A DNA stretch of 64,000 nucleotides, taken from the NCBI RefSeq assembly GCF_030389965.1, contig NZ_CP128399.1, forward strand, positions 1,426,001-1,490,000. Direction: 5' to 3'. Positions 1-64,000 of the stretch are shown here, one piece after another. The translations under genes and the position numbers were made by a program. The notes beneath the pieces were generated by a model, which had not been told where the DNA came from, made no database searches, and worked only from the letters and a program-made list of their open reading frames with translations. Each line of letters starts with the position of its first letter. Positions within the stretch are counted from its first letter, which is position 1. The DNA is from Candidatus Chlorohelix allophototropha (lineage in GTDB: Bacteria > Chloroflexota > Chloroflexia > Chloroheliales > Chloroheliaceae).

Positions 1-8
1 AAGGGCAA

Positions 9-977
9 ATGGAATACAACGGGAAGAATAAAATTGTAACATTGTGCGGTGGAGTGGGAGGCGCGAAGTTGGCGCTCGGTCTCTACCGCTGTCTTAAAGA
101 GCGGGGGCGCGCCAATGACCTTGCCATTATCGGCAATACGGGCGACGACCTCGATATGTTTGGGCTACATGTTTCCCCCGATTTGGACACGGTGATGTAC
201 ACGTTGGCAGGGTTGTCAAACCCTCAGCAGGGGTGGGGCATCGCGGACGATACCTACCGCGTCCTCGATTTGTTTAAACGCTATGGCGAGGATACTTGGT
301 TTTTGCTGGGCGATCAGGATTTTGCCACGCATATTCTACGCACCCGTATGCTCAAAGAGGGCGTTAGCCTCACCGAAATAACCGCCACTTTGACCGTTTC
401 ACTTGGTTTGGATTGCGCCCTATTGCCCATGTCCGATTCCCCCGTGTGCACTTATGTAGAGACTCTCGAAGTGGGCGAAATCCCTTTTCAGGAATATTTC
501 GTGCGGCGGGGCGCTACCGATACGGTGGTGGGTATCCGCTACGATGGAATCGAGCAAGCCGAAATAACCGCACCTATCGCGGCAGCAATCTGGCAATCGG
601 AGTTGGTCATAATCGCACCTTCCAACCCTTACCTGAGTATAGAGCCGATTTTGCAAGTTAAAGGCATGGAGCAAGCTCTTTTACAATGCAATTCTCCGGT
701 GGTGGTGGTCAGCCCGATTGTGGGCGGGAAAGCCCTCAAGGGACCTGCCGCCGATATTATGCGCAGCTTCGATGGGGTAGAACCTTCCGCGCTGGGTGTC
801 GCCAAATATTATCAGGGCTTGGTAGGGGGCTTTGTGCTGGATGTAAGCGATGATGCGCTAGCAGAAGAAATCGCCGCGATGGGTTATCAGGTGCTGGTCA
901 CGCAAACTGTCATGCAGACCAATGAGGATAAGCAGTTACTCGCCGAGCATATTCTGGAGGAATTCCTGCCACGATGA
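9..977 (+). CDS. cofD: 2-phospho-L-lactate transferase CofD (coenzyme F420 synthesis)
   Basis: Cytosolic enzyme that joins the guanylylated phospholactate or phosphoenolpyruvate donor to the deazaflavin FO, giving F420-0 or dehydro-F420-0. The 322-residue length is normal for the family. Family signatures are visible: the GGVGGAKLA loop (residues 14-22), GNTGDD (42-47) and the following DTVMYTLAG stretch. The ATG at 9 has only AAGG upstream before the window edge, so the promoter is not visible and further upstream operon members are possible. Its TGA overlaps the ATG of cofE by four bases (ATGA), which implies translational coupling. The function is a confident family assignment; which donor is used cannot be read from the sequence. 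Confidence 0.95.
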   Translation: MEYNGKNKIVTLCGGVGGAKLALGLYRCLKERGRANDLAIIGNTGDDLDMFGLHVSPDLDTVMYTLAGLSNPQQGWGIADDTYRVLDLFKRYGEDTWFLLGDQDFATHILRTRMLKEGVSLTEITATLTVSLGLDCALLPMSDSPVCTYVETLEVGEIPFQEYFVRRGATDTVVGIRYDGIEQAEITAPIAAAIWQSELVIIAPSNPYLSIEPILQVKGMEQALLQCNSPVVVVSPIVGGKALKGPAADIMRSFDGVEPSALGVAKYYQGLVGGFVLDVSDDALAEEIAAMGYQVLVTQTVMQTNEDKQLLAEHILEEFLPR

Positions 978-1774
978 GTCAGGTTCAGCTAATAGCGCTT
1001 GAGCATGTCCCACTGATCAATCAGGGTGCTGATCTTGCTGCACTACTATTTGATTGCCTTCTACAACAAGGGCTGCACTTCGAGGACGGCGATATACTGG
1101 CGCTGGCGCAGAAGATTGTGAGCAAGAGCGAAGGACGGCTGGTAAATTTAAAACAGGTAGTACCATCCGAGCGCGCCCTTACCATCGCCGTCGTTTACGG
1201 CAAAGACCCCCGCCATGTTCAGGTGATTTTGGATGAGAGTCGCGAGGTTATCTGGGTCAGTCCCGGCATCTTCGTAGTAGAAACGCAGCAAGGCTATGTT
1301 TGCGCTAACGCCGGAGTAGATCGTTCTAATATCGAGCAACCGGGGGCGGCGCAAGGTGACGAATGGCTGGCGCTTCTGCCCGAAAACCCCGATCGCAGCG
1401 CCGCTAATCTGCGCCAACGGTTGCTGGAACTAAGCGGCAAAGAGATAGCGGTAATCATAAATGATACACATGGTCGCCCCTTTCGCATGGGCGGCATAGG
1501 GGTTTGCCTCGGTTCTGCCGGGCTAGAAACTCTGGTGGACAAACGCGGTGAGAGGGATATGTTCGGCTATGTACTGCAAGGTACGCAAGTGGCAACGGGC
1601 GATGAGCTTGCGGCTGCCGCTTCACTGATAATGGGACAGAGCAGCGAAGCCGTTCCGGCGGTGCTAATCAGAGGTTATCACTATCGCCCCGCATCCGATT
1701 CCGGCGCTGCCCCACTGGTGCGCCCCGCTGCTACTGATGTTTTTCGCTATCCGGCAAACCGTAAGTTATTTTAA
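974..1774 (+). CDS. cofE: coenzyme F420-0:L-glutamate ligase CofE
   Basis: GTP-dependent ligase that adds the gamma-glutamyl tail to F420-0, the step after CofD. It has 266 residues, close to stand-alone CofE rather than the longer FbiB fusion, so no C-terminal nitroreductase-like domain is present. Recognisable parts are the N-terminal DGDILALAQKIVSKSEGR segment (about residues 38-55), ANAGVDRSN (about 112-120), and the metal/nucleotide segment NDTHGRPFRMGGIGV followed by GSAGLETLVDKRG. The ATG overlaps the cofD stop, and pgeF starts 10 bases after its stop, so the three genes form one operon. Confidence 0.93.
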   Translation: MSQVQLIALEHVPLINQGADLAALLFDCLLQQGLHFEDGDILALAQKIVSKSEGRLVNLKQVVPSERALTIAVVYGKDPRHVQVILDESREVIWVSPGIFVVETQQGYVCANAGVDRSNIEQPGAAQGDEWLALLPENPDRSAANLRQRLLELSGKEIAVIINDTHGRPFRMGGIGVCLGSAGLETLVDKRGERDMFGYVLQGTQVATGDELAAAASLIMGQSSEAVPAVLIRGYHYRPASDSGAAPLVRPAATDVFRYPANRKLF

Positions 1775-1784
1775 GCAGGAGTTT

Positions 1785-2651
1785 ATGCCACTTACCAGCG
1801 ATAATGCGCTGAATATGCCGCTGTTCAAGTTCGAAACCTTGAGCGGCTTTCCCCATCTTAAACACGGAATCAGCACCCGCTACGCCCCCGCCAACCCTAT
1901 ATTTCAGGAAGCGCAACCCGAACGCCCCGATGATTACAAAATGGGCGGCGTAAATGCGGGTCTGTCGGATGAGGTTATGAATTTGCGGCGCAGCGAGTTC
2001 ATCGAGGCGGTGGGCGGCGATTGGCGTGAGCATTTTCCCAACCTGACCAGCGGCTACCAACAGCATACCGCTAACGTGGCGGTGGTGGACGAAAAATTCT
2101 ACGGGGCAGGGCGCAACTGGCGCAATTCCATTCCCGCTACCGATGCGCTGGTGACAAATTTATCAGGCATCCCTCTACTTACCGGACACGCCGATTGTCC
2201 ACCCATCTTGTTCTACGACCCGATTAAAGGGGTGATTGCTGCCGCCCATAGCGGTTGGCGCGGTACGGTGCAAAAAATCGCTGCGGAGACGGTGCAAGTG
2301 ATGCAAGCACGCTTCGGCTGCGACCCAACCGATATTCTGGCGGGTATTGGTCCCTCGATTGGGGGCTGCTGCTACACTGTGAACGAAGCGGTAGCATATG
2401 AGGTGTTTGCAGCTTTCGGTGAGGAAGAAACGCGCGGCTTTCTGTCGCTGCGTGAAGATGGGTTATACCTCTTTAACTTGTGGTCAGCAATTGAACATAC
2501 TTTACGGATAGCGGGCATTAAACCCGCTCACATCGAACATAGCGAATTGTGCAGCCTGTGCCACCATGATACCTTTTTCAGCTACCGCGCCCAACCCCCC
2601 GAACTGAAAGGCAAGCAGGGCAACTACGGCGCGCTGATTATGCTGGACTAG
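1785..2651 (+). CDS. pgeF: YfiH/LACC1-family polyphenol oxidase / peptidoglycan editing factor
   Basis: Member of the YfiH/YlmD/LACC1 family. Known relatives are zinc-dependent purine nucleoside phosphorylases/adenosine deaminases or remove mis-incorporated L-Ser from cell-wall precursors. Metal-site motifs are present: QQH (His94), HADC (residues 135-138), HSGWRG (155-160) and the IGPSIGGCCYTV loop. I chose the ATG at 1785 because AGGAG lies at 1777-1781; an in-frame ATG at 1737 would lie inside cofE. The gene gives 288 residues, with an N-terminal extension of about 70 residues before the conserved core. It is the last gene of the cof operon; a direct role in F420 synthesis is not indicated. 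Confidence 0.85.
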   Translation: MPLTSDNALNMPLFKFETLSGFPHLKHGISTRYAPANPIFQEAQPERPDDYKMGGVNAGLSDEVMNLRRSEFIEAVGGDWREHFPNLTSGYQQHTANVAVVDEKFYGAGRNWRNSIPATDALVTNLSGIPLLTGHADCPPILFYDPIKGVIAAAHSGWRGTVQKIAAETVQVMQARFGCDPTDILAGIGPSIGGCCYTVNEAVAYEVFAAFGEEETRGFLSLREDGLYLFNLWSAIEHTLRIAGIKPAHIEHSELCSLCHHDTFFSYRAQPPELKGKQGNYGALIMLD

Positions 2652-2866
2652 CCGCGTTGGTTTTCGCTTCTAACTGTCACCCAATTTTTAACGAACTAGA
2701 TATAGAAGAAATCAAAGCAAATATACATATTACAGTTAGGTACTACTCAACAGCCAGGACTCAAGTAAAATCGTCACAGGCTTGAATCTTGTTGCCATTT
2801 TACTTAAATATTAACTTCGAGAGAGCTTTTATAATTTATACCTTAAACTTATTCTTTTGTAATATT

Positions 2867-3736
2867 CTATTCTGAAATCAACCCCGCATTTAAAAGGGCA
2901 GAATAGAATTGGTCAGCGTAAAGGTGTATAATACAATATTGGTAAGCTCTATTACTGGATTTTACTTTGATTTCTCCGCTAACCTTTAAATTTTTGTTCA
3001 CGTCATTATGTTTCCAATTATTTAAAATATCCTTATATTTGCTATCTTTCTGTTCGTCATCCGCACAATCTCTCAGTGCTCTAATTGTTGCTATTTGGAC
3101 ACGAAGTAATTGATTACTTAGATCAATGAGTGCATTTGGAAAAAGTAAGTTTATTATCTCGTAAAGATCACACAAAGCGTTTAAACATTGCTTACTATTT
3201 ATAGTCAGTGGCAATGAGTTTGGGTCGTGAAAAAAGCTATTGCGTGTATTTCTTCGATCTTTTATACGATGGAGGATAGAATGTATGAGTTGATTCGCAG
3301 GTAATAGATGACGGTTTTTAACCTCCTCTACAATTTGGCTGAAGCTTTTAAACTTACCTGCTGATATATCTGCGGACCAATCTTCAAGATAAGGATAATC
3401 AGTAAGAATCTTATCTAACTTTTCTATTTGACTAGCTTTACTTTCAATTTCCAAATCGTTTTTAAATGTAGCTAAACCGTTATCAATGTTTTTGCAATAT
3501 TCCTTAAAAGCATTCTGGTGTTTTTTAGTTATAATCAATTTAGCATTTTTCAGTTCTATTAAACATTGTTGCTGATAATCACCACTGTCCTTAATTAACC
3601 AACTCTTCAATGTCAACTCACAAAGATCATCAATTTGAATAAAAACAGATTTTACGTGACGTTCAGGATTAACATTCAGGAGATAGATTTCGTTAGTAGT
3701 TTGAATTAATTCTATCAAATCATCAATATGAGACAT
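2867..3736 (-). CDS. HEPN-like protein linked to restriction-modification genes
   Basis: Protein of 289 residues with no confident family match by eye. It is mostly helical and Lys/Asn/Ile-rich. Residues 165-170 read RNSFFH, fitting the Rx4H signature of HEPN ribonucleases, inside a predicted helix after HSILHRIKDRR. HEPN proteins commonly act as RNases in toxin-antitoxin and phage-defence systems, so an RNA-cleaving or abortive-infection role is an inference only. Its ATG overlaps the stop of the specificity-subunit gene by one base (TAATG), strong evidence of co-translation. Base composition is markedly AT-rich like its two upstream partners and unlike the flanking genes, suggesting joint transfer. 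Confidence 0.6.
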   Translation of the reverse strand: MSHIDDLIELIQTTNEIYLLNVNPERHVKSVFIQIDDLCELTLKSWLIKDSGDYQQQCLIELKNAKLIITKKHQNAFKEYCKNIDNGLATFKNDLEIESKASQIEKLDKILTDYPYLEDWSADISAGKFKSFSQIVEEVKNRHLLPANQLIHSILHRIKDRRNTRNSFFHDPNSLPLTINSKQCLNALCDLYEIINLLFPNALIDLSNQLLRVQIATIRALRDCADDEQKDSKYKDILNNWKHNDVNKNLKVSGEIKVKSSNRAYQYCIIHLYADQFYSALLNAGLISE

Positions 3737-5139
3737 TAATAGGATGCTCCATTAACTATCATATCTTCTATTTGTTGCTTGGCAGTTTCTAAAAGTCGTA
3801 CCGCATCCTCTTCAGCATTTCGTGATTGGGTTAATTTCTCTTGGATTTTAGCACTTAATCTTTTCATTAATTCGTTGTCGAAAAGTGGAATAAGGATTTG
3901 ACGCAAATTGCTTAACCCCAAAAATGGGTTAATTTGTCCAGTAGAGAGTTGCTTTGCTAATAATTTTCCTGCTTCAGAATTTAAGAAGCCAACAATAAAA
4001 TAAGAATAAGGGTTAAATTCAGGTTTTAATCGAAGTAAAGCTATATCCTGGTTTATATTTATTGGACTAGGTAAATTAGTTACCAATACAGCATTACCGA
4101 TACGTCCTTTGATGGTGACTAACAGATCACCTTCATGTAATTGAGTTCGTTTTAATTCATTTTGGTGATGTTCAAGGGTAATGCGATTTTCTGTATTAAA
4201 ATTAATACGGAAATCATAAATATTTTCAGCAGTTAAAAAGGGGATTTCACCTATAGACAAATTATGTCGCAAAGGCGTATGCCCATTAGTTAGGACATCT
4301 AATAAATCCCCTAAAGGAACTAACTGTTTTGGTTTAAGGGTTCTAATAGAATCGATTAATTGATAATATTTTAATCTGAAAAACTCAGCATCAAGACGTT
4401 GAGAATCCATAACTTCGTTAGAATTAGCTATATAAGTTAATTGTGAGGAAAGGTCTTTAATGTTAAGATCTAATTCCTTAATTAGTAGGTTTTCGGCTTC
4501 AACATAAAAAGCTTTTGCTGTATGCCTTAATTCACGCGATTGTGAAACATATGAGGCAATTTCTTCCTCAAAACGAGAATCTAATTTTGGAATTGGAATT
4601 GAAGCTAAATCATCAGGATAAATTTCAATTTGCCCTGAAGACCCACGCTGTCTCTGCTCAATTAAAGCAAGCCCAACTTTTGATTGAAGGAACACGCTTA
4701 TAAATCTCGGGTCTCTTTGAGTAATACCCCTCAATATAGATATATGACCATCAGCGAAAAATGGAGTGTTTTCATCTACATATGTTACACGCCCTAAAGT
4801 TCCTACACCCGTAGAAGTAATTAAAATATCAAGGTTATAAACTTGACCACGAGGATTTTGTTGGTAAAAATCTTCATTTACGTATTCTTGACGTGTATCA
4901 CTGAATCCTTCTTCTCGAATATTTACTGTTCTTAAAACTGGTATGCTTCCATCCCCATTATATACTGGTTGTAGCCCTCTTTTTATGTATTGTGCCACTT
5001 TACCAAGAGGGGTCCATTCAAAACCTTTGACTTTTTTCTCAATATCTGCATAATCCTGTCTAAAATATTCAGAATCTAATCTATGATTTTCATATGTTTC
5101 TACAATACTTCTAACACTCCATAGAGCCAAAATTAACAC
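3736..5139 (-). CDS. restriction-modification specificity subunit (HsdS-type, two target-recognition domains)
   Basis: DNA-sequence recognition subunit of 467 residues with two target-recognition half-repeats. The first begins near TPLGKVAQYIKRGLQP and contains IPVLRTVNIREE. The second begins near VPLGDLLDVLTNGHTP and contains IPFLTAENIYDF. Each is followed by the helical spacer typical of HsdS (for example ELDLNIKDLSSQL and the C-terminal KIQEKLTQSRNAEEDAVRLLE). It sits 8 bases after the methylase-fusion gene and overlaps the HEPN-like gene by one base. It should direct the adjacent nuclease-methylase to its site; the target sequence cannot be predicted here. Confidence 0.88.
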   Translation of the reverse strand: MLILALWSVRSIVETYENHRLDSEYFRQDYADIEKKVKGFEWTPLGKVAQYIKRGLQPVYNGDGSIPVLRTVNIREEGFSDTRQEYVNEDFYQQNPRGQVYNLDILITSTGVGTLGRVTYVDENTPFFADGHISILRGITQRDPRFISVFLQSKVGLALIEQRQRGSSGQIEIYPDDLASIPIPKLDSRFEEEIASYVSQSRELRHTAKAFYVEAENLLIKELDLNIKDLSSQLTYIANSNEVMDSQRLDAEFFRLKYYQLIDSIRTLKPKQLVPLGDLLDVLTNGHTPLRHNLSIGEIPFLTAENIYDFRINFNTENRITLEHHQNELKRTQLHEGDLLVTIKGRIGNAVLVTNLPSPININQDIALLRLKPEFNPYSYFIVGFLNSEAGKLLAKQLSTGQINPFLGLSNLRQILIPLFDNELMKRLSAKIQEKLTQSRNAEEDAVRLLETAKQQIEDMIVNGASY

Positions 5140-5147
5140 TCCTCGTT

Positions 5148-7250
5148 CTATGAATATATGAATTGAAAATTGTTAGCTTTGGCAAATTCAATAAAAGCTT
5201 CGGCAATAGTAGGGCGTATAGGGATATAATTGAGAAGTTCTTCGCAACGTTTCTTATGATCTTCAAGCCTTTTAGGGTTTGTTTTATCACGTTTTAACAA
5301 ATTAGCTAGCTGCTGTTTGAGAACATAATGTATATCAAATAAATCCTGGTCAATTATCTTGTGGTTATAAAGATCGAGCAGAGGTTGCCCAGTCTTATCT
5401 TTAAGATAAATATATTCCCCAGAGTTATCTTTGCCTGGATGTTGGCTGACAGCAAAAAAGATAGGATAATCTGAGAGGGGAAGACAAAGTGGTCCTACTT
5501 CAATATCTTTATTCCACTTTTGTAAAAATAAAACACTAGTTTTTGTGCCAGTATGCGGCTTAAAAGTGTTAACATCCAAACCGACAACTGCGAGAATACG
5601 GCAATGCTCAGAGATAAAGCGACGAATGCGCTCATCACCAATATTATTTAAACGACCTTGAGGAAGTACGATAGCCATTCGTCCACCGGGTTTAAGGAAT
5701 TCTAAATTACGCTCGATAAAAAGTATATCCCGACCAACGCTATTCTGCCATTTGCCTTTACCTTGACGAGCAAGATCATATTGATAAATTATACGGGTAT
5801 CTTTAATGTCTCCTGCAAAAGGAGGATTTGTAAGAATAACATCAAAGTCGAAATAACGAGGAAAGTTATAATTGTCTTCATCCTGTTGAGGATTTTCCAA
5901 AAATCGGCGGCGGCGTTCACGCATGTGAACACGAGCTTCATCACTCCATGATTGAGGATCTAAAGTATTCACTCTGAAAACATGAGTGCGACCATCTCCA
6001 GCAATCATGTTAATTGCTTTTGCGATTTTTACACTTCGAGCATCAAAGTCCAAACCATATACTTTTTCGCTAGCATATTTACGCTGCCATTCTTCTGGTT
6101 TTTGAGCAGTAAGTTCTCCACCCCAAACATGAAAGATACTGTGAACAGTAAAACCACAACTTCCTGAAGCTGTATCTATAACATACTCTTCAAAACGGGG
6201 ATTTAACATTTTGACTGCCATATCAATAACGGGACGAGGAGTAAAGTATTGACCTTTAGCACCTTTAGCAACCTGAGTAACAAGGTATTCAAAGGCTTCA
6301 TCAATAATTTGAAGATTAGCATTAAATAGTTTTAAATCCTGTAAGAAAGAAACGCAACTAGCCAAGTGGGCAGGAGTTAGATCGATCTTTTCACCCGGCA
6401 AGAAAACACCCGGCCATTCCCTCTGAGCTAAAATAAAAAGATTGTTGATTCGAGTGTAAACTTCCTGATAAGTACCTCCAAGCCGAAATGTTACAACACG
6501 ATGTCGGTTCGGGTTATTTTCAGCCATTGATTCATCATAGAGCTTTGCATAAATAAGTTTAAAAACCTCCTCAAAACCATCTACACCAGCATTGGCTAAA
6601 ACAAGATTCTCCATAGTTGTAATGACATCGCGCAGAGAGACTTTTTCAGTAACAAGTTTGTTACGTTCAGCTAACTCATCAATGGTTACTTTTTCATTAA
6701 TAATGTCGTTTAGGGATTGATCAATACGTGGTAGATCGCTAATGCTAAGATAGATATTAGGTTCATCTCTACGCCATACTTCCTTTTGTCTACCATTTGT
6801 CCAAACAGCTATCGGCGCGCCTTGAGCGTTGCAATAGGACTTTAGTTGCTCCTCGCCGTCTTTACGCTTGGGTTTTTTGACTTCTACAATAATATAAGAA
6901 GTGTTTGGGTGGTCTTTTTCACAAATCCAGATATCAGCACGTTTATCAGCTATTGTAGAACCGAATTGTACAGGTTTTTCAAGAGTGATTCGGCTAGGTG
7001 GGTATCCATATTTATGTATAAGCTGGTAAAGAAATAATTGTCGTACTATCTCTTCAGGGGTAGCGAGTCGCTCTTTATTACCAGAGAAATCACGCAGATA
7101 AAGTTTATCGTTTTTTTCGATAAATTCAAGTGCCTCGATTTCATTCTTGTCAAAAATATCAATTGAATGGTCGCTGGTGCGAAAAATATCAGCTAATATA
7201 TTACTATTGGTAGTAGCCAAGCTATTCTCTATCCTCTCTAGATTCAACAA
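5148..7250 (-). CDS. fused HsdR-N-type nuclease / N6-adenine DNA methyltransferase
   Basis: Single polypeptide of 700 residues combining restriction and modification parts. About residues 60-160 resemble the HsdR N-terminal nuclease domain, with a PD-(D/E)xK-type arrangement: RADIWI (Asp) then YIIVEVKKPKR (Glu-x-Lys). From about residue 300 follows an HsdM-like methylase: GQYFTPRPVIDMAV, motif I as DTASGSCGF, and catalytic NPPF in ILTNPPFAG. No SF2 helicase/translocase domain is present and no separate hsdR gene adjoins it. The arrangement therefore resembles BcgI-like type IIB/IIG enzymes more than classical type I. The start is uncertain: TTG at 7250 has no clear ribosome site, but no ATG gives the full nuclease domain. 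Confidence 0.85.
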   Translation of the reverse strand: MLNLERIENSLATTNSNILADIFRTSDHSIDIFDKNEIEALEFIEKNDKLYLRDFSGNKERLATPEEIVRQLFLYQLIHKYGYPPSRITLEKPVQFGSTIADKRADIWICEKDHPNTSYIIVEVKKPKRKDGEEQLKSYCNAQGAPIAVWTNGRQKEVWRRDEPNIYLSISDLPRIDQSLNDIINEKVTIDELAERNKLVTEKVSLRDVITTMENLVLANAGVDGFEEVFKLIYAKLYDESMAENNPNRHRVVTFRLGGTYQEVYTRINNLFILAQREWPGVFLPGEKIDLTPAHLASCVSFLQDLKLFNANLQIIDEAFEYLVTQVAKGAKGQYFTPRPVIDMAVKMLNPRFEEYVIDTASGSCGFTVHSIFHVWGGELTAQKPEEWQRKYASEKVYGLDFDARSVKIAKAINMIAGDGRTHVFRVNTLDPQSWSDEARVHMRERRRRFLENPQQDEDNYNFPRYFDFDVILTNPPFAGDIKDTRIIYQYDLARQGKGKWQNSVGRDILFIERNLEFLKPGGRMAIVLPQGRLNNIGDERIRRFISEHCRILAVVGLDVNTFKPHTGTKTSVLFLQKWNKDIEVGPLCLPLSDYPIFFAVSQHPGKDNSGEYIYLKDKTGQPLLDLYNHKIIDQDLFDIHYVLKQQLANLLKRDKTNPKRLEDHKKRCEELLNYIPIRPTIAEAFIEFAKANNFQFIYS

Positions 7251-7559
7251 ATCTATGATGTCAATTCCAGTAAATCTAGCAATATATTAATGCGTTTTAT
7301 AAAAGATAATCAAACTATTGGGAAATTACACTCTATAATACACGATCTTTTAGTGGGGAATTTAGGTTCTATTGCTGTCGATAATAACATAAAAATCCCC
7401 AAAAGAACATGTAATTAACTACAATCCCATAAATTGCAAGGAGATGTAAAATTAAAACCATAAAGCAAATAATTGACAAGTGATGCTTGCCAACTACTTG
7501 AAAAAGCGTACTATGTTACGTACGGGAAACCGCGCAATTGCTGAACTACTCTACGAGAA
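7251..7559. other. intergenic region, AT-rich leader of the restriction-modification operon
   Basis: About 310 bases between the start of the methylase-fusion gene and the stop of the CBS-domain gene. No convincing coding sequence or RNA. It should hold the promoter for the leftward restriction-modification operon; on the minus strand TTGATT and TAATAT lie about 18 bases apart near 7285-7315, a weak candidate only. Confidence 0.4.
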
Positions 7560-8939
7560 CTATTCCTCTGCGTGGGGCGTTTCCTGTAGCAACAATACCA
7601 CTTGCCGGATGCGCACTCCTTCCATTTTCTCTACTGTAATGGTGATGGTTACATTTACGAAAGTGATTTCATCCGAGTCAGGGTCGGGGTCGGGCATAGG
7701 ACGCACCTGCGACAAGCTAATGACATCACCGGAGGCGGCAATACGCCCCAGATGTTTCAGCACTAACCCGCTGATCGTTTCCACTTCTTCTTCTTCCACT
7801 TGCAAATCGAGTGCCTCGTTCAACTCGTTCAGGGTAGTTGCGCCATCCACCAGAAAACGCCCATCGCCTTCCGACTTGATGCGGCTCTCCTCCATGTCGT
7901 ACTCGTCCTGAATATCGCCCACGATTTCCTCAATGCAATCTTCGAGAGTTACAATTCCCGCCAACCCGCCATACTCGTCTATCACAATCGCCATCTGGGT
8001 ACGGCTTTTCTGCAACTCCGCCAACAAATCGCCTACCCGCTTGGATTCGGGAATGAAATAGGGCTTCCGCAGTATATGACTTACCGGTTCATTAGGCTGA
8101 TTTTCTATCAGATGCTTTAGAATATCTTTGGCGTATGCCACCCCGATTATATGCTCGCGATTTCCAGACTTATGCACCGGATAGCGCGAATAGCCCGAAT
8201 TTACAATCTCATGGGCGGCGGAATGAATGGTTACAGCCACATCCAGCATCAGCACATCCATACGCGGAATCATAATCTCGCGCACCTGTCGATCGGTAAA
8301 CTCAAAGACCCGATTGATAATATCGCTTTCTTGCTTCTCTAGCACCCCTTCTTCTTGCCCGGTTTCCACCATCGAAACGATTTCTTCTTGACTGACCGAG
8401 GGCATATTTGCTTTGCGCCGTCCGCCCAAAAGACGTACAAAGAAATTGGTGATTCCGGTAAGCATCGCCACCAGCGGATTGGCTACCTTTGAGATAAACT
8501 CAATGGGATGGGCTACAAACAGCGCTACCTTTTCTGAGGATTCCACCGCCAAGGTTTTTGGCACAAGTTCGCCGAATATCAACGAGATAAAAGCGATGAG
8601 TACCGTCACGAGGATAAAGGCGAGGGTAGAAGCAGCGGCGCGCACAAAATCAAGTGGTACGGCTTTGAACCAGCTCTCAAATATTTTGGTCAGGCTCACT
8701 GCCCCAAAAGCGGAAGCGAAAAACCCTGCCAACGTGACCCCAATCTGGATGGTGGAAAGAAAACGCCCGGTGTTGTCGGTAAGGCGCAAGATACTACGGG
8801 CTGAACCGTTGCCCTCGTCCGCTAGTTGCTTAACCCGCGATTTTCGGACAGTAACCAACGCAATTTCGCTAGCAGCAAAAAAAGCGTTAAGCAGCACCAA
8901 AACCAAAATAGCCAGATATTCTAACAAACTGGTGTCCAA
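7560..8939 (-). CDS. CNNM/CorC-family membrane protein (DUF21, CBS pair, CorC_HlyC)
   Basis: Integral membrane protein of the hemolysin-C/CNNM family, thought to act in magnesium or cobalt transport. Domain order in 459 residues: four-helix DUF21 membrane domain (about 1-190) with the conserved NAFFAASEIALVTVRKSR segment and FGELVPKTLA; an acidic linker EEIVSMVETGQEEGVLEKQE; a CBS pair (about 215-340, including VREIMIPRMDV and IDEYGGLAGIVTLEDCIEEIVGDI); and a C-terminal CorC/HlyC domain (about 355-450). The start is TTG at 8939 with GGGAG about ten bases upstream. It is monocistronic, with no obvious partner. Confidence 0.93.
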   Translation of the reverse strand: MDTSLLEYLAILVLVLLNAFFAASEIALVTVRKSRVKQLADEGNGSARSILRLTDNTGRFLSTIQIGVTLAGFFASAFGAVSLTKIFESWFKAVPLDFVRAAASTLAFILVTVLIAFISLIFGELVPKTLAVESSEKVALFVAHPIEFISKVANPLVAMLTGITNFFVRLLGGRRKANMPSVSQEEIVSMVETGQEEGVLEKQESDIINRVFEFTDRQVREIMIPRMDVLMLDVAVTIHSAAHEIVNSGYSRYPVHKSGNREHIIGVAYAKDILKHLIENQPNEPVSHILRKPYFIPESKRVGDLLAELQKSRTQMAIVIDEYGGLAGIVTLEDCIEEIVGDIQDEYDMEESRIKSEGDGRFLVDGATTLNELNEALDLQVEEEEVETISGLVLKHLGRIAASGDVISLSQVRPMPDPDPDSDEITFVNVTITITVEKMEGVRIRQVVLLLQETPHAEE

Positions 8940-9190
8940 ATATTATAATCTCCCAAGAAATACCTTTTGATTTTTACCTATGATTTTTCAGCGTATCAGG
9001 GGCTTTTGCACTACCAACCCACCACGAAACTGTGCAAATGCCTCACTACAGTTAATTATAATACCATTATGTGACCTTAAAATGTGGTAAAATGTTTAAA
9101 TCAAAGAAGAAATAACCCAATGTCGGTTTATTTGTAACCTGACAAAGATAGGGCTTCCCAAGATTCACATTACCGGAGGAACTGATAATA

Positions 9191-10246
9191 ATGACCCTCA
9201 TGCGGGAAGAGATCTTTGACCAACCGGCTGCGCTGGAACGTGCCTGGAAACAAAACAGGATATTGGTGCGAGAAGTCGCGCGCAAACTAACTTCCTTCAA
9301 GCCTGAATTGGTCATGATTGCGGCACGCGGTAGTTCTGACAACGCTGCTATATATGCTCGCTACATTTTTGAAGCTTATGCCAGTTTACCGGTTTCGTTG
9401 GCGGCTCCGTCACTTTTCACACTGTACCGCCGCCCACCGAACCTGAAAAGGGCGTGGGTTATCGGTATTAGCCAATCGGGTACTTCGCCCGATATTGTAG
9501 AAGTCATCAGCGAGTCGGCGGCGCAAGGCGCATTCACACTCGCCATTACCAACGACCCTGAATCGGCACTGGCACATGCAGCCTCAATAGTTATGCCGTT
9601 GCATGCCGGGTCTGAAAAATCGGTAGCTGCTACCAAAACTTACACCAACGAGCTGATGTTGATGGCGATGCTTGCCGCCGAATTGGGCGATGATAACGGG
9701 CTACGAGTTGGGTTGGAGAGACTACCCGAAGCAATTAGCTCTGCGCTCAAGCTCGAAGATAAGATTACCAAAATAGCGCAACAACCGATATACCACGAGG
9801 CGAAGGATTATCTGGTGCTGGGACGTGGTTATAACTTCCCTACTGCTCTTGAAATCGCCCTCAAGCTGAAAGAATCGGCTTATATTTTCGCAGAACCCTA
9901 CTCCTCCGCGGATTTTCTACACGGACCTTTCGCTTTGGCGCAGAAAAGTCTGCCTGCTCTGTTGGTAGGCGCAAGTGGTCCCGCCGTACCGGGTTTATTG
10001 GATCTGGCGCGAAAGCTGATTGAGCGCGGGGTAGAGATTACAGCGGTAGGAGACGACCAGACTCTATTGCGTACCGCCACCCCTAACGGCGCCGCTTTAC
10101 CTGTCAATTTGCAGGGCATACCGGAAGCTTTAAGCCCGATTCCATGTGTAGTGCCGGGACAATTGCTGGCGTTACATCTGGCGCTTGCCCGAAACCTTGA
10201 CCCTGATAAACCGCGCGGCTTGAATAAAGTCACGCAAACCTACTAG
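9191..10246 (+). CDS. SIS-domain sugar-phosphate isomerase/deaminase (GlmS/AgaS-like)
   Basis: Two SIS domains in 351 residues and no glutaminase domain, so it matches the isomerase half of GlmS or stand-alone deaminases such as NagB-II/AgaS acting on amino-sugar phosphates. Motifs: MIAARGSSDNAAIYARY (first phosphate-binding loop), GISQSGTSPDIVE, the SEKSVAATKTYTNEL segment typical of GlmS-type isomerases, and in the second domain LVLGRGYNFPTALEIALKLKE plus the AEPYSSADFLHGPFAL stretch. The ATG at 9191 is preceded by GGAGGA; an in-frame ATG at 9200 is an alternative. It ends just before an intrinsic terminator. The exact substrate is not determined. Confidence 0.9.
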   Translation: MTLMREEIFDQPAALERAWKQNRILVREVARKLTSFKPELVMIAARGSSDNAAIYARYIFEAYASLPVSLAAPSLFTLYRRPPNLKRAWVIGISQSGTSPDIVEVISESAAQGAFTLAITNDPESALAHAASIVMPLHAGSEKSVAATKTYTNELMLMAMLAAELGDDNGLRVGLERLPEAISSALKLEDKITKIAQQPIYHEAKDYLVLGRGYNFPTALEIALKLKESAYIFAEPYSSADFLHGPFALAQKSLPALLVGASGPAVPGLLDLARKLIERGVEITAVGDDQTLLRTATPNGAALPVNLQGIPEALSPIPCVVPGQLLALHLALARNLDPDKPRGLNKVTQTY

Positions 10247-10253
10247 AAGTCGA

Positions 10254-10288
10254 CCCCCTTCTTTCTAAAAATTGAAGGGGGATTTTTT
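10254..10288 (+). terminator. intrinsic terminator of the SIS-domain gene
   Basis: Perfect 8-bp stem CCCCCTTC (10254-10261) with GAAGGGGG (10274-10281) and a 12-base loop, followed by ATTTTTT. It lies eight bases after the stop codon. Confidence 0.9.
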
Positions 10289-10679
10289 ACCCCGCGATTT
10301 CAGCCTACTTTGAGCTAATGGACCTCAGCTATACAGGATTCCATTAATTAAATTTTATGAATTTTTTAGGTGGAAGCCCTTTCAAGATTAAGCTACATTA
10401 TAAAATCTTTAGGGTTTTGTAAACAAAAGTTTATAAATATGTGGTGTGAAGTCATGATACAATTCTATTAGATAGTGATAACTCTATGAGGACATACAAA
10501 CGATGAATTATTACGACACAGAAATAAGCAAATCGGCAATTTCTAGTGCCGTAGTCGTTACAAGTAGTCTGATCTATAGAGTGGGTACTTGAAAATACGT
10601 GGGTTTTCAAAACACTAGTTGGTATGTAACTGCCTGAGGTGAATAAGCTTAAAACTATTAACCCATAAGGAAGTTAGCG
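10289..10679. other. intergenic region upstream of the first HEAT-repeat gene
   Basis: About 390 bases, AT-rich, expected to hold the promoter of the HEAT-repeat gene at 10680. One short frame (ATG at 10503, stop ending 10592, 29 codons, AGGA about ten bases upstream) could encode a tiny peptide but has no recognisable features and may be chance. Nothing else was identified. Confidence 0.35.
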
Positions 10680-11303
10680 ATGAAAAATAATTCACAAGGG
10701 CAGAATATCTACTTGAATGGGGCTGATTCAATGCTTTATGCACCACAAGCCAGAAAAATAAATGTGCGAGGAAATCTTTTTCACGCTCATACCGTGGGTG
10801 ATAGCACAAGTTACCCACAGACAAGCAGCATTAACCACCTGATTGATTCGCTACGGCATGAAGATTGGGGAGTGCGCCAGAATTCTGCGAAAAAACTAGG
10901 GGAGCTTGCAAATAAGCATGCCCTTGAACCGCTTATAAAAACCTTGCGTGACGATAAGGATAGTTTTGTGCGATACCGCGCCGCCGAGGCGCTAGGTAAA
11001 ATCGCAAACAAGCGCGCTGTGGATGTCCTGATAAATGCTTTGTACGACCCGGATTTATTTGTGCGCCGCACCGCCATCGAAGCGCTGAGCATAATCAAAG
11101 ATTCACGCGCTATCAAGCCCTTGCTGTGCAAAATCAGCGGTGATGAGGAATGTAGCGTGTGCGAATCTGCTGCCGAGGCGTTGGCTAAAATCGGGGACCC
11201 GCGTACCTTGCCGGGATTAGAACAAATTATCAACAGCGATATTGATGAGGGGCGGAGAGCATTAGCCATCCATACCTTTGAAGTAATTAAAGCACGAAGA
11301 TAA
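10680..11303 (+). CDS. HEAT-repeat protein (PBS-lyase-type repeats)
   Basis: Solenoid protein of 207 residues. An N-terminal region of about 50 residues without clear fold precedes about five HEAT/PBS-lyase repeats of roughly 31 residues each (pattern HALEPLIKTLRDDKDSFVRYRAAEALGKIAN). Such repeats are protein-interaction scaffolds; no catalytic residue is visible. RBS AAGGAAG lies before the ATG. The last 24 codons are nearly identical in DNA to the end of the longer HEAT gene at 12558, showing a recent shared origin. Followed by an intrinsic terminator. Confidence 0.85.
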   Translation: MKNNSQGQNIYLNGADSMLYAPQARKINVRGNLFHAHTVGDSTSYPQTSSINHLIDSLRHEDWGVRQNSAKKLGELANKHALEPLIKTLRDDKDSFVRYRAAEALGKIANKRAVDVLINALYDPDLFVRRTAIEALSIIKDSRAIKPLLCKISGDEECSVCESAAEALAKIGDPRTLPGLEQIINSDIDEGRRALAIHTFEVIKARR

Positions 11304-11328
11304 TCCGGCAAAATCACAACATTGGCAT

Positions 11329-11356
11329 GGGGGTCTTTGCCCCCCTTTTCTTTTTC
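11329..11356 (+). terminator. intrinsic terminator of the short HEAT-repeat gene
   Basis: GGGGG (11329-11333) pairs with CCCCC (within 11340-11345) around a 6-base loop, followed by a T-rich tail. Confidence 0.8.
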
Positions 11357-11506
11357 ATACGATTTAAGCGTTACCTACTGCACCCGGATGGTAACGTTGG
11401 TGTAACCTCGCTTTTTTATAAGCGATTAATCTTTCCTTTAATGTTAGTGTGCTATTATTGATAGTAAATTATCAGTTTTAAATATATCAGTTTAATCTTG
11501 AAGCAC

Positions 11507-12568
11507 ATGGACGAGCAAATTTTCAACCACGCCATCGCAATAGCCAAACACGGGTTTAAAGCCGAAGCTCATTCTATTTTGCTCAAATTGGCGCAAGCCA
11601 ACCCCAACGACATCAACCTGTTGTTATGGCTGGCTTACACCGCCGATGATTTTGCCACTTCCAAAAATTACATTGAATCTGCTGTTCGGCTAGAACCAGA
11701 AAACCCGCTGATTTCACTGGCTGAATTGTGGCTGACCGATGCTCAAAAGAATGAGTTAAATCGAACAGCTATCCCTGACGAAGCAAAAGCAATAATTCAG
11801 GCGCAATCCGCAGAAGCAGAAGAACTTGCGCGAAAAAAAGTAGAACTGGCAGAACTGGAATCACGGTTGGTGCAACTTGAGCAAGACCTCGCTACTATTG
11901 AAGCCGAGTTGCGCGAGTTTGAAAACCTGTATTTAAGCATAGTCGGTAAAAAGCTGGCGGAACTTGACGCGCTTACCGCCCAGATTGCCGAAATAGTGGC
12001 GCGGCAACAGCCCTTTAACCCAGTTGCCACCGAAACGGCAGAACAAGCGCGTGCCAAAGCGCAAGAATCGGCGCAAGCTACCGAAGAAGCGCAGGAACGA
12101 GTTGAAAAGCAACCGAAGTTCCAGCCTAGCGAAGATATTAAACAGTTATATCGCAAGGCTGCCAAGCTGATTCATCCTGACCTTGCCGATAATGAGTCAG
12201 AGCGGGAGAAGCGCACTCGACTTATGGCGGAAGTTAATCGCTGTTACGCGGAAGGGAACGCTGCCGGATTGCAGCAAATACTAGAACACTGGCAAGATAG
12301 CGCGGAATCTGTGCCAGGCGCAGTAACAAAGGCAGAGTTGGAGCGCATTCTTCGCAAGATAGCGCATGTCAAAAACCGGATTGCGGAAATCGAAACCACC
12401 CTATCGCAACTAAAGGAAAGTGAAATCTACACGCTGAAATTGCAGTCGGAAGCAGCAAAAGCGGAAGGCATTGACCTGCTGCAAGTAATGGCAGAGCAGC
12501 TAAGCGTTGAGATTGAACAGGCGCGAATACAGCTAACCCAATTGCAGGAGGCAGAAGATGAGCGATAA
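11507..12568 (+). CDS. TPR-like / coiled-coil protein with internal J-domain
   Basis: Three visible parts. The N-terminus (about residues 1-70) looks like TPR helices (AIAIAKHGFKAEAHSILLKLAQANP). A long Glu/Ala-rich coiled coil follows at about 95-150. A J-domain-like segment then spans roughly 205-260 (DIKQLYRKAAKLIHPDLADN, with the diagnostic HPD), followed by a second coiled coil. J-domains stimulate Hsp70 ATPases, so a co-chaperone or assembly role is inferred. ATG at 11507 is preferred; an in-frame TTG three codons upstream is possible and neither has a strong ribosome site. It overlaps the next HEAT gene by 11 bases, so the two are co-translated. Confidence 0.75.
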   Translation: MDEQIFNHAIAIAKHGFKAEAHSILLKLAQANPNDINLLLWLAYTADDFATSKNYIESAVRLEPENPLISLAELWLTDAQKNELNRTAIPDEAKAIIQAQSAEAEELARKKVELAELESRLVQLEQDLATIEAELREFENLYLSIVGKKLAELDALTAQIAEIVARQQPFNPVATETAEQARAKAQESAQATEEAQERVEKQPKFQPSEDIKQLYRKAAKLIHPDLADNESEREKRTRLMAEVNRCYAEGNAAGLQQILEHWQDSAESVPGAVTKAELERILRKIAHVKNRIAEIETTLSQLKESEIYTLKLQSEAAKAEGIDLLQVMAEQLSVEIEQARIQLTQLQEAEDER

Positions 12569-13679
12569 ACCGGACGAGCGAAATGACATAATCCCCTCTG
12601 TCCCGGCAGGACGCTATGTAGTACGCTCGGAGAGACTTATCGGGCGCGGGCTGGAACTGGCTAACTCCATTCTCAACAAACCCGCCCGCCCCGCTATACT
12701 GGACGAAATTGACCGCTTGATTGCCCAAATCCCAAAAGATCGTTGCGAGTGTCGGCAACTCAGCTTTGATTTCTGTGATGATGGTAAATATAACCGTTCC
12801 GTTGTTGAAGCATTGGTCGAAATTGGTGAATCATCTGTGTTGCCTCTCATCAACGCCCTCAACGATGAGGATAGCTTTGTGCGTGGAAAGGCTGCCGAAG
12901 CGTTAGGTAAAATAGGAGACCCTCGCGCGGTAGAACCACTTATCCTTGCCCTTAACGATGAGGATAGCTTTGTGCATTACCTTGCTGCCATAGCGTTGGG
13001 CGAAATTGGCGACCAGCGTGCTGTGCCGCCGCTTATTGCCGATCTAATTGAGAGCGGGAATACAGAGGAAAGTGCTGCTGCCGAAGCACTAGGTAAATTC
13101 GGCGAACCAGTTATGCTGCTTCTTACCCATACCCTTAAGGATGAGGATAGTAGTATGCGTTACTGGGCTGCTTGGACTTTGGGTAAAATTAAGAACCCTC
13201 GTGCCATAGAACCACTTATCTATACACTCAGCGATGAGAATTTTGAAGTGATTGAAGCTGCTGCCGATGCATTAGCCGGTTTCGGTGAATTATCTGTGCT
13301 ACCCCTTATTAACGCTCTCAAGATTAACAATATCGGGATATATTCCTGGTCAGCCCGTGCGTTGGGTAGAATCAAAGATCCTCGTGCTGTACCACCCCTT
13401 ATCGCCGCACTTAGAGATGAGGAGGATAGCAACGTGCGTTACCGGATTACCTGGGCGCTGGGCGAGATTGGTGATCGCCGTGCTGTCGAGCATCTTATTC
13501 TCGCTCTTAACGATGAAGATAGCGAGGTATGTTTTGCCGCAGCCGGAGCGTTGGTTAAAATCGGGGACTCGCGTGCCTTGCCGGAACTGCAACAAATTAT
13601 CAACAGCGATATTGATGAGAGGCGGAGAGCATTAGCCCTCCATACCTTTGAAGTAATTAAAGCTCACCGCTTAAATTAA
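12558..13679 (+). CDS. HEAT-repeat protein, long paralogue
   Basis: Solenoid of 373 residues: an N-terminal region of about 75 residues with CECRQLSFDFC, then about nine HEAT/PBS-lyase repeats, many of the form LNDEDSFVRGKAAEALGKIGD. The RBS AGGAGG (12546-12551) fits the ATG at 12558, which overlaps the J-domain gene by 11 bases. The final 73 bp (13591-13663) differ from the end of the short HEAT gene (11221-11293) at only two positions. Pairing with a J-domain protein suggests a scaffold or client-binding role, which is an inference. The stop overlaps the convergent phosphatase gene by nine bases. Confidence 0.87.
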   Translation: MSDKPDERNDIIPSVPAGRYVVRSERLIGRGLELANSILNKPARPAILDEIDRLIAQIPKDRCECRQLSFDFCDDGKYNRSVVEALVEIGESSVLPLINALNDEDSFVRGKAAEALGKIGDPRAVEPLILALNDEDSFVHYLAAIALGEIGDQRAVPPLIADLIESGNTEESAAAEALGKFGEPVMLLLTHTLKDEDSSMRYWAAWTLGKIKNPRAIEPLIYTLSDENFEVIEAAADALAGFGELSVLPLINALKINNIGIYSWSARALGRIKDPRAVPPLIAALRDEEDSNVRYRITWALGEIGDRRAVEHLILALNDEDSEVCFAAAGALVKIGDSRALPELQQIINSDIDERRRALALHTFEVIKAHRLN

Positions 13680-14708
13680 TCCCCTATCCCGTAGCGACTT
13701 GAGCAAAAGCGGCTCGATTTGCGCCCGAATGGCAGCGTTGGCGTATCCCACCCAACTAACGTCCGTCTCCACATTCAGGGGCGGATTGAGCGACTGACCA
13801 TACTCGTCCGTAATAATTACGCCCATCTCACGCGCTATCAACTCGGTACACACATCGTAAGGATGGCAGCAAATGCCAAGCCGAAAGCCCTTTTTCAGCA
13901 CGACTTGCTCTAAGAGGGGACGAATATCGGCAGTAAAGCGATCATGCCCGGAGAGCAATTCGTAAAACTGCCCCGCGCTAGAGGTGTACTGATCCTCGAA
14001 ACAGTGAGTCTTGCCAGGAAGGGGCGCACCGAGCGCCGCGAACACAATCTCATCGTCAATTGCTGCCAACTCCGCGCGAGTGCCGGGGAAAAAGCGCACC
14101 ACCTGAGCGTAACCATGCCGAATAGTAGCGCTATGGCTAGGGCGCAAAGTTATCGGCTGTACCTCTCCGCTCAAGCGGTTGTAGCGTTGCGCGAAATAGC
14201 CGTCGCCTCGGATAGCCCATAGCTCATCGCAAAGGTGCTGCTTTACCAACGGCAATTCCGTTTGAACGGCGAACTCGATGTCCTGCAAGCGTGTATCCTC
14301 GCCCAAGTTCGGAGCAACCCCGGTCAGAACCCATGCGCTGCGCTTTTGGTACATGATACAGCGCGTTCCGTCTATCGGGTCAACGATGATACGCACTTCC
14401 GCCTGTTCGGGCGTGATGCCACGCGGCAGAGGCAAACGCCCTTCACCAAAGCCTGTATCGTGCAAACCTTCCGCAATCAGTAGCATGGGGCGTTCGGGCG
14501 CAACTACACGCTCGAAAAACTCCACCAGCTTTTCCTCACTCACCCGGTCAATCGCGAAAATTGTATCGCCTTCGTAAGCGTGGTCGTCACCCTCCACTGC
14601 GGAAAGCTGCTCTAAGGCAACCGCTTCGGTTTGCGCCACCACCGCCGCCCTGATTTGCCGATGCAACTCACGAATCTGCTCCAGCAAATGCGCTCTATCT
14701 CGAATCAT
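13671..14708 (-). CDS. inositol-monophosphatase-family protein
   Basis: Metal-dependent phosphatase family (IMPase/FBPase/CysQ fold), 345 residues. The signature IIVDPIDGTR (about residues 117-126 from the chosen start) supplies the metal-binding Asp residues; an upstream EGDTIFAIDRVSEE segment and a C-terminal CCHPYDVCTELIAREMG block match the family layout, though the latter is divergent. Start ATG 14708 has GGAG seven bases upstream on the coding strand; an upstream in-frame start would lie inside the neighbouring terminator hairpin. The substrate (inositol-P, PAP or fructose-1,6-P2) cannot be told from the sequence. It converges on the HEAT gene. Confidence 0.8.
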   Translation of the reverse strand: MIRDRAHLLEQIRELHRQIRAAVVAQTEAVALEQLSAVEGDDHAYEGDTIFAIDRVSEEKLVEFFERVVAPERPMLLIAEGLHDTGFGEGRLPLPRGITPEQAEVRIIVDPIDGTRCIMYQKRSAWVLTGVAPNLGEDTRLQDIEFAVQTELPLVKQHLCDELWAIRGDGYFAQRYNRLSGEVQPITLRPSHSATIRHGYAQVVRFFPGTRAELAAIDDEIVFAALGAPLPGKTHCFEDQYTSSAGQFYELLSGHDRFTADIRPLLEQVVLKKGFRLGICCHPYDVCTELIAREMGVIITDEYGQSLNPPLNVETDVSWVGYANAAIRAQIEPLLLKSLRDRGLI

Positions 14709-14721
14709 GTTTAGGCTCCGT

Positions 14722-14760
14722 ATAAATAAAAATAGGCTCCGGCATGACACCGAAGCCTAT
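14722..14760 (-). terminator. intrinsic terminator of the propeller-protein gene
   Basis: Hairpin 14732-14760 (ATAGGCTTCGG arms with one mismatch). Read leftwards it is followed by TATTTTTATTT, so it terminates the leftward gene ending at 14785. Confidence 0.8.
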
Positions 14761-14784
14761 CATAATGGTTTTACGTTTCAAACG

Positions 14785-16863
14785 CTACTTAACTATATAG
14801 AGTTTGCCATCGCTGTTACCGATGTAAACCCGACCATTCGCGACTACTGGCGAGTTGTTGCCGAAACCGCTCAGCCCATTGACCAACTGGTTTGCATTGG
14901 CAGAGTTTGCCGCTTCCACCTGATACAATATGCCGTTGCTGGTGCCGAAGTAGATAAACCCATCTACTAACGCAATAGCTCCGGCAGGGTTGCCGCTCGC
15001 CCCAAAGACGAAGCGATTAACATCCCCCAAATTTGAAGCGTTAATACCATAAACCTTGTTTGCGGTGTCCACCCCAAAGTAAACCTTATCCGCCGTCACT
15101 GCCGGTACTGAGCTAATCGTGCCATCTAGCGTCACATCTTTGATGGTAGTGCCGGAACTATTCAAGGCAGTTAGGGTAGCGCCATTTGGCACGTACAACG
15201 TGTTATTGGCGTAAGCCATCGTCAAAATTATGGGGTTCAGGGCTGGCTTAGTCCAAGTGGCAACTTCGCTGCCGTTCGAGGTCTGGAAAGCATAAACCTT
15301 GCCATTAGTAGAACCAACGAAGAGATTGCCGCCATAGGCAAAGATCGGACCACTTGCCAAAACACCCAGAGGAACAGATTGCCAGACCTGTACACCATCT
15401 GACAAACGGATTGCTAGCAAGCGACCACTGGCAGTATTGAAGTAGAGGTTAGTACCATCGGTAATTGCTGCACCTACCACTGCACCAAAAGACGCGCCGG
15501 CATTGCTGGGGGTTGTCCAAACAGAAGTACCATCAGCCAACTTGATGGCATGCATATTGCCATTGTCATCTCCGATGTAAACCACGCCATTGTACAGGAT
15601 CGGAGTAGCAAAGGAGATAGGCGGAACAGTGCCGGAAGCGGGGTAAATCCACTTCTGGGTCAGGTCATTCAGGCTAGCAGTTAGGTTCAACGCCACTACG
15701 CCCTTATTATTAGTAGCGTACACCGCGATACTTTGGTCGCTGTTCACTACCGGCGAACTAGCAGAGATACCGGCTGCGCCCACCGAATAACCTCGGAAGT
15801 TCGCAATACCACCGGGCGAACCGCCCACCGGTTTAGCGCCGGTTTTATGGTAAGGGGCGCGGAACTGGCTGAAGTCCTGCGGGAAAGGTTGGGGCGCAGG
15901 AGTCGGAGTAGCGGTAGGGGTTGGTGTAGGGGTTGGAGTACCGCCGCCGCCACCCAATACATAACGCCACTTGTAATAATGCTGCCCTACGTTACCCATT
16001 TCTACTTCAAATCCGGCTGCATTTCCGGGGGTATAGGTCAGTACACGACGCTCAAATAACTGTACTAGTACCGGCTTGGTAACGCCACCGACAACCGCCT
16101 GAACCCAGTAAGCTTCAGAAACAGGTCGTCCGGTAACATACACTGAATTGCCGAAGAAAACTGCCCCATCTACAAACGCGCTGCCGTTCCAAATTTTACC
16201 GTTGCGATTGCCGAAATTCACGAACACATCGGCAATATTGTGACGGGTAGTGTCATCATAGCCGCTATAGGTGCGTTGTTCGGGCGGGGTATAAGTACCA
16301 ACGTTTCCGGCTTTATCGATCTGGGTGTTGATAAGACCACCATTAGCCCTATCTTTGCCGTTCTCGCTGCCGTTGAAAGTTACCACATTCTTGAAGCTGG
16401 CATAGGTAGGGGCAACCGAGTTCTGCCCACCATCATTAGGATCACCGGCAACTTGCACAGTGCTAGGAGTAAACTGAGTAAAGTCAGTATCGCTAATCTG
16501 TTGCTTTCCGGTGACAAGCTCTTTAACCAGCAAGCCGGTGGTCACATAGAACAAGTCGCTCGGATTAGCGGAGGGGTTGTTCACTTCCATACGAGCTTTA
16601 TCGAAATATTGCACCTTGCGAGTTGCGCCACCGTAAGGCTCGTTGGTTATAGCCGCAGCACCTAACACGATAGGACCCCACGTAAAGCCACGTCCTACTC
16701 CGGGGATTTCATCCACGGGCTTGTCAATCCGATTCCAAGTATTACTAAAGCCGGGGTCATTAAAGCTGATGTTCATAGCCGAACTGCTAACAGCAGGCAA
16801 CAATGTAGCTAGAATAGCTGCCAGTAAAACGACAAGTGACAGGAACAAATACTTCTTTTTCAC
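14785..16863 (-). CDS. secreted PQQ-type beta-propeller protein with Pro-Thr linker
   Basis: Exported protein of 692 residues. An N-terminal signal peptide (VKKKYLFLSLVVLLAAILA) leads into a region (about 30-325) ending in an LFERRVLTYTP ... GNVGQHYYKWRY module. Then comes a GGGG plus PTPTPTPTATPTP linker, and a C-terminal seven- to eight-bladed PQQ-like propeller (repeats such as VVYIGDDNGNMHAIKLADG and LFVGSTNGKVYAFQTSNG). No PQQ-dehydrogenase catalytic residues are evident, so a binding or structural cell-surface role is likelier. I chose GTG at 16863: GGAG lies eight bases before it and it opens directly onto the signal peptide. A terminator follows. Confidence 0.85.
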   Translation of the reverse strand: MKKKYLFLSLVVLLAAILATLLPAVSSSAMNISFNDPGFSNTWNRIDKPVDEIPGVGRGFTWGPIVLGAAAITNEPYGGATRKVQYFDKARMEVNNPSANPSDLFYVTTGLLVKELVTGKQQISDTDFTQFTPSTVQVAGDPNDGGQNSVAPTYASFKNVVTFNGSENGKDRANGGLINTQIDKAGNVGTYTPPEQRTYSGYDDTTRHNIADVFVNFGNRNGKIWNGSAFVDGAVFFGNSVYVTGRPVSEAYWVQAVVGGVTKPVLVQLFERRVLTYTPGNAAGFEVEMGNVGQHYYKWRYVLGGGGGTPTPTPTPTATPTPAPQPFPQDFSQFRAPYHKTGAKPVGGSPGGIANFRGYSVGAAGISASSPVVNSDQSIAVYATNNKGVVALNLTASLNDLTQKWIYPASGTVPPISFATPILYNGVVYIGDDNGNMHAIKLADGTSVWTTPSNAGASFGAVVGAAITDGTNLYFNTASGRLLAIRLSDGVQVWQSVPLGVLASGPIFAYGGNLFVGSTNGKVYAFQTSNGSEVATWTKPALNPIILTMAYANNTLYVPNGATLTALNSSGTTIKDVTLDGTISSVPAVTADKVYFGVDTANKVYGINASNLGDVNRFVFGASGNPAGAIALVDGFIYFGTSNGILYQVEAANSANANQLVNGLSGFGNNSPVVANGRVYIGNSDGKLYIVK

Positions 16864-17317
16864 TAAAGAGGTCTCCTTCCTTTTCATTTGCAGAATAAAT
16901 AAACGCCACTTCACTTGCATAATAAGATAACGAATTAACATGCAAATGGTTTTATTTTGGACTATTCGGAAATAATATGCTAGTGTTAACATTATACATA
17001 TAATTATTTGAATTAGTGTCAATCATCCAAGCAATTCTGTCAGATACCACTAGCAGGGGTGAAAGCTCGAATCGGTCGATTTTTAATGTTCAAGGCTGAA
17101 TATTATGTATTGACTACAAAATTGTAATATAAAATTATAATAACCCTACCAAAATACTATCGTTACAATACAGAACCTCTGATAAACTATTAGAAGTAAT
17201 ATGGGTTCTTATAGTATTCAGGGTTTTTCACTAATATGTAAAAAACCAGGCAAGGATACATCTGCTTGCCAGTAAATTACCCATCAAGTGAAAATTCTGA
17301 TGATTTTAATTAATTAG
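16864..17317. other. intergenic region between divergent propeller and glycosyltransferase genes
   Basis: About 450 strongly AT-rich bases that must contain two divergent promoters. No coding sequence, structured RNA or strong inverted repeat was identified. Confidence 0.4.
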
Positions 17318-18415
17318 ATGTCAAAACAAAGAACAACCGGGCACGTTACATCTTTCGTTTTACAGAATCCGGATATTGTTAAAACGAGTCGAAATCTAAT
17401 AGATGGTATAACCCCGAGTAGTGATGGAATAGCTCGAACACGTAGCCAAATCATTTCGGTTGTAATTCCCACACGCAACCGGATAGACCAGATTGAACAT
17501 GCGCTCGCCTCAATCTTGGAGGGCACACGACTGCCCCTTGAAATTATTGTAGTAGATCAAAGTAATCCTGAGCTTGTTCCGGCTTTAGCAGAGGTGGTAC
17601 AGTCTGTAACTCGGCAACACGGTTTTAGCTTACTTGCCGAAACAGAGTGCTTTCCGCTGGTCAGATTTATTCACAGCGATACGGTTGGCGCAGGTACAAA
17701 CCGTAATCTGGGGGCAGCAGCAGCACATGGCGAGATTATCCTTTTTATGGATGATGATTGCCTAGCCGGCAACGACTGGATTGAGATGGTAGAGCAGGAA
17801 TATAGTCAGCATGCTGACATACAAGCGGTTTACGGACGAATTTTGCCTCCGATGACTATTAAACGCAACGGCACTGAAATTGGAAGACGCAGCACCGAAC
17901 GTCGAGTATTTGATCGCCCGGTTAAGCCTTGGCATATCGGCAGCGGTGGAAATATGAGTTTCCGGCGTGAGGCTTTCTTGAAGTGCGGCGGCTTCGACGA
18001 AGTTATGAATATCGGCGGCGCACTGGGAACCTTTGAAGACCTCGATATTGGCTACCGACTGTTGCGCAGGGGCTTGAAAATAGTTTATACCGGCAAGTCG
18101 CTGGTTTACCACGATAGCAAAAAAGATTTCGAGCAACAAATACGAACTGAAAAAAGCTATGGCAAAGGGGTGGGCGCAGCAACCGCCAAATATTTGCGGT
18201 GCGGTTGGGTTAGCGCACTGCTGGTACTTTGGCAATGGTATTGGCACATGGCGATACGGCGCACATTTGCCGGGATACTAAAGTGGCATAGCATTAAGGT
18301 AGTACGGTTAGCGCTTCTGCAATTCTGGTATCCTTTTGTTGGATTAATTGAAGGGTTGACATGGCCGCTTGACCGTGTACATCATCTGTATCAACCCAAA
18401 GTAAGCGATTCTTGA
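17318..18415 (+). CDS. family 2 glycosyltransferase
   Basis: GT-A-fold glycosyltransferase of 365 residues. The nucleotide-sugar pocket is seen as ISVVIPTRNRIDQIEHALAS (about 46-65) with IIVVDQSN; the DxD-type metal site is LFMDDDCLAGNDW (about 145-157); a second catalytic block reads GGNMSFRREAFLKCGGFDE and GTFEDLDIGYRLLRRG (ED motif). The C-terminal about 70 residues are hydrophobic and Trp-rich, suggesting membrane association. The first 40 residues precede the domain and the start lacks a strong ribosome site, so the N-terminus is uncertain. Acceptor and sugar are unknown. It converges with the FHA gene, four bases apart. Confidence 0.88.
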   Translation: MSKQRTTGHVTSFVLQNPDIVKTSRNLIDGITPSSDGIARTRSQIISVVIPTRNRIDQIEHALASILEGTRLPLEIIVVDQSNPELVPALAEVVQSVTRQHGFSLLAETECFPLVRFIHSDTVGAGTNRNLGAAAAHGEIILFMDDDCLAGNDWIEMVEQEYSQHADIQAVYGRILPPMTIKRNGTEIGRRSTERRVFDRPVKPWHIGSGGNMSFRREAFLKCGGFDEVMNIGGALGTFEDLDIGYRLLRRGLKIVYTGKSLVYHDSKKDFEQQIRTEKSYGKGVGAATAKYLRCGWVSALLVLWQWYWHMAIRRTFAGILKWHSIKVVRLALLQFWYPFVGLIEGLTWPLDRVHHLYQPKVSDS

Positions 18416-18419
18416 TGGT

Positions 18420-19187
18420 TCATGCGGCGAGGAGTACACTCTCAAAGATTAGTACGGTATCTCCAAGAGTAATAGTATCACCTGATTTCAGCGGGCGAGC
18501 CTCCCGATCAAACGCTTTCCCGTTCAGCAAAATAGCGCCGTTTGGAGAAGTATCACGGATAGCAAAACCACCATCTATTCTTTTGAGAACATACGCGCTT
18601 AGTTCAGAGCCTTTCACATCGTTGATCTCAAAATCCGAGCGCAAACCACCACAACGCCCAATTCGATAAAGCGATTTGCTATCAAGTTTCAGATTCATAC
18701 CGCTATTTGAACCGCTACATATTCGCAACCGATAGTGCAAAAACAGGTCGGGTTGAAGCGAATGAGCGCGAACCTGTGGCGCTATCACCGGAGGCAAAGA
18801 AAGCAAAGGCACTTGCGCAGGGCGTTTCGCTTGCACAGGTAGGGCAGTAAGCTCTAAACCAAGCCTGAACTGCATTTTCACGTAGCCAAGTTGTACTTCG
18901 TTACCGGGCATAAGGGCAACATCACCGGTAACACGCTTACCGGATACAAACACTCCGTTAGTACTGCCCAAATCGCAAATGTAATATAGCCCGTTTGTAT
19001 ATTTTATTTCAGCATGGCGACGCGAAACCGAACTATCAGCTATCAGATAATCTACTCCTGCGGCACGCCCCATCACAATCTTACCTACAGGACGCAAAGG
19101 GAGGACACGTTCACCCCAACGTAGATGCGCTTCAGGACCGAGCAGCATCATTCCATTTGCATTTATTGTCGCGCTGATCTGTTCCAT
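18420..19187 (-). CDS. tandem FHA-domain protein
   Basis: Two forkhead-associated domains in 255 residues. The first (about 25-110) has the canonical phosphothreonine-binding signature: IVMGRAAGVDYLIADSSVSRRHAEI then CDLGSTNGVFVSGKRV. The second (about 155-250) keeps YRIGRCGG and the late NGAILLNGK segment but lacks the SRRH stretch, so its phosphopeptide binding may be lost. FHA proteins read Ser/Thr kinase signals; no kinase lies next to it here. No membrane segment is present, so it should be cytosolic. Confidence 0.88.
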   Translation of the reverse strand: MEQISATINANGMMLLGPEAHLRWGERVLPLRPVGKIVMGRAAGVDYLIADSSVSRRHAEIKYTNGLYYICDLGSTNGVFVSGKRVTGDVALMPGNEVQLGYVKMQFRLGLELTALPVQAKRPAQVPLLSLPPVIAPQVRAHSLQPDLFLHYRLRICSGSNSGMNLKLDSKSLYRIGRCGGLRSDFEINDVKGSELSAYVLKRIDGGFAIRDTSPNGAILLNGKAFDREARPLKSGDTITLGDTVLIFESVLLAA

Positions 19188-19354
19188 ACTGTTTACTCCT
19201 AGTTCCTAATTAACATCACCGAATAATTATCTTCACCATAATAAACGTAAGACTTTTATTTTTTTTAATAACAGTGTCACACTTAATATAGTAATATTTT
19301 GTGCTGCTTTTAGCTCATTTTTCAGCAACAGCGAAGTTTTAGCATAGCGGCTTA

Positions 19355-19363
19355 TGTTATAAT
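19355..19363 (+). promoter_or_regulatory. extended -10 promoter for the folD-like operon
   Basis: TGTTATAAT at 19355-19363 is an extended -10 element (TGn-TATAAT) about 45 bases before the TTG start; no good -35 is seen, as is usual with extended -10 promoters. Confidence 0.5.
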
Positions 19364-19408
19364 TATCACGGATAGGTTAGTAATCCCCATTTAAAAAGGA
19401 GAGTTGGA

Positions 19409-20290
19409 TTGAGCTTCACTACGCAAAGTGGGCAAGCAGTGATGATGGACGGCAAGGCGCTGGCGAAAGAGGAACGCGAACGCTTGAAAGCCGAAGTTGC
19501 TACCTTTACTGAAAAACATGGATTTGCGCCGGGCTTGGCGGTAGTGCTGGTCGGTAATGACCCCGCCTCGATTGACTATAGCGGGGTATTGGTACGGCAC
19601 GCTCGCGAATATGGGATGCACGCCCTTCATCATGTGCTACCTTCTGGAATCAGCTTCGAGCAGTTCACGGAGGAAATTGCCGGATTGAATGCCGATAAGT
19701 CTATACACGGCATTTCAATCCAATGGCCTGTGCCGGGTATTGATCAATCACACGCCACCCTAACGCTCGAACCGCGCAAAGATGTGGAGGGTTACCATCC
19801 TATTTCTACTGGCAAGCTCTTCAGTGGAAGCGATACTTTTATTCCGGCTACGCCCCTCGGCGGGTTGCGCTTGCTGGAACACTACGGCTACAAACTGTAC
19901 GGCAAGCTCTGTCTGGTGGTAGGCTTTGGCGTTACGGTTGGGCGACCGCTCACTGCTTTATTGATTGCAGCAGGCGCAACCCCCGTTGTAACGCATTTGC
20001 CAACCCCGCGTGAGACTTTGGTTAAGCTGGGGCGGGAAGCGGATTTTATCTTTGGGGCAGCAGGAGCGGCACACCTCATCACTGGAGAGATGGTCAAGCC
20101 CGGCGCAGTGGTGGTGGATTTTGGCATGAGCTTCATTGATGGCAAGATGTACGGTGATGTAGAAGTGGAAAGCGTAAGACAGGTAGCGCAGGCAGTTACT
20201 ACCTCGCCTTCGGTAAGCGGTCGCCTGACTTCAATTGCGCTGCTGGAAAATGTGCTGAAAGCGGCGCGACAGCAAACGGAACAGTTATGA
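19409..20290 (+). CDS. folD: divergent FolD-like methylenetetrahydrofolate dehydrogenase
   Basis: FolD fold, 293 residues, starting at TTG (AGGAG at 19397-19401, seven-base spacer). Conserved: the VVLVGNDPAS substrate loop, KDVEGYHP, and a Rossmann half with VVGFGVTVGRP. Altered: the Tyr-x3-Lys catalytic pair reads Y57-S-G-V-L61, so the lysine needed for cyclohydrolase activity is replaced by leucine; QLPLP is QWPVP; the usual VPGGVGPMT near the end reads SPSVSGRLT. Only dehydrogenase activity is therefore expected. The next gene, overlapping by four bases (ATGA), is a cyclohydrolase-family protein that could supply the missing step. It is possibly an MtdA-like enzyme. Confidence 0.82.
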   Translation: MSFTTQSGQAVMMDGKALAKEERERLKAEVATFTEKHGFAPGLAVVLVGNDPASIDYSGVLVRHAREYGMHALHHVLPSGISFEQFTEEIAGLNADKSIHGISIQWPVPGIDQSHATLTLEPRKDVEGYHPISTGKLFSGSDTFIPATPLGGLRLLEHYGYKLYGKLCLVVGFGVTVGRPLTALLIAAGATPVVTHLPTPRETLVKLGREADFIFGAAGAAHLITGEMVKPGAVVVDFGMSFIDGKMYGDVEVESVRQVAQAVTTSPSVSGRLTSIALLENVLKAARQQTEQL

Positions 20291-20922
20291 GTGAACTTTT
20301 AAGCGATAAGACGGTAAGCGATTTTCTAGCGCAACTCGGTTCGGATGCGCCTACACCGGGCGGTGGCGGGGCATCGGCGCTGGCAGGGGCAAACGCCGCC
20401 GGGCTAGTGACAATGGTGGCGCGTTTGACCATAAGCAAAGAAGCGTTCGCAATACACGCCCCACGCATACAGGAAATTATTAACGCGGGGGACAAAGCGC
20501 GAATTGTGCTGGAAAAGGCAATTGACGCGGACGCGGAGGCGTTTGAAGCGGTGATGTCCGGTTATCGTTTGCCGCGTGCCACCCCAGAGGAGAAAGCAGC
20601 CCGCGCTGTCCGTATCCAAGAAGGGCTGAAAATCGCTACCGAGTCGCCTTTGAATATCGCCCGATATAGCGCAGAGATGGCAGAATTGGCAGCGGAACTC
20701 GCCGAAATCGGTAATCCACAAGCTATTTCCGATGCAGGTACAGCGGCATTGCTGGCAGAAGCGGCGGTACAAGGAGCGCTATTGCAGGGATGCATCAACC
20801 TGAAATCGCTCAAGGATGGTGATTACGTAGCGGCAGCACGCGCCGAAATCGAGCAGTTAATTGAACGCGCTTCTAACGCCCGTTCTCGCGCCCTCGCTAC
20901 TACACTCCAAAAATTAGCGTAA
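20287..20922 (+). CDS. methenyltetrahydrofolate cyclohydrolase / cyclodeaminase family (FchA/FTCD-C)
   Basis: All-helical protein of 211 residues matching the formiminotransferase-cyclodeaminase C-terminal family, which also includes the stand-alone cyclohydrolase FchA. Signature: DAPTPGGGGASALAGANAAGL (about 20-40, the glycine-rich folate loop); a conserved AIDADAEAFEAVM segment (about 79-91); and the C-terminal GCINLKSLKDGDYV. It follows the FolD-like gene with an ATGA overlap, so the pair should interconvert methylene-, methenyl- and formyl-tetrahydrofolate with the two activities on separate polypeptides. Confidence 0.88.
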   Translation: MSELLSDKTVSDFLAQLGSDAPTPGGGGASALAGANAAGLVTMVARLTISKEAFAIHAPRIQEIINAGDKARIVLEKAIDADAEAFEAVMSGYRLPRATPEEKAARAVRIQEGLKIATESPLNIARYSAEMAELAAELAEIGNPQAISDAGTAALLAEAAVQGALLQGCINLKSLKDGDYVAAARAEIEQLIERASNARSRALATTLQKLA

Positions 20923-20938
20923 CTACACCCTAGAAATA

Positions 20939-20985
20939 GTCAAATTATTTTTACAATTTGACTATTGTTATTTACCTTTTATAAT
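20939..20985 (+). promoter_or_regulatory. promoter of the cNMP-binding gene with inverted repeat over the -35
   Basis: TTGACT (20958-20963) and TATAAT (20980-20985) with a 16-base spacer. The -35 overlaps the right arm of a perfect 8-bp inverted repeat, GTCAAATT (20939-20946) / AATTTGAC (20955-20962). The repeat could be an operator or the terminator of the preceding gene. Confidence 0.6.
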
Positions 20986-21046
20986 AATTGAAGAACTAGA
21001 TATTCATAACAAAATCAATAATATCCATTCTTAGGAGAATACAATC

Positions 21047-21412
21047 GTGAGTTTTATAAATCTCTTTCGTAACGAAAAGGATGTAAAGGTTTTTGCCGCC
21101 GGGGAAGTAATTTTTAACGAAGGCGAGAGCGCCAATAGTATGTTCGTAATACTGGAAGGTACTGTCGAGATCAGCACCAAAAACACAGTTATCAACACCC
21201 TCGATGGAGGCGAAATATTGGGAGAAATGGCGTTGGTTGATGGCTCGCCACGTAGCGCCACCGCTATTGCCAAAACCGAGTGTAAACTGGTGCAGATTGA
21301 CGAAAGAAGGTTTCTTTACATGGTGCAAGAAACCCCCTTCTTCTCGTTACAGGTTATGCGGGTTATTGCCAAGCGATTGCGCGCGCTTAATGAGTTCATC
21401 AAAGCCCAATAG
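21047..21412 (+). CDS. stand-alone cyclic-nucleotide-binding domain protein
   Basis: 121 residues forming only a CRP-type cNMP-binding beta-barrel. It contains the FAAGEVIFNEGESANSMFVILEGTVEI entry strands and the phosphate-binding cassette GEILGEMALVDGSPRSATAIA (Glu and Arg both present, so real nucleotide binding is plausible). There is no DNA-binding HTH, so it is not a complete CRP regulator. Start GTG at 21047 follows AGGAG (21033-21037). A clear promoter precedes it and a terminator follows, so it is a monocistronic unit. Partner and ligand are unknown. Confidence 0.88.
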   Translation: MSFINLFRNEKDVKVFAAGEVIFNEGESANSMFVILEGTVEISTKNTVINTLDGGEILGEMALVDGSPRSATAIAKTECKLVQIDERRFLYMVQETPFFSLQVMRVIAKRLRALNEFIKAQ

Positions 21413-21443
21413 CTAATTCGCAAACTAAAATTCTTATAGCTTA

Positions 21444-21476
21444 AGCCCTACCCCTTACGGTAGGGCTTTTTGTTTT
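21444..21476 (+). terminator. intrinsic terminator of the cNMP-binding gene
   Basis: Perfect 9-bp stem AGCCCTACC (21444-21452) / GGTAGGGCT (21459-21467) with a 6-base loop, then TTTTTGTTTT. Confidence 0.95.
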
Positions 21477-21742
21477 GCTTACACTAATATATTAATACAT
21501 TTATCATTGAAATAAAAAGGAAAATGAGTTATTCTATTCAATACGAGGAAAATTGCACTTAGATGGAGTTATCATCTATTTACAATTAAGATATAAGGGG
21601 GCAAAACTCAATCTATTGATAATACTCTACTTTTACCACCTCTAACTGTAGTTAAACAGACAAAGATGTCTTTGGCAGCATTGTATAAGGCAAGGGTTAC
21701 AACACAGACCCGCACAATACTGGCAATAGGGAGAACCGAATT
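21477..21742. other. AT-rich intergenic region before the zinc-ribbon gene
   Basis: About 265 AT-rich bases after the terminator. No coding sequence or strong promoter match was recognised; the promoter of the downstream gene should be here. Confidence 0.3.
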
Positions 21743-22276
21743 ATGACCAGAATATTAGATTTAAACAGCACAACACATCCTGAAGCCCTGAGAATTAAAC
21801 CGGATTGCATGCTCGGTACGCTCTCCAATCTTCGAGAACAACTCGCGAAAGCAGAAATTCTTCTAGCTTCTATCCCATTCGAGAATCAAAATGATCGAAG
21901 AAGCCAGTTGGAAAAGGTAAAAGCATTGTGGAATCAAATAGCACAATTAGCCAGTAAAGTGCTGACCACCGAAGATTTCGGTAATGCAGTTTATCTTAAC
22001 CCGGATGCAATCAATGTCCCGCCTACCGAAAGCCCCGATCATAACTGCCCTTTGTGTCAAGGCACCGACTTGATAACCAACTATTCCGGAACTACTTTCT
22101 GCAAGGTTTGTGATGAGGAATTGTTGCTCTCTCCTCTGGTGCATGTACCGGAAGTGTGTCAAAATGCGCTAGAGGAATGTCCCTTCTGCCACAAGAAAGA
22201 TTTGGCGATTACTTACTCAAACCTGACATTTTGCAAAAATTGTGACGAGGACTTCTTGCTGCTAAGGCAAGCCTGA
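21743..22276 (+). CDS. double zinc-ribbon protein of unknown function
   Basis: 177 residues. The N-terminal about 75 residues are helical (LSNLREQLAKAEILLASIP). The C-terminal half carries two similar treble-cysteine ribbons, CPLCQGTDLITNYSGTTFCK followed by CDEELLL, and CPFCHKKDLAITYSNLTFCK followed by CDEDFLL. Each gives CxxC ... CxxC, so two zinc ions are expected; the two copies are clearly an internal duplication. No enzyme motif is present. ATG at 21743 is preceded by GGGAG. A terminator follows. I do not recognise a named family. Confidence 0.75.
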   Translation: MTRILDLNSTTHPEALRIKPDCMLGTLSNLREQLAKAEILLASIPFENQNDRRSQLEKVKALWNQIAQLASKVLTTEDFGNAVYLNPDAINVPPTESPDHNCPLCQGTDLITNYSGTTFCKVCDEELLLSPLVHVPEVCQNALEECPFCHKKDLAITYSNLTFCKNCDEDFLLLRQA

Positions 22277-22304
22277 ATCCGCCAGCCTAATTATTTGTGC
22301 AACT

Positions 22305-22336
22305 AACCCCCTTTTCTGTTTTGAAATGGGGGTTTT
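22305..22336 (+). terminator. intrinsic terminator of the zinc-ribbon gene
   Basis: AACCCCC arm (22305-22311) pairs with GGGGGTT (22328-22334), with a partly paired T/A extension inside, followed by TTTT overlapping the arm. Confidence 0.75.
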
Positions 22337-22401
22337 AGTTTGAGTAAAAACGCGCCAGATTTGCTTTTTTCGCACGGTAGCGGTAACTTAAGAATTACTT
22401 T

Positions 22402-22428
22402 AGACAAGGTGGTTTAAACCCCTTGTCT
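22402..22428. repeat. intergenic palindromic repeat (AGACAAGG ... CCTTGTCT family)
   Basis: AGACAAGGTGGTTTAAACCCCTTGTCT-type palindrome (arms AGACAAGG / CCTTGTCT). Related copies are at 23491, 29648, 30341 and 36635. Confidence 0.6.
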
Positions 22429-22465
22429 CTGTCTATATTATAAATTGCTTGAAAAGGATTTTATA

Positions 22466-23458
22466 ATGCCCACCACCTACCGCAAGATGATTGTTACTAA
22501 GCTTAGCCCTAATTTTGGCGAAGCGATCCAGATAATTGAAGCGCCGCTACCAGAACCGGGACGAGGCGAGATTCTGGTGCGTACCCGATACGCTGGTATG
22601 AACGCTTCGGTAGGGGTTTTCACAGCGGGCGGCTATCCCAACACTCCCCCGTTACCCTTCGATGTCTCTACCGAATCCACCGGAGAGGTGGTAGCAGTTG
22701 GGGAGAACGTGACCCATCTAAAAGCGGGTGATACGGTGATGGGTTTTGGCGCGGGTTTTAGCGAATACCAGTTGGTGAAAGCGCCCTCGGTTTACCCTGT
22801 AACGCAAGCCTCGCCGGAAATTACCAGCTTTCTAGTGAGCGGTTTAACGGCTTCGATTGCGCTGGAACAGGTGGGAGAGATGAAAAGCGGAGAGACGGTG
22901 CTGGTGACGGCGGCGGCAGGCGGTACCGGGCAATTTGCGGTGCAACTTGCCAAGCTCGCCGGAAACCATGTGATTGGAACGTGCAGTTCGGATGAAAAAG
23001 CGGCGTTGCTCAAAGAGCTTGGCTGCGACCGGGTTATCAACTATCGCCGAGAGGATTTGGGCAAGACGCTGAAAGAGGAATATCCCAAAGGGGTAAATCT
23101 GGTGTATGAATCGGTGGGACGCAGCACCTTTGATATTTGCATGCGCAATTTGGCGATACGCGGGCGGATGTTGGTAATCGGTTCGGTAGCAGACTATACC
23201 GCCGGACCTGAAACAATCACCGCACCGCGTATCAACTCATCGCTGGTAATGAAATCCATCTCGTTGCGGGGTTTTTTCTTGTTCCACTTCACCCAGTATT
23301 ACGCCGCGCATTTGCAAAAGCTGTCCGAACTGTATCGAGAAGGCAAGCTGAAGGTAAACATCGAGCCAACCGAATTTAAGGGGATAGATTCGGTGGTAAA
23401 GGCTTTTGAATTTCTACACAGCGGTAAAAGCTCAGGCAAGGTTATCGTAAGTTTCTAA
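22466..23458 (+). CDS. MDR-superfamily quinone oxidoreductase / zinc-free alcohol dehydrogenase
   Basis: Medium-chain NAD(P)H-dependent oxidoreductase, 330 residues, closest in pattern to prostaglandin reductase-3/ZADH2-like enzymes. GroES-like half: IEAPLPEPGRGEILVRTRYAGMN and GDTVMGFGAG. Rossmann half: VLVTAAAGGTGQFAVQLAKLAG (about 161-182), the AAxGGxGxxAxQ NADPH loop of the quinone-reductase branch. The Cys/His ligands of the catalytic zinc site are absent. I chose ATG 22466, preceded by AAAGGA at a good distance, over an in-frame upstream start at 22445. Substrate unknown. Confidence 0.88.
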   Translation: MPTTYRKMIVTKLSPNFGEAIQIIEAPLPEPGRGEILVRTRYAGMNASVGVFTAGGYPNTPPLPFDVSTESTGEVVAVGENVTHLKAGDTVMGFGAGFSEYQLVKAPSVYPVTQASPEITSFLVSGLTASIALEQVGEMKSGETVLVTAAAGGTGQFAVQLAKLAGNHVIGTCSSDEKAALLKELGCDRVINYRREDLGKTLKEEYPKGVNLVYESVGRSTFDICMRNLAIRGRMLVIGSVADYTAGPETITAPRINSSLVMKSISLRGFFLFHFTQYYAAHLQKLSELYREGKLKVNIEPTEFKGIDSVVKAFEFLHSGKSSGKVIVSF

Positions 23459-23490
23459 AGCAGGCGTTAGGTATAATTGTTGGAGTGTCA

Positions 23491-23517
23491 GGACAAAGAG
23501 CTTAAACCCCTTGCCCT
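23491..23517. repeat. intergenic palindromic repeat, degenerate copy
   Basis: GGACAAAGAGCTTAAACCCC then TTGCCCT: same core (CTTAAACCCCTTG) as the copies at 22402 and 29648, between the oxidoreductase gene and DUF2277; it could serve as a bidirectional terminator. Confidence 0.45.
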
Positions 23518-23545
23518 GTTGGAATTTCTGACAAATAGGGGCAAT

Positions 23546-23809
23546 TTAAAACCGCTGAGAAGCACGTAGGCGGGCGCGGGTGGCTTCTTCTTCCCGATTC
23601 TTTGGGGGCGCGTTCGTTTCCAGCGAATTGAGAAAATTGCCGGTAATGGCAGCTATTTGGTCAACCGCCTCTAGGAAAGCCACTTCGTTGGCTTTCGAGG
23701 GTTTGGTAAAACCGCTAACCTTACGCACAAATTGTATAGAAGCCGCCCGAATCTCAGCCTCAGTTACGGCCGGTTCAAAGTTGAAGAGAGTTTTGATGTT
23801 TCTACACAT
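23546..23809 (-). CDS. DUF2277 family protein
   Basis: Small conserved protein of 87 residues. It opens with the family's invariant MCRNIKTLFNFEP, followed by QFVRKVSGFTKPSKANE and the C-terminal APPKNREEEATRARLRA, which is diagnostic of DUF2277. Start ATG 23809 has GGAGG about eight bases upstream; an in-frame upstream ATG would put extra non-conserved residues before MCRN. Function unknown; no membrane segment or catalytic motif visible. Not obviously linked to its neighbours. Confidence 0.9.
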   Translation of the reverse strand: MCRNIKTLFNFEPAVTEAEIRAASIQFVRKVSGFTKPSKANEVAFLEAVDQIAAITGNFLNSLETNAPPKNREEEATRARLRASQRF

Positions 23810-23898
23810 ACGCCTTACCTCCATCAAATAGAGTCACGCAGGCTATATTTCGCTTAGTTGCCAGATAGTGAGTCGGTGTCCCACTCACGATTAAATTA

Positions 23899-24462
23899 TT
23901 ATTCCTTATCGGCTAACCGATAATAATTTAAAACGTTCCCAGAACTAAATGTTCTGCTTTTCATGAGTTTTAGCTTAAGTTCTTCTTTTATACCGTTGAA
24001 CAAAGCTTTGCCCCTGCCTAAAACAACCGGATTTACCATAAGCCGAAATTCATCGAGCAAGCCCTGGTTGATAAAATAAGCCGAAAGGTCGGAACTACCC
24101 ATTATTGTCAGGTCGCTGCCGGGTTGTTGTTTCAATCGTTGGATTTCTGTTGAAATATTATCCTTAACCAGGCGGGTATTGTGCCAATCTACTTTTTCCA
24201 GCGTCTTTGAAAAAACAATTTTGGGTAAACTATTCATTTTAGCGGCAACAATAGGGTCGTCATCGATGGCGATTGGAGTAGGCCAGTAACTTACCATCAA
24301 TTCGTAAGTTTTTCGCCCGAATAAAAGAAGATCCACCGCATTTAGTTGTTCGATAGCATAATCATTAAATTCATCATCTGTCACATGCCAATCTATCTCC
24401 CCGTTTGAACCTGCAAAAAAGCCATCCAAGGTTACCATCATAAATACATTAATTTTTCTCAT
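23899..24462 (-). CDS. dihydrofolate-reductase-fold protein (RibD C-terminal family)
   Basis: 187 residues with the DHFR/RibD_C fold seen in YyaP/YwjB-type proteins. Motifs: INVFMMVTLDGFFAGSNGEIDWH at the N-terminus, LLFGRKTYELMVSYWP (about 47-62), KIVFSKTLEKVDW, LTIMGSSDLSAYFINQGLLDE, and the C-terminal LMVNPVVLGRGKALF. These proteins probably reduce a pterin- or riboflavin-like substrate with NADPH, but true DHFR activity is not established. ATG 24462 is supported by GAGGTGG eight bases upstream. It is monocistronic, ending close to the DUF2277 start. Confidence 0.88.
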   Translation of the reverse strand: MRKINVFMMVTLDGFFAGSNGEIDWHVTDDEFNDYAIEQLNAVDLLLFGRKTYELMVSYWPTPIAIDDDPIVAAKMNSLPKIVFSKTLEKVDWHNTRLVKDNISTEIQRLKQQPGSDLTIMGSSDLSAYFINQGLLDEFRLMVNPVVLGRGKALFNGIKEELKLKLMKSRTFSSGNVLNYYRLADKE

Positions 24463-24679
24463 GCTATTTTCCACCTCAATTACTTATAAAACAGAGGCAA
24501 CCCCTTTTATAGAGTTAACCAAGAGATAATTTTATTGGGATGATTGGACGGCAAACTGCTGCATGTATTTTGTATTTTATACAGTGTAATAAAGGTTGAA
24601 TAAAATGTCAATACATATGTTCTATATTTCTTTTTTGAAACGAACTGAGCACGAATCAAATAACTGCTGTAACGAAAAT

Positions 24680-24685
24680 AGCAAC
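24680..24685. repeat. target-site duplication, left side of the IS4-type element
   Basis: AGCAAC directly precedes the left inverted repeat and recurs at 28830-28835 directly after the right one. Confidence 0.85.
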
Positions 24686-24775
24686 TTGACGTTTAGATAA
24701 ACGGGGCTATAGGAAATAGAAACCCGTATCGGAACTTACAAAAGAATGACAGTTTGTAGCCAGTTACCAGCAAAT

Positions 24776-25014
24776 TTAACAGCGAATATTCGTCAAATTA
24801 GAGGTAGAAAACCCCTTTTTGACCACCTTATAGCGGGTAGCCGGTCTTACTTTGGTGCCAACCGCTCGACCCTTCCCATTTCCTCGCACTTTGCTGGCTT
24901 TGGCCGGACTGCCCAACTGCACAATTATTCCGGACAAGCCTCGTCGAATTTGCTGAGGGCTTGGCTGTCGTTGACTATTTTCCCAAGGTCGCAACACTTC
25001 CAAGCCCAAGCCTT
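24776..25014 (-). pseudogene. C-terminal fragment of the split IS4-type transposase
   Basis: Reads GLEVLRPWENSQRQPSPQQ and ends RPATRYKVVKKGF plus a few residues, the usual basic end of this transposase group. Deleting 25015-27655 and one copy of GCCTT joins it in frame to the N-terminal part as ELQIAQG-LGLEVLRPWE. It has no start of its own and should not be expressed as a separate functional protein. Confidence 0.88.
25010..25014. repeat. target-site duplication of the IS21-type element (left copy)
   Basis: GCCTT immediately before the TGTAGA terminus; the matching copy is at 27656-27660 after TCTACA. Confidence 0.85.
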
Positions 25015-25194
25015 TGTAGATTGCGGTTGTCAAGACCTAATATTCCGGGCTAAAAATGCATCTGAATTTAACCCACTTTTTTAAGAAAAAGCTCCAGGCA
25101 GTGGCCTGTCGCACGCTGGCGTTCGCACAAAAGCCAAGCTTTTGCGCTCAACCAGCTCTTATTAGGCTGAAATAATCTTAGCCTCTTGAAATCT

Positions 25195-25992
25195 TTAAGA
25201 ACCAGTTCCCGCTTCCGGTTTCTTTTCTTCTGGTGGAAGTTGCCGACGCTCTAAGCCGTAACTCTCCTTTCCTAAAGTGCGGTAACTGCTACCTCTTAAA
25301 TAAAAAACTTCTCCGTGATGCAATAAACGGTCAATAATCGCCACCATCAAGGCAGTATCACCACCCTCGATCAGTTCGCCCCAGTTAGAAAGGCTTTTGT
25401 TACTGGTAATGATCGTAGCACCTCTGAGGTAACGTCCGCTGATCAGCTCATATAAGGCCGGACCTACACGTGCGTCCATCGGTAAATAGCCCAGTTCGTC
25501 TAATACCAACACCTGACATTTCAAAAGCGGCTCTAAAATCCTGGCTATTTCCTGGCGAGTGCTAGCCGCAATCACTTGGTTCGCCAGTTGTTGAGCCGTA
25601 ATGAACTTTACGGTGTAACCCAACTGCACCATCTTAATTCCGGCTGCAATCGAAAGATGGGTTTTCCCAAGCCCACTTGCCCCGATTAGGAGTAAATTCC
25701 CAGCTTTTTCTACAAAACTGCTGTCGAAATAGCGTAAAATCACGCTGCGCTTCAGTTCCGGGTGGCGACTGAAATCGAATTGTTCCAGGCTGGCTTCAAA
25801 AGGGAAACTGGCTGAGTGCAAACGCTTTTTGAGTTGGTTCTCCTGACGAGATAGCAACTCTTCGCTTAACAATTCTTCTAAAAACTCCCCGTAATCCATT
25901 CCGGTTTCGCGTGCCCGTTCAATCCAATCGCTGTATACCTGTTTTACCCTGCCCAGTTTTAGGCTGGTGAGTTTATGTTCCAGACTATTCAT
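25195..25992 (-). CDS. istB: IS21-family helper ATPase IstB
   Basis: AAA+ ATPase of 265 residues that loads the IstA transposase on target DNA, resembling DnaC/DnaA. Walker A is GASGLGKTHLS (about 103-113), Walker B VLVLDELGYLP (about 161-171), followed by the sensor-like ATIITSNKSLSNWGE. The N-terminal LTSLKLGRVKQVYSDWIERA region is the IstB-N domain. The start overlaps the istA stop by four bases (ATGA), as in most IS21 elements. Full length, apparently intact. Confidence 0.95.
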   Translation of the reverse strand: MNSLEHKLTSLKLGRVKQVYSDWIERARETGMDYGEFLEELLSEELLSRQENQLKKRLHSASFPFEASLEQFDFSRHPELKRSVILRYFDSSFVEKAGNLLLIGASGLGKTHLSIAAGIKMVQLGYTVKFITAQQLANQVIAASTRQEIARILEPLLKCQVLVLDELGYLPMDARVGPALYELISGRYLRGATIITSNKSLSNWGELIEGGDTALMVAIIDRLLHHGEVFYLRGSSYRTLGKESYGLERRQLPPEEKKPEAGTGS

Positions 25993-27512
25993 CCCACCGC
26001 CCTTTCTATTTCATTTTCCTCAGGTATGGCCGAAAAACGGTTGGCCACCAGTGGTTCGTATTCACTGAGTAGCCGTTCCACCGCTGGTTGAGTGGGCTTG
26101 AGGGTAGCGGCATTACTGCCTGAACCCGCTGGCTTGAGTAATAAACCCTTGAGATATTCCGCCCCGTAAAGCTGTTGTTCCGTTGCCAATTCCACCGCCG
26201 CCTGGAATTCTTCCAGCCCTACCTGCTGGGCCAGCGCGTATAGTTGGTGGATTTGTTCACTCATGGTGGCTCTTTGCCGTCGACAGATTACCGCCACATA
26301 CTGGTACACTTGCGGTCCTAAATTTAACAACCAATCCCGCCACACCATGGTTCTGGCTCTGGGTTTGATCTCAAAAGCTTGGGTGTAATGTTCCGGTATT
26401 ACTAAGCGGCGGTTTCGGGAATAACAACGGGGGTGCTGTGCCACCAGTTCCGTACCCCGCCATAACTTCAGCCATTCCCGATGTATCCGGGCTGTCAGGG
26501 TTTGTCCCATTAGTTCCGCCGGTACGCTATATTTGTTGGTCTCAAAAATGACTACCCCTTCCCGGTTTACCACCAGGCTGGTAAATAAACCGTAATCCCG
26601 GGCACTAGCAGGCAATGGGCTGAAGTGTTTACGCTCTATTTCCAGTAAGCTACCCGGAATTTCCCCGGTCGCTGCGCATGTACGCTCGTAATTCACTACC
26701 CCTAACCATTCTTCCAACTGCCTTACCAGATCCGCCGCATCGTAGAATGTACGACCAGCTAGAAAATTGTTTTTGGTATACTTTACCAAATTTTCTACGG
26801 CACCTTTCTGGTTTCCGCTGGCCGGGGCACAGGCTTCCGGGTGAAACTCGAATTCTAGTGCCAGTTTCTGCCACACCGGATGCCACACTGGTTGGTTCTT
26901 TTCATCTCGCCTCAGTACCACCGTCTTCATATTATCCGTGGTAATTACCCACGGTACTCCCCCCATCCGGTTGAGGGCTTCCACCAGGCAGCGCACCAGC
27001 GTTTCTTCGGCCATATCTTTCTGAAAGCTCACATACATAAAACGCGAGTATTTCAGCCGGGCACAGAAAAAGTAGAAGGTTTGGGGTACACTATCTTGTT
27101 TACTGAACAGCACTCCCCGAATTTCACCCCAGTCTATTTGCAAAAACTCTCCAGGTAAGCCCTCAAAACGTATCTGTACCTGATGAGCCTGGTTCTCTCT
27201 GGCTTTTTTGAGCTTGCGCACATAGTCATAGAAGGCGGTGGGTCTGCCACAGTAGGGCTGTTTGGGATCTTCCCACGCTAGTTCCAGCATTCTTTTCACT
27301 TGTAGTTTTTGTTCTAGCCAGCCTTCAATCTGTTCTTTGAAGACTGCCACACTACTTTCACGATTGGGGCGGGTTTGTACCTTGTCGCTAGGTTCATTTA
27401 GCACTCTTTTTACGGTACGGGCATCATGTTGCACTTTGCCCGCAATTACGTTGTAGTTGTCCCCTCGTTTCCGGTGGTACTTTATTGCGCTTCTGGCCAT
27501 AACTTCTAACAT
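25989..27512 (-). CDS. istA: IS21-family transposase IstA
   Basis: Transposase of 507 residues with an N-terminal helix-turn-helix region (RKRGDNYNVIAGKVQHDARTV) and an rve-type DDE core: FLQIDWGEIRG (Asp), WVITTDNMKTVV (Asp) and NQKGAVENLVKYTKNNF (Glu), followed by the IstA C-terminal domain. The three acidic residues are present, so the enzyme looks active. ATG 27512 abuts its AAGGAG; the in-frame ATG at 27500 is an equally possible start. Co-translated with istB. Confidence 0.95.
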   Translation of the reverse strand: MLEVMARSAIKYHRKRGDNYNVIAGKVQHDARTVKRVLNEPSDKVQTRPNRESSVAVFKEQIEGWLEQKLQVKRMLELAWEDPKQPYCGRPTAFYDYVRKLKKARENQAHQVQIRFEGLPGEFLQIDWGEIRGVLFSKQDSVPQTFYFFCARLKYSRFMYVSFQKDMAEETLVRCLVEALNRMGGVPWVITTDNMKTVVLRRDEKNQPVWHPVWQKLALEFEFHPEACAPASGNQKGAVENLVKYTKNNFLAGRTFYDAADLVRQLEEWLGVVNYERTCAATGEIPGSLLEIERKHFSPLPASARDYGLFTSLVVNREGVVIFETNKYSVPAELMGQTLTARIHREWLKLWRGTELVAQHPRCYSRNRRLVIPEHYTQAFEIKPRARTMVWRDWLLNLGPQVYQYVAVICRRQRATMSEQIHQLYALAQQVGLEEFQAAVELATEQQLYGAEYLKGLLLKPAGSGSNAATLKPTQPAVERLLSEYEPLVANRFSAIPEENEIERAVG

Positions 27513-27655
27513 CTCCTTCTCGTAGCTCCTCTCTTCTCACCCTTCTTGCCAATAGTGTTGCTAGAACAACTATTCTACAAAATTGGTCTTCTAAGAGAAA
27601 CCCAAAACGGCATTTTTATCCCGGAATCCTTTTCCTTTCCTTCCCGTATTCTACA

Positions 27656-27660
27656 GCCTT
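27656..27660. repeat. target-site duplication of the IS21-type element (right copy)
   Basis: GCCTT directly after the right terminus TCTACA; same as 25010-25014. Confidence 0.85.
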
Positions 27661-28741
27661 GAGCGATTTGCAATTCGTCGTGTACCAAACTGACTATCGC
27701 CGTCCACAACTCAAACTGGCTCGGATAGCGCAAGCGTGGTTTTTCCCACAACAAATCTTGTTTGTCAAAACGATAGCCGTGTTCTATCGAGTAACGCCTC
27801 TTGTAATACGACCAGACTTGCGTCAGGTCAAGCTCAGTTTGACCCGACCACACATACCAACTTTCCAGAGGGTCATGGGTTTTACCACTGGCTGCCTCAC
27901 GCTGTATTCGGATTATGCTCAGTGCCAGTTCAGGTGCTTCCCTCAAATGCAGCTCAGTCCATGCGCTTACTACCAGTTTGTGTCCATTTTCGTCCGTCCC
28001 AACCCACACTCGCTGCGGCAAACCGTGCGTATTGGGATCATTACATTGGAAACGAGCACCGTGTTTAGCGGGAGCGCCGCGACCTCGTTTCTGCTCATCT
28101 CTCACCACTTTTCGATAGAATACTCGGTTAGACTTGAGCCGCAGCAGCAAGTCATAGTCCTTACTGCTATTTTGAATAAATGCTTTGGTGGGGTAGTACC
28201 GGTCTCCCAGATTGAGCGGTCTTTCAGCAAAATATGGGCGCAATTCGCTCAGTTGCTGGCTGGCTACCTCTGCTGGTGTTTGACTGGTTTTGATCCTGCG
28301 GTTGGAGACAATGTATGTATGGCTACTGGTTTGAGCCGGCACCACCACCACGGTCGAGAATTGCCAACCCACGGTCACGGGCTTATCACAATTGGGCAGA
28401 TTGTGTTTGTAAAGCCAGCCACGATCTGCAGATGTAGTGCTAAAGGGTCGCTCGATATTGGTAGCATCCACTGCCAGTACCAATCTTTCACCATCGAAGG
28501 GATGAGGGGCGTAGCGCACCATGGTTTGCTCGAAGCGAGTTTGGTTAACTTGACCCATTTGCAAAGCCTCATACAAACTGGGCCATTTTCGCTCAAAATT
28601 GGGCGAAAGGGTCAGTTCCAGTACCGATTGAGCCTGGCTTTCTGTCATAAGGGCATCCGCCAGATTAAACAATGCGTCACTGGCGTATTCAAAGCAGTCA
28701 TAGATTTCGTGCCGAAATTCTTTAAGTGTGTTAAGGTTCAT
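27661..28741 (-). pseudogene. N-terminal part of the split IS4-type DDE transposase
   Basis: Carries the catalytic core: LVLAVDATNIERP (first Asp), LGDRYYPTKAF (second Asp) and YKRRYSIEHGYRFDK, a perfect Y-(2)-R-(3)-E-(6)-K box with the catalytic Glu. The genuine sequence stops at ELQIAQG where the IS21-type element begins. Translation would continue into that element to a stop at 27575, adding foreign residues and losing about 80 native C-terminal ones. ATG 28741 has AAAGGA upstream; a TTG seven codons earlier is possible. Activity of the truncated protein is doubtful. Confidence 0.9.
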
Positions 28742-28812
28742 ACGAGTAGTGTCCTTTCTCAATTAGAACATTACTCGTCTGGGCAAGTTGTGCCAACACT
28801 GCTTGCCCTTTG

Positions 28813-28835
28813 GTTTATCTAAACGTCAAAGCAAC
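28813..28835. repeat. right inverted repeat and target duplication of the IS4-type element
   Basis: GTTTATCTAAACGTCAA (28813-28829) followed by AGCAAC (28830-28835), matching the left boundary at 24680-24702. Confidence 0.88.
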
Positions 28836-29078
28836 ATTATAAGTTATAAATAGAACAAATTAAACTAATATTTAATGTAATAAAACTGTGGCACACAAAA
28901 ATGTGAAATAGAGCATATTTCACGCTCTCAGGATGTGGTATTCTTCATTTATCGAACCATTATAGAAACTCGGAACGTTGGGATAACAATATTTATCGAA
29001 TTACAATCGGGTTATCTGATAGGTGATTTGTAAACAACACGTTTTTATTTATTTCTAGCCAGTGAAGGAGCAATCATC
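28836..29078. other. AT-rich upstream region of the Thr-rich membrane protein gene
   Basis: About 240 AT-rich bases, no coding sequence; should hold the promoter of the gene at 29079, but I see no convincing -35/-10 pair. Confidence 0.3.
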
Positions 29079-29624
29079 ATGCAACAACCGCCAGTCCAAC
29101 AACCACCGCAAGGTTATTACCAGAACCCGCCACAACCTCCCAACAATCCCCAACGCAAGGGCGGTTCACCGCTAGTATGGGTATTGGTTGTAATTGGAGC
29201 AGTTATAGTCGGCGCAATCGGCGCAACCCTTTTCCTACAGAAATCTTCGAATGTGGTAGAACCAACGCGCACAGCAACGGATTCGGTAAAGGCAACCGTT
29301 ACCCCTGTTCCTGCTACCACTGCGCCTGCTACTTCGGTTGTAGCTACTACCACGCCCGCTGCCACTACTGCCGCGCCGGTTGCTACCGCCGTTGCTACTA
29401 CTGCGCCTGCTACTACTACTACAGCCGCGCCGGTTGCTACCGCCGTTGCTACTACTACAGCCGCGCCGCCTATTAAGATTACGCCGATAGTACCAATCCA
29501 TACTATCCCTGTGATTGTAATATCACCAACGCCCGCCGCGCCCAAAATTACCCCCTTACCGATTTCTACTCTAGGGATTAATCCTAAAATTACTGTAAAG
29601 ATAGAGCCAATCAAAACACCATAG
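29079..29624 (+). CDS. single-pass membrane protein with Pro/Gln-rich N-terminus and Ala-Thr-Pro-rich exterior
   Basis: 181 residues. A short cytoplasmic segment rich in Pro and Gln (QQPPVQQPPQGYYQNPPQPP) is followed by one transmembrane helix (SPLVWVLVVIGAVIVGAIGATLF, about 30-52). Then comes an outer region made of repeated TTAAPVATAVATT and PATT units, very low in charge until the end. The sequence is low-complexity, so homology searches will mislead. It is probably an envelope-anchored stalk. RBS AAGGAG lies before the ATG; a terminator-like palindrome follows. Function unknown. Confidence 0.7.
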   Translation: MQQPPVQQPPQGYYQNPPQPPNNPQRKGGSPLVWVLVVIGAVIVGAIGATLFLQKSSNVVEPTRTATDSVKATVTPVPATTAPATSVVATTTPAATTAAPVATAVATTAPATTTTAAPVATAVATTTAAPPIKITPIVPIHTIPVIVISPTPAAPKITPLPISTLGINPKITVKIEPIKTP

Positions 29625-29647
29625 AGTTTTGCTACAAGAAAGATTTC

Positions 29648-29674
29648 AGACAAGGGGCTTAAACCCCTTGTTTT
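29648..29674 (+). terminator. intrinsic terminator / member of the palindromic repeat family
   Basis: Perfect 7-bp stem CAAGGGG (29651-29657) / CCCCTTG (29664-29670), loop CTTAAA, followed by TTTT. It ends the gene at 29079 and faces the convergent GyrI-like gene. Same core as copies at 22402 and 23491. Confidence 0.8.
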
Positions 29675-29687
29675 GGTGTTCGGGGCA

Positions 29688-30302
29688 TTACTTACCCACA
29701 GGCTGCCGGATGATGGTTTTCATCTTTTCGGCGGCAGTGCGTTTGGGGTCGCTCAGGTAAATTTCGTGGTGCTTGCCGCGCAATTGGTAGCCCTGCGCGT
29801 GGATATATTGGTGCAATTTCTGGATGGTGGGCGGTTCTGCTTCGTAAGGACCAAGGTGCATGATTTGCGCCGCCAGCCCTTCATGATAAGTTTCCAAACG
29901 CACCTGCCGGATTGTCTCCAGCCCCTTTTTCTTGAACGCCTCGGCAATGGCTCTCTCCAACGCAGCGGGCGTAACCTGTGGCGGTTGCATAATCATTAAT
30001 GTCCACTTCCAACCCGCTTTACTCTCCATGCTGAATTGGGACATATCATCCATCCACCATAGCCCTTGCAAAGGCGCAACGCTATATTCAATCGGTTCAG
30101 GCTCTTTTTTCAGGGCGAATTTCAGGGTGTAGGACAGCGAGTAGAGCGCACCCACCGAATCGTTGAACTGCTCAGAAGTATTGGGGTCGCCCTCACCGTC
30201 AATCATCAGGAATTGTAGCGGCAATACTTCTACCAGCGAGGCTTCTTTAGCGGAGGGGTTGAAAAGCTCTTTCATTTCTTTCTTGAAATCGAGAACGGGC
30301 AT
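29688..30302 (-). CDS. GyrI-like small-molecule-binding domain protein
   Basis: 204 residues of a GyrI-like/SOUL-type barrel, the ligand-binding fold of many AraC-type regulators, here without a DNA-binding domain. Recognisable: LPLQFLMIDGEGDPNTSEQF near the N-terminus, GALYSLSYTLKF, the aromatic stretch GLWWMDD, and the C-terminal AQIMHLGPYEAEPPTIQKLHQYI ... HHEIYLSDPKR, typical of this family. Stand-alone members can be small-molecule sensors or hydrolases of cyclopropanoid toxins. RBS GGAGG sits upstream of the ATG. Confidence 0.85.
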   Translation of the reverse strand: MPVLDFKKEMKELFNPSAKEASLVEVLPLQFLMIDGEGDPNTSEQFNDSVGALYSLSYTLKFALKKEPEPIEYSVAPLQGLWWMDDMSQFSMESKAGWKWTLMIMQPPQVTPAALERAIAEAFKKKGLETIRQVRLETYHEGLAAQIMHLGPYEAEPPTIQKLHQYIHAQGYQLRGKHHEIYLSDPKRTAAEKMKTIIRQPVGK

Positions 30303-30340
30303 GGCAACCTCCTTATGTATTTGTAAAATCTGTGGTTTTT

Positions 30341-30363
30341 AACAAAGGGCTTACATCCCTTGT
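30341..30363. repeat. intergenic palindromic repeat, degenerate copy
   Basis: AACAAAGGGCTTACATCCCTTGT; same family as 22402, with AAGGG/CCCTT arms. It lies between the GyrI-like gene and the mutL stop, a likely terminator for mutL on the minus strand. Confidence 0.4.
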
Positions 30364-30392
30364 ATAGAACAACTGGCTTAAACCTACCTCAA

Positions 30393-32306
30393 TTATTTTC
30401 TGCCAAAACCTTTTTCCAGTTGCCCCTGACTAAGATGAATCATAGTGGGGCGACCATGTGCGCAAGCGCGGGGATTCTCGCAACGTTCGAGTTGGGTAAT
30501 AAGTTCGCGCATTTCTTCAGTGTTAAGGGTTTGTCCGGCGCGTACTGCCGCATGGCAGGCGAGGCTGGCGGAGAGTTTATCGCGCCATGAGCGAGGCAGA
30601 TTGGTATCCGGTTCATGTAGCAAATCGCTACCCGAAGGATTGCAACCGCCATCGCGCATGCCTTCCGCTTCGTCCAACATTTCTCCCAGACTCTTGAGGG
30701 CATCGCGCCCGAACAGCATTGCCGGAACTGCCAGCAAGCGGTAGGTCAAATCGCCAAACGGTTCAAGCTGAAAACCGAGTTCTTCCAACTCGTGGCGGTG
30801 TTCCTCATTCTCCAGCATTAGGCGTTGGCGTGGCGTGAAATCCAGCAATAAGGCTTCGAGTAATAACTGCGACTCGACCCGCTTGCCGTTGACCAACGCC
30901 TGAAAACGTTCGTACATCACGCGCTCATGGGCGGCATGCTGATCAATCAGATACATGCCATCAGGCCCTTCCGCCACAACGTAAGTGCCGCTAACCTGCC
31001 CTATCACCCGCAGCAGAGGCAGACGCGGTTTAGTCATCACCGAATGCTCCGGCGCAATCATCGGAACGGATTCAGGGGCAGCGATGGCTTCGAACGAATT
31101 TGAGAAAGCAGCCTCGTCCATCAAATCCACACCCGCCGCGTTGTGGGGTAAATCCAGTGTCGCTTGCATTTCGACATCGGGGGTAGCGGCTTGCCCTTCT
31201 TCGGAAGGCGCGTACAAGCGGTCAAAGGTCTGGAACAAACCGGAGCGAGGAGGCGGAGCGGGCGGGGCGGTAAAAGACCAAGCGGGGGTTTTGGAACCCG
31301 CCACCAACGCGGCGCGTACCGCTTTTTGCACCGCCCCAAAGATGCGCCGCTCATACAGAAAGCGCACCTCCGTTTTGGCAGGATGTACGTTCACATCCAC
31401 TTCGGCGGGATCAATCTCAATTAACACCACACAAGCGGGGAAACGTCCGCTCATTATCAGGCTGGTGTAGGCTTCTTGCACCGCATAGGTCAGCAAGCGA
31501 CTCTGTACCCAACGGCGATTGATGAAAAACTGCATGAAATTGCGGTTGGGCTTACTGGCAGAAGGGTCGGCGGTAAAGCCCGTCACCACTATATGACTTT
31601 TGCCCTCTTCAGGGTTTTCCTCTTCTTCGGGTTGAATCGGCAACATCGCTTGTGCCAGTTCTGCGCCGTACACCTTGCTGATAGCATCGCGCAAGTCGCC
31701 GTTGCCGCTGGTTTGCAGTACGGTGCGTCCTTCGCTCGCCAATGCGAATTTTATCTCAGGGTAAGCCAGCGCGTAGCTGTTCAGGATGTTAAGGATATGC
31801 CCTGCTTCGCTGGTGCCACTACGCGACCATTTCTGACGGGCAGGCAAATTATAGAAGAGGTTGCGCACTGTGATAATCGTGCCGGGGGGCGCACCAGCCG
31901 GGCGATGGTAGGCGCGTTGCCCATCCTCAAAAGCGATTTCGCTACCACTCTCTTCTGAGTTGCGAGGGCGGGTGAGCAAGGTCATTTGGCTGACAGAAGC
32001 GATACTAGGCAATGCCTCGCCCCGAAAACCGAGCGTGGTTAGGCGATAAAGGTCGTCCGGTTCTACAATTTTGCTGGTGGCGTGACGCTCAAAAGCAGTT
32101 GGCACTTGCTCAAAGGGAATGCCGCAACCATCGTCCGAAACGCGCATCAATGCCAGCCCGCCGTTCTTGATTTCGACCCGGATATTTTTCGCGCCAGCAT
32201 CTATGGAATTTTCCACCAGTTCTTTGATTACCGAGGCGGGGCGTTCGATTACCTCGCCCGCCGCGATTTTCTGGGCGATTTCAGGGGGTAATACCCTTAT
32301 AGGCAT
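30393..32306 (-). CDS. mutL: DNA mismatch repair protein MutL
   Basis: 637 residues. The N-terminal GHKL ATPase has KIAAGEVIERPASVIKELVENSIDAGA, DDGCGI, ERHATSKI and GFRGEALPSIASVS; the transducer domain includes FINRRWVQSR and DVNVHPAKTEVRF. After a Pro-rich linker (about 340-430), the C-terminal domain keeps the endonuclease motif DQHAAHERVMYE (DQHAx2Ex4E), CHAAVRAG and ACAHGRPT. This is therefore the nicking type used by bacteria without MutH. The ATG is preceded by weak signals only. No mutS is present in the window. Confidence 0.97.
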   Translation of the reverse strand: MPIRVLPPEIAQKIAAGEVIERPASVIKELVENSIDAGAKNIRVEIKNGGLALMRVSDDGCGIPFEQVPTAFERHATSKIVEPDDLYRLTTLGFRGEALPSIASVSQMTLLTRPRNSEESGSEIAFEDGQRAYHRPAGAPPGTIITVRNLFYNLPARQKWSRSGTSEAGHILNILNSYALAYPEIKFALASEGRTVLQTSGNGDLRDAISKVYGAELAQAMLPIQPEEEENPEEGKSHIVVTGFTADPSASKPNRNFMQFFINRRWVQSRLLTYAVQEAYTSLIMSGRFPACVVLIEIDPAEVDVNVHPAKTEVRFLYERRIFGAVQKAVRAALVAGSKTPAWSFTAPPAPPPRSGLFQTFDRLYAPSEEGQAATPDVEMQATLDLPHNAAGVDLMDEAAFSNSFEAIAAPESVPMIAPEHSVMTKPRLPLLRVIGQVSGTYVVAEGPDGMYLIDQHAAHERVMYERFQALVNGKRVESQLLLEALLLDFTPRQRLMLENEEHRHELEELGFQLEPFGDLTYRLLAVPAMLFGRDALKSLGEMLDEAEGMRDGGCNPSGSDLLHEPDTNLPRSWRDKLSASLACHAAVRAGQTLNTEEMRELITQLERCENPRACAHGRPTMIHLSQGQLEKGFGRK

Positions 32307-32354
32307 GGCTTATGCTCCAATTGCAGTTTCCGCAGATTTACCAACATTACTCTA

Positions 32355-34832
32355 TTAACTGTTTACCACATAACTACCGGGTTGTAAATCCATGTAAAGA
32401 TAGCCAACCGCCCGGATGCTCACCGGATAGACCGGGCTATAGGACTGAAAAGCATCGCTATTACCGGAAGTGGAAAAGACCGCCGGATTTCCCATAGCGG
32501 GTAGTCCAAGCCGCGCCAGCGTTCCTTCCGGCACTTCCAAAATTACCTGAAAGCCCGCTTCGCGCCGCTGCCAGCTAACCTCAATCGAGCCATGCGGAGT
32601 CGGCACACTCCCTTGTGCCCACTGCAAATCTCCCGGATGCGGCACAATCTCGAAACTAGCATAACCGGGCGCAGTCATCCGCACCCCTAGCACATTTTCG
32701 GTCAGGGCAGCCGTTGCCCCCGCCGACCAACCATGCGCCAAACTATCATCAGGGCTTTCCGGCAGCCCTGCGGTAGTCATCCACTCCCATGTGGTGTAGT
32801 TTGGGTCTTGCGCTAACATACGCCCCCACTCTCGCCGCAATAAATCCAACGCGCCGCCATCATCACCCGCCGCGAAACGGGCTTCCACTTCGTAATAACC
32901 CATAAAGGGCCAGATGCGCTTGTCGTGCATGTTATTCAAGCCGTAGGAAACATCTACAGTGGTTGAACCGTAGGTCGTCCACATGGTATCCTTCACATAT
33001 TTCAGAATACTGCCCCACCGTTCAGGCGGCGCAACCCCGAATAACACTGCCAGTACATTCGCATCCTGCGGCACATGCGCCCAATCTGTATCCGCGCTGA
33101 TGTACACGCCGCGATTGCTATCGAACAGATGCTGATTAATTGCCTGCTTCAAAGCCTCGCCGCGCCTTCGCCACGTAGCGGCATCCTCCGCCTGTCCCAG
33201 TGTGTCCGCCAGTTTTGCGGCATCCTGCAAAGCTCGGTAATACACCATATTGAGGTAAGTTACCGCGCCCGTCCGGTTGAGGCTGTACGACCATTCCAAA
33301 CCTTTGTCTTTCACCAGCAAACCGGAGAAATTGGTTTTAGTAGGAAACCACTCCATTTGGCGTTTTAGGTTCGGATAATAGCGTGCAAGATACGCCCGGT
33401 CTCCGGTGTAATTATAGTAATCTGCTAAGGTATAAACCCACCACGCGCTATAATCGTACAGTTCAAGCTGATAACCGCCATAGCTGGAAGGGGGTATCGA
33501 ACCGTCAGGACGCTGCGCCGCTGCCAATTGTGCAAGCGAAGCTCGCAGCGCACCAGGGCGGTTCTGGGTCAAGTAGTTTACACGCCCTTGCACGCTCAAA
33601 TCGCCCGTCCATATATCGCGGTCGTGCTTGGTTCCATCCAGCAGCACACCAGAAGCATCCGCTATATCCCACGCATCCAAACCACCACTAAAATCATCCA
33701 ACAGCAGCGTATTGCCGTTAGGTGCGCTAACCTGTACCCGGTTAAACTCGCCCGTCTCGCCGCAGCATTGCCGAAAGCCCACGCGCCCACCTAAAAAACT
33801 GCCATCGTGCATTTCGTTAACCAGTTGCCCGTTGAAAAAGGTGCGGATGAGCGTGCCGGATAATTCTATTCGCATGGCATACCAGAAATCATCCTCAAAG
33901 CGCAAGGGTATTTGTTCCAGCAAGCGGTATTGACCGCCGGACAGCACATGCATTTTCAGGACGGTTGCGCCGCTATCGCCCGATATTTGCCACATGTAAC
34001 CATTATTGATATCGGGCGAACGGAACATCCAGCCTACTGCGAAGCCGCCACTGGGACGACGCAATTCCATATCAAGAGTATAATCGCGCCAGTCCGCGCC
34101 GACTCTGGACAATACACGCTGCTCTCCGCTTTGGCTGGAAACGCGCAACGCACCGCCGCCCGTTTCTATGTCTAGGTACTCCGGTTCAAGCGTGTTCAGA
34201 TTCACGGTATAAGCCCCGGCATACCAAATTCGGTTCAATAGTTCATCGCTGGAAAGAAACCAACCCTTGTAAGTGGAAGGTGTACCCAAATGCGAATCGA
34301 AGTGCAGCTTCAGGCAATCCACACTCACCCAACCATCGCTATTGAGAAAAAGCAGGATGTAACGAAAAGAGACCGTGCCCGTTTCTAGCGTTCCCCCCTG
34401 CGCCGGAGTTTGCCAGCTATAGGTGTGATTTTCCTTCCAGCTATAATCCGTATTTTTGTTGAGAAAGCGCAGCGACTCGCTGAATGCTACGCGCACTTCC
34501 GCCCCACTCGAAGCAGTTACCTGTAGCGATAGCCGCCCGTTGAGAACCATGCCAAAATCCAGTACCACTTGGGGATCGCTACCGGGTATACGCCGGATAG
34601 TCGCAACTTCCCCACCCTGCGCCAGTAGCCCTGCTGGTGTATCTATTGTTCCGCCGTTGAGAGTAGTATTGACTATACGCTGTGGGAAAACGTCACGAGC
34701 AGGCGGCGCAACCACGTAGCGCGTCCAATCATCGCCGGGATTAGGTGCGGAGGCGAAGGATGGAAGGGCAGTTTGCACCAGCATCCCCGCCAAGAATAGC
34801 GTTAGCAAGAACAGTGAAAAACGTAGTAGCAT
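32355..34832 (-). CDS. secreted GH78-like alpha-L-rhamnosidase with inserted LamG-type domain
   Basis: 825 residues with a signal peptide (LLRFSLFLLTLFLAGMLVQTALPSFASA). The outline matches GH78: N-terminal beta domains, then an (alpha/alpha)6 barrel with LDGTKHDRDIWTGD (residues 399-411, corresponding to the family's DGpkRDR-GD acid/base region), YDYSAWWVYTLADYYNYTGD, and a C-terminal beta-sandwich (SIEVSWQRREAGFQVILEVP). Unusually, residues about 222-395 hold an extra concanavalin/LamG-like domain (WRDYTLDMELRRPSGGFAVGW ... GRVGFRQ) spliced just before the catalytic motif. The usual Arg in the motif is His here. Likely acts on rhamnose-containing surface or plant glycans. Confidence 0.82.
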   Translation of the reverse strand: MLLRFSLFLLTLFLAGMLVQTALPSFASAPNPGDDWTRYVVAPPARDVFPQRIVNTTLNGGTIDTPAGLLAQGGEVATIRRIPGSDPQVVLDFGMVLNGRLSLQVTASSGAEVRVAFSESLRFLNKNTDYSWKENHTYSWQTPAQGGTLETGTVSFRYILLFLNSDGWVSVDCLKLHFDSHLGTPSTYKGWFLSSDELLNRIWYAGAYTVNLNTLEPEYLDIETGGGALRVSSQSGEQRVLSRVGADWRDYTLDMELRRPSGGFAVGWMFRSPDINNGYMWQISGDSGATVLKMHVLSGGQYRLLEQIPLRFEDDFWYAMRIELSGTLIRTFFNGQLVNEMHDGSFLGGRVGFRQCCGETGEFNRVQVSAPNGNTLLLDDFSGGLDAWDIADASGVLLDGTKHDRDIWTGDLSVQGRVNYLTQNRPGALRASLAQLAAAQRPDGSIPPSSYGGYQLELYDYSAWWVYTLADYYNYTGDRAYLARYYPNLKRQMEWFPTKTNFSGLLVKDKGLEWSYSLNRTGAVTYLNMVYYRALQDAAKLADTLGQAEDAATWRRRGEALKQAINQHLFDSNRGVYISADTDWAHVPQDANVLAVLFGVAPPERWGSILKYVKDTMWTTYGSTTVDVSYGLNNMHDKRIWPFMGYYEVEARFAAGDDGGALDLLRREWGRMLAQDPNYTTWEWMTTAGLPESPDDSLAHGWSAGATAALTENVLGVRMTAPGYASFEIVPHPGDLQWAQGSVPTPHGSIEVSWQRREAGFQVILEVPEGTLARLGLPAMGNPAVFSTSGNSDAFQSYSPVYPVSIRAVGYLYMDLQPGSYVVNS

Positions 34833-34886
34833 ATATGGTGATAACCTGATTGATAAAAAGTTGCGCCCCGTAAGTGGGTTAGAATA

Positions 34887-35354
34887 CTATTCCCGCAGCC
34901 CGGCTTCATGCAGGAAAGTGAGGGCGCGTGCCACTACCTGTTCTGGAGTCAGGTTGTCGGTATTGATAATACAATCGGCGTGAACGCGCGCATGTGCCAA
35001 ACGCAGATTCTCTTCCTGTAAATACTCTGCGCCCCAGCTTATGTTGCGCCGCCGTTTGATTGCCTCAATGCCAACCTCAAGGTAAATTAAGTGACTCGGC
35101 TTATTCATTAGCCACATGGTTTTAACATGGCTATGCTCCTGCGCGGCGGAATGAGCATTGTAACCCTGTTGGCGCAAGGCTTCTACCAACGCACTTTTGC
35201 CAGAAGCGCAGGGTCCCACTATCAAGATACGTTGGTGCACCCCTCGCGCAATGTCTCCGTTATGTAAAGCTGCTTGCTGGCGTTCAAACTCGCGCTGCTC
35301 CACTTCGCGCCGCCGCCGCGCTTCTTCAAGCTGCCCTCTCAAGTTTCCGGGCAT
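34887..35354 (-). CDS. small P-loop ATPase/kinase-like protein
   Basis: 155 residues. After an Arg/Glu-rich N-terminal helix (LRGQLEEARRRREVEQREFE) comes a P-loop, ILIVGPCASGKSALVEAL, and a later LIYLEVGIEAIKRRRNISW segment resembling the lid of adenylate-kinase-like enzymes. The C-terminus ends in a Rossmann-like strand with INTDNLTPEQVV. It resembles small nucleoside or shikimate-kinase-like proteins of unknown substrate. ATG 35354 has GGAGG seven bases upstream; the in-frame upstream ATG at 35369 overlaps that ribosome site. Confidence 0.75.
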   Translation of the reverse strand: MPGNLRGQLEEARRRREVEQREFERQQAALHNGDIARGVHQRILIVGPCASGKSALVEALRQQGYNAHSAAQEHSHVKTMWLMNKPSHLIYLEVGIEAIKRRRNISWGAEYLQEENLRLAHARVHADCIINTDNLTPEQVVARALTFLHEAGLRE

Positions 35355-35435
35355 ATAAACTACCTCCATTACTTGAAAACTGCGCTTATTTTAGCCGAAA
35401 CAGTCGCTAATTGCTACAAGCAGGACTTACCACCG

Positions 35436-36614
35436 CTAGATAAAGGCATTCCCGCTCACATAATACACCACCAAAACCCAAACACTTAGAAACAAGCTTG
35501 CGAGTAAGCTATAGATTTGCAAGCGCTTAAAGAGCGTAATGGGTAGCAGGTATATAACCAGTATCAAACCCGTGGCGTTACGGGCGTGATCCACCAAATA
35601 GATATAGCTAGCGGTTGGTAGGAATAGTAAAAACGCGACTTGGCACACTAATATAGATAACAGCAAATCGCCATAAGTTGCGCTAAGTCTGACAAATTTG
35701 CGATTCCAGAAAGGGCGCAACCGCCAGCCCAACCACAGCAATGGTACTGTAGTTGCCAATACTATAGCGAATCGCTCTTCGAAGGGCGGATGATAACTTT
35801 CCGCGCCCCATAGCCCTGACAAAGGAAAGAAATTGAAAGGATGCCCTGCGCTCAACCCATCCTGTCCAAACCACAGCCGTAAAAGTCCTTGCCAGAGGGC
35901 ATAGGGTAGCAGCCAGCCCAACCCCAATTTCACCACATTAGCCCACTCTTTGCGACTCAGGTAGTATAGCAATCCGCCCACACCGAACAGCAAGCCCAAT
36001 TCCTTAGTCAGACTCGCCAACAGTAGCAGCACAGCGATTCGCCAAACCGCACTGGGTCGCACTAGGAAAAGCCATAACGCCAACGTTATAAAAAGAAAGC
36101 ATAACGGCTCGCTCAAATCGTAGAGGTAGGCGCACAACGTACCGGGCCAGAGAGCATAACCGAACGCCCATATTGGAGCGCGCCCCAAGCGGGTTAAAAT
36201 GTTCCCCAACAGAAAAATCGTTGCCACAATTGACCCAAAATTGACCAGCAGCAACATAAGTGGCACCAACTCAGCCTGTCCAAGCGACAGCAAACGCACT
36301 ACCAACGGATAAAGTAGTCGCGCTACCCGGTAGGAGGGTTTATCCAGTTGGGTTGCTGGATGTAAAGGGTTCAAAGCCAAATCATAAAAAAACTGCCCAT
36401 CGTAGCCGATTTTCTCCAAATTGATAGGACGCGCACCGTTAATATCCCAATTAGAACCGGGATGGATAAAGGCGAAAAGACGATCTGGCAAAGAGTGCAG
36501 TTGCGGCTGCAACGCTGGGGTGCGCCACAGTACCAGCAGGGTTATCGCTAGGTACAGCCCTGCTACTAGTAGCGCAACTTTACCGGGCTTGAGCCGGATT
36601 ACATAATTTAGCAA
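35436..36614 (-). CDS. polytopic membrane protein, GT-C mannosyltransferase-like
   Basis: 392 residues with about ten hydrophobic segments. The first extracytoplasmic loop has GYDGQFFYDLALNPLHP, a YDGQFFY motif common in predicted GT-C glycosyltransferases that use polyprenyl-linked sugars, and includes several acidic residues that could be catalytic. Other marks: YLYDLSEPLCFLFITLALWLF and SLTKELGLLFG. Probably transfers a sugar outside the membrane, but the exact activity is not known. No neighbouring gene clearly belongs to the same pathway. Confidence 0.7.
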   Translation of the reverse strand: MLNYVIRLKPGKVALLVAGLYLAITLLVLWRTPALQPQLHSLPDRLFAFIHPGSNWDINGARPINLEKIGYDGQFFYDLALNPLHPATQLDKPSYRVARLLYPLVVRLLSLGQAELVPLMLLLVNFGSIVATIFLLGNILTRLGRAPIWAFGYALWPGTLCAYLYDLSEPLCFLFITLALWLFLVRPSAVWRIAVLLLLASLTKELGLLFGVGGLLYYLSRKEWANVVKLGLGWLLPYALWQGLLRLWFGQDGLSAGHPFNFFPLSGLWGAESYHPPFEERFAIVLATTVPLLWLGWRLRPFWNRKFVRLSATYGDLLLSILVCQVAFLLFLPTASYIYLVDHARNATGLILVIYLLPITLFKRLQIYSLLASLFLSVWVLVVYYVSGNAFI

Positions 36615-36634
36615 AAACCCTCCTTCAAAAATTT

Positions 36635-36659
36635 AGACAAAGGGTAAAACCCCCTGTCC
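36635..36659. repeat. intergenic palindromic repeat, degenerate copy
   Basis: AGACAAAGGG ... CCCCCTGTCC around TAAAA; related to the palindromes at 22402 and 29648. Confidence 0.4.
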
Positions 36660-36695
36660 AAAACAAATCTTAGAATAATAACCGCTTTGAAGGGT

Positions 36696-36851
36696 TTATG
36701 GATTCTTGCGAGAGCCACCACCTGATGGTACGCTATCGATAAACCCGTTGACTAGGGCAGAAGCAGCTTTCAATACTTCTTCGGACTGCGCTTGGGTCAT
36801 TTTACCACCCTTCACCAACAGGTCAAGTTGGTTTTTGAAGCTATTCAGCAT
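36696..36851 (-). CDS. small conserved-looking hypothetical protein (51 residues)
   Basis: Encodes a soluble helical peptide (MLNSFKNQLDLLVKGGKMTQ, then SEEVLKAASALVNGF and a Ser/Gly-rich tail ending SRKNP). AGGTG lies about nine bases before the ATG; an in-frame GTG four codons upstream is an alternative. The composition and the two amphipathic helices look like a genuine gene rather than chance, but I recognise no family. It sits just upstream of the membrane-protein gene on the same strand, separated by a palindromic repeat. Confidence 0.5.
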   Translation of the reverse strand: MLNSFKNQLDLLVKGGKMTQAQSEEVLKAASALVNGFIDSVPSGGGSRKNP

Positions 36852-36995
36852 AGTAGCCAGCACCTTTTGCCGTTTTATACCCGTATAACAAGAGCCGGTT
36901 CTGCTTAACCATGAAACTATCGCAAGCCCTTCCAGACTATACTACCTATAATATAAAGACACAGCTTAGGGCGAATCCTTATGCTATTTTCATAG

Positions 36996-37214
36996 ATTGG
37001 GCTTTATATTGGTGATACCACTTTTAGTCAAATTCAGCCTAAAATCGACAAAATTTATGACAAGCTATTCTGGGGCAACAACCTGCCCTCCGTCACACCA
37101 ACAAACTACCGCTATATCCCGCGCTGGCACAAGCTGGAAATTGAATTACTACAACAAATCCTCGGCAACGGTTTATCCATGTTTCACCAAAAGCTAAAAA
37201 TCCCCGCCCCTTGA
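36996..37214 (+). pseudogene. possible remnant coding sequence
   Basis: Open for about 72 codons to a TGA at 37212-37214, with protein-like content (QPKIDKIYDKLFWGNN, NYRYIPRWHKLEIELLQQIL) but no start codon until near its end. It could be the 3' end of a gene whose front was lost. No family recognised. Confidence 0.25.
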
Positions 37215-37294
37215 GAAAAAGATAATAGCATAGACAAGATAAGGCTAAGCAACCTAGCTGCTCTAGTCGGACGAGTGGCTGCATTTTGTCACGG

Positions 37295-37323
37295 TTGACG
37301 CTCAAGGGAGCAGCGCGTATAAT
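37295..37323 (+). promoter_or_regulatory. sigma-70-type promoter of the methyltransferase-prfB cluster
   Basis: TTGACG (37295-37300), 17-base spacer, TATAAT (37318-37323), 34 bases before the TTG start at 37357, with AGGAG between. Confidence 0.75.
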
Positions 37324-37356
37324 CGATTGTCTTGAAATAATGCGATAGGAGCTAAA

Positions 37357-38127
37357 TTGAGCGGTACGGGAAACCCACTGGCACACCAACTGGAAGTCGC
37401 CAGCCATTATGATAAAGTCTGGCTGGAAGAGGACGGCAAAATCGGGGAAAGCTGGGAAAGCTGGAACTTTTTCCGTATGCGCCCCAGCGCCCATTACGAG
37501 GGCTTGGACGCATTGGGCGATTTGCGCAGTAAGCGCGTGCTTGACCTCGGCTGTGGGGTGGGCTATAGCGCCCTAGAATTGGCACAACGCGGAGCGCATG
37601 TGGTCGCACTCGACCTCTCGGCGCAAGGACTAACCACTACCCTGCAACGCGCCAACCACTATGACGTTCCAATGCAAGCGGTACGCGCCAGCGTGGAAGT
37701 GTTGCCCTTTGCCGACCAAAGCTTCGATGTAGTATTCGCGCAGAACTTCCTGATGCACGTCTCGCCGGAGAAGGTGGGATATGAAGCGTGGCGCGTTCTG
37801 AAACCGGGCGGCAAGGCAGTCTTCATCGAACCGCTCTCACATCACCCCCTCATAAAATTGTACCGTGCCCTCTTCTCTTCATATAAAGGAACGCGCCCAC
37901 GCTGGTGTACCCGCGAGGATTTGACGCAACTAGCCGCGCCTTTCGCCCATTCCAACACCAGGCAATTTTACTTGCTCAGTACGTTGGCAAGCATGGGTTT
38001 TATTCAAAGCCGCGAATGGTTGCTCAAACCCGTTTGGACAATGCTCAACGGGGCAGATAGTGTACTTGGAAAGATACCGCCTGTGCAAAAAATGGGTTGG
38101 GTGTCACTAACATTGCTTGAAAAATAA
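37357..38127 (+). CDS. class I SAM-dependent methyltransferase
   Basis: 256 residues of the Methyltransf_11/UbiE-like type. SAM site VLDLGCGVGYSALELAQRGAHVVALDLS (motif I about 61-69, acidic loop DLS), then SVEVLPFADQSFDVVFAQNFLMHV and WRVLKPGGKAVFIEPLSHHP. The C-terminal about 80 residues (ALFSSYKGTRPRWCTREDL onward) are family-specific and suggest a lipid or isoprenoid acceptor. Start TTG at 37357 follows AGGAG. prfB begins eight bases after the stop, so the two are probably co-transcribed. Confidence 0.87.
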   Translation: MSGTGNPLAHQLEVASHYDKVWLEEDGKIGESWESWNFFRMRPSAHYEGLDALGDLRSKRVLDLGCGVGYSALELAQRGAHVVALDLSAQGLTTTLQRANHYDVPMQAVRASVEVLPFADQSFDVVFAQNFLMHVSPEKVGYEAWRVLKPGGKAVFIEPLSHHPLIKLYRALFSSYKGTRPRWCTREDLTQLAAPFAHSNTRQFYLLSTLASMGFIQSREWLLKPVWTMLNGADSVLGKIPPVQKMGWVSLTLLEK

Positions 38128-38135
38128 GGGGTAAA

Positions 38136-39279
38136 ATGGCAGATTATAACGAATTGAAAGCTCAATTGAACGACCTCAAAGCGCGGGTCGAGGAAATCGA
38201 GGTGCGTCTTTGACTTACCTGCCAAGCGTAAGGAAGTAACCAAACTCGAAACCGAATCCACCGAAGCGGGCTTCTGGGATGAGCAGGCGAAAGCGCAAGT
38301 CACTATGCGCCGCCTCACCGGCTTGCAGGAAGAAACCACTTTCTGGAGCGAGTACAGGCAGCGTATTCTGGACGCGCTGGAACTGCTCGAACTGCTCGAA
38401 CTGGAGGACGATGATAGCTCGTTCGCCGAGTTGCAAAAAGACCTAGCAGAATTGCAACGCGAAATGGGCGAGCGCGAGTTTGACCTGATGTTCAGTGGAC
38501 CTTACGATGATCGCACTGCGCTGCTCACCATTAGCGCGCGCGAAGGCGGCACGGACAGTCAGGATTGGGCGGAAATGGTGCTGCGGATGTATTCGCGCTG
38601 GGCTGAGAAAAAACGCTTCAAGGTGCAATTGGTGGACTTATCACCCGGTGAAGAAGCAGGCATCAAAAGCGCAACGCTGGAAATAGATGGACGCAACGCC
38701 TACGGTTTGGCGCGATCGGAAGCAGGGCAGCATCGGTTGGTGCGTCTCAGCCCTTTTGACGGCAATCACCGTCGCCATACCAGTTTCGCGCTGGTAGAAG
38801 TGCTACCGGAGGTAGAGGACAACATCGAAATCGAGGTGCGCGATGAAGATGTCCGGGTGGATACTTACCGGGCAACAGGCGCAGGCGGGCAGCACATCAA
38901 CAAAACCGATAGCGCGGTGCGAATGACTCACCTGACAAGCGGTATCGTAGTAACCTGCCAGAACGAACGCTCGCAACTGCAAAATCGCGAAATGGCGCTC
39001 AAAATGTTGAAAGCGCGTTTGCTAGAGCGCGAAATCGAGCGGCGCGAGGAAGAACAGGCGCGTTTGAAAGGCGAACATCGCACGACCGGGTGGGGTAGCC
39101 AGATTCGCAGCTACGTGTTGCACCCTTATAATATGGTGAAAGATCACCGCACCGGCTTTGAAACTAGCGATACCACCGCCGTGCTGGACGGCGAAATTGA
39201 CGGCTTTATGGAAGCGTACCTGCGCTGGAATATCGGGCGGGGCGAAAGCAGTATAGACACAGCAGACGACGATGAATAA
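38136..39279 (+). CDS. prfB: peptide chain release factor 2, with programmed +1 frameshift
   Basis: Release factor reading UGA and UAA. The first frame runs ATG 38136 to an in-frame TGA at 38211-38213 (25 codons). The stop is embedded in CTT-TGA-C, preceded by the Shine-Dalgarno-like GAGGTG, the classic RF2 autoregulatory site. Slipping +1 continues as DLPAKRKEVTKLETES and gives about 380 residues. The codon-reading tripeptide SPF (in RLSPFDGNHRRH) and the catalytic GGQ (TGAGGQHINKTDSAV) are both present. High RF2 levels terminate at the UGA; low levels favour the shift. An acidic insertion (LELLELLELEDDD) lies near residue 90. The next gene overlaps by eight bases. Confidence 0.97.
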
Positions 39280-39967
39280 TCAGGGCAAATTTAATTACTC
39301 CGGTTTGCATACCGAGCCGCAAGATTTGAGCAGGGACGAAATCGGGACGGGTGGCACAATCTGGCTGGCGCGTCATGGGGAAGTTTATAATCCCGGCGCA
39401 ATCTTCTACGGGCGCATGCCACGCTTCGGGTTGAGCGCAACCGGACGCAAAGAAGCCGCCATCACCGGGAAGTTCCTATGCGGGCAACCTATCGCGGCAG
39501 CGTACTCCTCACCATTGCTGCGGGCGCGTCAGACTGTCGCGATTATGGCAAAATGTTACCCGCATCTGAAACCGCGCCAAAGCAAGCTATTGCTGGAAGT
39601 GCGCACCCAATATCAGGGTCGCTTGCAGAGCGAGTTGGGCGATTATAATTTTTACGAGCCAATTGCTTCGCCTGATGACGAGGATTTGAACGATGTGCTG
39701 GCACGGGTGCTAACCTTTTTCAAGCGCACCTTGAAAGAATATCACGGTAAGCATGTGCTGGCGGTTTCACATGGCGATCCGGTGGTGGTGACGCACGCTC
39801 ATTTTGTGGGCTTGCCCATCAAGTTGGCAAGTATTCGCCAACCCAACCTGTATCCGCAGCACGCTTCCATCACTCGCTACGACTTCCCACCGGAGGGTTA
39901 CACCGAGGACATCTCACGGGTGCGGGTTAGTTATTATCATCCCCCGGCGGATTTTGGGGAGTCTTGA
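39272..39967 (+). CDS. histidine phosphatase superfamily protein
   Basis: 231 residues of the phosphoglycerate-mutase-like fold. The phosphohistidine loop is IWLARHGEVYNPG (RHG, about 28-30), with Arg in FYGRMP and YSSPLLRARQT, and the second catalytic His in VLAVSHGDPVVVT. The N-terminal about 22 residues and C-terminal Pro-rich tail (PPEGYTEDISRV) lie outside the domain. Substrate unknown (small phosphoesters such as sugar or nucleotide phosphates are typical). Its start overlaps the prfB end by eight bases, suggesting coupled translation. Confidence 0.88.
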   Translation: MNNQGKFNYSGLHTEPQDLSRDEIGTGGTIWLARHGEVYNPGAIFYGRMPRFGLSATGRKEAAITGKFLCGQPIAAAYSSPLLRARQTVAIMAKCYPHLKPRQSKLLLEVRTQYQGRLQSELGDYNFYEPIASPDDEDLNDVLARVLTFFKRTLKEYHGKHVLAVSHGDPVVVTHAHFVGLPIKLASIRQPNLYPQHASITRYDFPPEGYTEDISRVRVSYYHPPADFGES

Positions 39968-40045
39968 GTTAAGACAAGGGTTTGAGCAAATCACCTGAAA
40001 CGAAAAGTATATGAATTATCTGACATACAAAAGAGGGTCGAATAA

Positions 40046-40819
40046 ATGGCTGTGAGCGCTACTTGCCGCTTTAACTGCGGAACTTGCGAAACTGAACTGG
40101 AACAGAATGGCTTTGTTTACTTCGATGCGATTGAAACAGAGCTAACCGCGAAATTGTTGGAGCATGAAGTCAACCGCGAAACTTGCCCCAACTGCATGGC
40201 GGATAATATCCTGCCGCTGCCGCTAGTGTTCCACGACGGCGAACGACAATTGCTGGTGGCATACGTGCCGGGGGTGGAGCAGATGTCGCAGGAGGATATT
40301 GCCGATGCCTTGCGCCTACCCTACGAAACCGCCATTACTGACATCGCCGAACGTATGGGCATCGAGTTTCCCGAACCGGATGCCGCCGCTTTCCCGCGGG
40401 GCGAGGAAGAACTCTACACCCGCTTTTCCGCGCTTACTCAAGAGCAAGCTGCCGAACTATTGCCCGAATATCTCTTGCGCCCTACCGTTGTCAGCAGCCT
40501 TGATGTGGTAATCGCGATGGTACAAGCAGTGCAGGAAGGCATGGGTACGCAGGAAGTGCTGGAAGATATGGCACGGCTGCAACTTATCAACGCCCTAATC
40601 GAAACCCGCGACGACCCCATTGCCCGCCGCAAAGTGCTACGTCATAACGAGCCATATCTCGATGAGGAGCTTTTCGAGGTTATTGATACCCTGAGCGAGC
40701 AAATGGTCGAAGAAGGCAATATTGAACTCGGCGGAAAGTTACAGCTAGTTCGCCACGAAATTTTGCGCTACAAAAATGTGCAAGAGACTAAGGCGAAAAA
40801 GAAGAAGGATAAAGAATAG
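40046..40819 (+). CDS. CpXC-domain protein
   Basis: 257 residues. The N-terminal half matches the CpXC metal-binding domain: paired Cys at CRFNCGTCETELE and, after the insertion, NRETCPNCMADNILPLPLVFHDGERQLLVAYVPG (four Cys, probably one zinc). The C-terminal half (about 150-245) is helical and acidic (MARLQLINALIETRDDPIARR, IDTLSEQMVEEGNIELGGKL) and ends in a Lys-rich tail (AKKKKDKE). The function of CpXC proteins is unknown. A hairpin follows the stop. Confidence 0.82.
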   Translation: MAVSATCRFNCGTCETELEQNGFVYFDAIETELTAKLLEHEVNRETCPNCMADNILPLPLVFHDGERQLLVAYVPGVEQMSQEDIADALRLPYETAITDIAERMGIEFPEPDAAAFPRGEEELYTRFSALTQEQAAELLPEYLLRPTVVSSLDVVIAMVQAVQEGMGTQEVLEDMARLQLINALIETRDDPIARRKVLRHNEPYLDEELFEVIDTLSEQMVEEGNIELGGKLQLVRHEILRYKNVQETKAKKKKDKE

Positions 40820-40837
40820 GCGTAGTAGCTCGCCTAT
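40816..40837. terminator. hairpin after the CpXC gene
   Basis: ATAGGCG (40816-40822) / CGCCTAT (40831-40837), 8-base loop, overlapping the stop codon. No clear U-run, so a weak terminator candidate. Confidence 0.4.
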
Positions 40838-40851
40838 CGTCTAGCAATAAA

Positions 40852-40875
40852 GGGGCAGACTTACGAGTCTACCCC
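40852..40875 (-). terminator. hairpin between convergent genes, terminator for the WD40 lipoprotein
   Basis: GGGG-AGACT / AGTCT-CCCC arms (40852-40861 and 40866-40875) around TACG; read leftwards it is followed by TTTATT. Confidence 0.6.
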
Positions 40876-40890
40876 ACAACAAAGCTTTTA

Positions 40891-42462
40891 TTAATTAGCC
40901 GGAACACTCCACAAACTCACACCGTTCATATTGGCGCTTGCCAAGTTTTTATTGTCCGATGAAAAAGCCACAGATAATATTTCCTTTGTATCACCCCTCA
41001 AGATATATACCTGATTGTTGGTAGCAATATCCCAGATTCTTATAGTTCTATCGGCGCTACCGGAAGCCAACCGCTTACCATCCGGCGAAAAAGCTACGCT
41101 ATTAACCTGATCCAGATGCCCTTCCAGTTGGGATAATACTTTGCCTGTAGCCGTGTCCCATATCATAACTGTACCAGACTTGCTGCCAGAAGCCAGCAAT
41201 TTGCCATCCGGCGAAAAGGCAACCATACCCGGTTGCGAAAGCGTTTTCTCCATTTGCAGGATTTGCTTTTCAGTTTCCAAATCCCATAGAGAAACACTAC
41301 CCGAATATGTAGCGGAGGCTATTAATTTCCCATCCGGAGAATAGGCAAGTCCAGTCACCATGCTGTAATTTTGAGTCAGGGTATGCAAAGGCTGTCCTGT
41401 CTCCGCATCCCAAACAATAATTTTCCCTTCCATTGAACCTGACGCTAAGGTCTTTCCATCAGGCGACCACGCAACAGTTCTGACCCCTTGGTTATGCCCT
41501 CTCAGGCTAAACTTTTCTTTGCCTCCTGCCAGTTCCCAAACTCTGACGATATTATCTATTCCACTCCCGACCAAGAATTTGCCGTCAGCAGAGAAAGCCA
41601 GTGTATCCACACCAAGATCGCCAACAGTTAAATTTAAAGCGGTGTACCCTCCCGCCACATTCCAAACCTTGATGGAATTAGAATACCCTCCATATGCAAC
41701 TAATTTGCCATCAGGAGAATAGGCAATCGCTTTATCCGCAAAAAAGCTATCCAAATGCTGCCTTTCCTGACCAACCGGGAGGCGATACAACATTATCTGA
41801 AGATCCACTAAAGGAGGAGTGCCGTAACCACCGTCTGAAGTAGCTAAATTCGTTATAACCGGAGGCTCAATACCGGTAGCGTTTCTGACATCCAGTACCT
41901 TTCCATCAGACCACCGCACCAGCCGAATATTCCAACTCAATTGATAAGCGGGTGTGGTCTTATCGGAAGGAGAAGGTGTACCAGTGGGACGGTACGTACC
42001 TGTTTGCGATCTAGTTTGCCGGATACAAACTACCGTCATATCTTCGGTTGGTGAGGACTTGGCAGAGATAAATTGGGTTTGATAGGGTGAAATAACCCAA
42101 CCTTTCTGGTTATATTCCTCTTTTACCAGAATCAGTGTACGCCCTTCAACATTGCCGTTTTCCACAGTTTTGTAGGCAGGAGCAGCCTCACACATTGGAG
42201 CGGCTTTAGCTAAAAATGTTCCAGCCGCAGGGGTAGGGGTAGGTGGTATCGGGGTAGGGGTGGGTGGTATTGGCGTAGCGGTCGGGGTAGGGGTGGGTGG
42301 TATCGGCGTGGCGGTCGGGGTAGGAGTAGGTGGTATTGGCGTAGCAGTCGGGGTAGGAGTGGGTGGTATCGGCGTAGCAGTCGGATCACCACAAGCAGCC
42401 AACACTAAAGTCAAGATTATCGAAAAAAATACCATTAGCAAAATCGATCGCCAGCGATTCAT
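40891..42462 (-). CDS. WD40-repeat lipoprotein with Pro-Thr linker
   Basis: 523 residues. Lipoprotein signal: SILLMVFFSIILTLVLAAC with Cys23 as the lipidated residue. A linker of four repeats (PIPPTPTPTAT) precedes a region of about 170 residues (about 85-230) with CIRQTRSQTGTY. The C-terminal seven-bladed WD40 propeller follows (blades such as VRTVAWSPDGKTLASGSMEG and VNSVAFSPDGKRLASGSADR with the closing IRIWD). It is likely a membrane-anchored scaffold facing outwards. The linker DNA is a 33-bp tandem repeat on the opposite reading, so copy number may vary. Confidence 0.87.
   Translation of the reverse strand: MNRWRSILLMVFFSIILTLVLAACGDPTATPIPPTPTPTATPIPPTPTPTATPIPPTPTPTATPIPPTPTPIPPTPTPAAGTFLAKAAPMCEAAPAYKTVENGNVEGRTLILVKEEYNQKGWVISPYQTQFISAKSSPTEDMTVVCIRQTRSQTGTYRPTGTPSPSDKTTPAYQLSWNIRLVRWSDGKVLDVRNATGIEPPVITNLATSDGGYGTPPLVDLQIMLYRLPVGQERQHLDSFFADKAIAYSPDGKLVAYGGYSNSIKVWNVAGGYTALNLTVGDLGVDTLAFSADGKFLVGSGIDNIVRVWELAGGKEKFSLRGHNQGVRTVAWSPDGKTLASGSMEGKIIVWDAETGQPLHTLTQNYSMVTGLAYSPDGKLIASATYSGSVSLWDLETEKQILQMEKTLSQPGMVAFSPDGKLLASGSKSGTVMIWDTATGKVLSQLEGHLDQVNSVAFSPDGKRLASGSADRTIRIWDIATNNQVYILRGDTKEILSVAFSSDNKNLASANMNGVSLWSVPAN
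42232..42392. repeat. 33-bp tandem repeat coding the PIPPTPTPTAT linker
   Basis: Four nearly identical 33-bp units (GGTGGTATYGGCGTAGCRGT core) inside the WD40 lipoprotein gene, plus a shorter degenerate one. Confidence 0.8.
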
Positions 42463-42566
42463 GATTCTTGCTCCTTTTCAAACTTTGTTCGGATTATTAA
42501 CCACTCCATTACACCTGTTTTAAAAACTAACCAAGGAAAGGAATATAGGTGGATAAACTTTACAGC

Positions 42567-42597
42567 CTTCTACATAAATGGCAAGTTTATGTAGAAG
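42567..42597. repeat. perfect 12-bp inverted repeat
   Basis: CTTCTACATAAA (42567-42578) / TTTATGTAGAAG (42586-42597), loop of 7, followed on the plus strand by TTTT. It is an operator about 110 bases upstream of the WD40 gene or a stray terminator. Confidence 0.7.
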
Positions 42598-42843
42598 TTT
42601 TCAACATGAAATAAATGTGGAGCTTGTTAGCTATCTATAAAGAGTAATAAAAAGAGTTTTGCAGTTCATGCAACCTTTATTACTATATAGAAAGCGGTTC
42701 AGGCGAAGCTAGCTAAGCTAAATATTTTCAACTAATACGAGTTTATTTAGTGTTCCCTCTTTATAATTTACAATGAATTGGTTAAAAAAGTGGTTAAAAT
42801 AAAGCTCCAGTATTCCGGTTGGAAATTTAAAGTTTCCGCGCAC

Positions 42844-42872
42844 AAAAAAGCACGCTACTTGGCAGAGCGTGC
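42844..42872 (-). terminator. intrinsic terminator downstream of the hybrid kinase
   Basis: GCACGCT (42850-42856) / AGCGTGC (42866-42872); read leftwards it is followed by six T. It is nearly the same sequence as the terminator at 48141. Confidence 0.75.
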
Positions 42873-42965
42873 CGAGCATATACGTTTCTTAGAGCTTTCG
42901 CGCAGAAGGTTTTCTGGTAAGGAACTTAAGCAAATTGTCGCTATTGCAGGCTAGAATAAAGCTAT

Positions 42966-45900
42966 TCAGTTTGCATTGTCAGAATCAGTATGATGGGTTT
43001 CCTCCGCCAGTTTGTCCAGAAGTTTATTTAAGTCTTCCATATGATAGGGTTTGGGTAGTACTTCCTTGAAACCATATTGCTTATAATCAGACATTATAGG
43101 GTCATTGGAGTAACCGCTACAAACTACCGCCGTGACATGCGGGTCTAGCTCTAACAGCTTTACCATAGTCTCCTTGCCGCCCATCCCCCCCGGAATTGTC
43201 AAGTCGAGCAGTACCACATCAAAGGGCTGACCCGCTTCGAGCGCAGCGCGATAAAGCCGATAGGCTTCTTCCCCATCTTCGGCTACCCCAACCGTATGCC
43301 CCAACCGCAACAATATGCGCCTTGCCATATTTCTCAAAAGTTCTTCATCATCCATGATTAATATTCTCATGGGCGTAGTTGAACGAGTATAGCTCATTAC
43401 GGGCTTGGCAAAACTCCCCGATGTTTCTGGTTGTTGTATAGAGGCAGGCAGATAAATGGTAAAGATCGTACCCTTTCCCACCACACTTTCTACCTCGATA
43501 TGTCCGCTATGTTGCCGGATGATGGAATGGCAAACTGACAAACCCAGCCCATTTCCCGATTTTTTGGTAGTAAAGTAAGGATCGAATATTTTGGACAGAT
43601 TTTCAGAGTTGATGCCTGCCCCCTCATCCCGGAAGGAGATTTGTACATACGAACCCGCCTTCAGACCTAGCAGCGTGTCTTCGTCTATTTGCACGTTTCG
43701 GGCAGAGATGGTAATGATGCCTCCCTGTGGCATCGCCTGAACAGCATTCAAAACCAGATTATGAATAACCTGACCTAATTGCCCGACATCTGCTTCTATC
43801 TGGAACAAATCCTCCGGTAGTTCAAAAACCGCTTTTACATTTGTACCATGCAATATAAAACGAGTGGCTTCTTCAATTACCTGTGCGAGTGCGACGGTTT
43901 TCTTAACTGGGCGACCCCCTTTGGCAAAAGTCAAAAGCTGGATTGTCAATTCGCGAGCGCGTAGAGTGGCAGCTTGCGCCTGATCAATAAAATCATTGAG
44001 TTCTACATTTTGTTGCGATTCGCTATTTTCAAGATAATATTTACTTAAGTCCAGATACCCAGTTATGCCCGTCAACAAGTTGTTAAAATCGTGTGCCAAA
44101 CCTCCCGCGAACACCCCTAGTGATTCGAGTTTTGCCGCTTTCTGTACTTCCTGTTCCAGTCTTAACTGGGAAGTGACATCGCGGAAGACTAGCACCACCC
44201 CAATAATATTGCTCTGGCGATCTCGAATGGGAGCACAACTATCCATAATAATGCGCTCCACCCCATCACGAGCTATCAACAAAGTGTTATTTTGCATCAA
44301 TATTACATGCCCGGTATTAAGGGTTTCGCGCAGTGGGCTTGGACGACGCTGGCGAGTTTCTTCGTCCAAAAGGCAAAATACCTTATCAAGCGATTGTCCT
44401 ATTGCCTCCGCGTGGTTCCAACCGGTCAATTCTTCCGCTATCCGATTGATAAGCGTAATACGTCCTTCTAAGTCGGTGGTGATTACAGCATCTCCGATAG
44501 AACGTAGAGTTACGGACAGACGCTCTTTTTCAGCCGCTAGAGATTGCTCAGCGTGCTTGAGTTCGGTAATATCTTGGCTTAAAACCATGCCATTGATTAT
44601 TTTACCCTGCTCATCCTTGATAGGTACTGCCCTGACCAAAAACACCTGCTCGTTATAATAATCCTCGAAGGTGCTTTCAATTCCGGCAAGGGCAGCTTGG
44701 TAATGGGGCAAAAGTCGGGCAACCGCTTCGGGTGGCAACACTTCATGAATGGTCTTGCCTTCGATTACTTGGTTAGTAAAGCGGTTGGGCGCGAGTGCGC
44801 CGCCTTCCGCCACCAGATAACGCATATCCCGATCAAAGACCAGCACCGCACTATTGGGCAAATTCCGTGCTAGCAAGCGATACCGCCCCTCGCTTTGGCG
44901 CAAGGCTTCCTCCGCCTCTACCCGCTCCGTCACATCACGTCCCACATTAACCGTATAAAGCGATCTGCCGCTTGCCGGGTCGATAATTACCTGTGAAGTG
45001 GATTCGAGCCAAACGTAATGTCCATTTTTGTGGCGGTAGCGGAAAATGGCAATTGCTTTACCGGGCTTTTCCACTACTTGTTTGACTATCTCAGTAATAG
45101 GATACAATTCATCGGGATGGAATAAATCAAACATGGAACGTCCCGTTAGTTCCTCCGGTTCGTAACCCAGAATACGACGGCAAGCGGGAGAAATATATTG
45201 GAAAGTACCGTCAGGCAGGTTGGTTGAAATAATATCGAGCGAGTTTTCAGCCAACAGGCGATAGCGTTCCTCGCTTAATTGTAACGCTTCCTCCGCCTGT
45301 ACCCGTTCGGTAATATCTATCGCCACGCCGCCTATCAAAGGCGGGTTGGATGAATCACGGAGGGGAAATTTATTAGTCAGCGCGTACCCCATAGAACCAT
45401 CCCCCCGTATATAACGCTCTTGTACTTCAAGCGATTTATCGGTTTCAAAAACTTTCAGGTTGTCTAATCGGTACTGTTTCGCCATTTCTTCAGGGTATAA
45501 TTCGAGGACAGTTTTACCTATAACCCGCTCCTTTTCATACCCGGTCATGCGGGCGAAAGGTTTGTTTACATAGCGAAACCCCCCTGCAACATCCGTTATC
45601 CAAGCGAGCATTGGGCTATTGTCCATAAAAGCTTGGAAACGCGCCTCGCTTCGGTATAGCGCTTCCTCTAACCGTTTGCGTGCGGTTATATCGTGGGAGA
45701 TAGCAGAAGCTCCAATGATATTTCCAGAACTATCCCTCAACGGCGAAAGAGTTAGCGAAACATCAATATTAGTGCCGTTCTTGCACCGACGCACTGTCTC
45801 ATAGTGGGCAAGATGCTCACCTTGCCGTATCGACTCCAGCAATCCAGGTATTTCATTGGTGCGATCCGGGGTAACCAGAAAATTGATAGATTTACCGATC

Positions 45901-47195
45901 ATTTCCTCAGCGGTATAACCATACATTCTGGTTGCGCCGCCATTCCAGCTTTGAATTATTCCATCCAACGTTTTACCGATAATGGCATCCTCGGAACATT
46001 CCACGATGGAAGCCAACTGCGCCTGCGCTTGCGTGGCATTTTTGAGCGCGGTAATATCTTGAAGTTGGGATAGCATCACGGGTTCTCCGTACAGTTCTAC
46101 AAACTCCACGGAAGCCAGTACGTAAATTATTTCCCCCTTCTTGCGCTTTAGAGGAATTTCAACCCCATGAACATGACCCTCTTTACGGATAATCTCTGCA
46201 AGTTGCATTCTGGTTTCAGGGGCAGCCCACATATTCAGTGCGGCAAAGGTAGAGCCGACCATTTCTTCTCTGCTATAATTTAAAAGCTCTAGGGTAGTGT
46301 TATTAACATCGAGAATACGCCCTTCCCCCCTAGTGGAAATAAGAGTCGCTACCGGGCTGGTTTGGAATATTTTGGAGAATTTTGCCTCGCTCTCCTGCAA
46401 AGCTCTCTCGATCAACTTGCGCTCGGTGACATCCCGGAAGTAAACCGAAATCCCAGCGCTTGTAGGGTAAACACTAACATCCACCCATTGTTTGATATGT
46501 TCAGAATAAATTTCAAACCCAGCCGGAATCTGCTCGGTTAAAGCTTGGCGCATATGCTGATAAGGCTGTAAACCAACCATCTGCGGAAATACATCCCAGA
46601 TGCATTTGCCGAGCAACTCTTCACGGGATTTATGCCAAAGTTGTTCGGTTTTGTTATTCACATAGATAAACCGCTCTTCGGTGTCCAACGAGTAGAAAGC
46701 GTCACTGATGCTTTCCAGAATAGCCAAAGTGCGCTGAGTAACCTCTACCAAAGACTGCTCAGATGCTCTCGATACTTCTTGCGGCTGAGGACTTTCCGGT
46801 GTAACAAACTCTTTGCTAGCATCTTTCTGGAGAAAAACCAATAGAGAATCAGCGGCAGGATAAATTTGCACAGCCAGATAAGTTTGCAACGGAGAATAGT
46901 ATTTCACAAAATGGGCGGAGGTCTGCTCTTGCAGAGTTTGCCGGAAGTGCTGCTCAAAGTGTGGTACGCCAAAGTGTGGCAACGCACTCCAAAAGTTTTT
47001 CCCGATTAGCTCGGCGGCGTTACACTCCAACAGGTTAGCGGCAGATTGATTGAGGTAGCAAATTTGCCAACCGGAATCTAGCATTAGAACGGCAGCTCGT
47101 AAATTATCCAACATATTAGGTAATACCATTCCGTTAGTAGCGTTGGAGTGGTTTAGAGGCGATTCTTTGTCAATCGGTTGGCGTGTATCTGGCAT
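42966..47195 (-). CDS. hybrid histidine kinase with eight PAS domains and C-terminal receiver
   Basis: 1409 residues. Eight PAS sensor domains in series (starting near residues 25, 160, 285, 405, 530, 655, 780 and 900; for example QLASIVECSEDAIIGKTLDG and LSVTLRSIGDAVITTDLEG). Then comes an HisKA with FAGGLAHDFNNLLTGITG (phospho-His in the AHDFNN box), an HATPase with HNLVLNAVQAM, DEGAGI and NGLGLSV, and a receiver domain, ILIMDDEELLR ... VVLLDLTIPG (phospho-Asp). No signal or transmembrane segment, so it is cytosolic; PAS ligands (haem, flavin, small molecules) are unknown. No cognate regulator or output gene adjoins it. A terminator follows. Confidence 0.93.
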   Translation of the reverse strand: MPDTRQPIDKESPLNHSNATNGMVLPNMLDNLRAAVLMLDSGWQICYLNQSAANLLECNAAELIGKNFWSALPHFGVPHFEQHFRQTLQEQTSAHFVKYYSPLQTYLAVQIYPAADSLLVFLQKDASKEFVTPESPQPQEVSRASEQSLVEVTQRTLAILESISDAFYSLDTEERFIYVNNKTEQLWHKSREELLGKCIWDVFPQMVGLQPYQHMRQALTEQIPAGFEIYSEHIKQWVDVSVYPTSAGISVYFRDVTERKLIERALQESEAKFSKIFQTSPVATLISTRGEGRILDVNNTTLELLNYSREEMVGSTFAALNMWAAPETRMQLAEIIRKEGHVHGVEIPLKRKKGEIIYVLASVEFVELYGEPVMLSQLQDITALKNATQAQAQLASIVECSEDAIIGKTLDGIIQSWNGGATRMYGYTAEEMIGKSINFLVTPDRTNEIPGLLESIRQGEHLAHYETVRRCKNGTNIDVSLTLSPLRDSSGNIIGASAISHDITARKRLEEALYRSEARFQAFMDNSPMLAWITDVAGGFRYVNKPFARMTGYEKERVIGKTVLELYPEEMAKQYRLDNLKVFETDKSLEVQERYIRGDGSMGYALTNKFPLRDSSNPPLIGGVAIDITERVQAEEALQLSEERYRLLAENSLDIISTNLPDGTFQYISPACRRILGYEPEELTGRSMFDLFHPDELYPITEIVKQVVEKPGKAIAIFRYRHKNGHYVWLESTSQVIIDPASGRSLYTVNVGRDVTERVEAEEALRQSEGRYRLLARNLPNSAVLVFDRDMRYLVAEGGALAPNRFTNQVIEGKTIHEVLPPEAVARLLPHYQAALAGIESTFEDYYNEQVFLVRAVPIKDEQGKIINGMVLSQDITELKHAEQSLAAEKERLSVTLRSIGDAVITTDLEGRITLINRIAEELTGWNHAEAIGQSLDKVFCLLDEETRQRRPSPLRETLNTGHVILMQNNTLLIARDGVERIIMDSCAPIRDRQSNIIGVVLVFRDVTSQLRLEQEVQKAAKLESLGVFAGGLAHDFNNLLTGITGYLDLSKYYLENSESQQNVELNDFIDQAQAATLRARELTIQLLTFAKGGRPVKKTVALAQVIEEATRFILHGTNVKAVFELPEDLFQIEADVGQLGQVIHNLVLNAVQAMPQGGIITISARNVQIDEDTLLGLKAGSYVQISFRDEGAGINSENLSKIFDPYFTTKKSGNGLGLSVCHSIIRQHSGHIEVESVVGKGTIFTIYLPASIQQPETSGSFAKPVMSYTRSTTPMRILIMDDEELLRNMARRILLRLGHTVGVAEDGEEAYRLYRAALEAGQPFDVVLLDLTIPGGMGGKETMVKLLELDPHVTAVVCSGYSNDPIMSDYKQYGFKEVLPKPYHMEDLNKLLDKLAEETHHTDSDNAN

Positions 47196-47344
47196 GGCTG
47201 TTACTCCTGCGCTGGGAGTGTAGCAAAGTTTAGTTGATTCTAATTTTTAGGTTATACATAAAGTATAGCACATACTTCCAGTCATTTATATAATCAAATG
47301 TTAATAAACAGCGCAAAGCCTTGAATATTTCTAAAAATAAAGTT

Positions 47345-48067
47345 CTAATAGTGTCGATAGAAGAGATCATAATAGTAATCTACTTCCAATCCGGTATGTT
47401 CGGAAATAATTTGCTCGGCAAGAGTGGGCGGGAAGTTGTTTCGCACTACTACTTCTAAATCGGCGCGGGTGGTAAACTGCCATCTACTAGGGATACGGAT
47501 CAAGGAAAAGCCGTGTTCGCTCCAAAATTTTTCCACCACTTCGGCGGTTATCCCTTCGTAATAAATGCTGCGCCTTAGCCAACTTGCAAAAGTACCGTAT
47601 GTAAGGTCATTATCAATAATGAAGGCGCTGCCACCCGGTTTTATCACTCGTTCCAGTTCGACCAAACCTAGCGCACAACCGGGTGCGAAGAAATACGCGA
47701 AGCGAGCATGTACCATATCCACGCTCTTATCGGGCAGGAATAGCCGCTCAGCCGAACCGGTCATAATCGAGACTCGCTCAAGTTGCATGTCTGCAATGCG
47801 CTTCATCGCGCGTAAGCGGGAAGGTCCGTGCGGTTCTATCGCAATCACATGCGAAGCATTGCGGTGAAAACGCTCTATATGATAGCCGGTGCCCGCCCCT
47901 AAATCCAAAACTATTTTACCATCCCAAAAAGAGATCGAAGCCATTGCTGCTTCGACAAGCTGGTCAGGGTCAGCCGCCCGATTCTCCAATTCATACCCAT
48001 CTGGATCGCGTTGAATATTAGGCGAGATATGAACTCCGGGTAAATTATCCGTATTAAAGTTCGTCAT
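47345..48067 (-). CDS. class I SAM-dependent methyltransferase
   Basis: 240 residues. Motif I is VLDLGAGTGYHIERF (about 53-67), with IAIEPHGPSR after it, AERLFLPDKSVDMVHARFAYFF and ERVIKPGGSAFIIDND (motifs II-III). The C-terminal region (SRWQFTTRADLEVVVRNNF) is typical of small-molecule methyltransferases. Residues 1-25 are variable. Substrate unknown. It lies on the same strand as the hybrid kinase gene but about 150 bases upstream of it, so a link in function is not shown. Confidence 0.85.
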   Translation of the reverse strand: MTNFNTDNLPGVHISPNIQRDPDGYELENRAADPDQLVEAAMASISFWDGKIVLDLGAGTGYHIERFHRNASHVIAIEPHGPSRLRAMKRIADMQLERVSIMTGSAERLFLPDKSVDMVHARFAYFFAPGCALGLVELERVIKPGGSAFIIDNDLTYGTFASWLRRSIYYEGITAEVVEKFWSEHGFSLIRIPSRWQFTTRADLEVVVRNNFPPTLAEQIISEHTGLEVDYYYDLFYRHY

Positions 48068-48140
48068 TTTCGCAAAATTTCCGACTATAGATGATTTCTT
48101 TTAAGGAATTGCTATTTAGTAAGCTATTATACTATGAAGT

Positions 48141-48170
48141 AAAAAAGGCACGCCCTTTGTAGAGCGTGCC
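48141..48170 (-). terminator. intrinsic terminator of the DUF4870 gene
   Basis: GGCACGC (48147-48153) / GCGTGCC (48164-48170) followed leftwards by six T. Confidence 0.85.
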
Positions 48171-48186
48171 GAACATATTGCGTTTT

Positions 48187-48846
48187 TTATTGCTTCAAGA
48201 AGGTGGGATAATTCTTCTCAGCAAGGTCACCGATAATCGGTAATTTGACATATTTGCCGGACATCGACTGGACAATCATATAGATTACCAATCCGAAGTA
48301 GCCTAATGCCACGAAAATACCGGCGATAGAAATAATCGTCCCAATAACTGGGATAAAGCCCAGTATAGCACTGGCAATGTTCCAAGCAAAAAGCGAGGCA
48401 CCCATAATAAAAGCCTGCATCGCGTTGAAGCGCACGAAGCGGTTCTGCTTCTCAATCGCGAGGATCACGATGCCACCAACCAAAGAGAAGAGGTACGCCA
48501 ACAAACAGGCAATGTTGGGCTGCAAGCCGCTATTATAAGGCTCGTTGATGTTGGGTTGCCCGCCCGGAGGCGCATAGTAACCCTGCCCACCACCATACGG
48601 TGGCTGCCCATATTGCTGCGGAGGTTGCTGACCGTACTGGGGCGGCGGCGCATAGGGTTGTTGCGGCGGCGGCGCGTATGGCTGCTGCGGTTGTCCATAC
48701 TGAGGCGGTTGACCATATTGCGGAGGCTGTCCGTACTGTGGTGGCTGACCATACTGCGGAGGCTGCCCATACTGGGGCGGTTGTCCGTAAGGTGGTTGCC
48801 CATTAGGCGGTTGCTGAGGAGGAGGACCTGGCGGAAACTGAGACAT
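48187..48846 (-). CDS. DUF4870-type membrane protein with GQPPQY-repeat N-terminus
   Basis: 219 residues. The first about 100 are a Pro/Gln/Tyr-rich tail with six GQPPQY repeats plus PQQPYAPP units. The C-terminal half is a DUF4870/Tic20-like module with about three to four membrane helices: IACLLAYLFSLVGGIVILAIEKQNRFVRFNAMQAF (the KNRFVRFHAMQA-like motif is diagnostic), then two helices. Such tails are common on DUF4870 proteins and are thought to mediate cytoplasmic interactions. Function unknown. Followed by a terminator. Confidence 0.87.
   Translation of the reverse strand: MSQFPPGPPPQQPPNGQPPYGQPPQYGQPPQYGQPPQYGQPPQYGQPPQYGQPQQPYAPPPQQPYAPPPQYGQQPPQQYGQPPYGGGQGYYAPPGGQPNINEPYNSGLQPNIACLLAYLFSLVGGIVILAIEKQNRFVRFNAMQAFIMGASLFAWNIASAILGFIPVIGTIISIAGIFVALGYFGLVIYMIVQSMSGKYVKLPIIGDLAEKNYPTFLKQ
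48690..48800. repeat. 18-bp tandem repeat in the DUF4870 gene
   Basis: Six units of about 18 bp encoding GQPPQY. Confidence 0.8.
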
Positions 48847-49210
48847 GGCTTTTCCTTTCCTAAAATGTTCGGAACAAACTGCTACCTATAGCATCAGTTA
48901 AAATATAAGTACTTAGATTAAAGATATCAGTTTATATTATCTGATTCTAAGGCAAAATAATAGGGGGTACTTTAATACCCTATCACACTACGATACAACC
49001 CTGTCTTTTCATTATAGGCTATCTCTGAAATTGAACTATGACCTTTGTCACTTTTGACCGGAGTCGATACTGCACTATTGATATTTCCAACAAGGGTTTG
49101 TAATTGGCAAGAATTTGCCTTGATACCCATTCACCAAAGTGCTACAATTTTCACGGTTTCTTTAAGCACCCTTTTCCAGATATATATTTTAAACTGTCCA
49201 GGAGGATGAT
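48847..49210. other. intergenic region before the acyl-CoA synthetase gene
   Basis: About 360 AT-rich bases between divergent genes. It contains the promoter at 49120-49148; the leftward promoter of the DUF4870 gene is not identified. No coding sequence. Confidence 0.4.
49120..49148 (+). promoter_or_regulatory. sigma-70-type promoter of the acyl-CoA synthetase gene
   Basis: TTGATA (49120-49125), 17-base spacer, TACAAT (49143-49148), about 60 bases before the GTG start. Confidence 0.65.
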
Positions 49211-50791
49211 GTGGATAATCAGAAGGTTTACCGCACCGAGCTTAACCCGCTACAATTTGTGCGTCGCAGTGCGCTTGTGTTTCCCGATAAAATTGCAGTA
49301 GTTCACGGGCAACGCCGCTACACCTATAAACAGTTTGAAGAAAGAGTCTATCGGCTGGCTAACGGATTGCGCGCTGCCGGATTGCAAAAGCACGATCGAG
49401 TTGCCTTTCTGTGTCCCAATATACCAGCCCTATTAGATGCACATTTTGGAGTACCGGCGGCAGGCGGTATTTTGGTAGCCATTAATACCCGGTTGAGCGC
49501 ACCTGAAATCGGCTACATCTTGCAACACTCCGGTTCGAAATACCTTTTTGTGGATCGCGAATTGCGCGGGTTGGTGATGGACGAATATTTAGAGGGCGTA
49601 CAGGTAGTAGTAGTGGAGGATACGGGCGAACCGGGCGACGGCTACGAGGATTTTCTTGCCGCTTCCTCAGCCGAGCCTACAGTTAGTTGGCTTGAGGACG
49701 AAGAAGAAACCATCTCCATTAACTATACTTCCGGCACAACCGGACGGCCCAAAGGGGTGATGTACACCTATCGCGGCGCCTTCCTGAATGCTCTGGGCGA
49801 GGTCATCGAAACCGGCATGAACTTTAACTCGGTTTATCTGTGGACACTGCCCATGTTCCATTGCAACGGTTGGTGCTTCACTTGGGCGGTTACCTCCGTT
49901 TCAGGCACACATGTTTGCTTGCGCAAGGTTGACCCTGATCTTATCTGGGATTTGTTCGAGAAGGAAGGCGTGACCCACTACAACGGCGCTCCTACCGTAC
50001 AAATCAGTCTGGTCAATCACCCAAAGGCAAAACCGATGGATCGCCAAATTACCGTAACAGTGGCAGGTGCGCCACCTTCGCCCACCATTCTAGGACAATT
50101 GAAGGCACTCAACTTCCGCCCCATCCATGTGTACGGCTTGACCGAAACCTACGGACCGTTCACCATCTGCGAGTGGCATCCCGAATGGAGCGAGTTGTCA
50201 TCGGAAGATCAAGCACAAAAAATGGCAAGGCAGGGGCTTAGCTATCTGACCTACGATAATGTGCGCATTGTGGATGGCGAGATGGGCGATGTTCCAGCGA
50301 ACGCCGATGTAATGGGCGAAGTGGTGATGCGCGGCAACGGGGTGATGAAAGGCTATTTCGAGCAGCCCGAAGCAACTGAGGAAGCCTTCAAAGGTGGTTG
50401 GTTCCACTCCGGTGATATTGGAGTGCGCCACCCGGATGATTACATCGAACTGCGCGACCGCAAGAAAGACATTATCATTTCCGGCGGCGAGAACATTTCA
50501 ACTATCGAGGTGGAACAGACTATTGCCAAACATCCGGCGGTGCTAGAAGTAGCGGTAGTGGCGATTCCGGATGAGAAGTGGGGTGAACGTCCAAAAGCCT
50601 TCGTGACACTCAAACCGGGACAGAGCGTGACAGCGCAAGAAATAATCGCTTTCTGCAAGCAGCACCTTGCCAGTTTCAAAGCGCCCGCTTCGGTTGAGTT
50701 CGGCGAACTGCCCAAAACTTCCACCGGGAAGGTGCAAAAGTTTGTGCTACGCGAGAAAGAGTGGGGCAACAAGAACAAGCGCGTGAACTAA
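49211..50791 (+). CDS. acyl-CoA synthetase (AMP-dependent, medium/long-chain type)
   Basis: 526 residues of the ANL superfamily. It activates a carboxylic acid via acyl-AMP and transfers it to CoA. Motifs: P-loop YTSGTTGRPKGVMYTY (about 170-185), A5 region HVYGLTETYGP (about 312-322), A7/A8 WFHSGDIGVRHPDDYIELRDRKKDIIISGGENIS (about 397-430), and A10 lysine PKTSTGKVQKFVLRE near the end. The GWC/FHCNGWCF segment suggests a medium-chain or aromatic acid enzyme. Start GTG at 49211 follows GGAGG. Expressed alone; a terminator follows. Confidence 0.92.
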   Translation: MDNQKVYRTELNPLQFVRRSALVFPDKIAVVHGQRRYTYKQFEERVYRLANGLRAAGLQKHDRVAFLCPNIPALLDAHFGVPAAGGILVAINTRLSAPEIGYILQHSGSKYLFVDRELRGLVMDEYLEGVQVVVVEDTGEPGDGYEDFLAASSAEPTVSWLEDEEETISINYTSGTTGRPKGVMYTYRGAFLNALGEVIETGMNFNSVYLWTLPMFHCNGWCFTWAVTSVSGTHVCLRKVDPDLIWDLFEKEGVTHYNGAPTVQISLVNHPKAKPMDRQITVTVAGAPPSPTILGQLKALNFRPIHVYGLTETYGPFTICEWHPEWSELSSEDQAQKMARQGLSYLTYDNVRIVDGEMGDVPANADVMGEVVMRGNGVMKGYFEQPEATEEAFKGGWFHSGDIGVRHPDDYIELRDRKKDIIISGGENISTIEVEQTIAKHPAVLEVAVVAIPDEKWGERPKAFVTLKPGQSVTAQEIIAFCKQHLASFKAPASVEFGELPKTSTGKVQKFVLREKEWGNKNKRVN

Positions 50792-50841
50792 TCTTCAAAA
50801 ATCTTTGTTTTGAGCGGTAGTCTAACCCACAATTTCAATAA

Positions 50842-50876
50842 AAATGCCCCTCTCTTATTGGGAGCAGGGGCATTTT
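50842..50876 (+). terminator. intrinsic terminator, bidirectional
   Basis: AAATGCCCCT (50842-50851) / AGGGGCATTT (50866-50875), long loop with an inner CTC/GAG pair, T on the plus side and A on the other; serves the convergent gene pair. Confidence 0.85.
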
Positions 50877-50921
50877 CAATCAAACTAAATCGTGCTACCT
50901 TCTTGGTAAAATTGAAATAGT

Positions 50922-52388
50922 CTATTTCATATACACATAGATTACCGACTCATGGTTACTAGTAATCCCATGAAATACAATAGACCACACACCCGGCAAT
51001 TGATCGTTCAGAATACTGGTATCAAGACTGATATTATTGCCATTACCACTTGAATTAACCCAACCTTTTACAGTCTTAGCGGTACCAAGCATTCTTCCGT
51101 TGGGTGCAGTAATCCAGAATCCTAAATCTTCATTAGGCGCGAAGCCGTAAATTGAGAAGTAAAGAACTGTTCCGAAATAATTACAGTTACTTGGAGACAC
51201 GCTACCATAACGGGAAGCAGGTATATCTCCACAGCCATTATTCGGAGTAGGTGTCGAAGTTGGCTGCGGGGCAGGGGTTGGGGTTGGCTGCGGGGCAGGG
51301 GTTGGGGTTGGTTGCGGCACAGGGGTTGGGGTTGGTTTATTTCCTGTAGTACCACCACCGGCTTTGATTTCGTTACCCAGTAAGCCCAGTAGCACATCAT
51401 AAGGTGGTTGGTTTTCAGGATGTATTTCAAAACGCGCACGCTCAAACCACTGTGATATAAAGACCTTGCCATCTGGGAACGTTTCTGTCAGCGGCTCAGA
51501 AAGTGGTAAGCCGAATAGCGCGATACTTTCAGCCAAACTCTTTCCCGCTTGTCCATCAAATTCGAGACCGTTATTGCGAAATGCTTTCAATATCTGATCG
51601 CAAACTCGGTGACCAGTTTCGGCAAAATAGAGACAATTGGATCCGGGTGACGTTGCTTTGGGAAAAGCAGTCCAGTCACGTTGCTGCTGTTTCAAGCGGT
51701 CGTCACCGAGTCGGCCCAGAAGGACATCATAAGGTCGCTGGTTTTCAGGGTGCAATTCTAGGCGAGTACGTTCGAACCATTGTGCCTGGAAATTCTGTCC
51801 TTCCACAGTTTCGAGGCGTTGTGGGGTAGTCGCGAAGCCAAAAACAGGTAAGCCACCATTTTGCTCCCAAAACTCACGAATACGACCACTGATACATTGA
51901 TTCGTTTCGACAAAGCAAAGGTCATCGCTGTTTCCAAGATCAAGTAGGGGATTACCGGGCCAATAGAGTTTGAATCTGCTGGCACTAGTCGGAACCTGCC
52001 TAAAAGACATCTCAATAATGCCGCCTTTACTTAGATTAAAGTCGGATTGTACCCAATTAGCTTTAGAACCATCGTTTGCGAGTACATAAGTCTGGAGAAA
52101 TACTTCTTTTAAATTCATAGGGAGCGTAGTCGAACCAGTCTTATTCTCCAGACTCACTATGACTATCTTGTAGCCATTATCCGCTTTATAACAACTGCTG
52201 CTACAATTGGTTTGGTCGGCTAATTTGACTTCCTTGAACACCAAAGTACCTATTAAGGTATTAAGTTCGCCCGGATTTGCCGCATTTACGGGGCTTGCCT
52301 GGAAACCTTCGTATGATAGCAAAGTACAAAGCAACAGAGCTATTACGCCTAGCGAGAATTTTCGTAAAACAGATGTCTTTAAGCTCAT
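50922..52388 (-). CDS. secreted protein with twin WFER/HPEN modules and Pro-Thr linker
   Basis: 488 residues. Signal peptide VLRKFSLGVIALLLCTLLSYEGF. A first domain of about 130 residues with a CSSSCYKADNGYK segment is followed by two repeated modules of about 75 residues. Each opens with an ISGRIREFWEQNGGLPVFGF-like or CDQILKAFRNNGLEFDG-like piece and closes with QWFERTRLELHPENQ-PYDVLLG. After the PTPTP linker comes a C-terminal beta domain with two Cys (NNGCGDIPASRYG, SPSNCNYFG). The last part may be a carbohydrate-binding or adhesion module. Start ATG 52388 has AAGGAGG before it. Confidence 0.82.
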   Translation of the reverse strand: MSLKTSVLRKFSLGVIALLLCTLLSYEGFQASPVNAANPGELNTLIGTLVFKEVKLADQTNCSSSCYKADNGYKIVIVSLENKTGSTTLPMNLKEVFLQTYVLANDGSKANWVQSDFNLSKGGIIEMSFRQVPTSASRFKLYWPGNPLLDLGNSDDLCFVETNQCISGRIREFWEQNGGLPVFGFATTPQRLETVEGQNFQAQWFERTRLELHPENQRPYDVLLGRLGDDRLKQQQRDWTAFPKATSPGSNCLYFAETGHRVCDQILKAFRNNGLEFDGQAGKSLAESIALFGLPLSEPLTETFPDGKVFISQWFERARFEIHPENQPPYDVLLGLLGNEIKAGGGTTGNKPTPTPVPQPTPTPAPQPTPTPAPQPTSTPTPNNGCGDIPASRYGSVSPSNCNYFGTVLYFSIYGFAPNEDLGFWITAPNGRMLGTAKTVKGWVNSSGNGNNISLDTSILNDQLPGVWSIVFHGITSNHESVIYVYMK

Positions 52389-52545
52389 ATCTGCCTCCTT
52401 TTTCAAACGATTATTTCTATTCATTCAATACGCCAAGCCCTTAATGAATTGGGTTATGCTTTTTTATCGATAAAAAGCCTGTAGGGTAGTTAGACGCATT
52501 TTCTAAGCTGGCGTGCAGGGCTGTAATGAAATAACCGTTATTTCC

Positions 52546-53064
52546 CTAATCCCAACTGGAAACCTTAATAATCTGACCATTCTTATCAGCAGTTAACATA
52601 CTACCTGCCTCATATTGCTTTCCATTGATGGTTACTCTACCGATTGCTGTAATTTTTGTTCCATAACAAAATGGTGAACCGATAAGGGTGCCTGCTTTGA
52701 AATTTACAATAATCTTATCCGGTTGAGTAGTGTCATCTTGAACATCAACCTCAACCTTGCAAAGCTGGGTGTTCAGAGGATAAGTTTTGACAACCTCAGA
52801 ATATGTAGGACCATCCGCTGGATTTCTAGTAGGAGTAGGCGGCAGCGGAGTAGCAGTTGGAGGTAGCGGGGTAGCAGTTGGAGGTACCGGAGTAGCAGTG
52901 GGCGGAAGTGGGGTAGCAGTTGGAGGTACCGGAGTGGCAGTGGGCGGAAGTGGGGTAGCGGTAGGAGGTACTGGAGTAGTTGTCGGATCACCACAAGCTG
53001 ACAATAGAGCTACTAACAAAAGCAGGATACTAGCAATTACAGACACTAAATTCTTGCGACTCAT
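52546..53064 (-). CDS. lipoprotein with P-T-rich linker
   Basis: 172 residues. Lipobox: LLLLVALLSAC (Cys24). The linker alternates PVPPTAT and PLPPTAT units, seven in all. The C-terminal about 90 residues form a small beta domain (AGTLIGSPFCYGTKITAIGRV, YEAGSMLTADKNGQII) with two Cys that could form a disulfide. Same overall plan as the lipoprotein at 40891, without the propeller. No family name recognised. Confidence 0.75.
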   Translation of the reverse strand: MSRKNLVSVIASILLLLVALLSACGDPTTTPVPPTATPLPPTATPVPPTATPLPPTATPVPPTATPLPPTATPLPPTPTRNPADGPTYSEVVKTYPLNTQLCKVEVDVQDDTTQPDKIIVNFKAGTLIGSPFCYGTKITAIGRVTINGKQYEAGSMLTADKNGQIIKVSSWD

Positions 53065-53517
53065 ATTAATAATCTTACTTTCCTAGTGCGATTAAGTTAA
53101 TAATTAGCACAAACAAACTCAGGCTTTTCTTGCAGCTGATCAACCTGTCAGTATGTTCAACAATCTTGTTGTACACTAAAAATTATTTGAGCGACGGAAA
53201 TCAAAAAACCTAGCTTCAATAGCCTAAAACACCCCTTCTTTTGTCGTCCATTGCTCTGCAAATACCAGAGATGTTAATTGAATCTTATCCCTATTAGTAA
53301 GCTACTTTCACTATACTCTTTAAAGTAGATTTAACATTGTAGTAAATACTACGATTATATTGTGCAAGGTTTATTAATTTTTGAAGCGGAAATTATTTTT
53401 ACCGTCTGCGCTCGGAAAACTGCGTTGTATTACATCAATAAAGGAGTTTCATTTATATTGCTATAGCAAAGTTAATAAAGAAGCAGATACATTCAAGCCA
53501 TGCCAACAACAGAGTAA
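53065..53517. other. intergenic region upstream of the 53064 lipoprotein gene
   Basis: About 450 AT-rich bases, no coding sequence. TGTTCAACAA / TTGTTGTACA (53154-53175) is a near-perfect 10-bp inverted repeat with a 2-base gap, likely a regulator site about 90 bases upstream of the gene. Confidence 0.45.
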
Positions 53518-55074
53518 TCAGGGGAGAATATAGCGACGGGCTTTTTTCTGCCCAACTGCTCGCAATGAACCTCGTTTGACCAATATTTCAAGGTCACGCA
53601 TGCCGGTGCTTTCTGATACCCCAGTGATAGCGCGATACTCGCGATTGGTGATGCTGCCCTGCGTATGGACATGTTGCATTGCTGCTTTCAACCGCTCGTC
53701 TATATCGGCATAAATCGCCGGGTTTATCGCCCCTGTTCCTTTAATAGCTTGAGTGACTGTTTCAGGCAAAGAGTTTAAACTTCCTATTTCTATACCAGTC
53801 TCACTTTTATTGAAAGCAGGGGTAGTATTAGCAACTATGGGATATGTAGGTTGAACTAGTTCGGAGGTAGGTGAGGACACAGCAGAGCGAAAGGTTACAA
53901 CCAGTTCGCCCATTTCGCGAAACTCCGGGTCGGGCAAGCGGTGTTCGCGCATCTCGTTTATCATCAAGCGCACCCCGCTACCGATGGTTTCGACATAACC
54001 GGGAATATCGCGTAACAACCCGGCGATAACCGGATTACGCAGTCGCGAAGGAGCTAAACCGTGCGACAACATCTCAAGGGTGATGCCCGGTAGCAGTTCA
54101 CCGGGGCTATGCACCTCCAAGCGGGTGGGATAATAGAAAAGGCGCACCGATTCGCCGGGGTGGCTGTAGTCGCGATGAATCAGAGCGTTGACCGTTGCCT
54201 CGCGCAATGCCAGTGATGAATATTCAGGCACATCCACATGCCGGAAACCTTCACCTCTACTCTGCGTCACCGGCATGTGACGCTTCAACCAGCCTTCCAC
54301 CTCTTGAATCAGAACTGGTAATGAACCACGAAAGATTTTCCGATCTTTGTAAGCGCGCACACCCAGTTCATCCCCGTATAGAACACAGGTTACGATAGAT
54401 TGGAGTAGAAATTGCTGTGGCTCGAAGCCGAAAAATAGCAAACCCGCATTGGTAGGTATATAGCGGTCACCTTCTTTTATAGCACACTTAAGACCCACTA
54501 ATGCATCTTCCAAGTTTCGGAAGCGATTCGCCCTTCCTATCAAACTCTGTTCGCCACGCCGCGCCAGAAAATCCTCGATGCGCTGACGATCAAGGTCTTC
54601 AAGGGTTGCACCCTCTGCCGGGCTAAGTTCCCAGCGCAAAACGCCCCGACTATACAGGCGGTTCGAAATTTCCTCTATAGAATGAGGGACGGTGTGGGTG
54701 CCGCGCCGCACCCAGAAAACGCCACCCGCTTGATAAACCGGAGCTTTGCTGGCAGGCACATAAGCTACCACCACATTTTTATCTTGTAGGCTGAATATTT
54801 GCGGTTCGGGAGGCTCGAATACAAGCGGCGGTTGGCACATCCGGGCAGCGCGTAGCAGCACGTCAATTGCTTCGCCGTTATCCTTCACACCTCGAATCGC
54901 CAGCGTTCCATCCTCTACCCCTAGCACAATCCAACCGCCTTTAGCATTAGCCAACCCGCACAACCGCTCTGCCAAATCGTTGGGGCGCGGTGGCGCTATT
55001 TTCAGTTCAAGGGTGGAACTCTCACCGGCGGCTATCAACGCTGCAAGAGTGGCTGCATCCAGATTTTCGCTCAT
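53518..55074 (-). CDS. AlbA/Schlafen-type DNA-binding and ATPase protein
   Basis: 518 residues. N-terminal AlbA_2 (Schlafen-like) domain about 15-130: ESSTLELKIAPP, LANAKGGWIVLGVEDG. Middle GHKL/HATPase_c_4 part: ALREATVNALIHRDYSHPG (N box), LEVHSPGELLPGIT and YVETIGSGVRLMINEM. The C-terminal winged helix is preceded by a variable linker (GSITNREYRAITGVSESTGMRDLEILVKRG). Proteins of this type are often transcription regulators or defence-related. It is the last gene of the leftward replication cluster, 80 bases after the initiator; a tandem GGTTAT array sits in its leader. Confidence 0.85.
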   Translation of the reverse strand: MSENLDAATLAALIAAGESSTLELKIAPPRPNDLAERLCGLANAKGGWIVLGVEDGTLAIRGVKDNGEAIDVLLRAARMCQPPLVFEPPEPQIFSLQDKNVVVAYVPASKAPVYQAGGVFWVRRGTHTVPHSIEEISNRLYSRGVLRWELSPAEGATLEDLDRQRIEDFLARRGEQSLIGRANRFRNLEDALVGLKCAIKEGDRYIPTNAGLLFFGFEPQQFLLQSIVTCVLYGDELGVRAYKDRKIFRGSLPVLIQEVEGWLKRHMPVTQSRGEGFRHVDVPEYSSLALREATVNALIHRDYSHPGESVRLFYYPTRLEVHSPGELLPGITLEMLSHGLAPSRLRNPVIAGLLRDIPGYVETIGSGVRLMINEMREHRLPDPEFREMGELVVTFRSAVSSPTSELVQPTYPIVANTTPAFNKSETGIEIGSLNSLPETVTQAIKGTGAINPAIYADIDERLKAAMQHVHTQGSITNREYRAITGVSESTGMRDLEILVKRGSLRAVGQKKARRYILP

Positions 55075-55088
55075 TTTATCCCAATTAC

Positions 55089-55136
55089 GGTTATGATGGT
55101 TATCTTACTGATGGTTATGACGGTTATGGTGGTTAT
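55089..55136. repeat. GGTTAT direct-repeat array before the AlbA/Schlafen gene
   Basis: Five GGTTAT copies at 55089, 55098, 55113, 55122 and 55131 (spacings 9, 15, 9, 9), directly upstream of the ATG. Could be a protein-binding array controlling that gene. Confidence 0.6.
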
Positions 55137-55154
55137 TATAGCAGAGCGGCGCAA

Positions 55155-56129
55155 TTATTCCTCATCCGAGTAGGGCAAGCTGTTAGAGCTTTTCAGCAAG
55201 TAATGATATTTGCCGTCCGGATTGGTATAAGCCGAATAATTTATCCCTGCGTTATTTTGAGCGCGTCCCGTGGGTCGCGATGAAACCGGCTTGTCGGTAG
55301 AGCGCAACATTTTGACCAGAAAGGCCGGGCGATCGCGTACTCTTTCGGCGCTATCAACGTAATCCATCCAGCTTTCCACCGTTTTAAGGCTGGTATGCTG
55401 GCTGATTTCGCGAGCGACTTCCGGCGAAACTCCGTAATCAACCAGCAATTGCTCCACCACCGCCTGTTTGGGGTGGTTGTTTTGATTCAGTTTATTTGGG
55501 TTGTCTTTCTCTGTACGGGGTCTAAAGTTTTGACTCCGGAGGTCTAGATCTTGTGGGTCGGGGTCTAAAATTTGTGCCTTGAGGTCTAAATTATAGACTT
55601 CAGGGTCTAAATCTTGTACCTTGGGGTCTAAAGTTTTGACCCCTGCTGGTTTGCGGTTATGTCTGATTTTGCGCTCTTCCGGTTCGATACATTCATCTGT
55701 ATCAATCGGTTGGGCGGTTTCTACCATACGGAGGCAGTAATATTTTTTGATGCGGGCGAGGTCACGGGCGTCTACCTCTTCCAAAATAAAGCCGTCTTCG
55801 ATGGCTTGTTTCAAGCCATTGCGTACCGATTGTTCGCTGAGGCGTGTGCCTAAATCCATACGCGAACCATCGGTGCGCTTGCGCCCGTAAATAAATTCGT
55901 CAATGGTGATGCGGCGTTTGATGCCGAATTCTTGGAAACCCCAAGTGTGCCTGAGAATATATTCTACTACTTTGAGTTCGGCTAGGCTGTTGATACGGGC
56001 GGTAATGTCCGTCCAGTTGTTGGGCATGCGGAAATAATTGCTTTCCGGTCGTGAGAAACCTGCAAACTCGAATTTATCGGACGGAGAATCGCCATTATCG
56101 GGTTGTTCTGTTGTTGAACGCTTGCCCAT
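55155..56129 (-). CDS. lambda O-like replication initiator with intragenic iterons
   Basis: 324 residues. About 30-130 resembles the winged-helix domain of phage replication protein O: YFRMPNNWTDITARINSLAELKVV, LRHTWGFQEF, then RLSEQSVRNGLKQAIEDGFI (recognition helix). About 165-210 is a 7-residue repeat region (TLDPKVQ, DLDPEVY, NLDLKAQ, ILDPDPQ, DLDLRSQ) coded by the iterons. The C-terminal part (GVSPEVAREISQHT ... VESWMDYVDSAERVRDRPAFLVKMLR) is the conserved tail of many plasmid initiators. It should bind the iterons and load the helicase. No DnaA-type protein is present here. The rest of its operon lies upstream (parB, AAA ATPase). Confidence 0.78.
   Translation of the reverse strand: MGKRSTTEQPDNGDSPSDKFEFAGFSRPESNYFRMPNNWTDITARINSLAELKVVEYILRHTWGFQEFGIKRRITIDEFIYGRKRTDGSRMDLGTRLSEQSVRNGLKQAIEDGFILEEVDARDLARIKKYYCLRMVETAQPIDTDECIEPEERKIRHNRKPAGVKTLDPKVQDLDPEVYNLDLKAQILDPDPQDLDLRSQNFRPRTEKDNPNKLNQNNHPKQAVVEQLLVDYGVSPEVAREISQHTSLKTVESWMDYVDSAERVRDRPAFLVKMLRSTDKPVSSRPTGRAQNNAGINYSAYTNPDGKYHYLLKSSNSLPYSDEE
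55262..55279. promoter_or_regulatory. 18-bp palindrome, copy 1 (inside the initiator gene)
   Basis: CGCGTCCCGTGGGTCGCG; near-perfect palindrome. Also at 58665 and 60717. Confidence 0.75.
55465..55512. other. A/T-asymmetric stretch next to the iterons
   Basis: T-rich on the plus strand (A-rich on the coding strand), immediately beyond the iteron array in the downstream direction, as in the lambda origin. Candidate DNA-unwinding element; evidence is positional. Confidence 0.4.
55517..55640. repeat. six-iteron array inside the initiator gene (candidate origin)
   Basis: GGTCTA starts at 55519, 55541, 55562, 55583, 55604 and 55625, spacings 22, 21, 21, 21, 21. The outer two copies share GGGGTCTAAAGTTTTGAC (55517-55534 and 55623-55640) although 106 bases apart, that is, read in different frames. 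On the coding strand the core is TTTAGACC. Confidence 0.8.
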
Positions 56130-56229
56130 ATAACCTTGCCAGAACCTGTCTTTCAGCTAAACCTACCAATTTACCGGGTAAAAAAGAGATATCTTAATAA
56201 ACTACCGGAGATAGGTGGATGGAACAAGC

Positions 56230-56257
56230 TTGACATGCGACATGGGCAGGGTATAAT
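56230..56257 (+). promoter_or_regulatory. consensus promoter of the antisense RNA
   Basis: TTGACA (56230-56235), 16-base spacer, TATAAT (56252-56257): both hexamers perfect. Reads rightwards, opposite to the initiator gene. Confidence 0.85.
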
Positions 56258-56263
56258 AGAAGG

Positions 56264-56390
56264 ACAAAGGTTTGCATGCCCACATCGGGTAAAATTCAAG
56301 CCAGCCGCATCGGGTAATCCCCCCGGCTATACGCTAAACTTTGAAAAGGACAACCTCTCGCCGCCAAGCATACGAGGTTGTTTTTATTTT
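56264..56390 (+). ncRNA. candidate antisense (countertranscript) RNA to the initiator leader
   Basis: From the expected start near 56264 to the terminator tail at 56390, about 125 nt. The middle carries an AGCCG ... CGGCT stem and CATCGGGTAA twice. It is fully complementary to the leader between parB and the initiator gene on the minus strand. A 13-codon frame (ATG 56276) lies inside and could instead be a leader peptide. Confidence 0.65.
56351..56390 (+). terminator. intrinsic terminator of the antisense RNA
   Basis: CAACCTC (56351-56357) / GAGGTTG (56374-56380), then TTTTTATTTT. Oriented rightwards, where no protein gene on that strand needs it. Confidence 0.9.
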
Positions 56391-56394
56391 GGTT

Positions 56395-57483
56395 TCAGTC
56401 GCCGCTTTCCAACCGCTCTAAATCCTGTCGCAATAGCGTTATCAATTCTTCGCGGCTTAACGGCTTTTCTTTTCCATTGCCTCCCCACCGACGGATGATT
56501 TCAAGATCCGCCAGTTTTATAGAGGGTTTCGGTTCGTTCTCTGGTTCTTCGCTCAGACCGGGCAAAATGGGTTGCTCGTTCTGTTTAGGCTGCTCTTTCT
56601 GCACAAGCTTTGAATTGTGACTGCTCAATTCGCCACCGCCGCGCCGTTGCGCCTTAACGCCCCGGTAGCCTTTTAGCAATTTTATGGCTTCGCTGCTGGA
56701 AGGCTTGCGCCCTAACTGCGTTTCTAATGTGCGAATTGCTTCTGCTGCTACACGCTGACGTTCTCGCGGAATGCGAGAAAGTTCTCGCACTACCCCTACC
56801 CCGTAGCTGAGTTCGCCGCCCGGTTCAATATTGTGAATAAAATCACTAAGAGTAGCCTGAGCTACAAATTGTGAATTATCTAACAAACTATCGGTGGTCT
56901 GATGCAACAAAATTCGGCGTGCTTCTGGGTCAAGATTCTCCGCAATAGAGATGCGTTCGGCTACATAAACCCTGCCAGCCTCGCCGCTTTTGCCCAATCG
57001 CTGTGCGATTTCCGCTTGAGTCATATTGAATTCCGAGGCGAGCAAGTGATAGCTTTCGCCCTCTTCCCACGGAGCAAGTGCGCGCCGTTGTACGTTCTCG
57101 GTAATGGCGTTGAGCAACGAACCTTGCGGGTCGGTTTCGCTCAAAATCAGTACCGGCACTAGCTTTTTGCCAAGTTCGCGTGCGGCGGTAAGGCGACGTT
57201 GTCCGGCGATAAGGGTATAACGGGTATCAGCGTTTGGTGCGGCGGGTTTTTCGCGCATAACCAACAACGGCTGGAGTATCCCCTGCGCTTCGATACTGGC
57301 TTTCAATTCTTCCAACGCCACGCGGTCGAGGGTTTTACGAGGCTGGCGTGGGTTTGGGTCTATCAGGTCAGAGCGAATCCAAGTAAGCCTGCCGGTGGGC
57401 GCTTCGTCCGCGCCTACGTCTTGCTGCCACAACTCGCGCCGTGTTCCGGCAGTATTGGAATTGTTGTTGCGTTTCGCTGTCAT
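56395..57483 (-). CDS. parB: ParB/Spo0J-type partition protein (first copy)
   Basis: 362 residues. ParB N-terminal domain from about 35: LIDPNPRQPRKTLDR, IEAQGILQPLLV, then TLIAGQRRLTAARELG (the GxRR nucleotide loop) and the second box AITENVQRRALAPWEEGESYHLL. A helix-turn-helix follows (MTQAEIAQRLGKSGEAG). The C-terminal half (about 200-360) is long and charged, with RRGGGELSSHNSK. ATG 57483 is preferred (GGTGGGG before it); GTG 57492 is the alternative. It starts right after the AAA ATPase stop, in the same operon, and the antisense-RNA region follows before the initiator. Confidence 0.88.
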   Translation of the reverse strand: MTAKRNNNSNTAGTRRELWQQDVGADEAPTGRLTWIRSDLIDPNPRQPRKTLDRVALEELKASIEAQGILQPLLVMREKPAAPNADTRYTLIAGQRRLTAARELGKKLVPVLILSETDPQGSLLNAITENVQRRALAPWEEGESYHLLASEFNMTQAEIAQRLGKSGEAGRVYVAERISIAENLDPEARRILLHQTTDSLLDNSQFVAQATLSDFIHNIEPGGELSYGVGVVRELSRIPRERQRVAAEAIRTLETQLGRKPSSSEAIKLLKGYRGVKAQRRGGGELSSHNSKLVQKEQPKQNEQPILPGLSEEPENEPKPSIKLADLEIIRRWGGNGKEKPLSREELITLLRQDLERLESGD

Positions 57484-57496
57484 CCCCACCACTAAA

Positions 57497-58369
57497 TTAA
57501 TCTAAACCAGCCAGTTTTACCGCCTGTATAATAGTATGTTCGCTGATTTTGCTTTCGTCTTTTTGCGCGCCTAGCACTAATGCGTGGAAACCGATTTTGC
57601 AAATGTTACGCGGTATCCCATCGCTATAGCGCACGAAAGCCTCCAGCGCGCCTTCATCGAAAATGACATTTACGTTGCCACCCACTACCTGAAGCCGGAA
57701 ATTTACCAAATCCATAACTTCGGACGCACCAAGCTTATTAAGATAACTGTGAGTCACAACGCGCTGCCAGAGGTTTCCACGTCGTTTGATTATGTCAATC
57801 AACTCGGTTTGACCGAACAAGACAACCTGTAGTAACTTTTCTTCGCCCCGCTCAAAATTGCCGAGGTGACGTATGTATTCCAGAGCTTCTTTTCGCAAGC
57901 TTTGTGCTTCATCTATTAGTAGTACAATGTTGTTAAGCTTTAGCTGGGTTTCTTCCAGAATGAACGCCTGCAACTGATCCTGCATACGGCTCACCTGATT
58001 GCTGACCGGGTCTAGCCCGAACTCGCGTACAATGGTGGAGAAAACCTGACTCGGTGTGCCGCTGGGATTACCTACATATGCAACCTTGTAGCCTTCGGTT
58101 ATAGCGATGCGGTCGTACAGAAACTTGGCGGTGGTGCTTTTGCCCGCGCCGACTTCACCATACACCGCTGCAAGACCCTGTCGTTCTCTCAGTACTACCG
58201 AGACGGCGTTAATCGCTTGCAGGTATTGCCCCTTCTGCATAAAGAAGCGCAGGCTAGTGCCGGTAATAGGGAAGGGGTTTTCAGTCAAGCCCCAATGGAA
58301 AAATTCTTTCCCCACCCGGTCGAGTGGCTCCATACGTTGGGTTAGTGAAAACCTGCTAAGCTGGGTCAT
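57497..58369 (-). CDS. ExeA/TniB-type AAA ATPase
   Basis: 290 residues. AAA_22-type fold: N-terminal YLQAINAVSVVLRERQGL, Walker A GEVGAGKST (71-79), Walker B IVLLIDEAQSL (about 147-157), sensor and arginine region LQVVLFGQTELIDIIKRRGN. The C-terminus has the helical lid ending AVKLAG. ExeA-type ATPases serve type II secretion, and TniB/MuB relatives load transposases or replication helicases. Here the context (parB, initiator) makes a helicase-loader or partition role more plausible. First gene of the leftward replication operon. Confidence 0.82.
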   Translation of the reverse strand: MTQLSRFSLTQRMEPLDRVGKEFFHWGLTENPFPITGTSLRFFMQKGQYLQAINAVSVVLRERQGLAAVYGEVGAGKSTTAKFLYDRIAITEGYKVAYVGNPSGTPSQVFSTIVREFGLDPVSNQVSRMQDQLQAFILEETQLKLNNIVLLIDEAQSLRKEALEYIRHLGNFERGEEKLLQVVLFGQTELIDIIKRRGNLWQRVVTHSYLNKLGASEVMDLVNFRLQVVGGNVNVIFDEGALEAFVRYSDGIPRNICKIGFHALVLGAQKDESKISEHTIIQAVKLAGLD

Positions 58370-58577
58370 TTCAGATTAAAACCTTTTTTGATACAATAAA
58401 CGGTATGCTGTTGATATATGTCGCTTTCATGATGATTATAACCTATCGAGTCAAAAAATTGGTCATTTTTCTCATGACAGGTGAAAAATTTATGCCGAAA
58501 TTTCTTGCTCATGTGTAACTTTGCTGGTAATTGTTCACCATCTTGAAAAACACATGTAAATTCTGGGAGTATTTAGG

Positions 58578-58606
58578 TTGACAGGTCAGTGCAAGAGTTC
58601 TAAAAT
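58578..58606 (+). promoter_or_regulatory. sigma-70-type promoter of parA-parB
   Basis: TTGACA (58578-58583), 17-base spacer, TAAAAT (58601-58606), giving a leader of about 120 bases that contains palindrome copy 2. Confidence 0.8.
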
Positions 58607-58664
58607 ATAGAGAGTGAATGGCTATCCTTGATACTGATTACTCAATTACTGAACAACATTTGAT

Positions 58665-58682
58665 CGCGTCCCGCGGGTCGCG
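58665..58682. promoter_or_regulatory. 18-bp palindrome, copy 2 (parA leader)
   Basis: CGCGTCCCGCGGGTCGCG, about 50 bases after the expected parA start of transcription. Likely operator or centromere-like site. Confidence 0.75.
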
Positions 58683-58735
58683 ACGCGCATAACTAACCCG
58701 GTAGAGAACCCCTCCATCCGGTAAAGGACAAAACA

Positions 58736-59521
58736 GTGCCAGCACGCGAAGCAATGAACAGATGTATAGCCAGCGCGAACCAGAAGGGTGGTGTAGGAAA
58801 AACCACTACATTGGTAAACCTTGCGGCTGAAATGGCGAGTCGTGATTTTAAGGTACTGATTATAGACACCGATCCGCAGGAAGCCAGCGCCAGTTTGCGC
58901 TTGTTGGGATCGCGGAAATACAACCGTACTTTGGTAGATGTGTTGCAAGACGAGGCAAAACCGGAGGATACTATTATCCCGGTGACGAAAAATCTTGACT
59001 TGCTACCAAGCGATGCACGCCTGTCGGTGTGGGAACTGAATGCGCTGAACGAAATGGGACGCGAGTTTCTCTTTCGCCGCGCTCTTTCCGATTTCGTAAA
59101 GACTTACGATTATACTTTTATCGATTGTCCGCCTACGCTTGGCTTGATTGTTACAAATTCTCTGATGCTGGCGCGAGAAATTATCGTGCCGGTCAGTCCA
59201 CAGGAACTGAGCGTGGTGGGTCTAACCCAATTCTCAAATACAGTGCAAGCTATTCGCACTACGCTGAACCATGAAAACTTGCGTGTGCTTGGCTATCTGC
59301 TCAATAATGTACCTGCACGTGGCAACGTTTATACTGCTGTAAAGAATGCCGTTCGCAAACAGCTTGGCACATTGGTTTTCAAAACCGAAATACCGAGCAG
59401 TAGTGTTATCCCACAGGCGGAACTAATGCATCAACCGCTCTTGGCGCACGACCCGCGTCACAAAATAACCGAGCTATATTCCGCACTGGCGGAGGAGGTG
59501 ATTGCGCGTGGCAAGCGCTAA
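58736..59521 (+). CDS. parA: ParA-type partition ATPase
   Basis: 261 residues. Deviant Walker A NQKGGVGKTTT (about 15-25), A' motif IIDTDPQEASAS, Walker B YTFIDCPPTLG, and the late PRGNVYTAVKNAV. It lacks the N-terminal helix-turn-helix of type Ia plasmid ParA, so it is the short Soj-like type. GTG at 58736 has AAAGGA before it; ATG 58754 is possible. parB starts inside its last codons. It should move ParB-bound DNA across the nucleoid. Confidence 0.95.
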   Translation: MPAREAMNRCIASANQKGGVGKTTTLVNLAAEMASRDFKVLIIDTDPQEASASLRLLGSRKYNRTLVDVLQDEAKPEDTIIPVTKNLDLLPSDARLSVWELNALNEMGREFLFRRALSDFVKTYDYTFIDCPPTLGLIVTNSLMLAREIIVPVSPQELSVVGLTQFSNTVQAIRTTLNHENLRVLGYLLNNVPARGNVYTAVKNAVRKQLGTLVFKTEIPSSSVIPQAELMHQPLLAHDPRHKITELYSALAEEVIARGKR

Positions 59522-60707
59522 AAAACCCCGCTTTAATGTCGATAGCCTGACCACTATTATGTCAGGCGTGGCTGCTGAGGAGAGTTTGCCCGATGTGCGG
59601 ACGCTCGACCTTGAGTTCCTATTTATAGGAGACCAACCACGCCAATTGCTCGGGCTGGTAGATGAGTTTGAGAACGAGCAGGCGCGGGCGGACTGGATTC
59701 TTCCGGTTCATCAATTCCTCGACCATCTTAAAGCCAGCGCGCAGCAGGATGAAAAATCTGTAGCAGCAACCAGCCTCATTGACCTTGAGAATATGGCGCA
59801 GAGTATTCGTGAGCATGGCGTGTTGCAGCCCGTCTTGGTGCGTTATCAGGAAAGCGAAGATCGCTATATTCTCACCGACGGTCATCGTCGCGCTCTTGCC
59901 TCGGTGCTTGCTGGAAATACCCGGATTGAAGCGAAAATCAAACGTGTTTGGACTTCACACGAAATTCTTTCTGAGCAACTAATCGCCAATCTGCAACGAA
60001 AAGATTTGACCGCTCTTGAACTGGCGCGGGCGATTTCACAACTTCGAGAGCTATATGCCGGTCAACTAAAAGAAACCGAACCAAACATTCATCCCAACCA
60101 ACTTGCTGCTAGAGTGTGGGACAGGTTGGAGGCAAGTTTGGGTATCGGGCGTAGGCAGCTGCAACGCTTGATGCAGGTTAACGAATTCCTTAAAGCGTTA
60201 GACCCAGAACTGGCAGACCTTGCCTCGGATTTGAAGGAAAGGCAATTCCGCCCGCTCTTTCGCTTATCTACCGAGACGCAACCGCTGGCTCTTACGCTAG
60301 TTGCCCTAAATAAAGAGAAATCTTTGCAGGATATTGAACATTTGGTTGAGCGCAGTCTAAGTGGCGCGAACATCTTGAAAATAGCCAGAGAAATGGGTTG
60401 GTCGTTACCCACCTCTCCAACTCCGACACCCCCTCCCAAATCTTCAATTCCCGACATCGCGCTTGATGCAGAGGAAGAAGAAGAAGAAGAGTTGAAAGCG
60501 GTAAATGTTAAGAATGTGCTTTCGGCTCTGAAGCGCATGCCGCGCCAATCTGAAGCTCTCTTGCGCCGTCTCGAAGAAGAGCTTGCGATTGCCCCTGAGA
60601 ATGAAAGAAAGAAACGGCTCTATCGCATCGAGGAAATCGAGCAGGAAGCCTTTAAGCTCAGTCGCAGGCTTGCCGAAATCCGCAAAAAATATATTAATCC
60701 CCTCTAA
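59508..60707 (+). CDS. parB: divergent ParB-like partition protein (second copy)
   Basis: 399 residues. The nucleotide loop is RYILTDGHRRALASVLAGN (GHRR in place of GERR), the second box EQLIANLQRKDLTALELARAI; a helix-turn-helix-like region (GIGRRQLQRLMQVNEFLKAL) follows. The N-terminus is longer than usual: about 75 residues precede DLENMAQSIREHGVLQPVLV. The C-terminus has a Pro-rich hinge, a run of Glu (EEEEEEEL) and coiled-coil (LRRLEEELAIAPENERKKRL). GTG 59508 fits GGAGG nine bases upstream. It overlaps parA by 14 bases. Palindrome copy 3 and the parS-like site follow directly. Confidence 0.87.
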   Translation: MASAKKPRFNVDSLTTIMSGVAAEESLPDVRTLDLEFLFIGDQPRQLLGLVDEFENEQARADWILPVHQFLDHLKASAQQDEKSVAATSLIDLENMAQSIREHGVLQPVLVRYQESEDRYILTDGHRRALASVLAGNTRIEAKIKRVWTSHEILSEQLIANLQRKDLTALELARAISQLRELYAGQLKETEPNIHPNQLAARVWDRLEASLGIGRRQLQRLMQVNEFLKALDPELADLASDLKERQFRPLFRLSTETQPLALTLVALNKEKSLQDIEHLVERSLSGANILKIAREMGWSLPTSPTPTPPPKSSIPDIALDAEEEEEEELKAVNVKNVLSALKRMPRQSEALLRRLEEELAIAPENERKKRLYRIEEIEQEAFKLSRRLAEIRKKYINPL

Positions 60708-60716
60708 TAAAATGAC

Positions 60717-60734
60717 CGCGACCCACGGGACGCG
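60717..60734. promoter_or_regulatory. 18-bp palindrome, copy 3 (after parB)
   Basis: CGCGACCCACGGGACGCG, the complement of copy 1 apart from one base, 10 bases after the parB stop; the palindrome continues outward (GACCGCG / CGCGGTC). Might also serve as a terminator stem. Confidence 0.75.
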
Positions 60735-60750
60735 GTCAAATCTTTATATC

Positions 60751-60766
60751 AGTTTCACGTGTAACG
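60751..60766. promoter_or_regulatory. parS-like site
   Basis: AGTTTCACGTGTAACG; 13 of 16 positions match the bacterial parS consensus TGTTTCACGTGAAACA, and the CACGTG centre is intact. GTGTAAC is directly repeated at its right side. Confidence 0.55.
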
Positions 60767-60777
60767 TGTAACAGAAC

Positions 60778-62529
60778 TTACTTGAGCGCGAACTCGGCGA
60801 CAAGCTCAGGCTTGTCGTTGGAAGCGTAAAAAATCAGGGCGCGTGGCAGGCTCTTTGCGGAATCGCTCACCAGATAATACAAAACTCCGCTGACCTTATC
60901 CTTGCCTGCGCCTTTGGTGGCGGTTTCAAACTGGAACGGATCGAAGCGATCTTTGGCTTCCAGTGTGTATGGTCCTGAAGTATAAACACGCCCGCTGCTA
61001 TCCCGCAAGTAAAACGGGTAGCTTTTTACAAAATCGCTCACATCGCCACTCCCCGTATTCTCCAGCGTAATTTTGACCGACTCATAATGATAACCTGTGG
61101 GTATTATGCTGGGCTTTGCGCTGATAGCTGCTTGGTATTGGGTTACTGTCAGAGCAAAATTGCCTAGCAAATAACGTTGATTAAATGCTACTCCGGTAAG
61201 CGGAGTAGGAGAAGGCAACGCAATAGGTGTAGGGGTTGCAGGGAGTGTGGTAGCGGTGGGTGAGGCAGGAAGGGTTGCCGTTGCTGCGGGTGTAGGCGTG
61301 CTCAATGCTATCACCACCGTTTCCGTAGCTGCCAACACCGGAGTAAAGGTTGGCGGTTGCGGTGTATTAGTTGCGACAGGTGATGACGTAGCGGTGGGTT
61401 TTGGCAGAGCAGTATTAGTTGGCTTGATGCTTGGCGCAGGTGTTGCAGCTGGTAAGAATAAACTTACCTCAACCGAATTGCCCTCGTCCGGCGAACCTTG
61501 TGGGGTATAAACTACCCGGCGTAAGCTAGTGCCGTCTTCCATCTCAAAGGTTAGCCAGCAAAAGCGGCTTTCACCGGGTAGCAGCCGTTTTAAATCTAGC
61601 GCGGGGACGCGCCCATTTTGAACCGGAGTAAGAAAGCGGTTACGGCTATCGATGCCTTGATAAAGTTCAAGATTGGTTGCCAACGGTTGGTTATAGGTAT
61701 TCTCCAACAACAACCAGACTCCTTCAAAATGTTTACCGGGTGAGGGTGTACCCGCGCCTTCCAATGAGAAATTGGTGGAGCGGTTGTCATAGCTGGAGAA
61801 GGTTAGATTGACCCCATTGAGTTGAGCGCGCTCATTTTGTACCAACTTGAGGTTAAGGAAGGGCGATACGGTGGGGGCAGGAGTAGGCGGAATAGTGGTA
61901 ACGACGCGCGTGTCGGTAGTTTCGGCGACTGCAAGGGCAGTGGTACGTATCGTCGTTGTCGTTTCGCTGTTAGTAGTTGTATCGGTACGTACCGCGCCAA
62001 CTACTCCCGATTTGCCGCTGTTAGCCATATAAATGATTGCCATTACCGCTACCAAAACAAGTAACAACACCCCTGCCAAAACCGTAGCGCTCGGTCTGCG
62101 CTTGCGAGGCTGGAGTTTTTCGTCAAGGTAAGGCTGAGTCAGAAGCTTTCGCATATCTTCTGATTCTTGCACTCCGAATGATAAATCGGTATCGGAAGCA
62201 AGCCTGATCGCCCGCTTTTTCGATTTGCTATCACCTTCTTCCAACTCGTTGAAAAGTGAATCAACCGGGTCGGCAGGTTTACTTTCTAGCTGAATTTTCA
62301 GGGTTTCAATACCGCGCAATGCTTGCGGGTTAGTAGGATTGATTTCCAGCACTCGTTGTAGCGCCTGATATGCCTGACGCGGGGGCAAAGTGGCAGCTAA
62401 ATAAACCCAGCCTTCTTCGCCGGATGGGTTTGCCTGCACTGCCCCGGTGAACAAACGCCGCGCTTCACCGATACGCCCTGATTCGAGCGATTTCCTACCA
62501 CTTTCGAGCCACTCTTTATAGTCGTTCAT
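60778..62529 (-). CDS. TPR-containing membrane protein with two beta domains
   Basis: 583 residues. N-terminal TPR-like helices (about 5-75: SLESGRIGEARRLFTGAVQANP), an acidic cytoplasmic segment, one transmembrane helix (ATVLAGVLLLVLVAVMAIIYM, about 148-168), a Thr-rich spacer, then two similar extracytoplasmic beta domains of about 130 residues (about 228-365 and 448-580, DUF4352-like: FEGVWLLLENTYNQPLATN and HYESVKITLENTGSGDVSDF). They are separated by a Pro-Thr-rich linker. Likely a surface protein tied to the cytoplasm by TPRs; function unknown. It converges on parB, with the palindrome and parS-like site between. Confidence 0.8.
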   Translation of the reverse strand: MNDYKEWLESGRKSLESGRIGEARRLFTGAVQANPSGEEGWVYLAATLPPRQAYQALQRVLEINPTNPQALRGIETLKIQLESKPADPVDSLFNELEEGDSKSKKRAIRLASDTDLSFGVQESEDMRKLLTQPYLDEKLQPRKRRPSATVLAGVLLLVLVAVMAIIYMANSGKSGVVGAVRTDTTTNSETTTTIRTTALAVAETTDTRVVTTIPPTPAPTVSPFLNLKLVQNERAQLNGVNLTFSSYDNRSTNFSLEGAGTPSPGKHFEGVWLLLENTYNQPLATNLELYQGIDSRNRFLTPVQNGRVPALDLKRLLPGESRFCWLTFEMEDGTSLRRVVYTPQGSPDEGNSVEVSLFLPAATPAPSIKPTNTALPKPTATSSPVATNTPQPPTFTPVLAATETVVIALSTPTPAATATLPASPTATTLPATPTPIALPSPTPLTGVAFNQRYLLGNFALTVTQYQAAISAKPSIIPTGYHYESVKITLENTGSGDVSDFVKSYPFYLRDSSGRVYTSGPYTLEAKDRFDPFQFETATKGAGKDKVSGVLYYLVSDSAKSLPRALIFYASNDKPELVAEFALK

Positions 62530-62661
62530 TACAACATAACTCTACCATCCGTTAAAATTATCGCTTTGGTCTGAAAGTTACTTGACATATCAAGATTCTA
62601 ACATAGCTGCTATAGCCCTGCAAGAGTCGATTAATTGAGTGGCAGGCAAAGAGACGAAGGG

Positions 62662-64000
62662 TTATTTATCCAGGTCAATTTCTTCCATTCCGACTACATT
62701 GATGTCTCTCGTTTTATCAGGAGTTTTGGAACCGTTAGCTGTGTTTTGAGGATTATTAGAGGATTTTGGAATTTCCAACCGTTTGTCGGTTTCGGCAGCC
62801 AGTCGCGCTGCTCGGTAGCGATAGGTTTGCTTGCTTAAATCTACGTTGGGATCAAATAGACAAACCCGATCTTTGCCTGTATCTTTCGCGCGGTACATTG
62901 CTGCATCGGCATATTCAAATAATAATTCCGCGCTTTGTGCATCAGTAGGAAAGCTAGAAATCCCGATGCTCATTGTTACCATCGCATTCGCCCCAATGAT
63001 AACCTCATCCGCTTCGAGCGGCAATTTTATTTCACGCGCGGAGATTCTGAGCCGTTCCGCCATTATGCCCGCTTCCTCGGAACCGGTATCTGCCAGAAGA
63101 ATACACATTTCATCTCCGCCATAGCGAAAAGGAGTGTCTCCAGCCCGGCAGTTATGACGAATTAGCTGCCCCATTTTTGAAAGAAGGATGTCGCCTTTGG
63201 TGTGACCAAAAACATCGTTAAACCATTTCAAACGATCAAGGTCAATCATGACGAGGCTAAGGGGGCGACGATGCCGTTCAGCGCGCCGCATCTCTTTGTC
63301 GATTCGCTCCCAGAACTCCAGTTTGTTGTATAGCCCGGTTAACGAGTCGGTACGTGCCAATTGCTTGATGTCCTCAAAAATAGAGGCACGTTCCACCGCA
63401 ACCCCGACTTGCTTACATATCCCATTTGCGAGCATATAATCTGTTTCTGAAAAAACAGCGGAATCTAAACAGCCTAAATGCAAAACCCCGTAAATAATGT
63501 CTTGCGCTTTGATAACTTGGCAGATCGATGATTTGAAGTTTCCTGCATTTTGAACTACCGGGCACACCGCCTCATTAATATATTCGGCTTTATCCTGCTC
63601 ATATGCTTGAAAAGAGTTACATAGTTCAAAAGGAATACCAGAAAGGCTTGTGCGATCACTGTTAAAATTTTGCCGATATTCGTTGGAGTCAACCACACGT
63701 ACGCCCTCTACATCATCGGGTTCAAAGTAGCTGACCAATTTAAGAACCCCTGATATAGGGTCTAATGTGTGGATAGCGCCAATATCAAATTTTATATAGT
63801 TGACCGTTTCCAGCAGCGTTCGTCGGTATATCTCTTCAATGTTGCTCAATTCGCTGATTGCATCAATAATGCCCTGTAGGCTTTCCAAGCGCCTGATTTG
63901 GTTTAATATCAAGTTATTTTCTACTGGAAACTCAAGGTTAGCCCCTTTATTTTCTTTAACATTCAAGCCATTATCTACTAGCTTAAGCAGTGCGGATAAT
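62662..64000 (-). CDS. GAF-GGDEF diguanylate cyclase (5' end at window edge)
   Basis: GAF-type sensor (about 30-200: LESLQGIIDAISELSNIEEIYRR ... VIKAQDIIYGVLHLGCLDSAVF) followed by a GGDEF domain: ARTDSLTGLYNKLEFWERI, DLDRLKWFNDVFGHTKGD and the active site RYGGDEMCILL. The inhibitory RxxD site is present five residues before it (RAGD), so the enzyme should make c-di-GMP with product feedback. A TTG at 63966 could start it, but the frame stays open to the window edge (ALLKLVDNGLNVKEN upstream), so the gene may be truncated here. A low-complexity C-terminal tail follows. Confidence 0.87.
   Translation of the reverse strand, partial: LSALLKLVDNGLNVKENKGANLEFPVENNLILNQIRRLESLQGIIDAISELSNIEEIYRRTLLETVNYIKFDIGAIHTLDPISGVLKLVSYFEPDDVEGVRVVDSNEYRQNFNSDRTSLSGIPFELCNSFQAYEQDKAEYINEAVCPVVQNAGNFKSSICQVIKAQDIIYGVLHLGCLDSAVFSETDYMLANGICKQVGVAVERASIFEDIKQLARTDSLTGLYNKLEFWERIDKEMRRAERHRRPLSLVMIDLDRLKWFNDVFGHTKGDILLSKMGQLIRHNCRAGDTPFRYGGDEMCILLADTGSEEAGIMAERLRISAREIKLPLEADEVIIGANAMVTMSIGISSFPTDAQSAELLFEYADAAMYRAKDTGKDRVCLFDPNVDLSKQTYRYRAARLAAETDKRLEIPKSSNNPQNTANGSKTPDKTRDINVVGMEEIDLDK

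Follow-up and report, generated by a model that had tools for sequence, protein, structure and literature searches.

In methylotrophs the dehydrogenase and the cyclohydrolase reside on two proteins, MtdA and Fch, and a gene of the FchA family lies beside the dehydrogenase gene. Aluri and colleagues are said to have reported in 2016 that the FolD of Clostridium perfringens, annotated as bifunctional, is a dehydrogenase only, that FchA is the cyclohydrolase, and that E. coli FolD can be replaced only by the two together. Yeast MTD1 (1edz) we take to be a dehydrogenase-only relative of FolD, with neither cyclohydrolase activity nor the catalytic lysine. One paper says that MTD1 has "only cyclohydrolase function", yet describes the dehydrogenase reaction (PMC11064299).

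The lysine in question belongs to the Y-x3-K motif. In the usual view (PMC3338484, PMC3368264) it serves as general acid/base and is positioned by a glutamine. In E. coli the K54N enzyme has no detectable cyclohydrolase and about 19% of the dehydrogenase activity, and Q98H keeps about 8% of the dehydrogenase and about 1% of the cyclohydrolase; spontaneous turnover was invoked for the mutants (PMC5688156). For MTHFD2, a computational study left the role of the lysine in the cyclohydrolase step undecided (PMC9173628).

The gene pair considered here lies in a stretch of 64,000 nucleotides, called the window throughout, which corresponds to C1:1426001-1490000 of the Chlorohelix genome (6,086,194 bases in 5 contigs, of which C1 has 2,961,161 bases). 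Its features, in window positions, are these.

19409..20290, plus strand: FolD-A, 293 aa from a TTG start, with PF00763 and PF02882
19577..19591, plus strand: codons of the Y-x3-K motif, here Y57 to L61 with leucine for lysine (Y50/K54 in E. coli), from the sequence and the alignment to E. coli FolD
19721..19735, plus strand: codons of Q105-W-P-V-P (QLPLP in E. coli), glutamine kept, from the sequence and the same alignment
19922..19942, plus strand: codons of GFGVTVG, replacing GRSxxVG in the nucleotide-binding domain, from the same alignment
20207..20230, plus strand: codons of PSVSGRLT, replacing PGGVGPMT, from the sequence and the same alignment
20287..20290, plus strand: ATGA overlap of the FolD-A stop (TGA, 20288-20290) and the FchA start (ATG, 20287-20289)
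20287..20922, plus strand: FchA (FTCD_C family), 211 aa, a probable methenyl-THF cyclohydrolase by sequence, with PF04961

Elsewhere in the window, its very start (9-1774) has two overlapping F420-synthesis genes, one CofD-like and one CofE-like, and the minus strand carries type I restriction-modification-like methylase and specificity ORFs with a third ORF (2867-7250), all named by reading their translations. Also on the minus strand, 25195-28762 holds what is presumably an IstB/IstA-like pair with a third transposase-like ORF.

The original prediction was that FolD-A had lost its cyclohydrolase lysine, that its QLPLP and PGGVGPMT blocks were altered, and that the next gene, sharing ATGA, was of the FchA/FTCD-C family. 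The alignment, the open reading frames and the Pfam matches agree on every one of these points. E. coli K-12 Y50/K54/Q98/D121 corresponds to Y57/L61/Q105/E127, thus the lysine of a bifunctional FolD is absent, the pocket glutamine is retained, and D121 is changed too. Both FolD domains are recognized by Pfam (THF_DHG_CYH_C at 5.1e-41, THF_DHG_CYH at 4e-26; PF00763 and PF02882 score 92 and 140.1 bits against gathering cut-offs of 32.8 and 27), and FchA matches FTCD_C at 1.1e-58, with 198.4 bits against a cut-off of 24.5. By the curated NCBIfam models, FolD-A falls below the cut-off of all of the best 25 of 30 FolD models (the best, NF010787, gives 230.3 of 423 bits), and FchA below that of the FchA equivalog NF045657 (185.9 of 275 bits). 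The closest solved relative of FchA is 7vg4, a methenyl-THF cyclohydrolase (5.2e-39), with the formiminotransferase-cyclodeaminase 1tt9 behind it (8.8e-25). The predicted structure of FolD-A has a mean pLDDT of 92.3, falling to 79 over residues 261-270, where the altered PGG loop lies; its top matches in the PDB are FolDs (4b4u, TM 0.90, 36% identity), which points to the two-domain fold of FolD. Given family and predicted fold, it seems that the split was indeed reached from a FolD, as had been proposed.

Does the genome hold a canonical FolD elsewhere? A profile search found three FolDs above the cut-off (a fourth match, below it, was left out of the reads), and none has K54. In FolD-B (C1:769146-769985) N and L stand in place of Y and K; FolD-C (C1:355218-356066) keeps the tyrosine, has A for K54, and retains GRS and most of PGG. 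A search for FTCD_C found a single copy, so FchA is the sole recognizable cyclohydrolase of a genome in which a K-less FolD is linked to FchA and no K-bearing FolD was found. The genome gave no match to formate-THF ligase (Fhs, PF01268), and no match to the formiminotransferase domain PF02971; PF02971 was matched in 13 of the 61 genomes of the relative set. Three Formyl_trans_N genes are present, a class that uses or cleaves 10-formyl-THF; by their length they are perhaps Fmt, PurN and a PurU-like protein. Since no ligase was matched, 10-formyl-THF should derive from methylene-THF, and one candidate ring-opening enzyme was found. As side observations, FolD-C (L107:12198-13082) is convergent with the adjoining gene, purE-like by our reading, and its counterpart in a relative (G002, L074) has R for Y50, V for K54 and a changed PGG loop.

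In our opinion FolD-A and FchA are the dehydrogenase and the cyclohydrolase halves of a bifunctional FolD, a reading to which we give a probability of about 0.68. By its sequence FolD-A would convert 5,10-methylene-THF to 5,10-methenyl-THF, and it would still be active despite the altered nucleotide site and PGG loop. Lysine-assisted ring opening would be impossible in it, residue 61 being leucine. FchA would then turn methenyl-THF into 10-formyl-THF for consumption by PurN and Fmt, and the pair would be the likely route to 10-formyl-THF, no formate-THF ligase having been found. The ATGA overlap suggests translational coupling, and the flux is presumed to run in the direction just given. Several observations count against this reading. 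K54N in E. coli loses about four fifths of the dehydrogenase as well, hence the loss of the lysine must be compensated. To this are added the low score of FchA with its equivalog, the few conserved positions kept by the FolD-A of the family, two K-less genomes with no FTCD_C match and at least two with a fused one only, and the small number of lysine changes beneath the counts given below.

That L61 is neither chance nor a sequencing slip follows from its distribution. The search covered 158 Chloroflexota genomes, drawn from a set of 61 relatives and one of 111 phylum-wide with 14 in common, and 153 of them gave the 176 FolDs that we read; G006, G023, G026, G081 and G157, with no FolD or pieces only, were not used, nor were a second copy in G097 and a piece in G153 (C28). 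K54 is kept in 38 of the 176 and lost in 138; its replacement is I in 81, L in 34, V in 20, and A, M and Q in one each. An FTCD_C gene at a distance of 1.5 kb or less accompanies 92 of the 138 K-less FolDs and 0 of the 38 K-bearing ones. All 92 adjacent pairs are on the same strand, with FchA first in 87 and FolD first in 5 (4 of these in the Chlorohelix family), thus the linkage persists across a change of gene order. In the relative set of 61, FolD was matched in 60 genomes and FTCD_C in 59.

We also counted by genome. Taking as standalone, by a rough rule, any FTCD_C whose surrounding open frame is below 450 aa, we find it in 109 of the 116 genomes with only K-less FolDs (5 have it only in a long frame, 2 not at all) and in 4 of the 35 with only K-bearing FolDs (10 long-frame only, 21 none); two genomes have both kinds of FolD, and FTCD_C in neither. 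Among the five long frames, two are truly fused, with PF02971 matched in the same frame (G014, G017), one has no PF02971 match (G058), one has its FTCD_C adjoining FolD (G084), and the last is G082. The two K-less genomes without FTCD_C (G011, G040) are both incomplete. Counted by family (51), 39 have K-less FolDs only, 28 of them with an adjacent pair; 10 have K-bearing only, none with such a pair; and 2 have both.

Outside the Chlorohelix family, the 129 K-less FolDs keep on average 51.1 of the 54 group-conserved positions (minimum 46), the K-bearing ones 51.2 (minimum 41). At positions 40, 51, 54, 263 and 266 the K-bearing FolDs are conserved and the K-less ones differ. This near-equal conservation of the other positions fits selective loss of one activity, not decay, and K-less FolDs are expected, from their sequences, to be dehydrogenases only. 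The split is old and phylum-wide; the idea that the locus is a local oddity was rejected, K54 loss being widespread in Chloroflexota.

Within the Chlorohelix family the putative dehydrogenase half has changed further. Leucine stands at the K54 position in all five FolD-A sequences. For R167-S168 of the GRS motif every one of them has F, H or W and then G; positions 163, 186 and 187 are also changed in all five, and 185, 190 and 196 in four, with H190 becoming D or Q. A changed cofactor preference is possible on this evidence; however, E. coli FolD has A167 and is nevertheless NADP-dependent. The family FolD-A keep 40-42 of the 54 conserved positions. The PGG loop is lost in the window copy alone, as a separate event of this species, the other four having PGGTGPMT or PGGTGPTT.

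These differences bear on an alternative that we consider unlikely, namely that FolD-A is decaying or repurposed and that FolD-C is the working dehydrogenase, with FchA as the cyclohydrolase; the split would be the same, with the dehydrogenase encoded elsewhere. It is indeed true that FolD-A is the only one of its orthologues without the PGG loop, that it keeps 42 of the 54 positions against 48 in FolD-C and 49 in FolD-B, and that FolD-C has the purE-like gene for a neighbour. However, it is FolD-A that overlaps FchA by ATGA, its frame is intact, and its predicted fold is confident. Moreover, three relatives yielded no FolD other than FolD-A, with FchA adjacent and no Fhs match, which argues that FolD-A is functional; it would be needed there if these genomes, 91-93% complete, miss no FolD.

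Another possibility, very improbable in our opinion, is that the FTCD_C gene encodes a formimino-THF cyclodeaminase, methenyl-THF being opened non-enzymatically. The Pfam family is the same, the FchA equivalog cut-off is not reached, and spontaneous turnover has been invoked for the E. coli mutants, as cited above. On the contrary, the lack of a PF02971 match in the genome, the cyclohydrolase 7vg4 as best solved relative, and the linkage of FTCD_C to K-less FolDs and to none of the 38 K-bearing ones all speak for a cyclohydrolase. In one relative, G045, a separate formiminotransferase is present, thus the cyclodeaminase reading is possible in that genome.

We give equally little credence to the suggestion that FolD-A is still bifunctional, with another residue or an ordered water replacing the lysine. 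The unsettled outcome of the MTHFD2 computation leaves room for it. Against it stand the loss of detectable cyclohydrolase in E. coli K54N, the I, L or V at this position in 135 of the 138 K-less FolDs, and the separate FTCD_C gene beside 92 of them.

Other candidates were rejected: a canonical FolD elsewhere (the other two FolDs found in the genome also lack K54), a cyclodeaminase of histidine degradation (no PF02971 match), an MtdA in place of FolD-A (it has FolD domains only), and a FolD-A pseudogene (the frame is open and the predicted fold confident).

We return to the preferred reading, FolD-A as dehydrogenase and FchA as cyclohydrolase, and to its occurrence in other phyla. Among 80 FchA-family loci of named genomes, the flanks contain a FolD in 13, a weak match in 5 and none in 62. 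Eleven of the 13 lack K54 (six Chloroflexota by title, and Nitrospirae, Peptococcaceae, Treponema, Armatimonadetes and Blautia), and the other two, from a Clostridiales MAG and from Desulfosporosinus, retain K54 and carry Q98E. Outside Chloroflexota these flanking FolDs come from four phyla. The five weak matches, from Methylobacterium/Beijerinckiaceae, look like MtdA, a name we infer. A whole-genome search of 50 chosen from the 80 loci (the 30 dropped were mostly Proteobacteria) gave a FolD match in 44. Of 41 FolDs read, some of them the same genes as the flanking ones, 20 have both K54 and Q98, 3 have K54 with Q98E and 18 lack K54; FTCD_C is nearby, within the stretch examined, in 0, 3 and 7 of these respectively. 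No FolD with both K54 and Q98 was thus seen beside FTCD_C among the loci and genomes examined, but such FolDs do occur in genomes having FTCD_C elsewhere, so that outside Chloroflexota the link is one of neighbourhood, not of mere presence. Q98E appears, from sequence, to be another way to alter the cyclohydrolase pair. FolDs with K54 and Q98E beside FchA were seen in Bacillota at five loci (L254, L299, L313, L315, L318), of which L299 and L315 are the same gene, as are L254 and L318.

We reconstructed a maximum-likelihood tree of 88 FolDs by a quick method with SH-aLRT support, omitting columns 50, 54 and 98; each family and type is represented by one or two rows, the Chlorohelix family by all of its nine, and seven rows from other phyla and the E. 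coli enzyme were added. Three lysine changes are needed, and the starred branches force three. The K-less FolDs form a large Chloroflexota group of 64 rows, including one from Armatimonadota (support 88); a group from Bacillota, Nitrospirota and Spirochaetota, to which the K54/Q98E enzymes are sister; and a pair of two families, f37 and f51. It follows that the FTCD_C linkage counts rest on few events, and a test of independent pairs has 3 pairs, a number with which significance is out of reach. The tree suggests that K54 was lost once early in the large Chloroflexota clade and twice elsewhere, and that Chlorohelix inherited its split.

The pair just mentioned deserves separate comment. The genomes of f51 (G153, L134) and f37 (G104, L136) have no FTCD_C match and carry two tandem FolDs each. 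In the first copy K54 is lost and GRSNIVG retained; the second retains Y50, K54 and Q98, with SADNLVG or NVDNMVG at the motif. At the end of a contig G153 has in addition a piece of a third FolD, in which both K54 and GRS are kept. From the sequences of these two genomes the tandem FolDs look like reciprocal losses, one copy serving as dehydrogenase and the other as cyclohydrolase.

As for the extra FolDs of Chlorohelix, FolD-B and FolD-C are found in this genome and G002 only, out of the five of the family (the others are G001, G003 and G004), and among the same five, with 8 genomes searched, the FMO family (PF02327) is found in the same two only. The other three genomes belong to one genus, thus this co-occurrence may be a single event. 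The FolD-B cluster, which is B12-photoreceptor-like (L108:4988-13716, C1 about 767.0-775.7 kb, plus strand), includes CobO and two DUF4388 proteins, one of which also has B12-binding_2 and B12-binding domains. In both genomes FolD-B is followed by the DUF4388 protein and the DUF4388 protein with B12-binding domain; in G002 (L352) this rests on homology, and homologues of FolD-B, of the two DUF4388 proteins and of a 148-aa protein lie together there, where CobO was not seen. The DUF4388/B12-binding protein carries W-x9-EH and N-x-H-x2-G, the former described for CarH photoreceptors (PMC9304148).

Taken jointly, these data allow a broader scenario, which we offer as a speculation that is probably incorrect in some part. 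In most of the Chloroflexota families sampled, loss of K54 would be the rule, accompanied in almost every case by a further candidate for the cyclohydrolase: FchA or, in the two families without FTCD_C, a K-bearing tandem FolD without the nucleotide motif. In the Chlorohelix family the dehydrogenase half would then have changed its nucleotide site, and in the two FMO-bearing members spare K-less copies would have been freed, FolD-B, with Y and K lost, becoming a non-catalytic and perhaps folate-binding partner of a B12 light sensor.

The curated models that match FolD-A are named bifunctional, and a check of one residue would flag 138 of the 176 sampled FolDs of the phylum as probable dehydrogenases only, with an FchA partner in most. 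This would alter models of one-carbon metabolism, chiefly for genomes that, like that of Chlorohelix, gave no Fhs match. The phylum further offers repeated natural experiments, in which a bifunctional enzyme was divided either with an unrelated protein, FchA, or between two FolD copies, and a chance to test how dehydrogenase activity persists without K54.

How does the locus compare with the known systems? The proposal that the two activities of FolD are on two proteins is supported by the sequence analysis, both activities being deduced. The comparison with MtdA and Fch, also part of the original prediction, does not hold as well: FolD-A, in contrast to MtdA, is a true FolD by Pfam, and the FolD and FchA of clostridia and acetogens fit better. 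Yeast MTD1 is distant from FolD-A: phmmer gives it 2.9e-10, and the best bacterial FolD 2.9e-51. The reported split of C. perfringens is like that of FolD-A and FchA, and with this precedent the kind of split is already known; that organism reportedly also has Fhs, whereas none was found in the Chlorohelix genome. FolDs beside FchA in acetogens and other Bacillota have, at K54/Q98, A/L in Blautia (L302), I/F in Peptococcaceae (L285) and K/E in Desulfosporosinus (L299). These pairs form a separate branch of the tree, and some of them keep K54 and change Q98 to E; the K54 loss of Chloroflexota is separate on the tree from that of the sampled Bacillota rows. We found no report of a FolD/FchA split in Chloroflexota in the literature searched, which covers subscription journals thinly. 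As far as that search goes, what is new is the spread across a whole phylum, the setting without Fhs, the altered nucleotide site of FolD-A, and the version of the split made of two FolDs.

Follow-up and report, generated by a model that had tools for sequence, protein, structure and literature searches.

The ori of phage lambda lies within the gene of its initiator, O, where the part that encodes the linker carries dyad iterons, with an A-rich strand adjoining them. The textbook rule for bacteria is one origin per chromosome, and to our knowledge the natural exceptions to this rule are a few fused chromosomes. The location of the lambda ori inside gene O has been documented (PMC6022878). In fused-chromosome Vibrio cholerae, the second origin is active in NSCV1 and silent in NSCV2 (PMC6284228), and natural two-origin chromosomes are known from these fused strains; in Cupriavidus necator KK10, a chromosome and a chromid are fused at rRNA operons, as shown against an unfused strain (PMC8729776). 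Skew alone does not prove multiple origins (PMC4403523). The closed genome of Candidatus Chlorohelix allophototropha L227-S17 has been published as replicons of 2.96 Mb, 2.45 Mb, 375 kb, 241 kb and 55 kb, in a paper whose main text makes no mention of a replication origin and presents skew only as a plotted ring (PMC10972752). The genome amounts to 6,086,194 bp in five contigs, of which chromosome 1 (C1) has 2,961,161 bp and contig 2 (C2) has 2,453,413 bp. The window, the whole stretch of DNA analysed here, is 64,000 nt long and corresponds to C1:1426001-1490000 (plus strand); coordinates of the kind 55155-60707 are positions within it.

The window contains a gene that can be compared with lambda O. 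Six copies of GGTCTA start at 55519, 55541, 55562, 55583, 55604 and 55625 on the plus strand, with spacings of 22, 21, 21, 21 and 21 bp, and all lie within a RepO-like gene (55155-56129, minus strand), in the linker between its N-terminal O-like domain and its C-terminal helical part. A recount of positions and spacing thus agrees with an earlier note on this DNA, which had described six such repeats at 21-22 bp in the linker of an O-like gene. The full window holds 15 copies of GGTCTA against 18.9 expected in shuffles, and six within 112 bp is therefore far above chance. The iteron unit is a 21-bp imperfect dyad, with plus-strand copies at 55517-55537 (8/10 dyad matches), 55539-55559, 55560-55580, 55581-55601 (8/10), 55602-55622 and 55623-55643, the last and outermost of which, GGGGTCTAAAGTTTTGACCCC, is the best copy with 9/10 matches; a search for the dyad form elsewhere in the window, allowing up to three mismatches, gave none, with none expected. 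The five copies between 55539 and 55643 share one codon phase and the copy at 55517 has another, and an identical 18-mer, GGGGTCTAAAGTTTTGAC, occurs at both ends of the array (55517-55534 and 55623-55640), where it is translated differently (VKTLDP versus SQNFRP), as the frame-change argument of the earlier note had it. Beside iteron 1 lies an A-rich strand (55480-55509, minus strand), which the same note had put forward as an unwinding element. The A-rich strand is present, but AT enrichment is weak, at 52-58% per 50-bp bin around the iterons and about 70% over these 30 bp, the richest stretch; the feature is better described as asymmetry between the strands than as a peak in AT content, and is a weak candidate for the site of unwinding.

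Synonymous-codon shuffles, in which the protein and its codon usage were held constant, were performed 200 times. The direct-repeat score of the RepO gene is 10, against a shuffle mean of 1.1 and with no shuffle reaching 10, and its palindrome score is 6, against a mean of 1.0 and with 1/200 reaching 6. In the nearest relatives, L136 (59% identical over amino acids 19-151) and L015 (45%), neither the repeat nor the palindrome score is reached in any of 200 shuffles, and the same is true of the direct-repeat score for the C2 paralogue and for L149, L150, L151, L152 and L156. Several further relatives are not significant in these shuffles, and intragenic repeats are therefore common in the family, though perhaps not universal. 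Divergence between the five in-phase copies is 0.39, 0.33 and 0.30 at codon positions 1, 2 and 3, respectively; variability does not peak at the third position, as it would under protein selection. L136 and L015 carry dyads of related design, GGGGTGCAAACTTTGCACCCC and GGGGTCAAAAAGTTTTACCCC, which are also 21 bp long and sit in shifted frames, followed by the 14-bp element CGTACAGAGAAAGA, which adjoins the iterons in the window (55504-55517, minus strand) and is identical in all three genes at a protein identity of 45-59%. The claim that the repeat is conserved as DNA and not as protein is supported on all three counts, and the GGTCTA array appears to be selected as DNA.

The 324-residue product of the gene (P0001) matches the phage profile phrog_678, 'replication initiation O-like', weakly (E=1.1e-3), and its C2 paralogue does so at 2e-8. 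A Pfam scan of the window protein gave no match; PF04492 (Phage_rep_O) is matched by 9/12 of its relatives, and the family profile A1, of which the window protein is itself a member, finds it at 6e-42. By its predicted N-terminal DNA-binding domain, the protein belongs with the Phage_rep_O/lambda O-like initiators. An AlphaFold2 model built without an alignment has a mean pLDDT of 45 and is confident only in the C-terminal helical bundle, and a search of solved structures with the RepO family profile returned just weak matches to winged-helix regulators. RepO has a patchy distribution, being present in 9/399 Chloroflexota genomes. Upstream of it on the minus strand are a ParB-family gene with ParB_N and HTH_ParB domains (56395-57492) and an AAA_22 ATPase gene (57497-58369), the first gene of this AAA-ParB-RepO array, and diverging from the array on the plus strand are a ParA-family ATPase gene (58736-59521) and a second ParB-domain gene (59502-60707). 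The domain scan reported no DnaC match for the AAA_22 ATPase. In an actinobacterial plasmid from Miltoncostaea, genes for an AAA ATPase and a DnaB-like helicase come after that of a RepO relative, and in L015 RepO is followed by an AAA protein that is probably a DnaC/IstB-type loader; by analogy with these arrangements, the AAA_22 ATPase may help to load the helicase. Elsewhere in the window, positions 25195-28762 hold an IS21-type gene pair beside another transposase gene, with identical IS copies across all the large replicons, and positions 2867-7250 hold genes that look by eye like those for the methylase and specificity subunits of a type I restriction-modification system.

At the scale of the chromosome, dnaA lies at C1:664, with DnaA-box clusters at C1:1797-2238 and C1:2,960,310-2,960,676 (9 and 8 boxes, 17 in all), and the RepO gene (about C1:1481157-1482129) lies opposite, less than 1 kb from the exact midpoint of C1, a position that could reflect either chance or selection. 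Third-position keto skew, determined over 82% of C1 with a correction for the strand of each gene, is positive from 0 to 0.987 Mb, negative to 1.481 Mb, positive to 2.144 Mb and negative to the end, and its sign follows these arcs in plus-strand and minus-strand genes taken separately. Its amplitude is about 0.05 in three arcs and 0.031 in the fourth. A fit with four changepoints places them at 0, 0.987, 1.4806 and 2.147 Mb; when fitted freely, the first origin-type switch (ori1) falls at 2.6-3.3 kb, at dnaA, and the second (ori2) between the RepO gene, whose centre is 1,481,641, and the gene just to its left, whose centre is 1,480,295, with a 2-lnL range of 1,476,000-1,481,641 (5.6 kb). The extra segment improves on the one-origin model by 679, whereas the maximum among block shuffles (1000 at each of four block sizes) is 577, and so none reaches the observed gain. 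On C1, both skew switches of the origin type coincide with the locus of an initiator. The earlier note had suggested an origin for the whole replicon and proposed replicon-wide skew as a check: an origin-type switch does lie at the RepO gene, but a role for the whole replicon is not supported, since dnaA, its two box clusters and an equal switch at about position 0 lie on the same contig. The RepO locus has the appearance of an additional origin, with a domain of about 0.99-2.14 Mb. Within 9 kb surrounding ori2 there is one near-match to a DnaA box and no cluster of such boxes, and a search for dif with the Escherichia coli and Bacillus subtilis consensus gave no convincing site. An island of reversed skew and low gene density at about 1.77-1.86 Mb, which contains two ParB-domain genes (1.818 and 1.831 Mb), is probably an integrated element.

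The reading that we consider probable is that the locus is the phage-O-type iteron origin of a former chromid of about 1.16 Mb that is now part of the dnaA chromosome. From homology and architecture, the iterons would be bound by the RepO-like protein encoded by the surrounding gene, with dimers on 21-bp dyads spaced two helical turns apart; RepO would then open the DNA at the A-rich strand next to them and bring in the replicative helicase, perhaps via the neighbouring AAA ATPase, and two forks would depart from ori2 in opposite directions. The skew suggests long-lasting bidirectional replication from ori2, extending about 0.49 Mb on one side and about 0.66 Mb on the other, and the gene, boxes and skew at the opposite pole of the contig show an ordinary DnaA/oriC origin. 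In the simplest history, the dnaA chromosome would have been joined by a RepO-ParAB chromid of some 1.16 Mb, so that a single molecule came to carry two origins. We have good confidence in a second origin in the history of C1 DNA and moderate confidence that both origins are on one molecule, and we put the chances that ori2 fires at present at about even. The skew is a record of history that cannot say which of present firing, silence or past firing on a separate circle applies, being compatible with each. The sole rRNA operon seen on C1 (C1:1308024-1313043, 1.308 Mb, plus strand) is head-on to forks from ori2, as are 6/7 tRNA genes in the ori2 domain (C1:0.99-2.14 Mb), and 11/14 tRNA genes in the ori1 domain are co-directional. 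The head-on orientation of rRNA and tRNA genes in the ori2 domain fits a fused chromosome with a now-silent second origin, as in Vibrio NSCV2 (PMC6284228).

RepO is also found on other large replicons. The only other RepO gene in the genome lies at C2:2,093,517-2,095,005 and carries repeats in its linker; over the surrounding 18 kb, cumulative skew reaches its minimum at 2,091,497, 2 kb upstream of the gene. In sparse samples of C2 (20 kb every 120 kb), skew turns from negative to positive three times, and the three C2 ParB genes (0.460, 1.157 and 2.142 Mb) fall one per switch interval, one of which also holds the RepO paralogue. Of 164 chi-square units, a fit with six changepoints accounts for 139 and one with two changepoints for 49; permutation of the samples reaches the six-changepoint value in 2/40 cases, and three origins on C2 are therefore provisional. 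In G096, a relative from the same class (two contigs, 99% complete), dnaA and RepO are on different contigs, that of RepO being 1.07 Mb long. On the 816-kb plasmid of Miltoncostaea oceani (NZ_CP064357), the samples show mostly negative skew ahead of the interval containing the RepO-AAA-DnaB array and mostly positive skew beyond it, which is weak support because the interval is wide and the samples are mixed. A record labelled Aphanizomenon phage (ON073792.1, L208) has RepO-ParA-ParB together with genes for exopolysaccharide but none annotated for virion proteins, and by its gene content looks like a cyanobacterial plasmid; its skew has no clear pattern over 42.6 kb. It is possible, though we think it doubtful, that multi-origin chromosomes are kept naturally in this organism, with two active origins on C1 (the DnaA oriC and the antipodal O/iteron origin) and three on C2, the genome behaving as several fused replicons of which two are driven by phage-type O initiators.

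We regard it as unlikely that RepO and its iterons are the true origin of a separate circle of about 1.16 Mb that was misjoined to the dnaA chromosome during assembly. A false join was considered because a 4,408-bp direct repeat, 99.96% identical, adjoins both C1 terminus switches and the nanopore reads in the assembly have a mean length of 2.1 kb (PMC10972752), and separate RepO replicons of similar size do exist. The repeat is an ISL3-type element that carries a group II intron and its reverse transcriptase, and its copies lie at C1:987904-992311, C1:2155242-2159649 and C2:667007-671403. All three, including the one on C2, occupy an intact split site, TTTATGATAATTT..CCCTTGACAAAAA, in one or the other orientation and without target duplication, and no uninterrupted TTTATGATAATTT..CCCTTGACAAAAA site was found in the genome; both C1 copies are at skew termini, and the site may be terminus-related. 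The two C1 copies are oppositely oriented within the split site, such that a false join would give mismatched site halves, and the intact halves therefore argue against misassembly at the element copies, short of proof. The flanks of the two C1 elements had been entertained as a fusion scar, a candidate that was dropped since the third copy, on C2, shows that all lie in the intact site. No other pair of long direct repeats brackets both terminus switches in the 82% of C1 covered, and the genome authors published a closed chromosome of 2.96 Mb (PMC10972752).

Another explanation, which we judge quite improbable, is that dnaA is the sole origin and that the extra switches arose from one large inversion, of either 0.987-1.481 or 1.481-2.144 Mb, with RepO-Par as the remnant of an integrated plasmid near a breakpoint. 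One inversion within one arm yields the identical pattern of signs, and identical inverted IS copies are present at 986.2 and 1453.7 kb of C1. However, the best fit puts the switch at the RepO gene; the candidate IS lies 21 kb outside the 2-lnL range, with negative skew in between. The replichores that would result are very unequal, at 72:28 or 33:67. In addition, the rRNA operon and most tRNA genes oppose the local skew, whereas an inversion would flip genes and skew together, and a RepO gene is found at a skew minimum again on C2. It is highly improbable that the repeats are kept for the protein, in which they would form a linker of LDP heptads, or for a function in RNA or as an operator, rather than as an origin, since, although the five in-phase copies encode LDP/LDL heptads and the dyads could also serve autoregulation, the repeats are lost in synonymous shuffles, third codon positions are not the most variable, relatives keep dyads in other frames, an Rfam scan gave no match at the repeat locus, and the C1 skew switch coincides with the repeat-bearing gene.

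The former chromid origin that we favour is new in its lineage, in the association of a phage-O-type initiator with intragenic iterons and a Mb-scale domain, and in how deep its skew signature is. That signature suggests that a phage-type initiator has long driven replication in both directions in a cultured phototroph, and a second origin would correct the published reading of chromosome 1; the organism offers a testable natural system for asking how two unlike initiators share one chromosome and how phage-like Rep genes turn into chromosome origins. The locus resembles the lambda ori in its O-family initiator, in its dyad iterons, which lie within the gene of that initiator, in the linker, at intervals of about two helical turns, and in the A-rich strand beside them, but differs in being on a Mb-scale bacterial replicon with ParAB, in having six iterons of a sequence unrelated to those of lambda, in having no strong AT-rich element, and in having just an AAA_22 ATPase gene and no adjoining P/DnaC gene. 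The Miltoncostaea plasmid and G096 likewise have a RepO-family protein on a large replicon, with ParA in the former and without dnaA on the RepO contig in the latter; there, however, the replicons are separate, and the Miltoncostaea gene has no clear intragenic iterons. C. necator KK10 shares the joining of a chromid to the main chromosome, with the difference that its fusion is at rRNA operons and was compared with an unfused strain, whereas that proposed for C1 is read from one genome. As in Vibrio cholerae NSCV1 and NSCV2, an oriC-type and a plasmid-type origin would share a single chromosome, but here in a member of the Chloroflexota, with an O-type rather than an RctB-type initiator and with long-lived skew on both sides.

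Follow-up and report, generated by a model that had tools for sequence, protein, structure and literature searches.

A candidate antisense RNA unit opposite the initiator leader of a plasmid-type replication module on chromosome 1 of Candidatus Chlorohelix allophototropha

We analysed a 64,000-nucleotide stretch of chromosome 1 (the window) of Candidatus Chlorohelix allophototropha, a green phototrophic bacterium for which a closed genome has been published (L227-S17; PMC10972752). The host genome consists of five contigs of 2.96, 2.45, 0.375, 0.241 and 0.055 Mb (C1 to C5), corresponding to two chromosomes, a chromid and two plasmids. In the window, a minus-strand operon runs from an AAA_22 ATPase gene through parB and a gap to a replication initiator, with parA and a second parB divergent from it (Table 1), and the reading frames of this module are all intact. 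Queries with the AAA ATPase against genome contigs, plasmids and viruses found a wide family. The Schlafen AlbA_2/RecG-C-like gene next to the initiator recurs near initiator modules in the host and in one relative (L063, L263, L264 and L265).

Table 1 Features of the replication module and its antisense unit, in window coordinates
Feature	Position	Strand	Remarks
Schlafen AlbA_2/RecG-C-like gene	53518..55074	-	Recurs beside related modules
Replication initiator, 324 aa, lambda-O/DnaD-like	55155..56129	-	PHROG 678 'replication initiation O-like', E 0.0011 (weak); homologs in relatives
Six 21-bp direct repeats, iteron-like, possible origin	55516..55640	-	Within initiator gene
Segment L3	56123..56131	-	Covers the initiator ATG; with L1 occupied, forms 9 pairs with L2
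Antisense promoter TTGACA-16-TATAAT	56230..56257	+	12/12 consensus
Leader segment L2	56238..56248	-	Encoded within antisense promoter spacer
Candidate antisense RNA, ~122 nt	~56264..56385	+	Start inferred from -10 box
Leader segment L1	56277..56287	-	Antisense-RNA-covered; 11 pairs with L2
Intrinsic terminator	56350..56390	+	Stem ACAACCTC/GAGGTTGT, loop 56358-56373 TCGCCGCCAAGCATAC, then U tract
parB (ParB_N + HTH_ParB)	56395..57492	-	Domain matches
AAA ATPase (AAA_22)	57497..58369	-	Apparent operon with parB
parA	58736..59521	+	
Second parB-like gene	59502..60707	+	

The initiator matched no Pfam family at E values up to 1, the RepC family (PF03428) included. Its match to phage O-like/DnaD-like initiators is weak (E 0.0011 for PHROG 678) but consistent; for its paralogs on C3, C4 and C5, matches to PHROG initiation/DnaD families have E values of 1e-13 to 1e-14. 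Six iteron-like repeats lie within the window gene; no repeats were detected inside the C3 to C5 paralogs. The lambda O gene contains its own origin, and with its internal repeats the window initiator resembles O in this respect.

Encoded on the strand opposite both genes, the antisense unit fits entirely between the stop codon of parB (56395) and the ATG of the initiator (56129). The initial annotation had described here a perfect TTGACA-16-TATAAT promoter and a strong rho-independent terminator bracketing about 125 bases, and this was borne out by the sequence: the promoter matches consensus at 12/12 positions, the terminator pairs 56350-56357 perfectly with 56374-56381 in an 8-bp stem around a 16-nt loop, followed by a U tract, and an RNA starting at the +1 estimated at 56264 would be ~122 nt long. 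Perfect TTGACA-16-TATAAT matches occur at 50 sites genome-wide versus 3 for a reversed control pattern, indicating that they are mostly real promoters. The predicted folding energy of the RNA is -37.9 kcal/mol (z -2.6 against shuffles). We also scanned for promoter-plus-terminator units under loose thresholds, which were chosen after the first units had already been seen, and with approximate initiator starts; this yielded 12 units in 928 kb of strand, or ~1 per 77 kb (0.005 per 420-nt interval), and the window unit shared the top score.

The further claim that the RNA is complementary to the initiator leader stood for the upstream part of the leader; the ribosome-binding site is not covered, and the initiator start codon lies ~134 nt from the 5′ end of the RNA. 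In the leader, the complement of the terminator forms a hairpin with GCUUGGCGGC in its loop, and a model built from relatives' units (R1) recovered this hairpin at 56350-56381 of the leader strand (16.7 bits, E 0.13). No Rfam family reached its gathering score in the window, the locus giving only a sub-threshold lncRNA match (E 0.27), and a repeat search of the parB-initiator gap found a single 13-nt direct repeat pair. We discarded a candidate leader peptide, which by eye seemed not to be conserved between the sequences.

A DNA-level search with the gap found no match in the host's own genome or in 40 relatives, and we therefore sought conservation by gene order. AAA-parB-initiator modules were identified in this way in four other searched genomes of the family, as well as in a single genome from elsewhere in the class. 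Ten parB-initiator gaps from related Chloroflexota were assessable, and nine of them (the window, L049-L052, L054 and L056-L058) contain a promoter and a terminator on the antisense strand, delimiting an RNA of 96-122 nt; the tenth, L055, has no recognisable antisense unit. The syntenic units keep position, size and architecture, and most share no DNA similarity with the window. Absence of the promoter and terminator from relatives had been named as the observation that would count against the initial annotation, and the outcome was the opposite, with both in place in 9/10 syntenic gaps. For many further lambda-O-like initiators in the family, the unit scan recognised no unit.

Five of the units could be aligned (alignment A4), with 90% of cells paired. 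Covariation in related genomes, which the initial annotation had proposed as a check, was found: 13 of the 30 base pairs have changed on both sides. The A4 covariation score was 0.40, compared with 0.19 in shuffles and ≤0.13 in slid controls, and exceeded every control; since the structure was itself taken from A4, the score is favoured. The terminator loop of the RNA reads UAGCUUGGCGGC in L052, L054 and L056-L058, and the loop of the window RNA is the reverse complement of it, which places the UUGG motif in the leader loop.

We searched a covariance model of the five aligned units through the class. Additional units came up at C3:277.6 kb (chromid) and C4:71.7 kb (a plasmid), and a weaker match at C5:26.9 kb (the smaller plasmid), each antisense to and immediately 5′ of an initiator. 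Further initiator paralogs were found with the C5 initiator as query. In total, nine lambda-O/DnaD-like initiators were found in the genome, six with a clear unit, one with a doubtful unit and two without. The clear units (C1, C2:1160 kb, two on C3, C4:71 kb and C5) are spread over all five replicons; the background in the unit scan was 0.005 per site. The doubtful unit (C2:462 kb) has a weaker promoter and overlies a roughly estimated start; no recognisable unit accompanies the initiators at L060:7518-9005 (C2:2093.5 kb) and L265 (C4:173 kb). A unit on G004_C212 was likewise considered doubtful for a weaker promoter over a roughly estimated start, a model match on G003:C32, although opposite an initiator, was not counted since the unit scan did not confirm it, and matches at E >0.1 (G011, G063, G060 and others) were left out of the counts. 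A phylum-wide model search of 400 genomes added nothing beyond the class. Units with GCUUGGCGGC in the terminator loop were seen in another family of the class (L245:7514-7627 and L246:7148-7262), one adjoining parA-parB and a 511-aa ORF and the other upstream of a primase-like gene.

Among the five paralogous units on C2 to C5, mean pairwise identity was 92% in the promoter, 93-100% in the stem and 53% in the terminal loop, a comparison of five sequences from one genome. Terminal loops of orthologs, by contrast, are identical or nearly so across species. We infer that incompatibility would select for just such a combination of fixed scaffold and diverged loop in replicons sharing a cell, and the loop divergence is consistent with repression in trans setting copy number or incompatibility. 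The initial annotation had likened the RNA to plasmid countertranscripts that control rep expression; the units in 9/10 syntenic gaps and beside initiators on the other four replicons support this reading at the level of sequence.

According to folding predictions, the leaders can form a three-way switch, in which L2 pairs either with the RNA-covered leader (L1) or with the ribosome-binding site and start codon (L3). In the nascent window leader, L1 and L2 are predicted to form 11 pairs, and when the antisense region is blocked L2 instead forms 9 pairs over the initiator AUG. Compared with shuffles, these pairings are each weak singly in the window (leader:L2, P 0.033; L2:L3, P 0.07). L2:L3 pairing reached P ≤0.003 in the five C2 to C5 paralogs, where the hairpin includes a U tract and the AUG, and P 0.000-0.013 in units of two relatives. 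The type-A relatives (L049-L051) showed no switch in the segment-pairing test against shuffles, and whole-leader folds with the antisense region blocked showed no general change in ribosome-site exposure. The switch is visible only in the segment-wise duplex test and in nascent folding. In the minimum-energy fold of the whole window leader the start codon is paired with or without the antisense RNA, so a switch in the window would depend on co-transcriptional folding. Overall, these predictions support the three-way switch well in the units of the other replicons and are suggestive of it in the window.

The locus has the sequence features of the countertranscript class: a short untranslated RNA, equipped with a promoter and a terminator of its own, opposite an initiator leader. 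We consider it probable that the ~122-nt RNA is a countertranscript that holds initiator synthesis low and so limits the firing of a plasmid-type replication and partition module, with effects on copy number and incompatibility. The module would comprise AAA ATPase, parB, the antisense RNA and the initiator, with parA-parB divergent. Its consensus promoter would drive constitutive synthesis of the RNA, whose terminator loop would meet its complement in a loop of the AAA-parB-initiator mRNA; one of these two loops carries a conserved UUGG U-turn. Bound to L1, the RNA is predicted by folding to free L2, which would pair with the initiator start region and block it, and by analogy with known systems less initiator would mean fewer initiations.

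The setting on chromosome 1 bears on whether the module is active at all. The contig begins at dnaA (C1:664), and the window module lies at ~1.482 Mb of the 2.961-Mb chromosome, nearly opposite dnaA. The segment 56130-60707 (C1:1.4821-1.4867 Mb) is within a few kb of the exact antipode, possibly by coincidence. GC skew in the host genome, taken at sampled points only, was uninformative. Another parA-parB pair lies ~93 kb from dnaA (L274, C1:93.5 kb), which makes the window module a further partition system on chromosome 1. A chromosome equipped with dnaA at position 664 and another parAB at ~93 kb could carry the module as a dead, integrated plasmid relic whose antisense unit has no present function; the intact frames, the perfect promoter and the persistence of similar modules across the family make this improbable. 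Elsewhere in the window, a 271-aa frame (25441-25698; C1:1451441-1451698) matches the DnaA profile; it occurs with the same score at eight or more places in the genome and is probably an IS21-like element's IstB-type ATPase.

Transcription itself, rather than its product, could also be the regulator. In every unit a consensus promoter faces initiator transcription, and polymerases fired from it might dislodge those bound for the initiator, leaving the RNA as a by-product, as has been proposed for the lambda pO promoter (PMC3985674). Such interference leaves unexplained the covarying RNA helices, the conserved U-turn loop and the divergence of loops among co-resident paralogs with constant promoters, and we judge it somewhat more improbable than a relic. 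A trans-acting small RNA that has its targets elsewhere and merely happens to sit in the gap is very improbable: the free-standing promoter and terminator and the compact fold would suit it, but the units recur opposite initiator leaders on every replicon and have kept this position though their sequences diverged past DNA-level detection. Although the short RNA lies near iteron-like repeats, it is scarcely credible that it primes replication or activates, through its transcription, an origin within the gap: its transcription runs away from the iterons and stops at a strong terminator, and repeats in the gap come to a single 13-nt direct pair.

Documented cases of antisense copy control come mainly from Proteobacteria and Firmicutes, and a limited search of the open-access literature found no report of it in Chloroflexota. 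The candidate units described here occur on every replicon of a multi-chromosome phototroph, the dnaA chromosome included. With paralogs that carry diverged recognition loops within one cell, the compatibility of large replicons with related initiators becomes testable, as does plasmid-style control on a main chromosome. The bolder proposal, that chromosome 1 has a working second origin almost exactly opposite dnaA governed by antisense RNA and that a family of countertranscripts with diverged loops sets compatibility between the chromosomes, chromid and plasmids of one cell, we regard as unlikely.

The initial annotation had called antisense control of a lambda O-like initiator unusual. This needs tempering in view of precedents in RepA_N plasmids, repABC replicons and lambda OOP; the unusual part is the presence of a candidate countertranscript unit on the dnaA-bearing chromosome, nearly opposite dnaA. 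By position, the nearest known system is the repABC countertranscript (RepE, IncA or inc-alpha), encoded between repB and repC in alphaproteobacteria, in systems that occur on megaplasmids and chromids (PMC6090056, PMC3155836). It shares with the Chloroflexota units an antisense RNA in the parB-initiator gap and a stem-loop able to terminate, and its refolding leader (PMC6090056, PMC3155836) has a predicted counterpart in them. However, the repABC RNA is ~50 nt long, compared with 96-122 nt here, its initiator is RepC, which has been reported only in alphaproteobacteria and to which the window initiator has no match, and the Chloroflexota units lack an Rfam match. Whereas repABC forms one operon, the window has the order AAA-parB-initiator, with an AAA_22 ATPase gene first and parA divergent; a single repA-repB-repC operon is absent, but the succession from parB through the RNA to the initiator is preserved.

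In initiator type and in mechanism, the closest known system is staphylococcal pSK41 (RepA_N plasmids). Its RNAI of ~83 nt is antisense to the leader of a DnaD-like initiator, ~100 nt ahead of the start, and according to the proposed mechanism its binding induces a stem-loop in which the ribosome site is concealed (PMC5703833). Both the antisense placement opposite a DnaD-like initiator leader and the ribosome-site stem-loop recall the Chloroflexota units; pSK41 belongs to a different phylum, its description includes no upstream parB, and the likeness is drawn at the level of description. In pT181, RNAI likewise acts through alternative pairings, a pre-emptor pairing against a ribosome-site stem-loop (PMC5703833), and the start-region hairpin of the C2 to C5 units similarly has a U tract, but the pT181 initiator is a rolling-circle Rep_trans protein and the RNA is 87 nt long. 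Phage lambda OOP is also a short antisense RNA directly upstream of an O-type initiator gene; it acts mainly on cII, and O-P mRNA stability is reportedly unaltered (PMC3985674). The window unit is a member of no single one of these named systems; it probably works like the repABC, pSK41 and pT181 RNAs and falls within the general countertranscript class.
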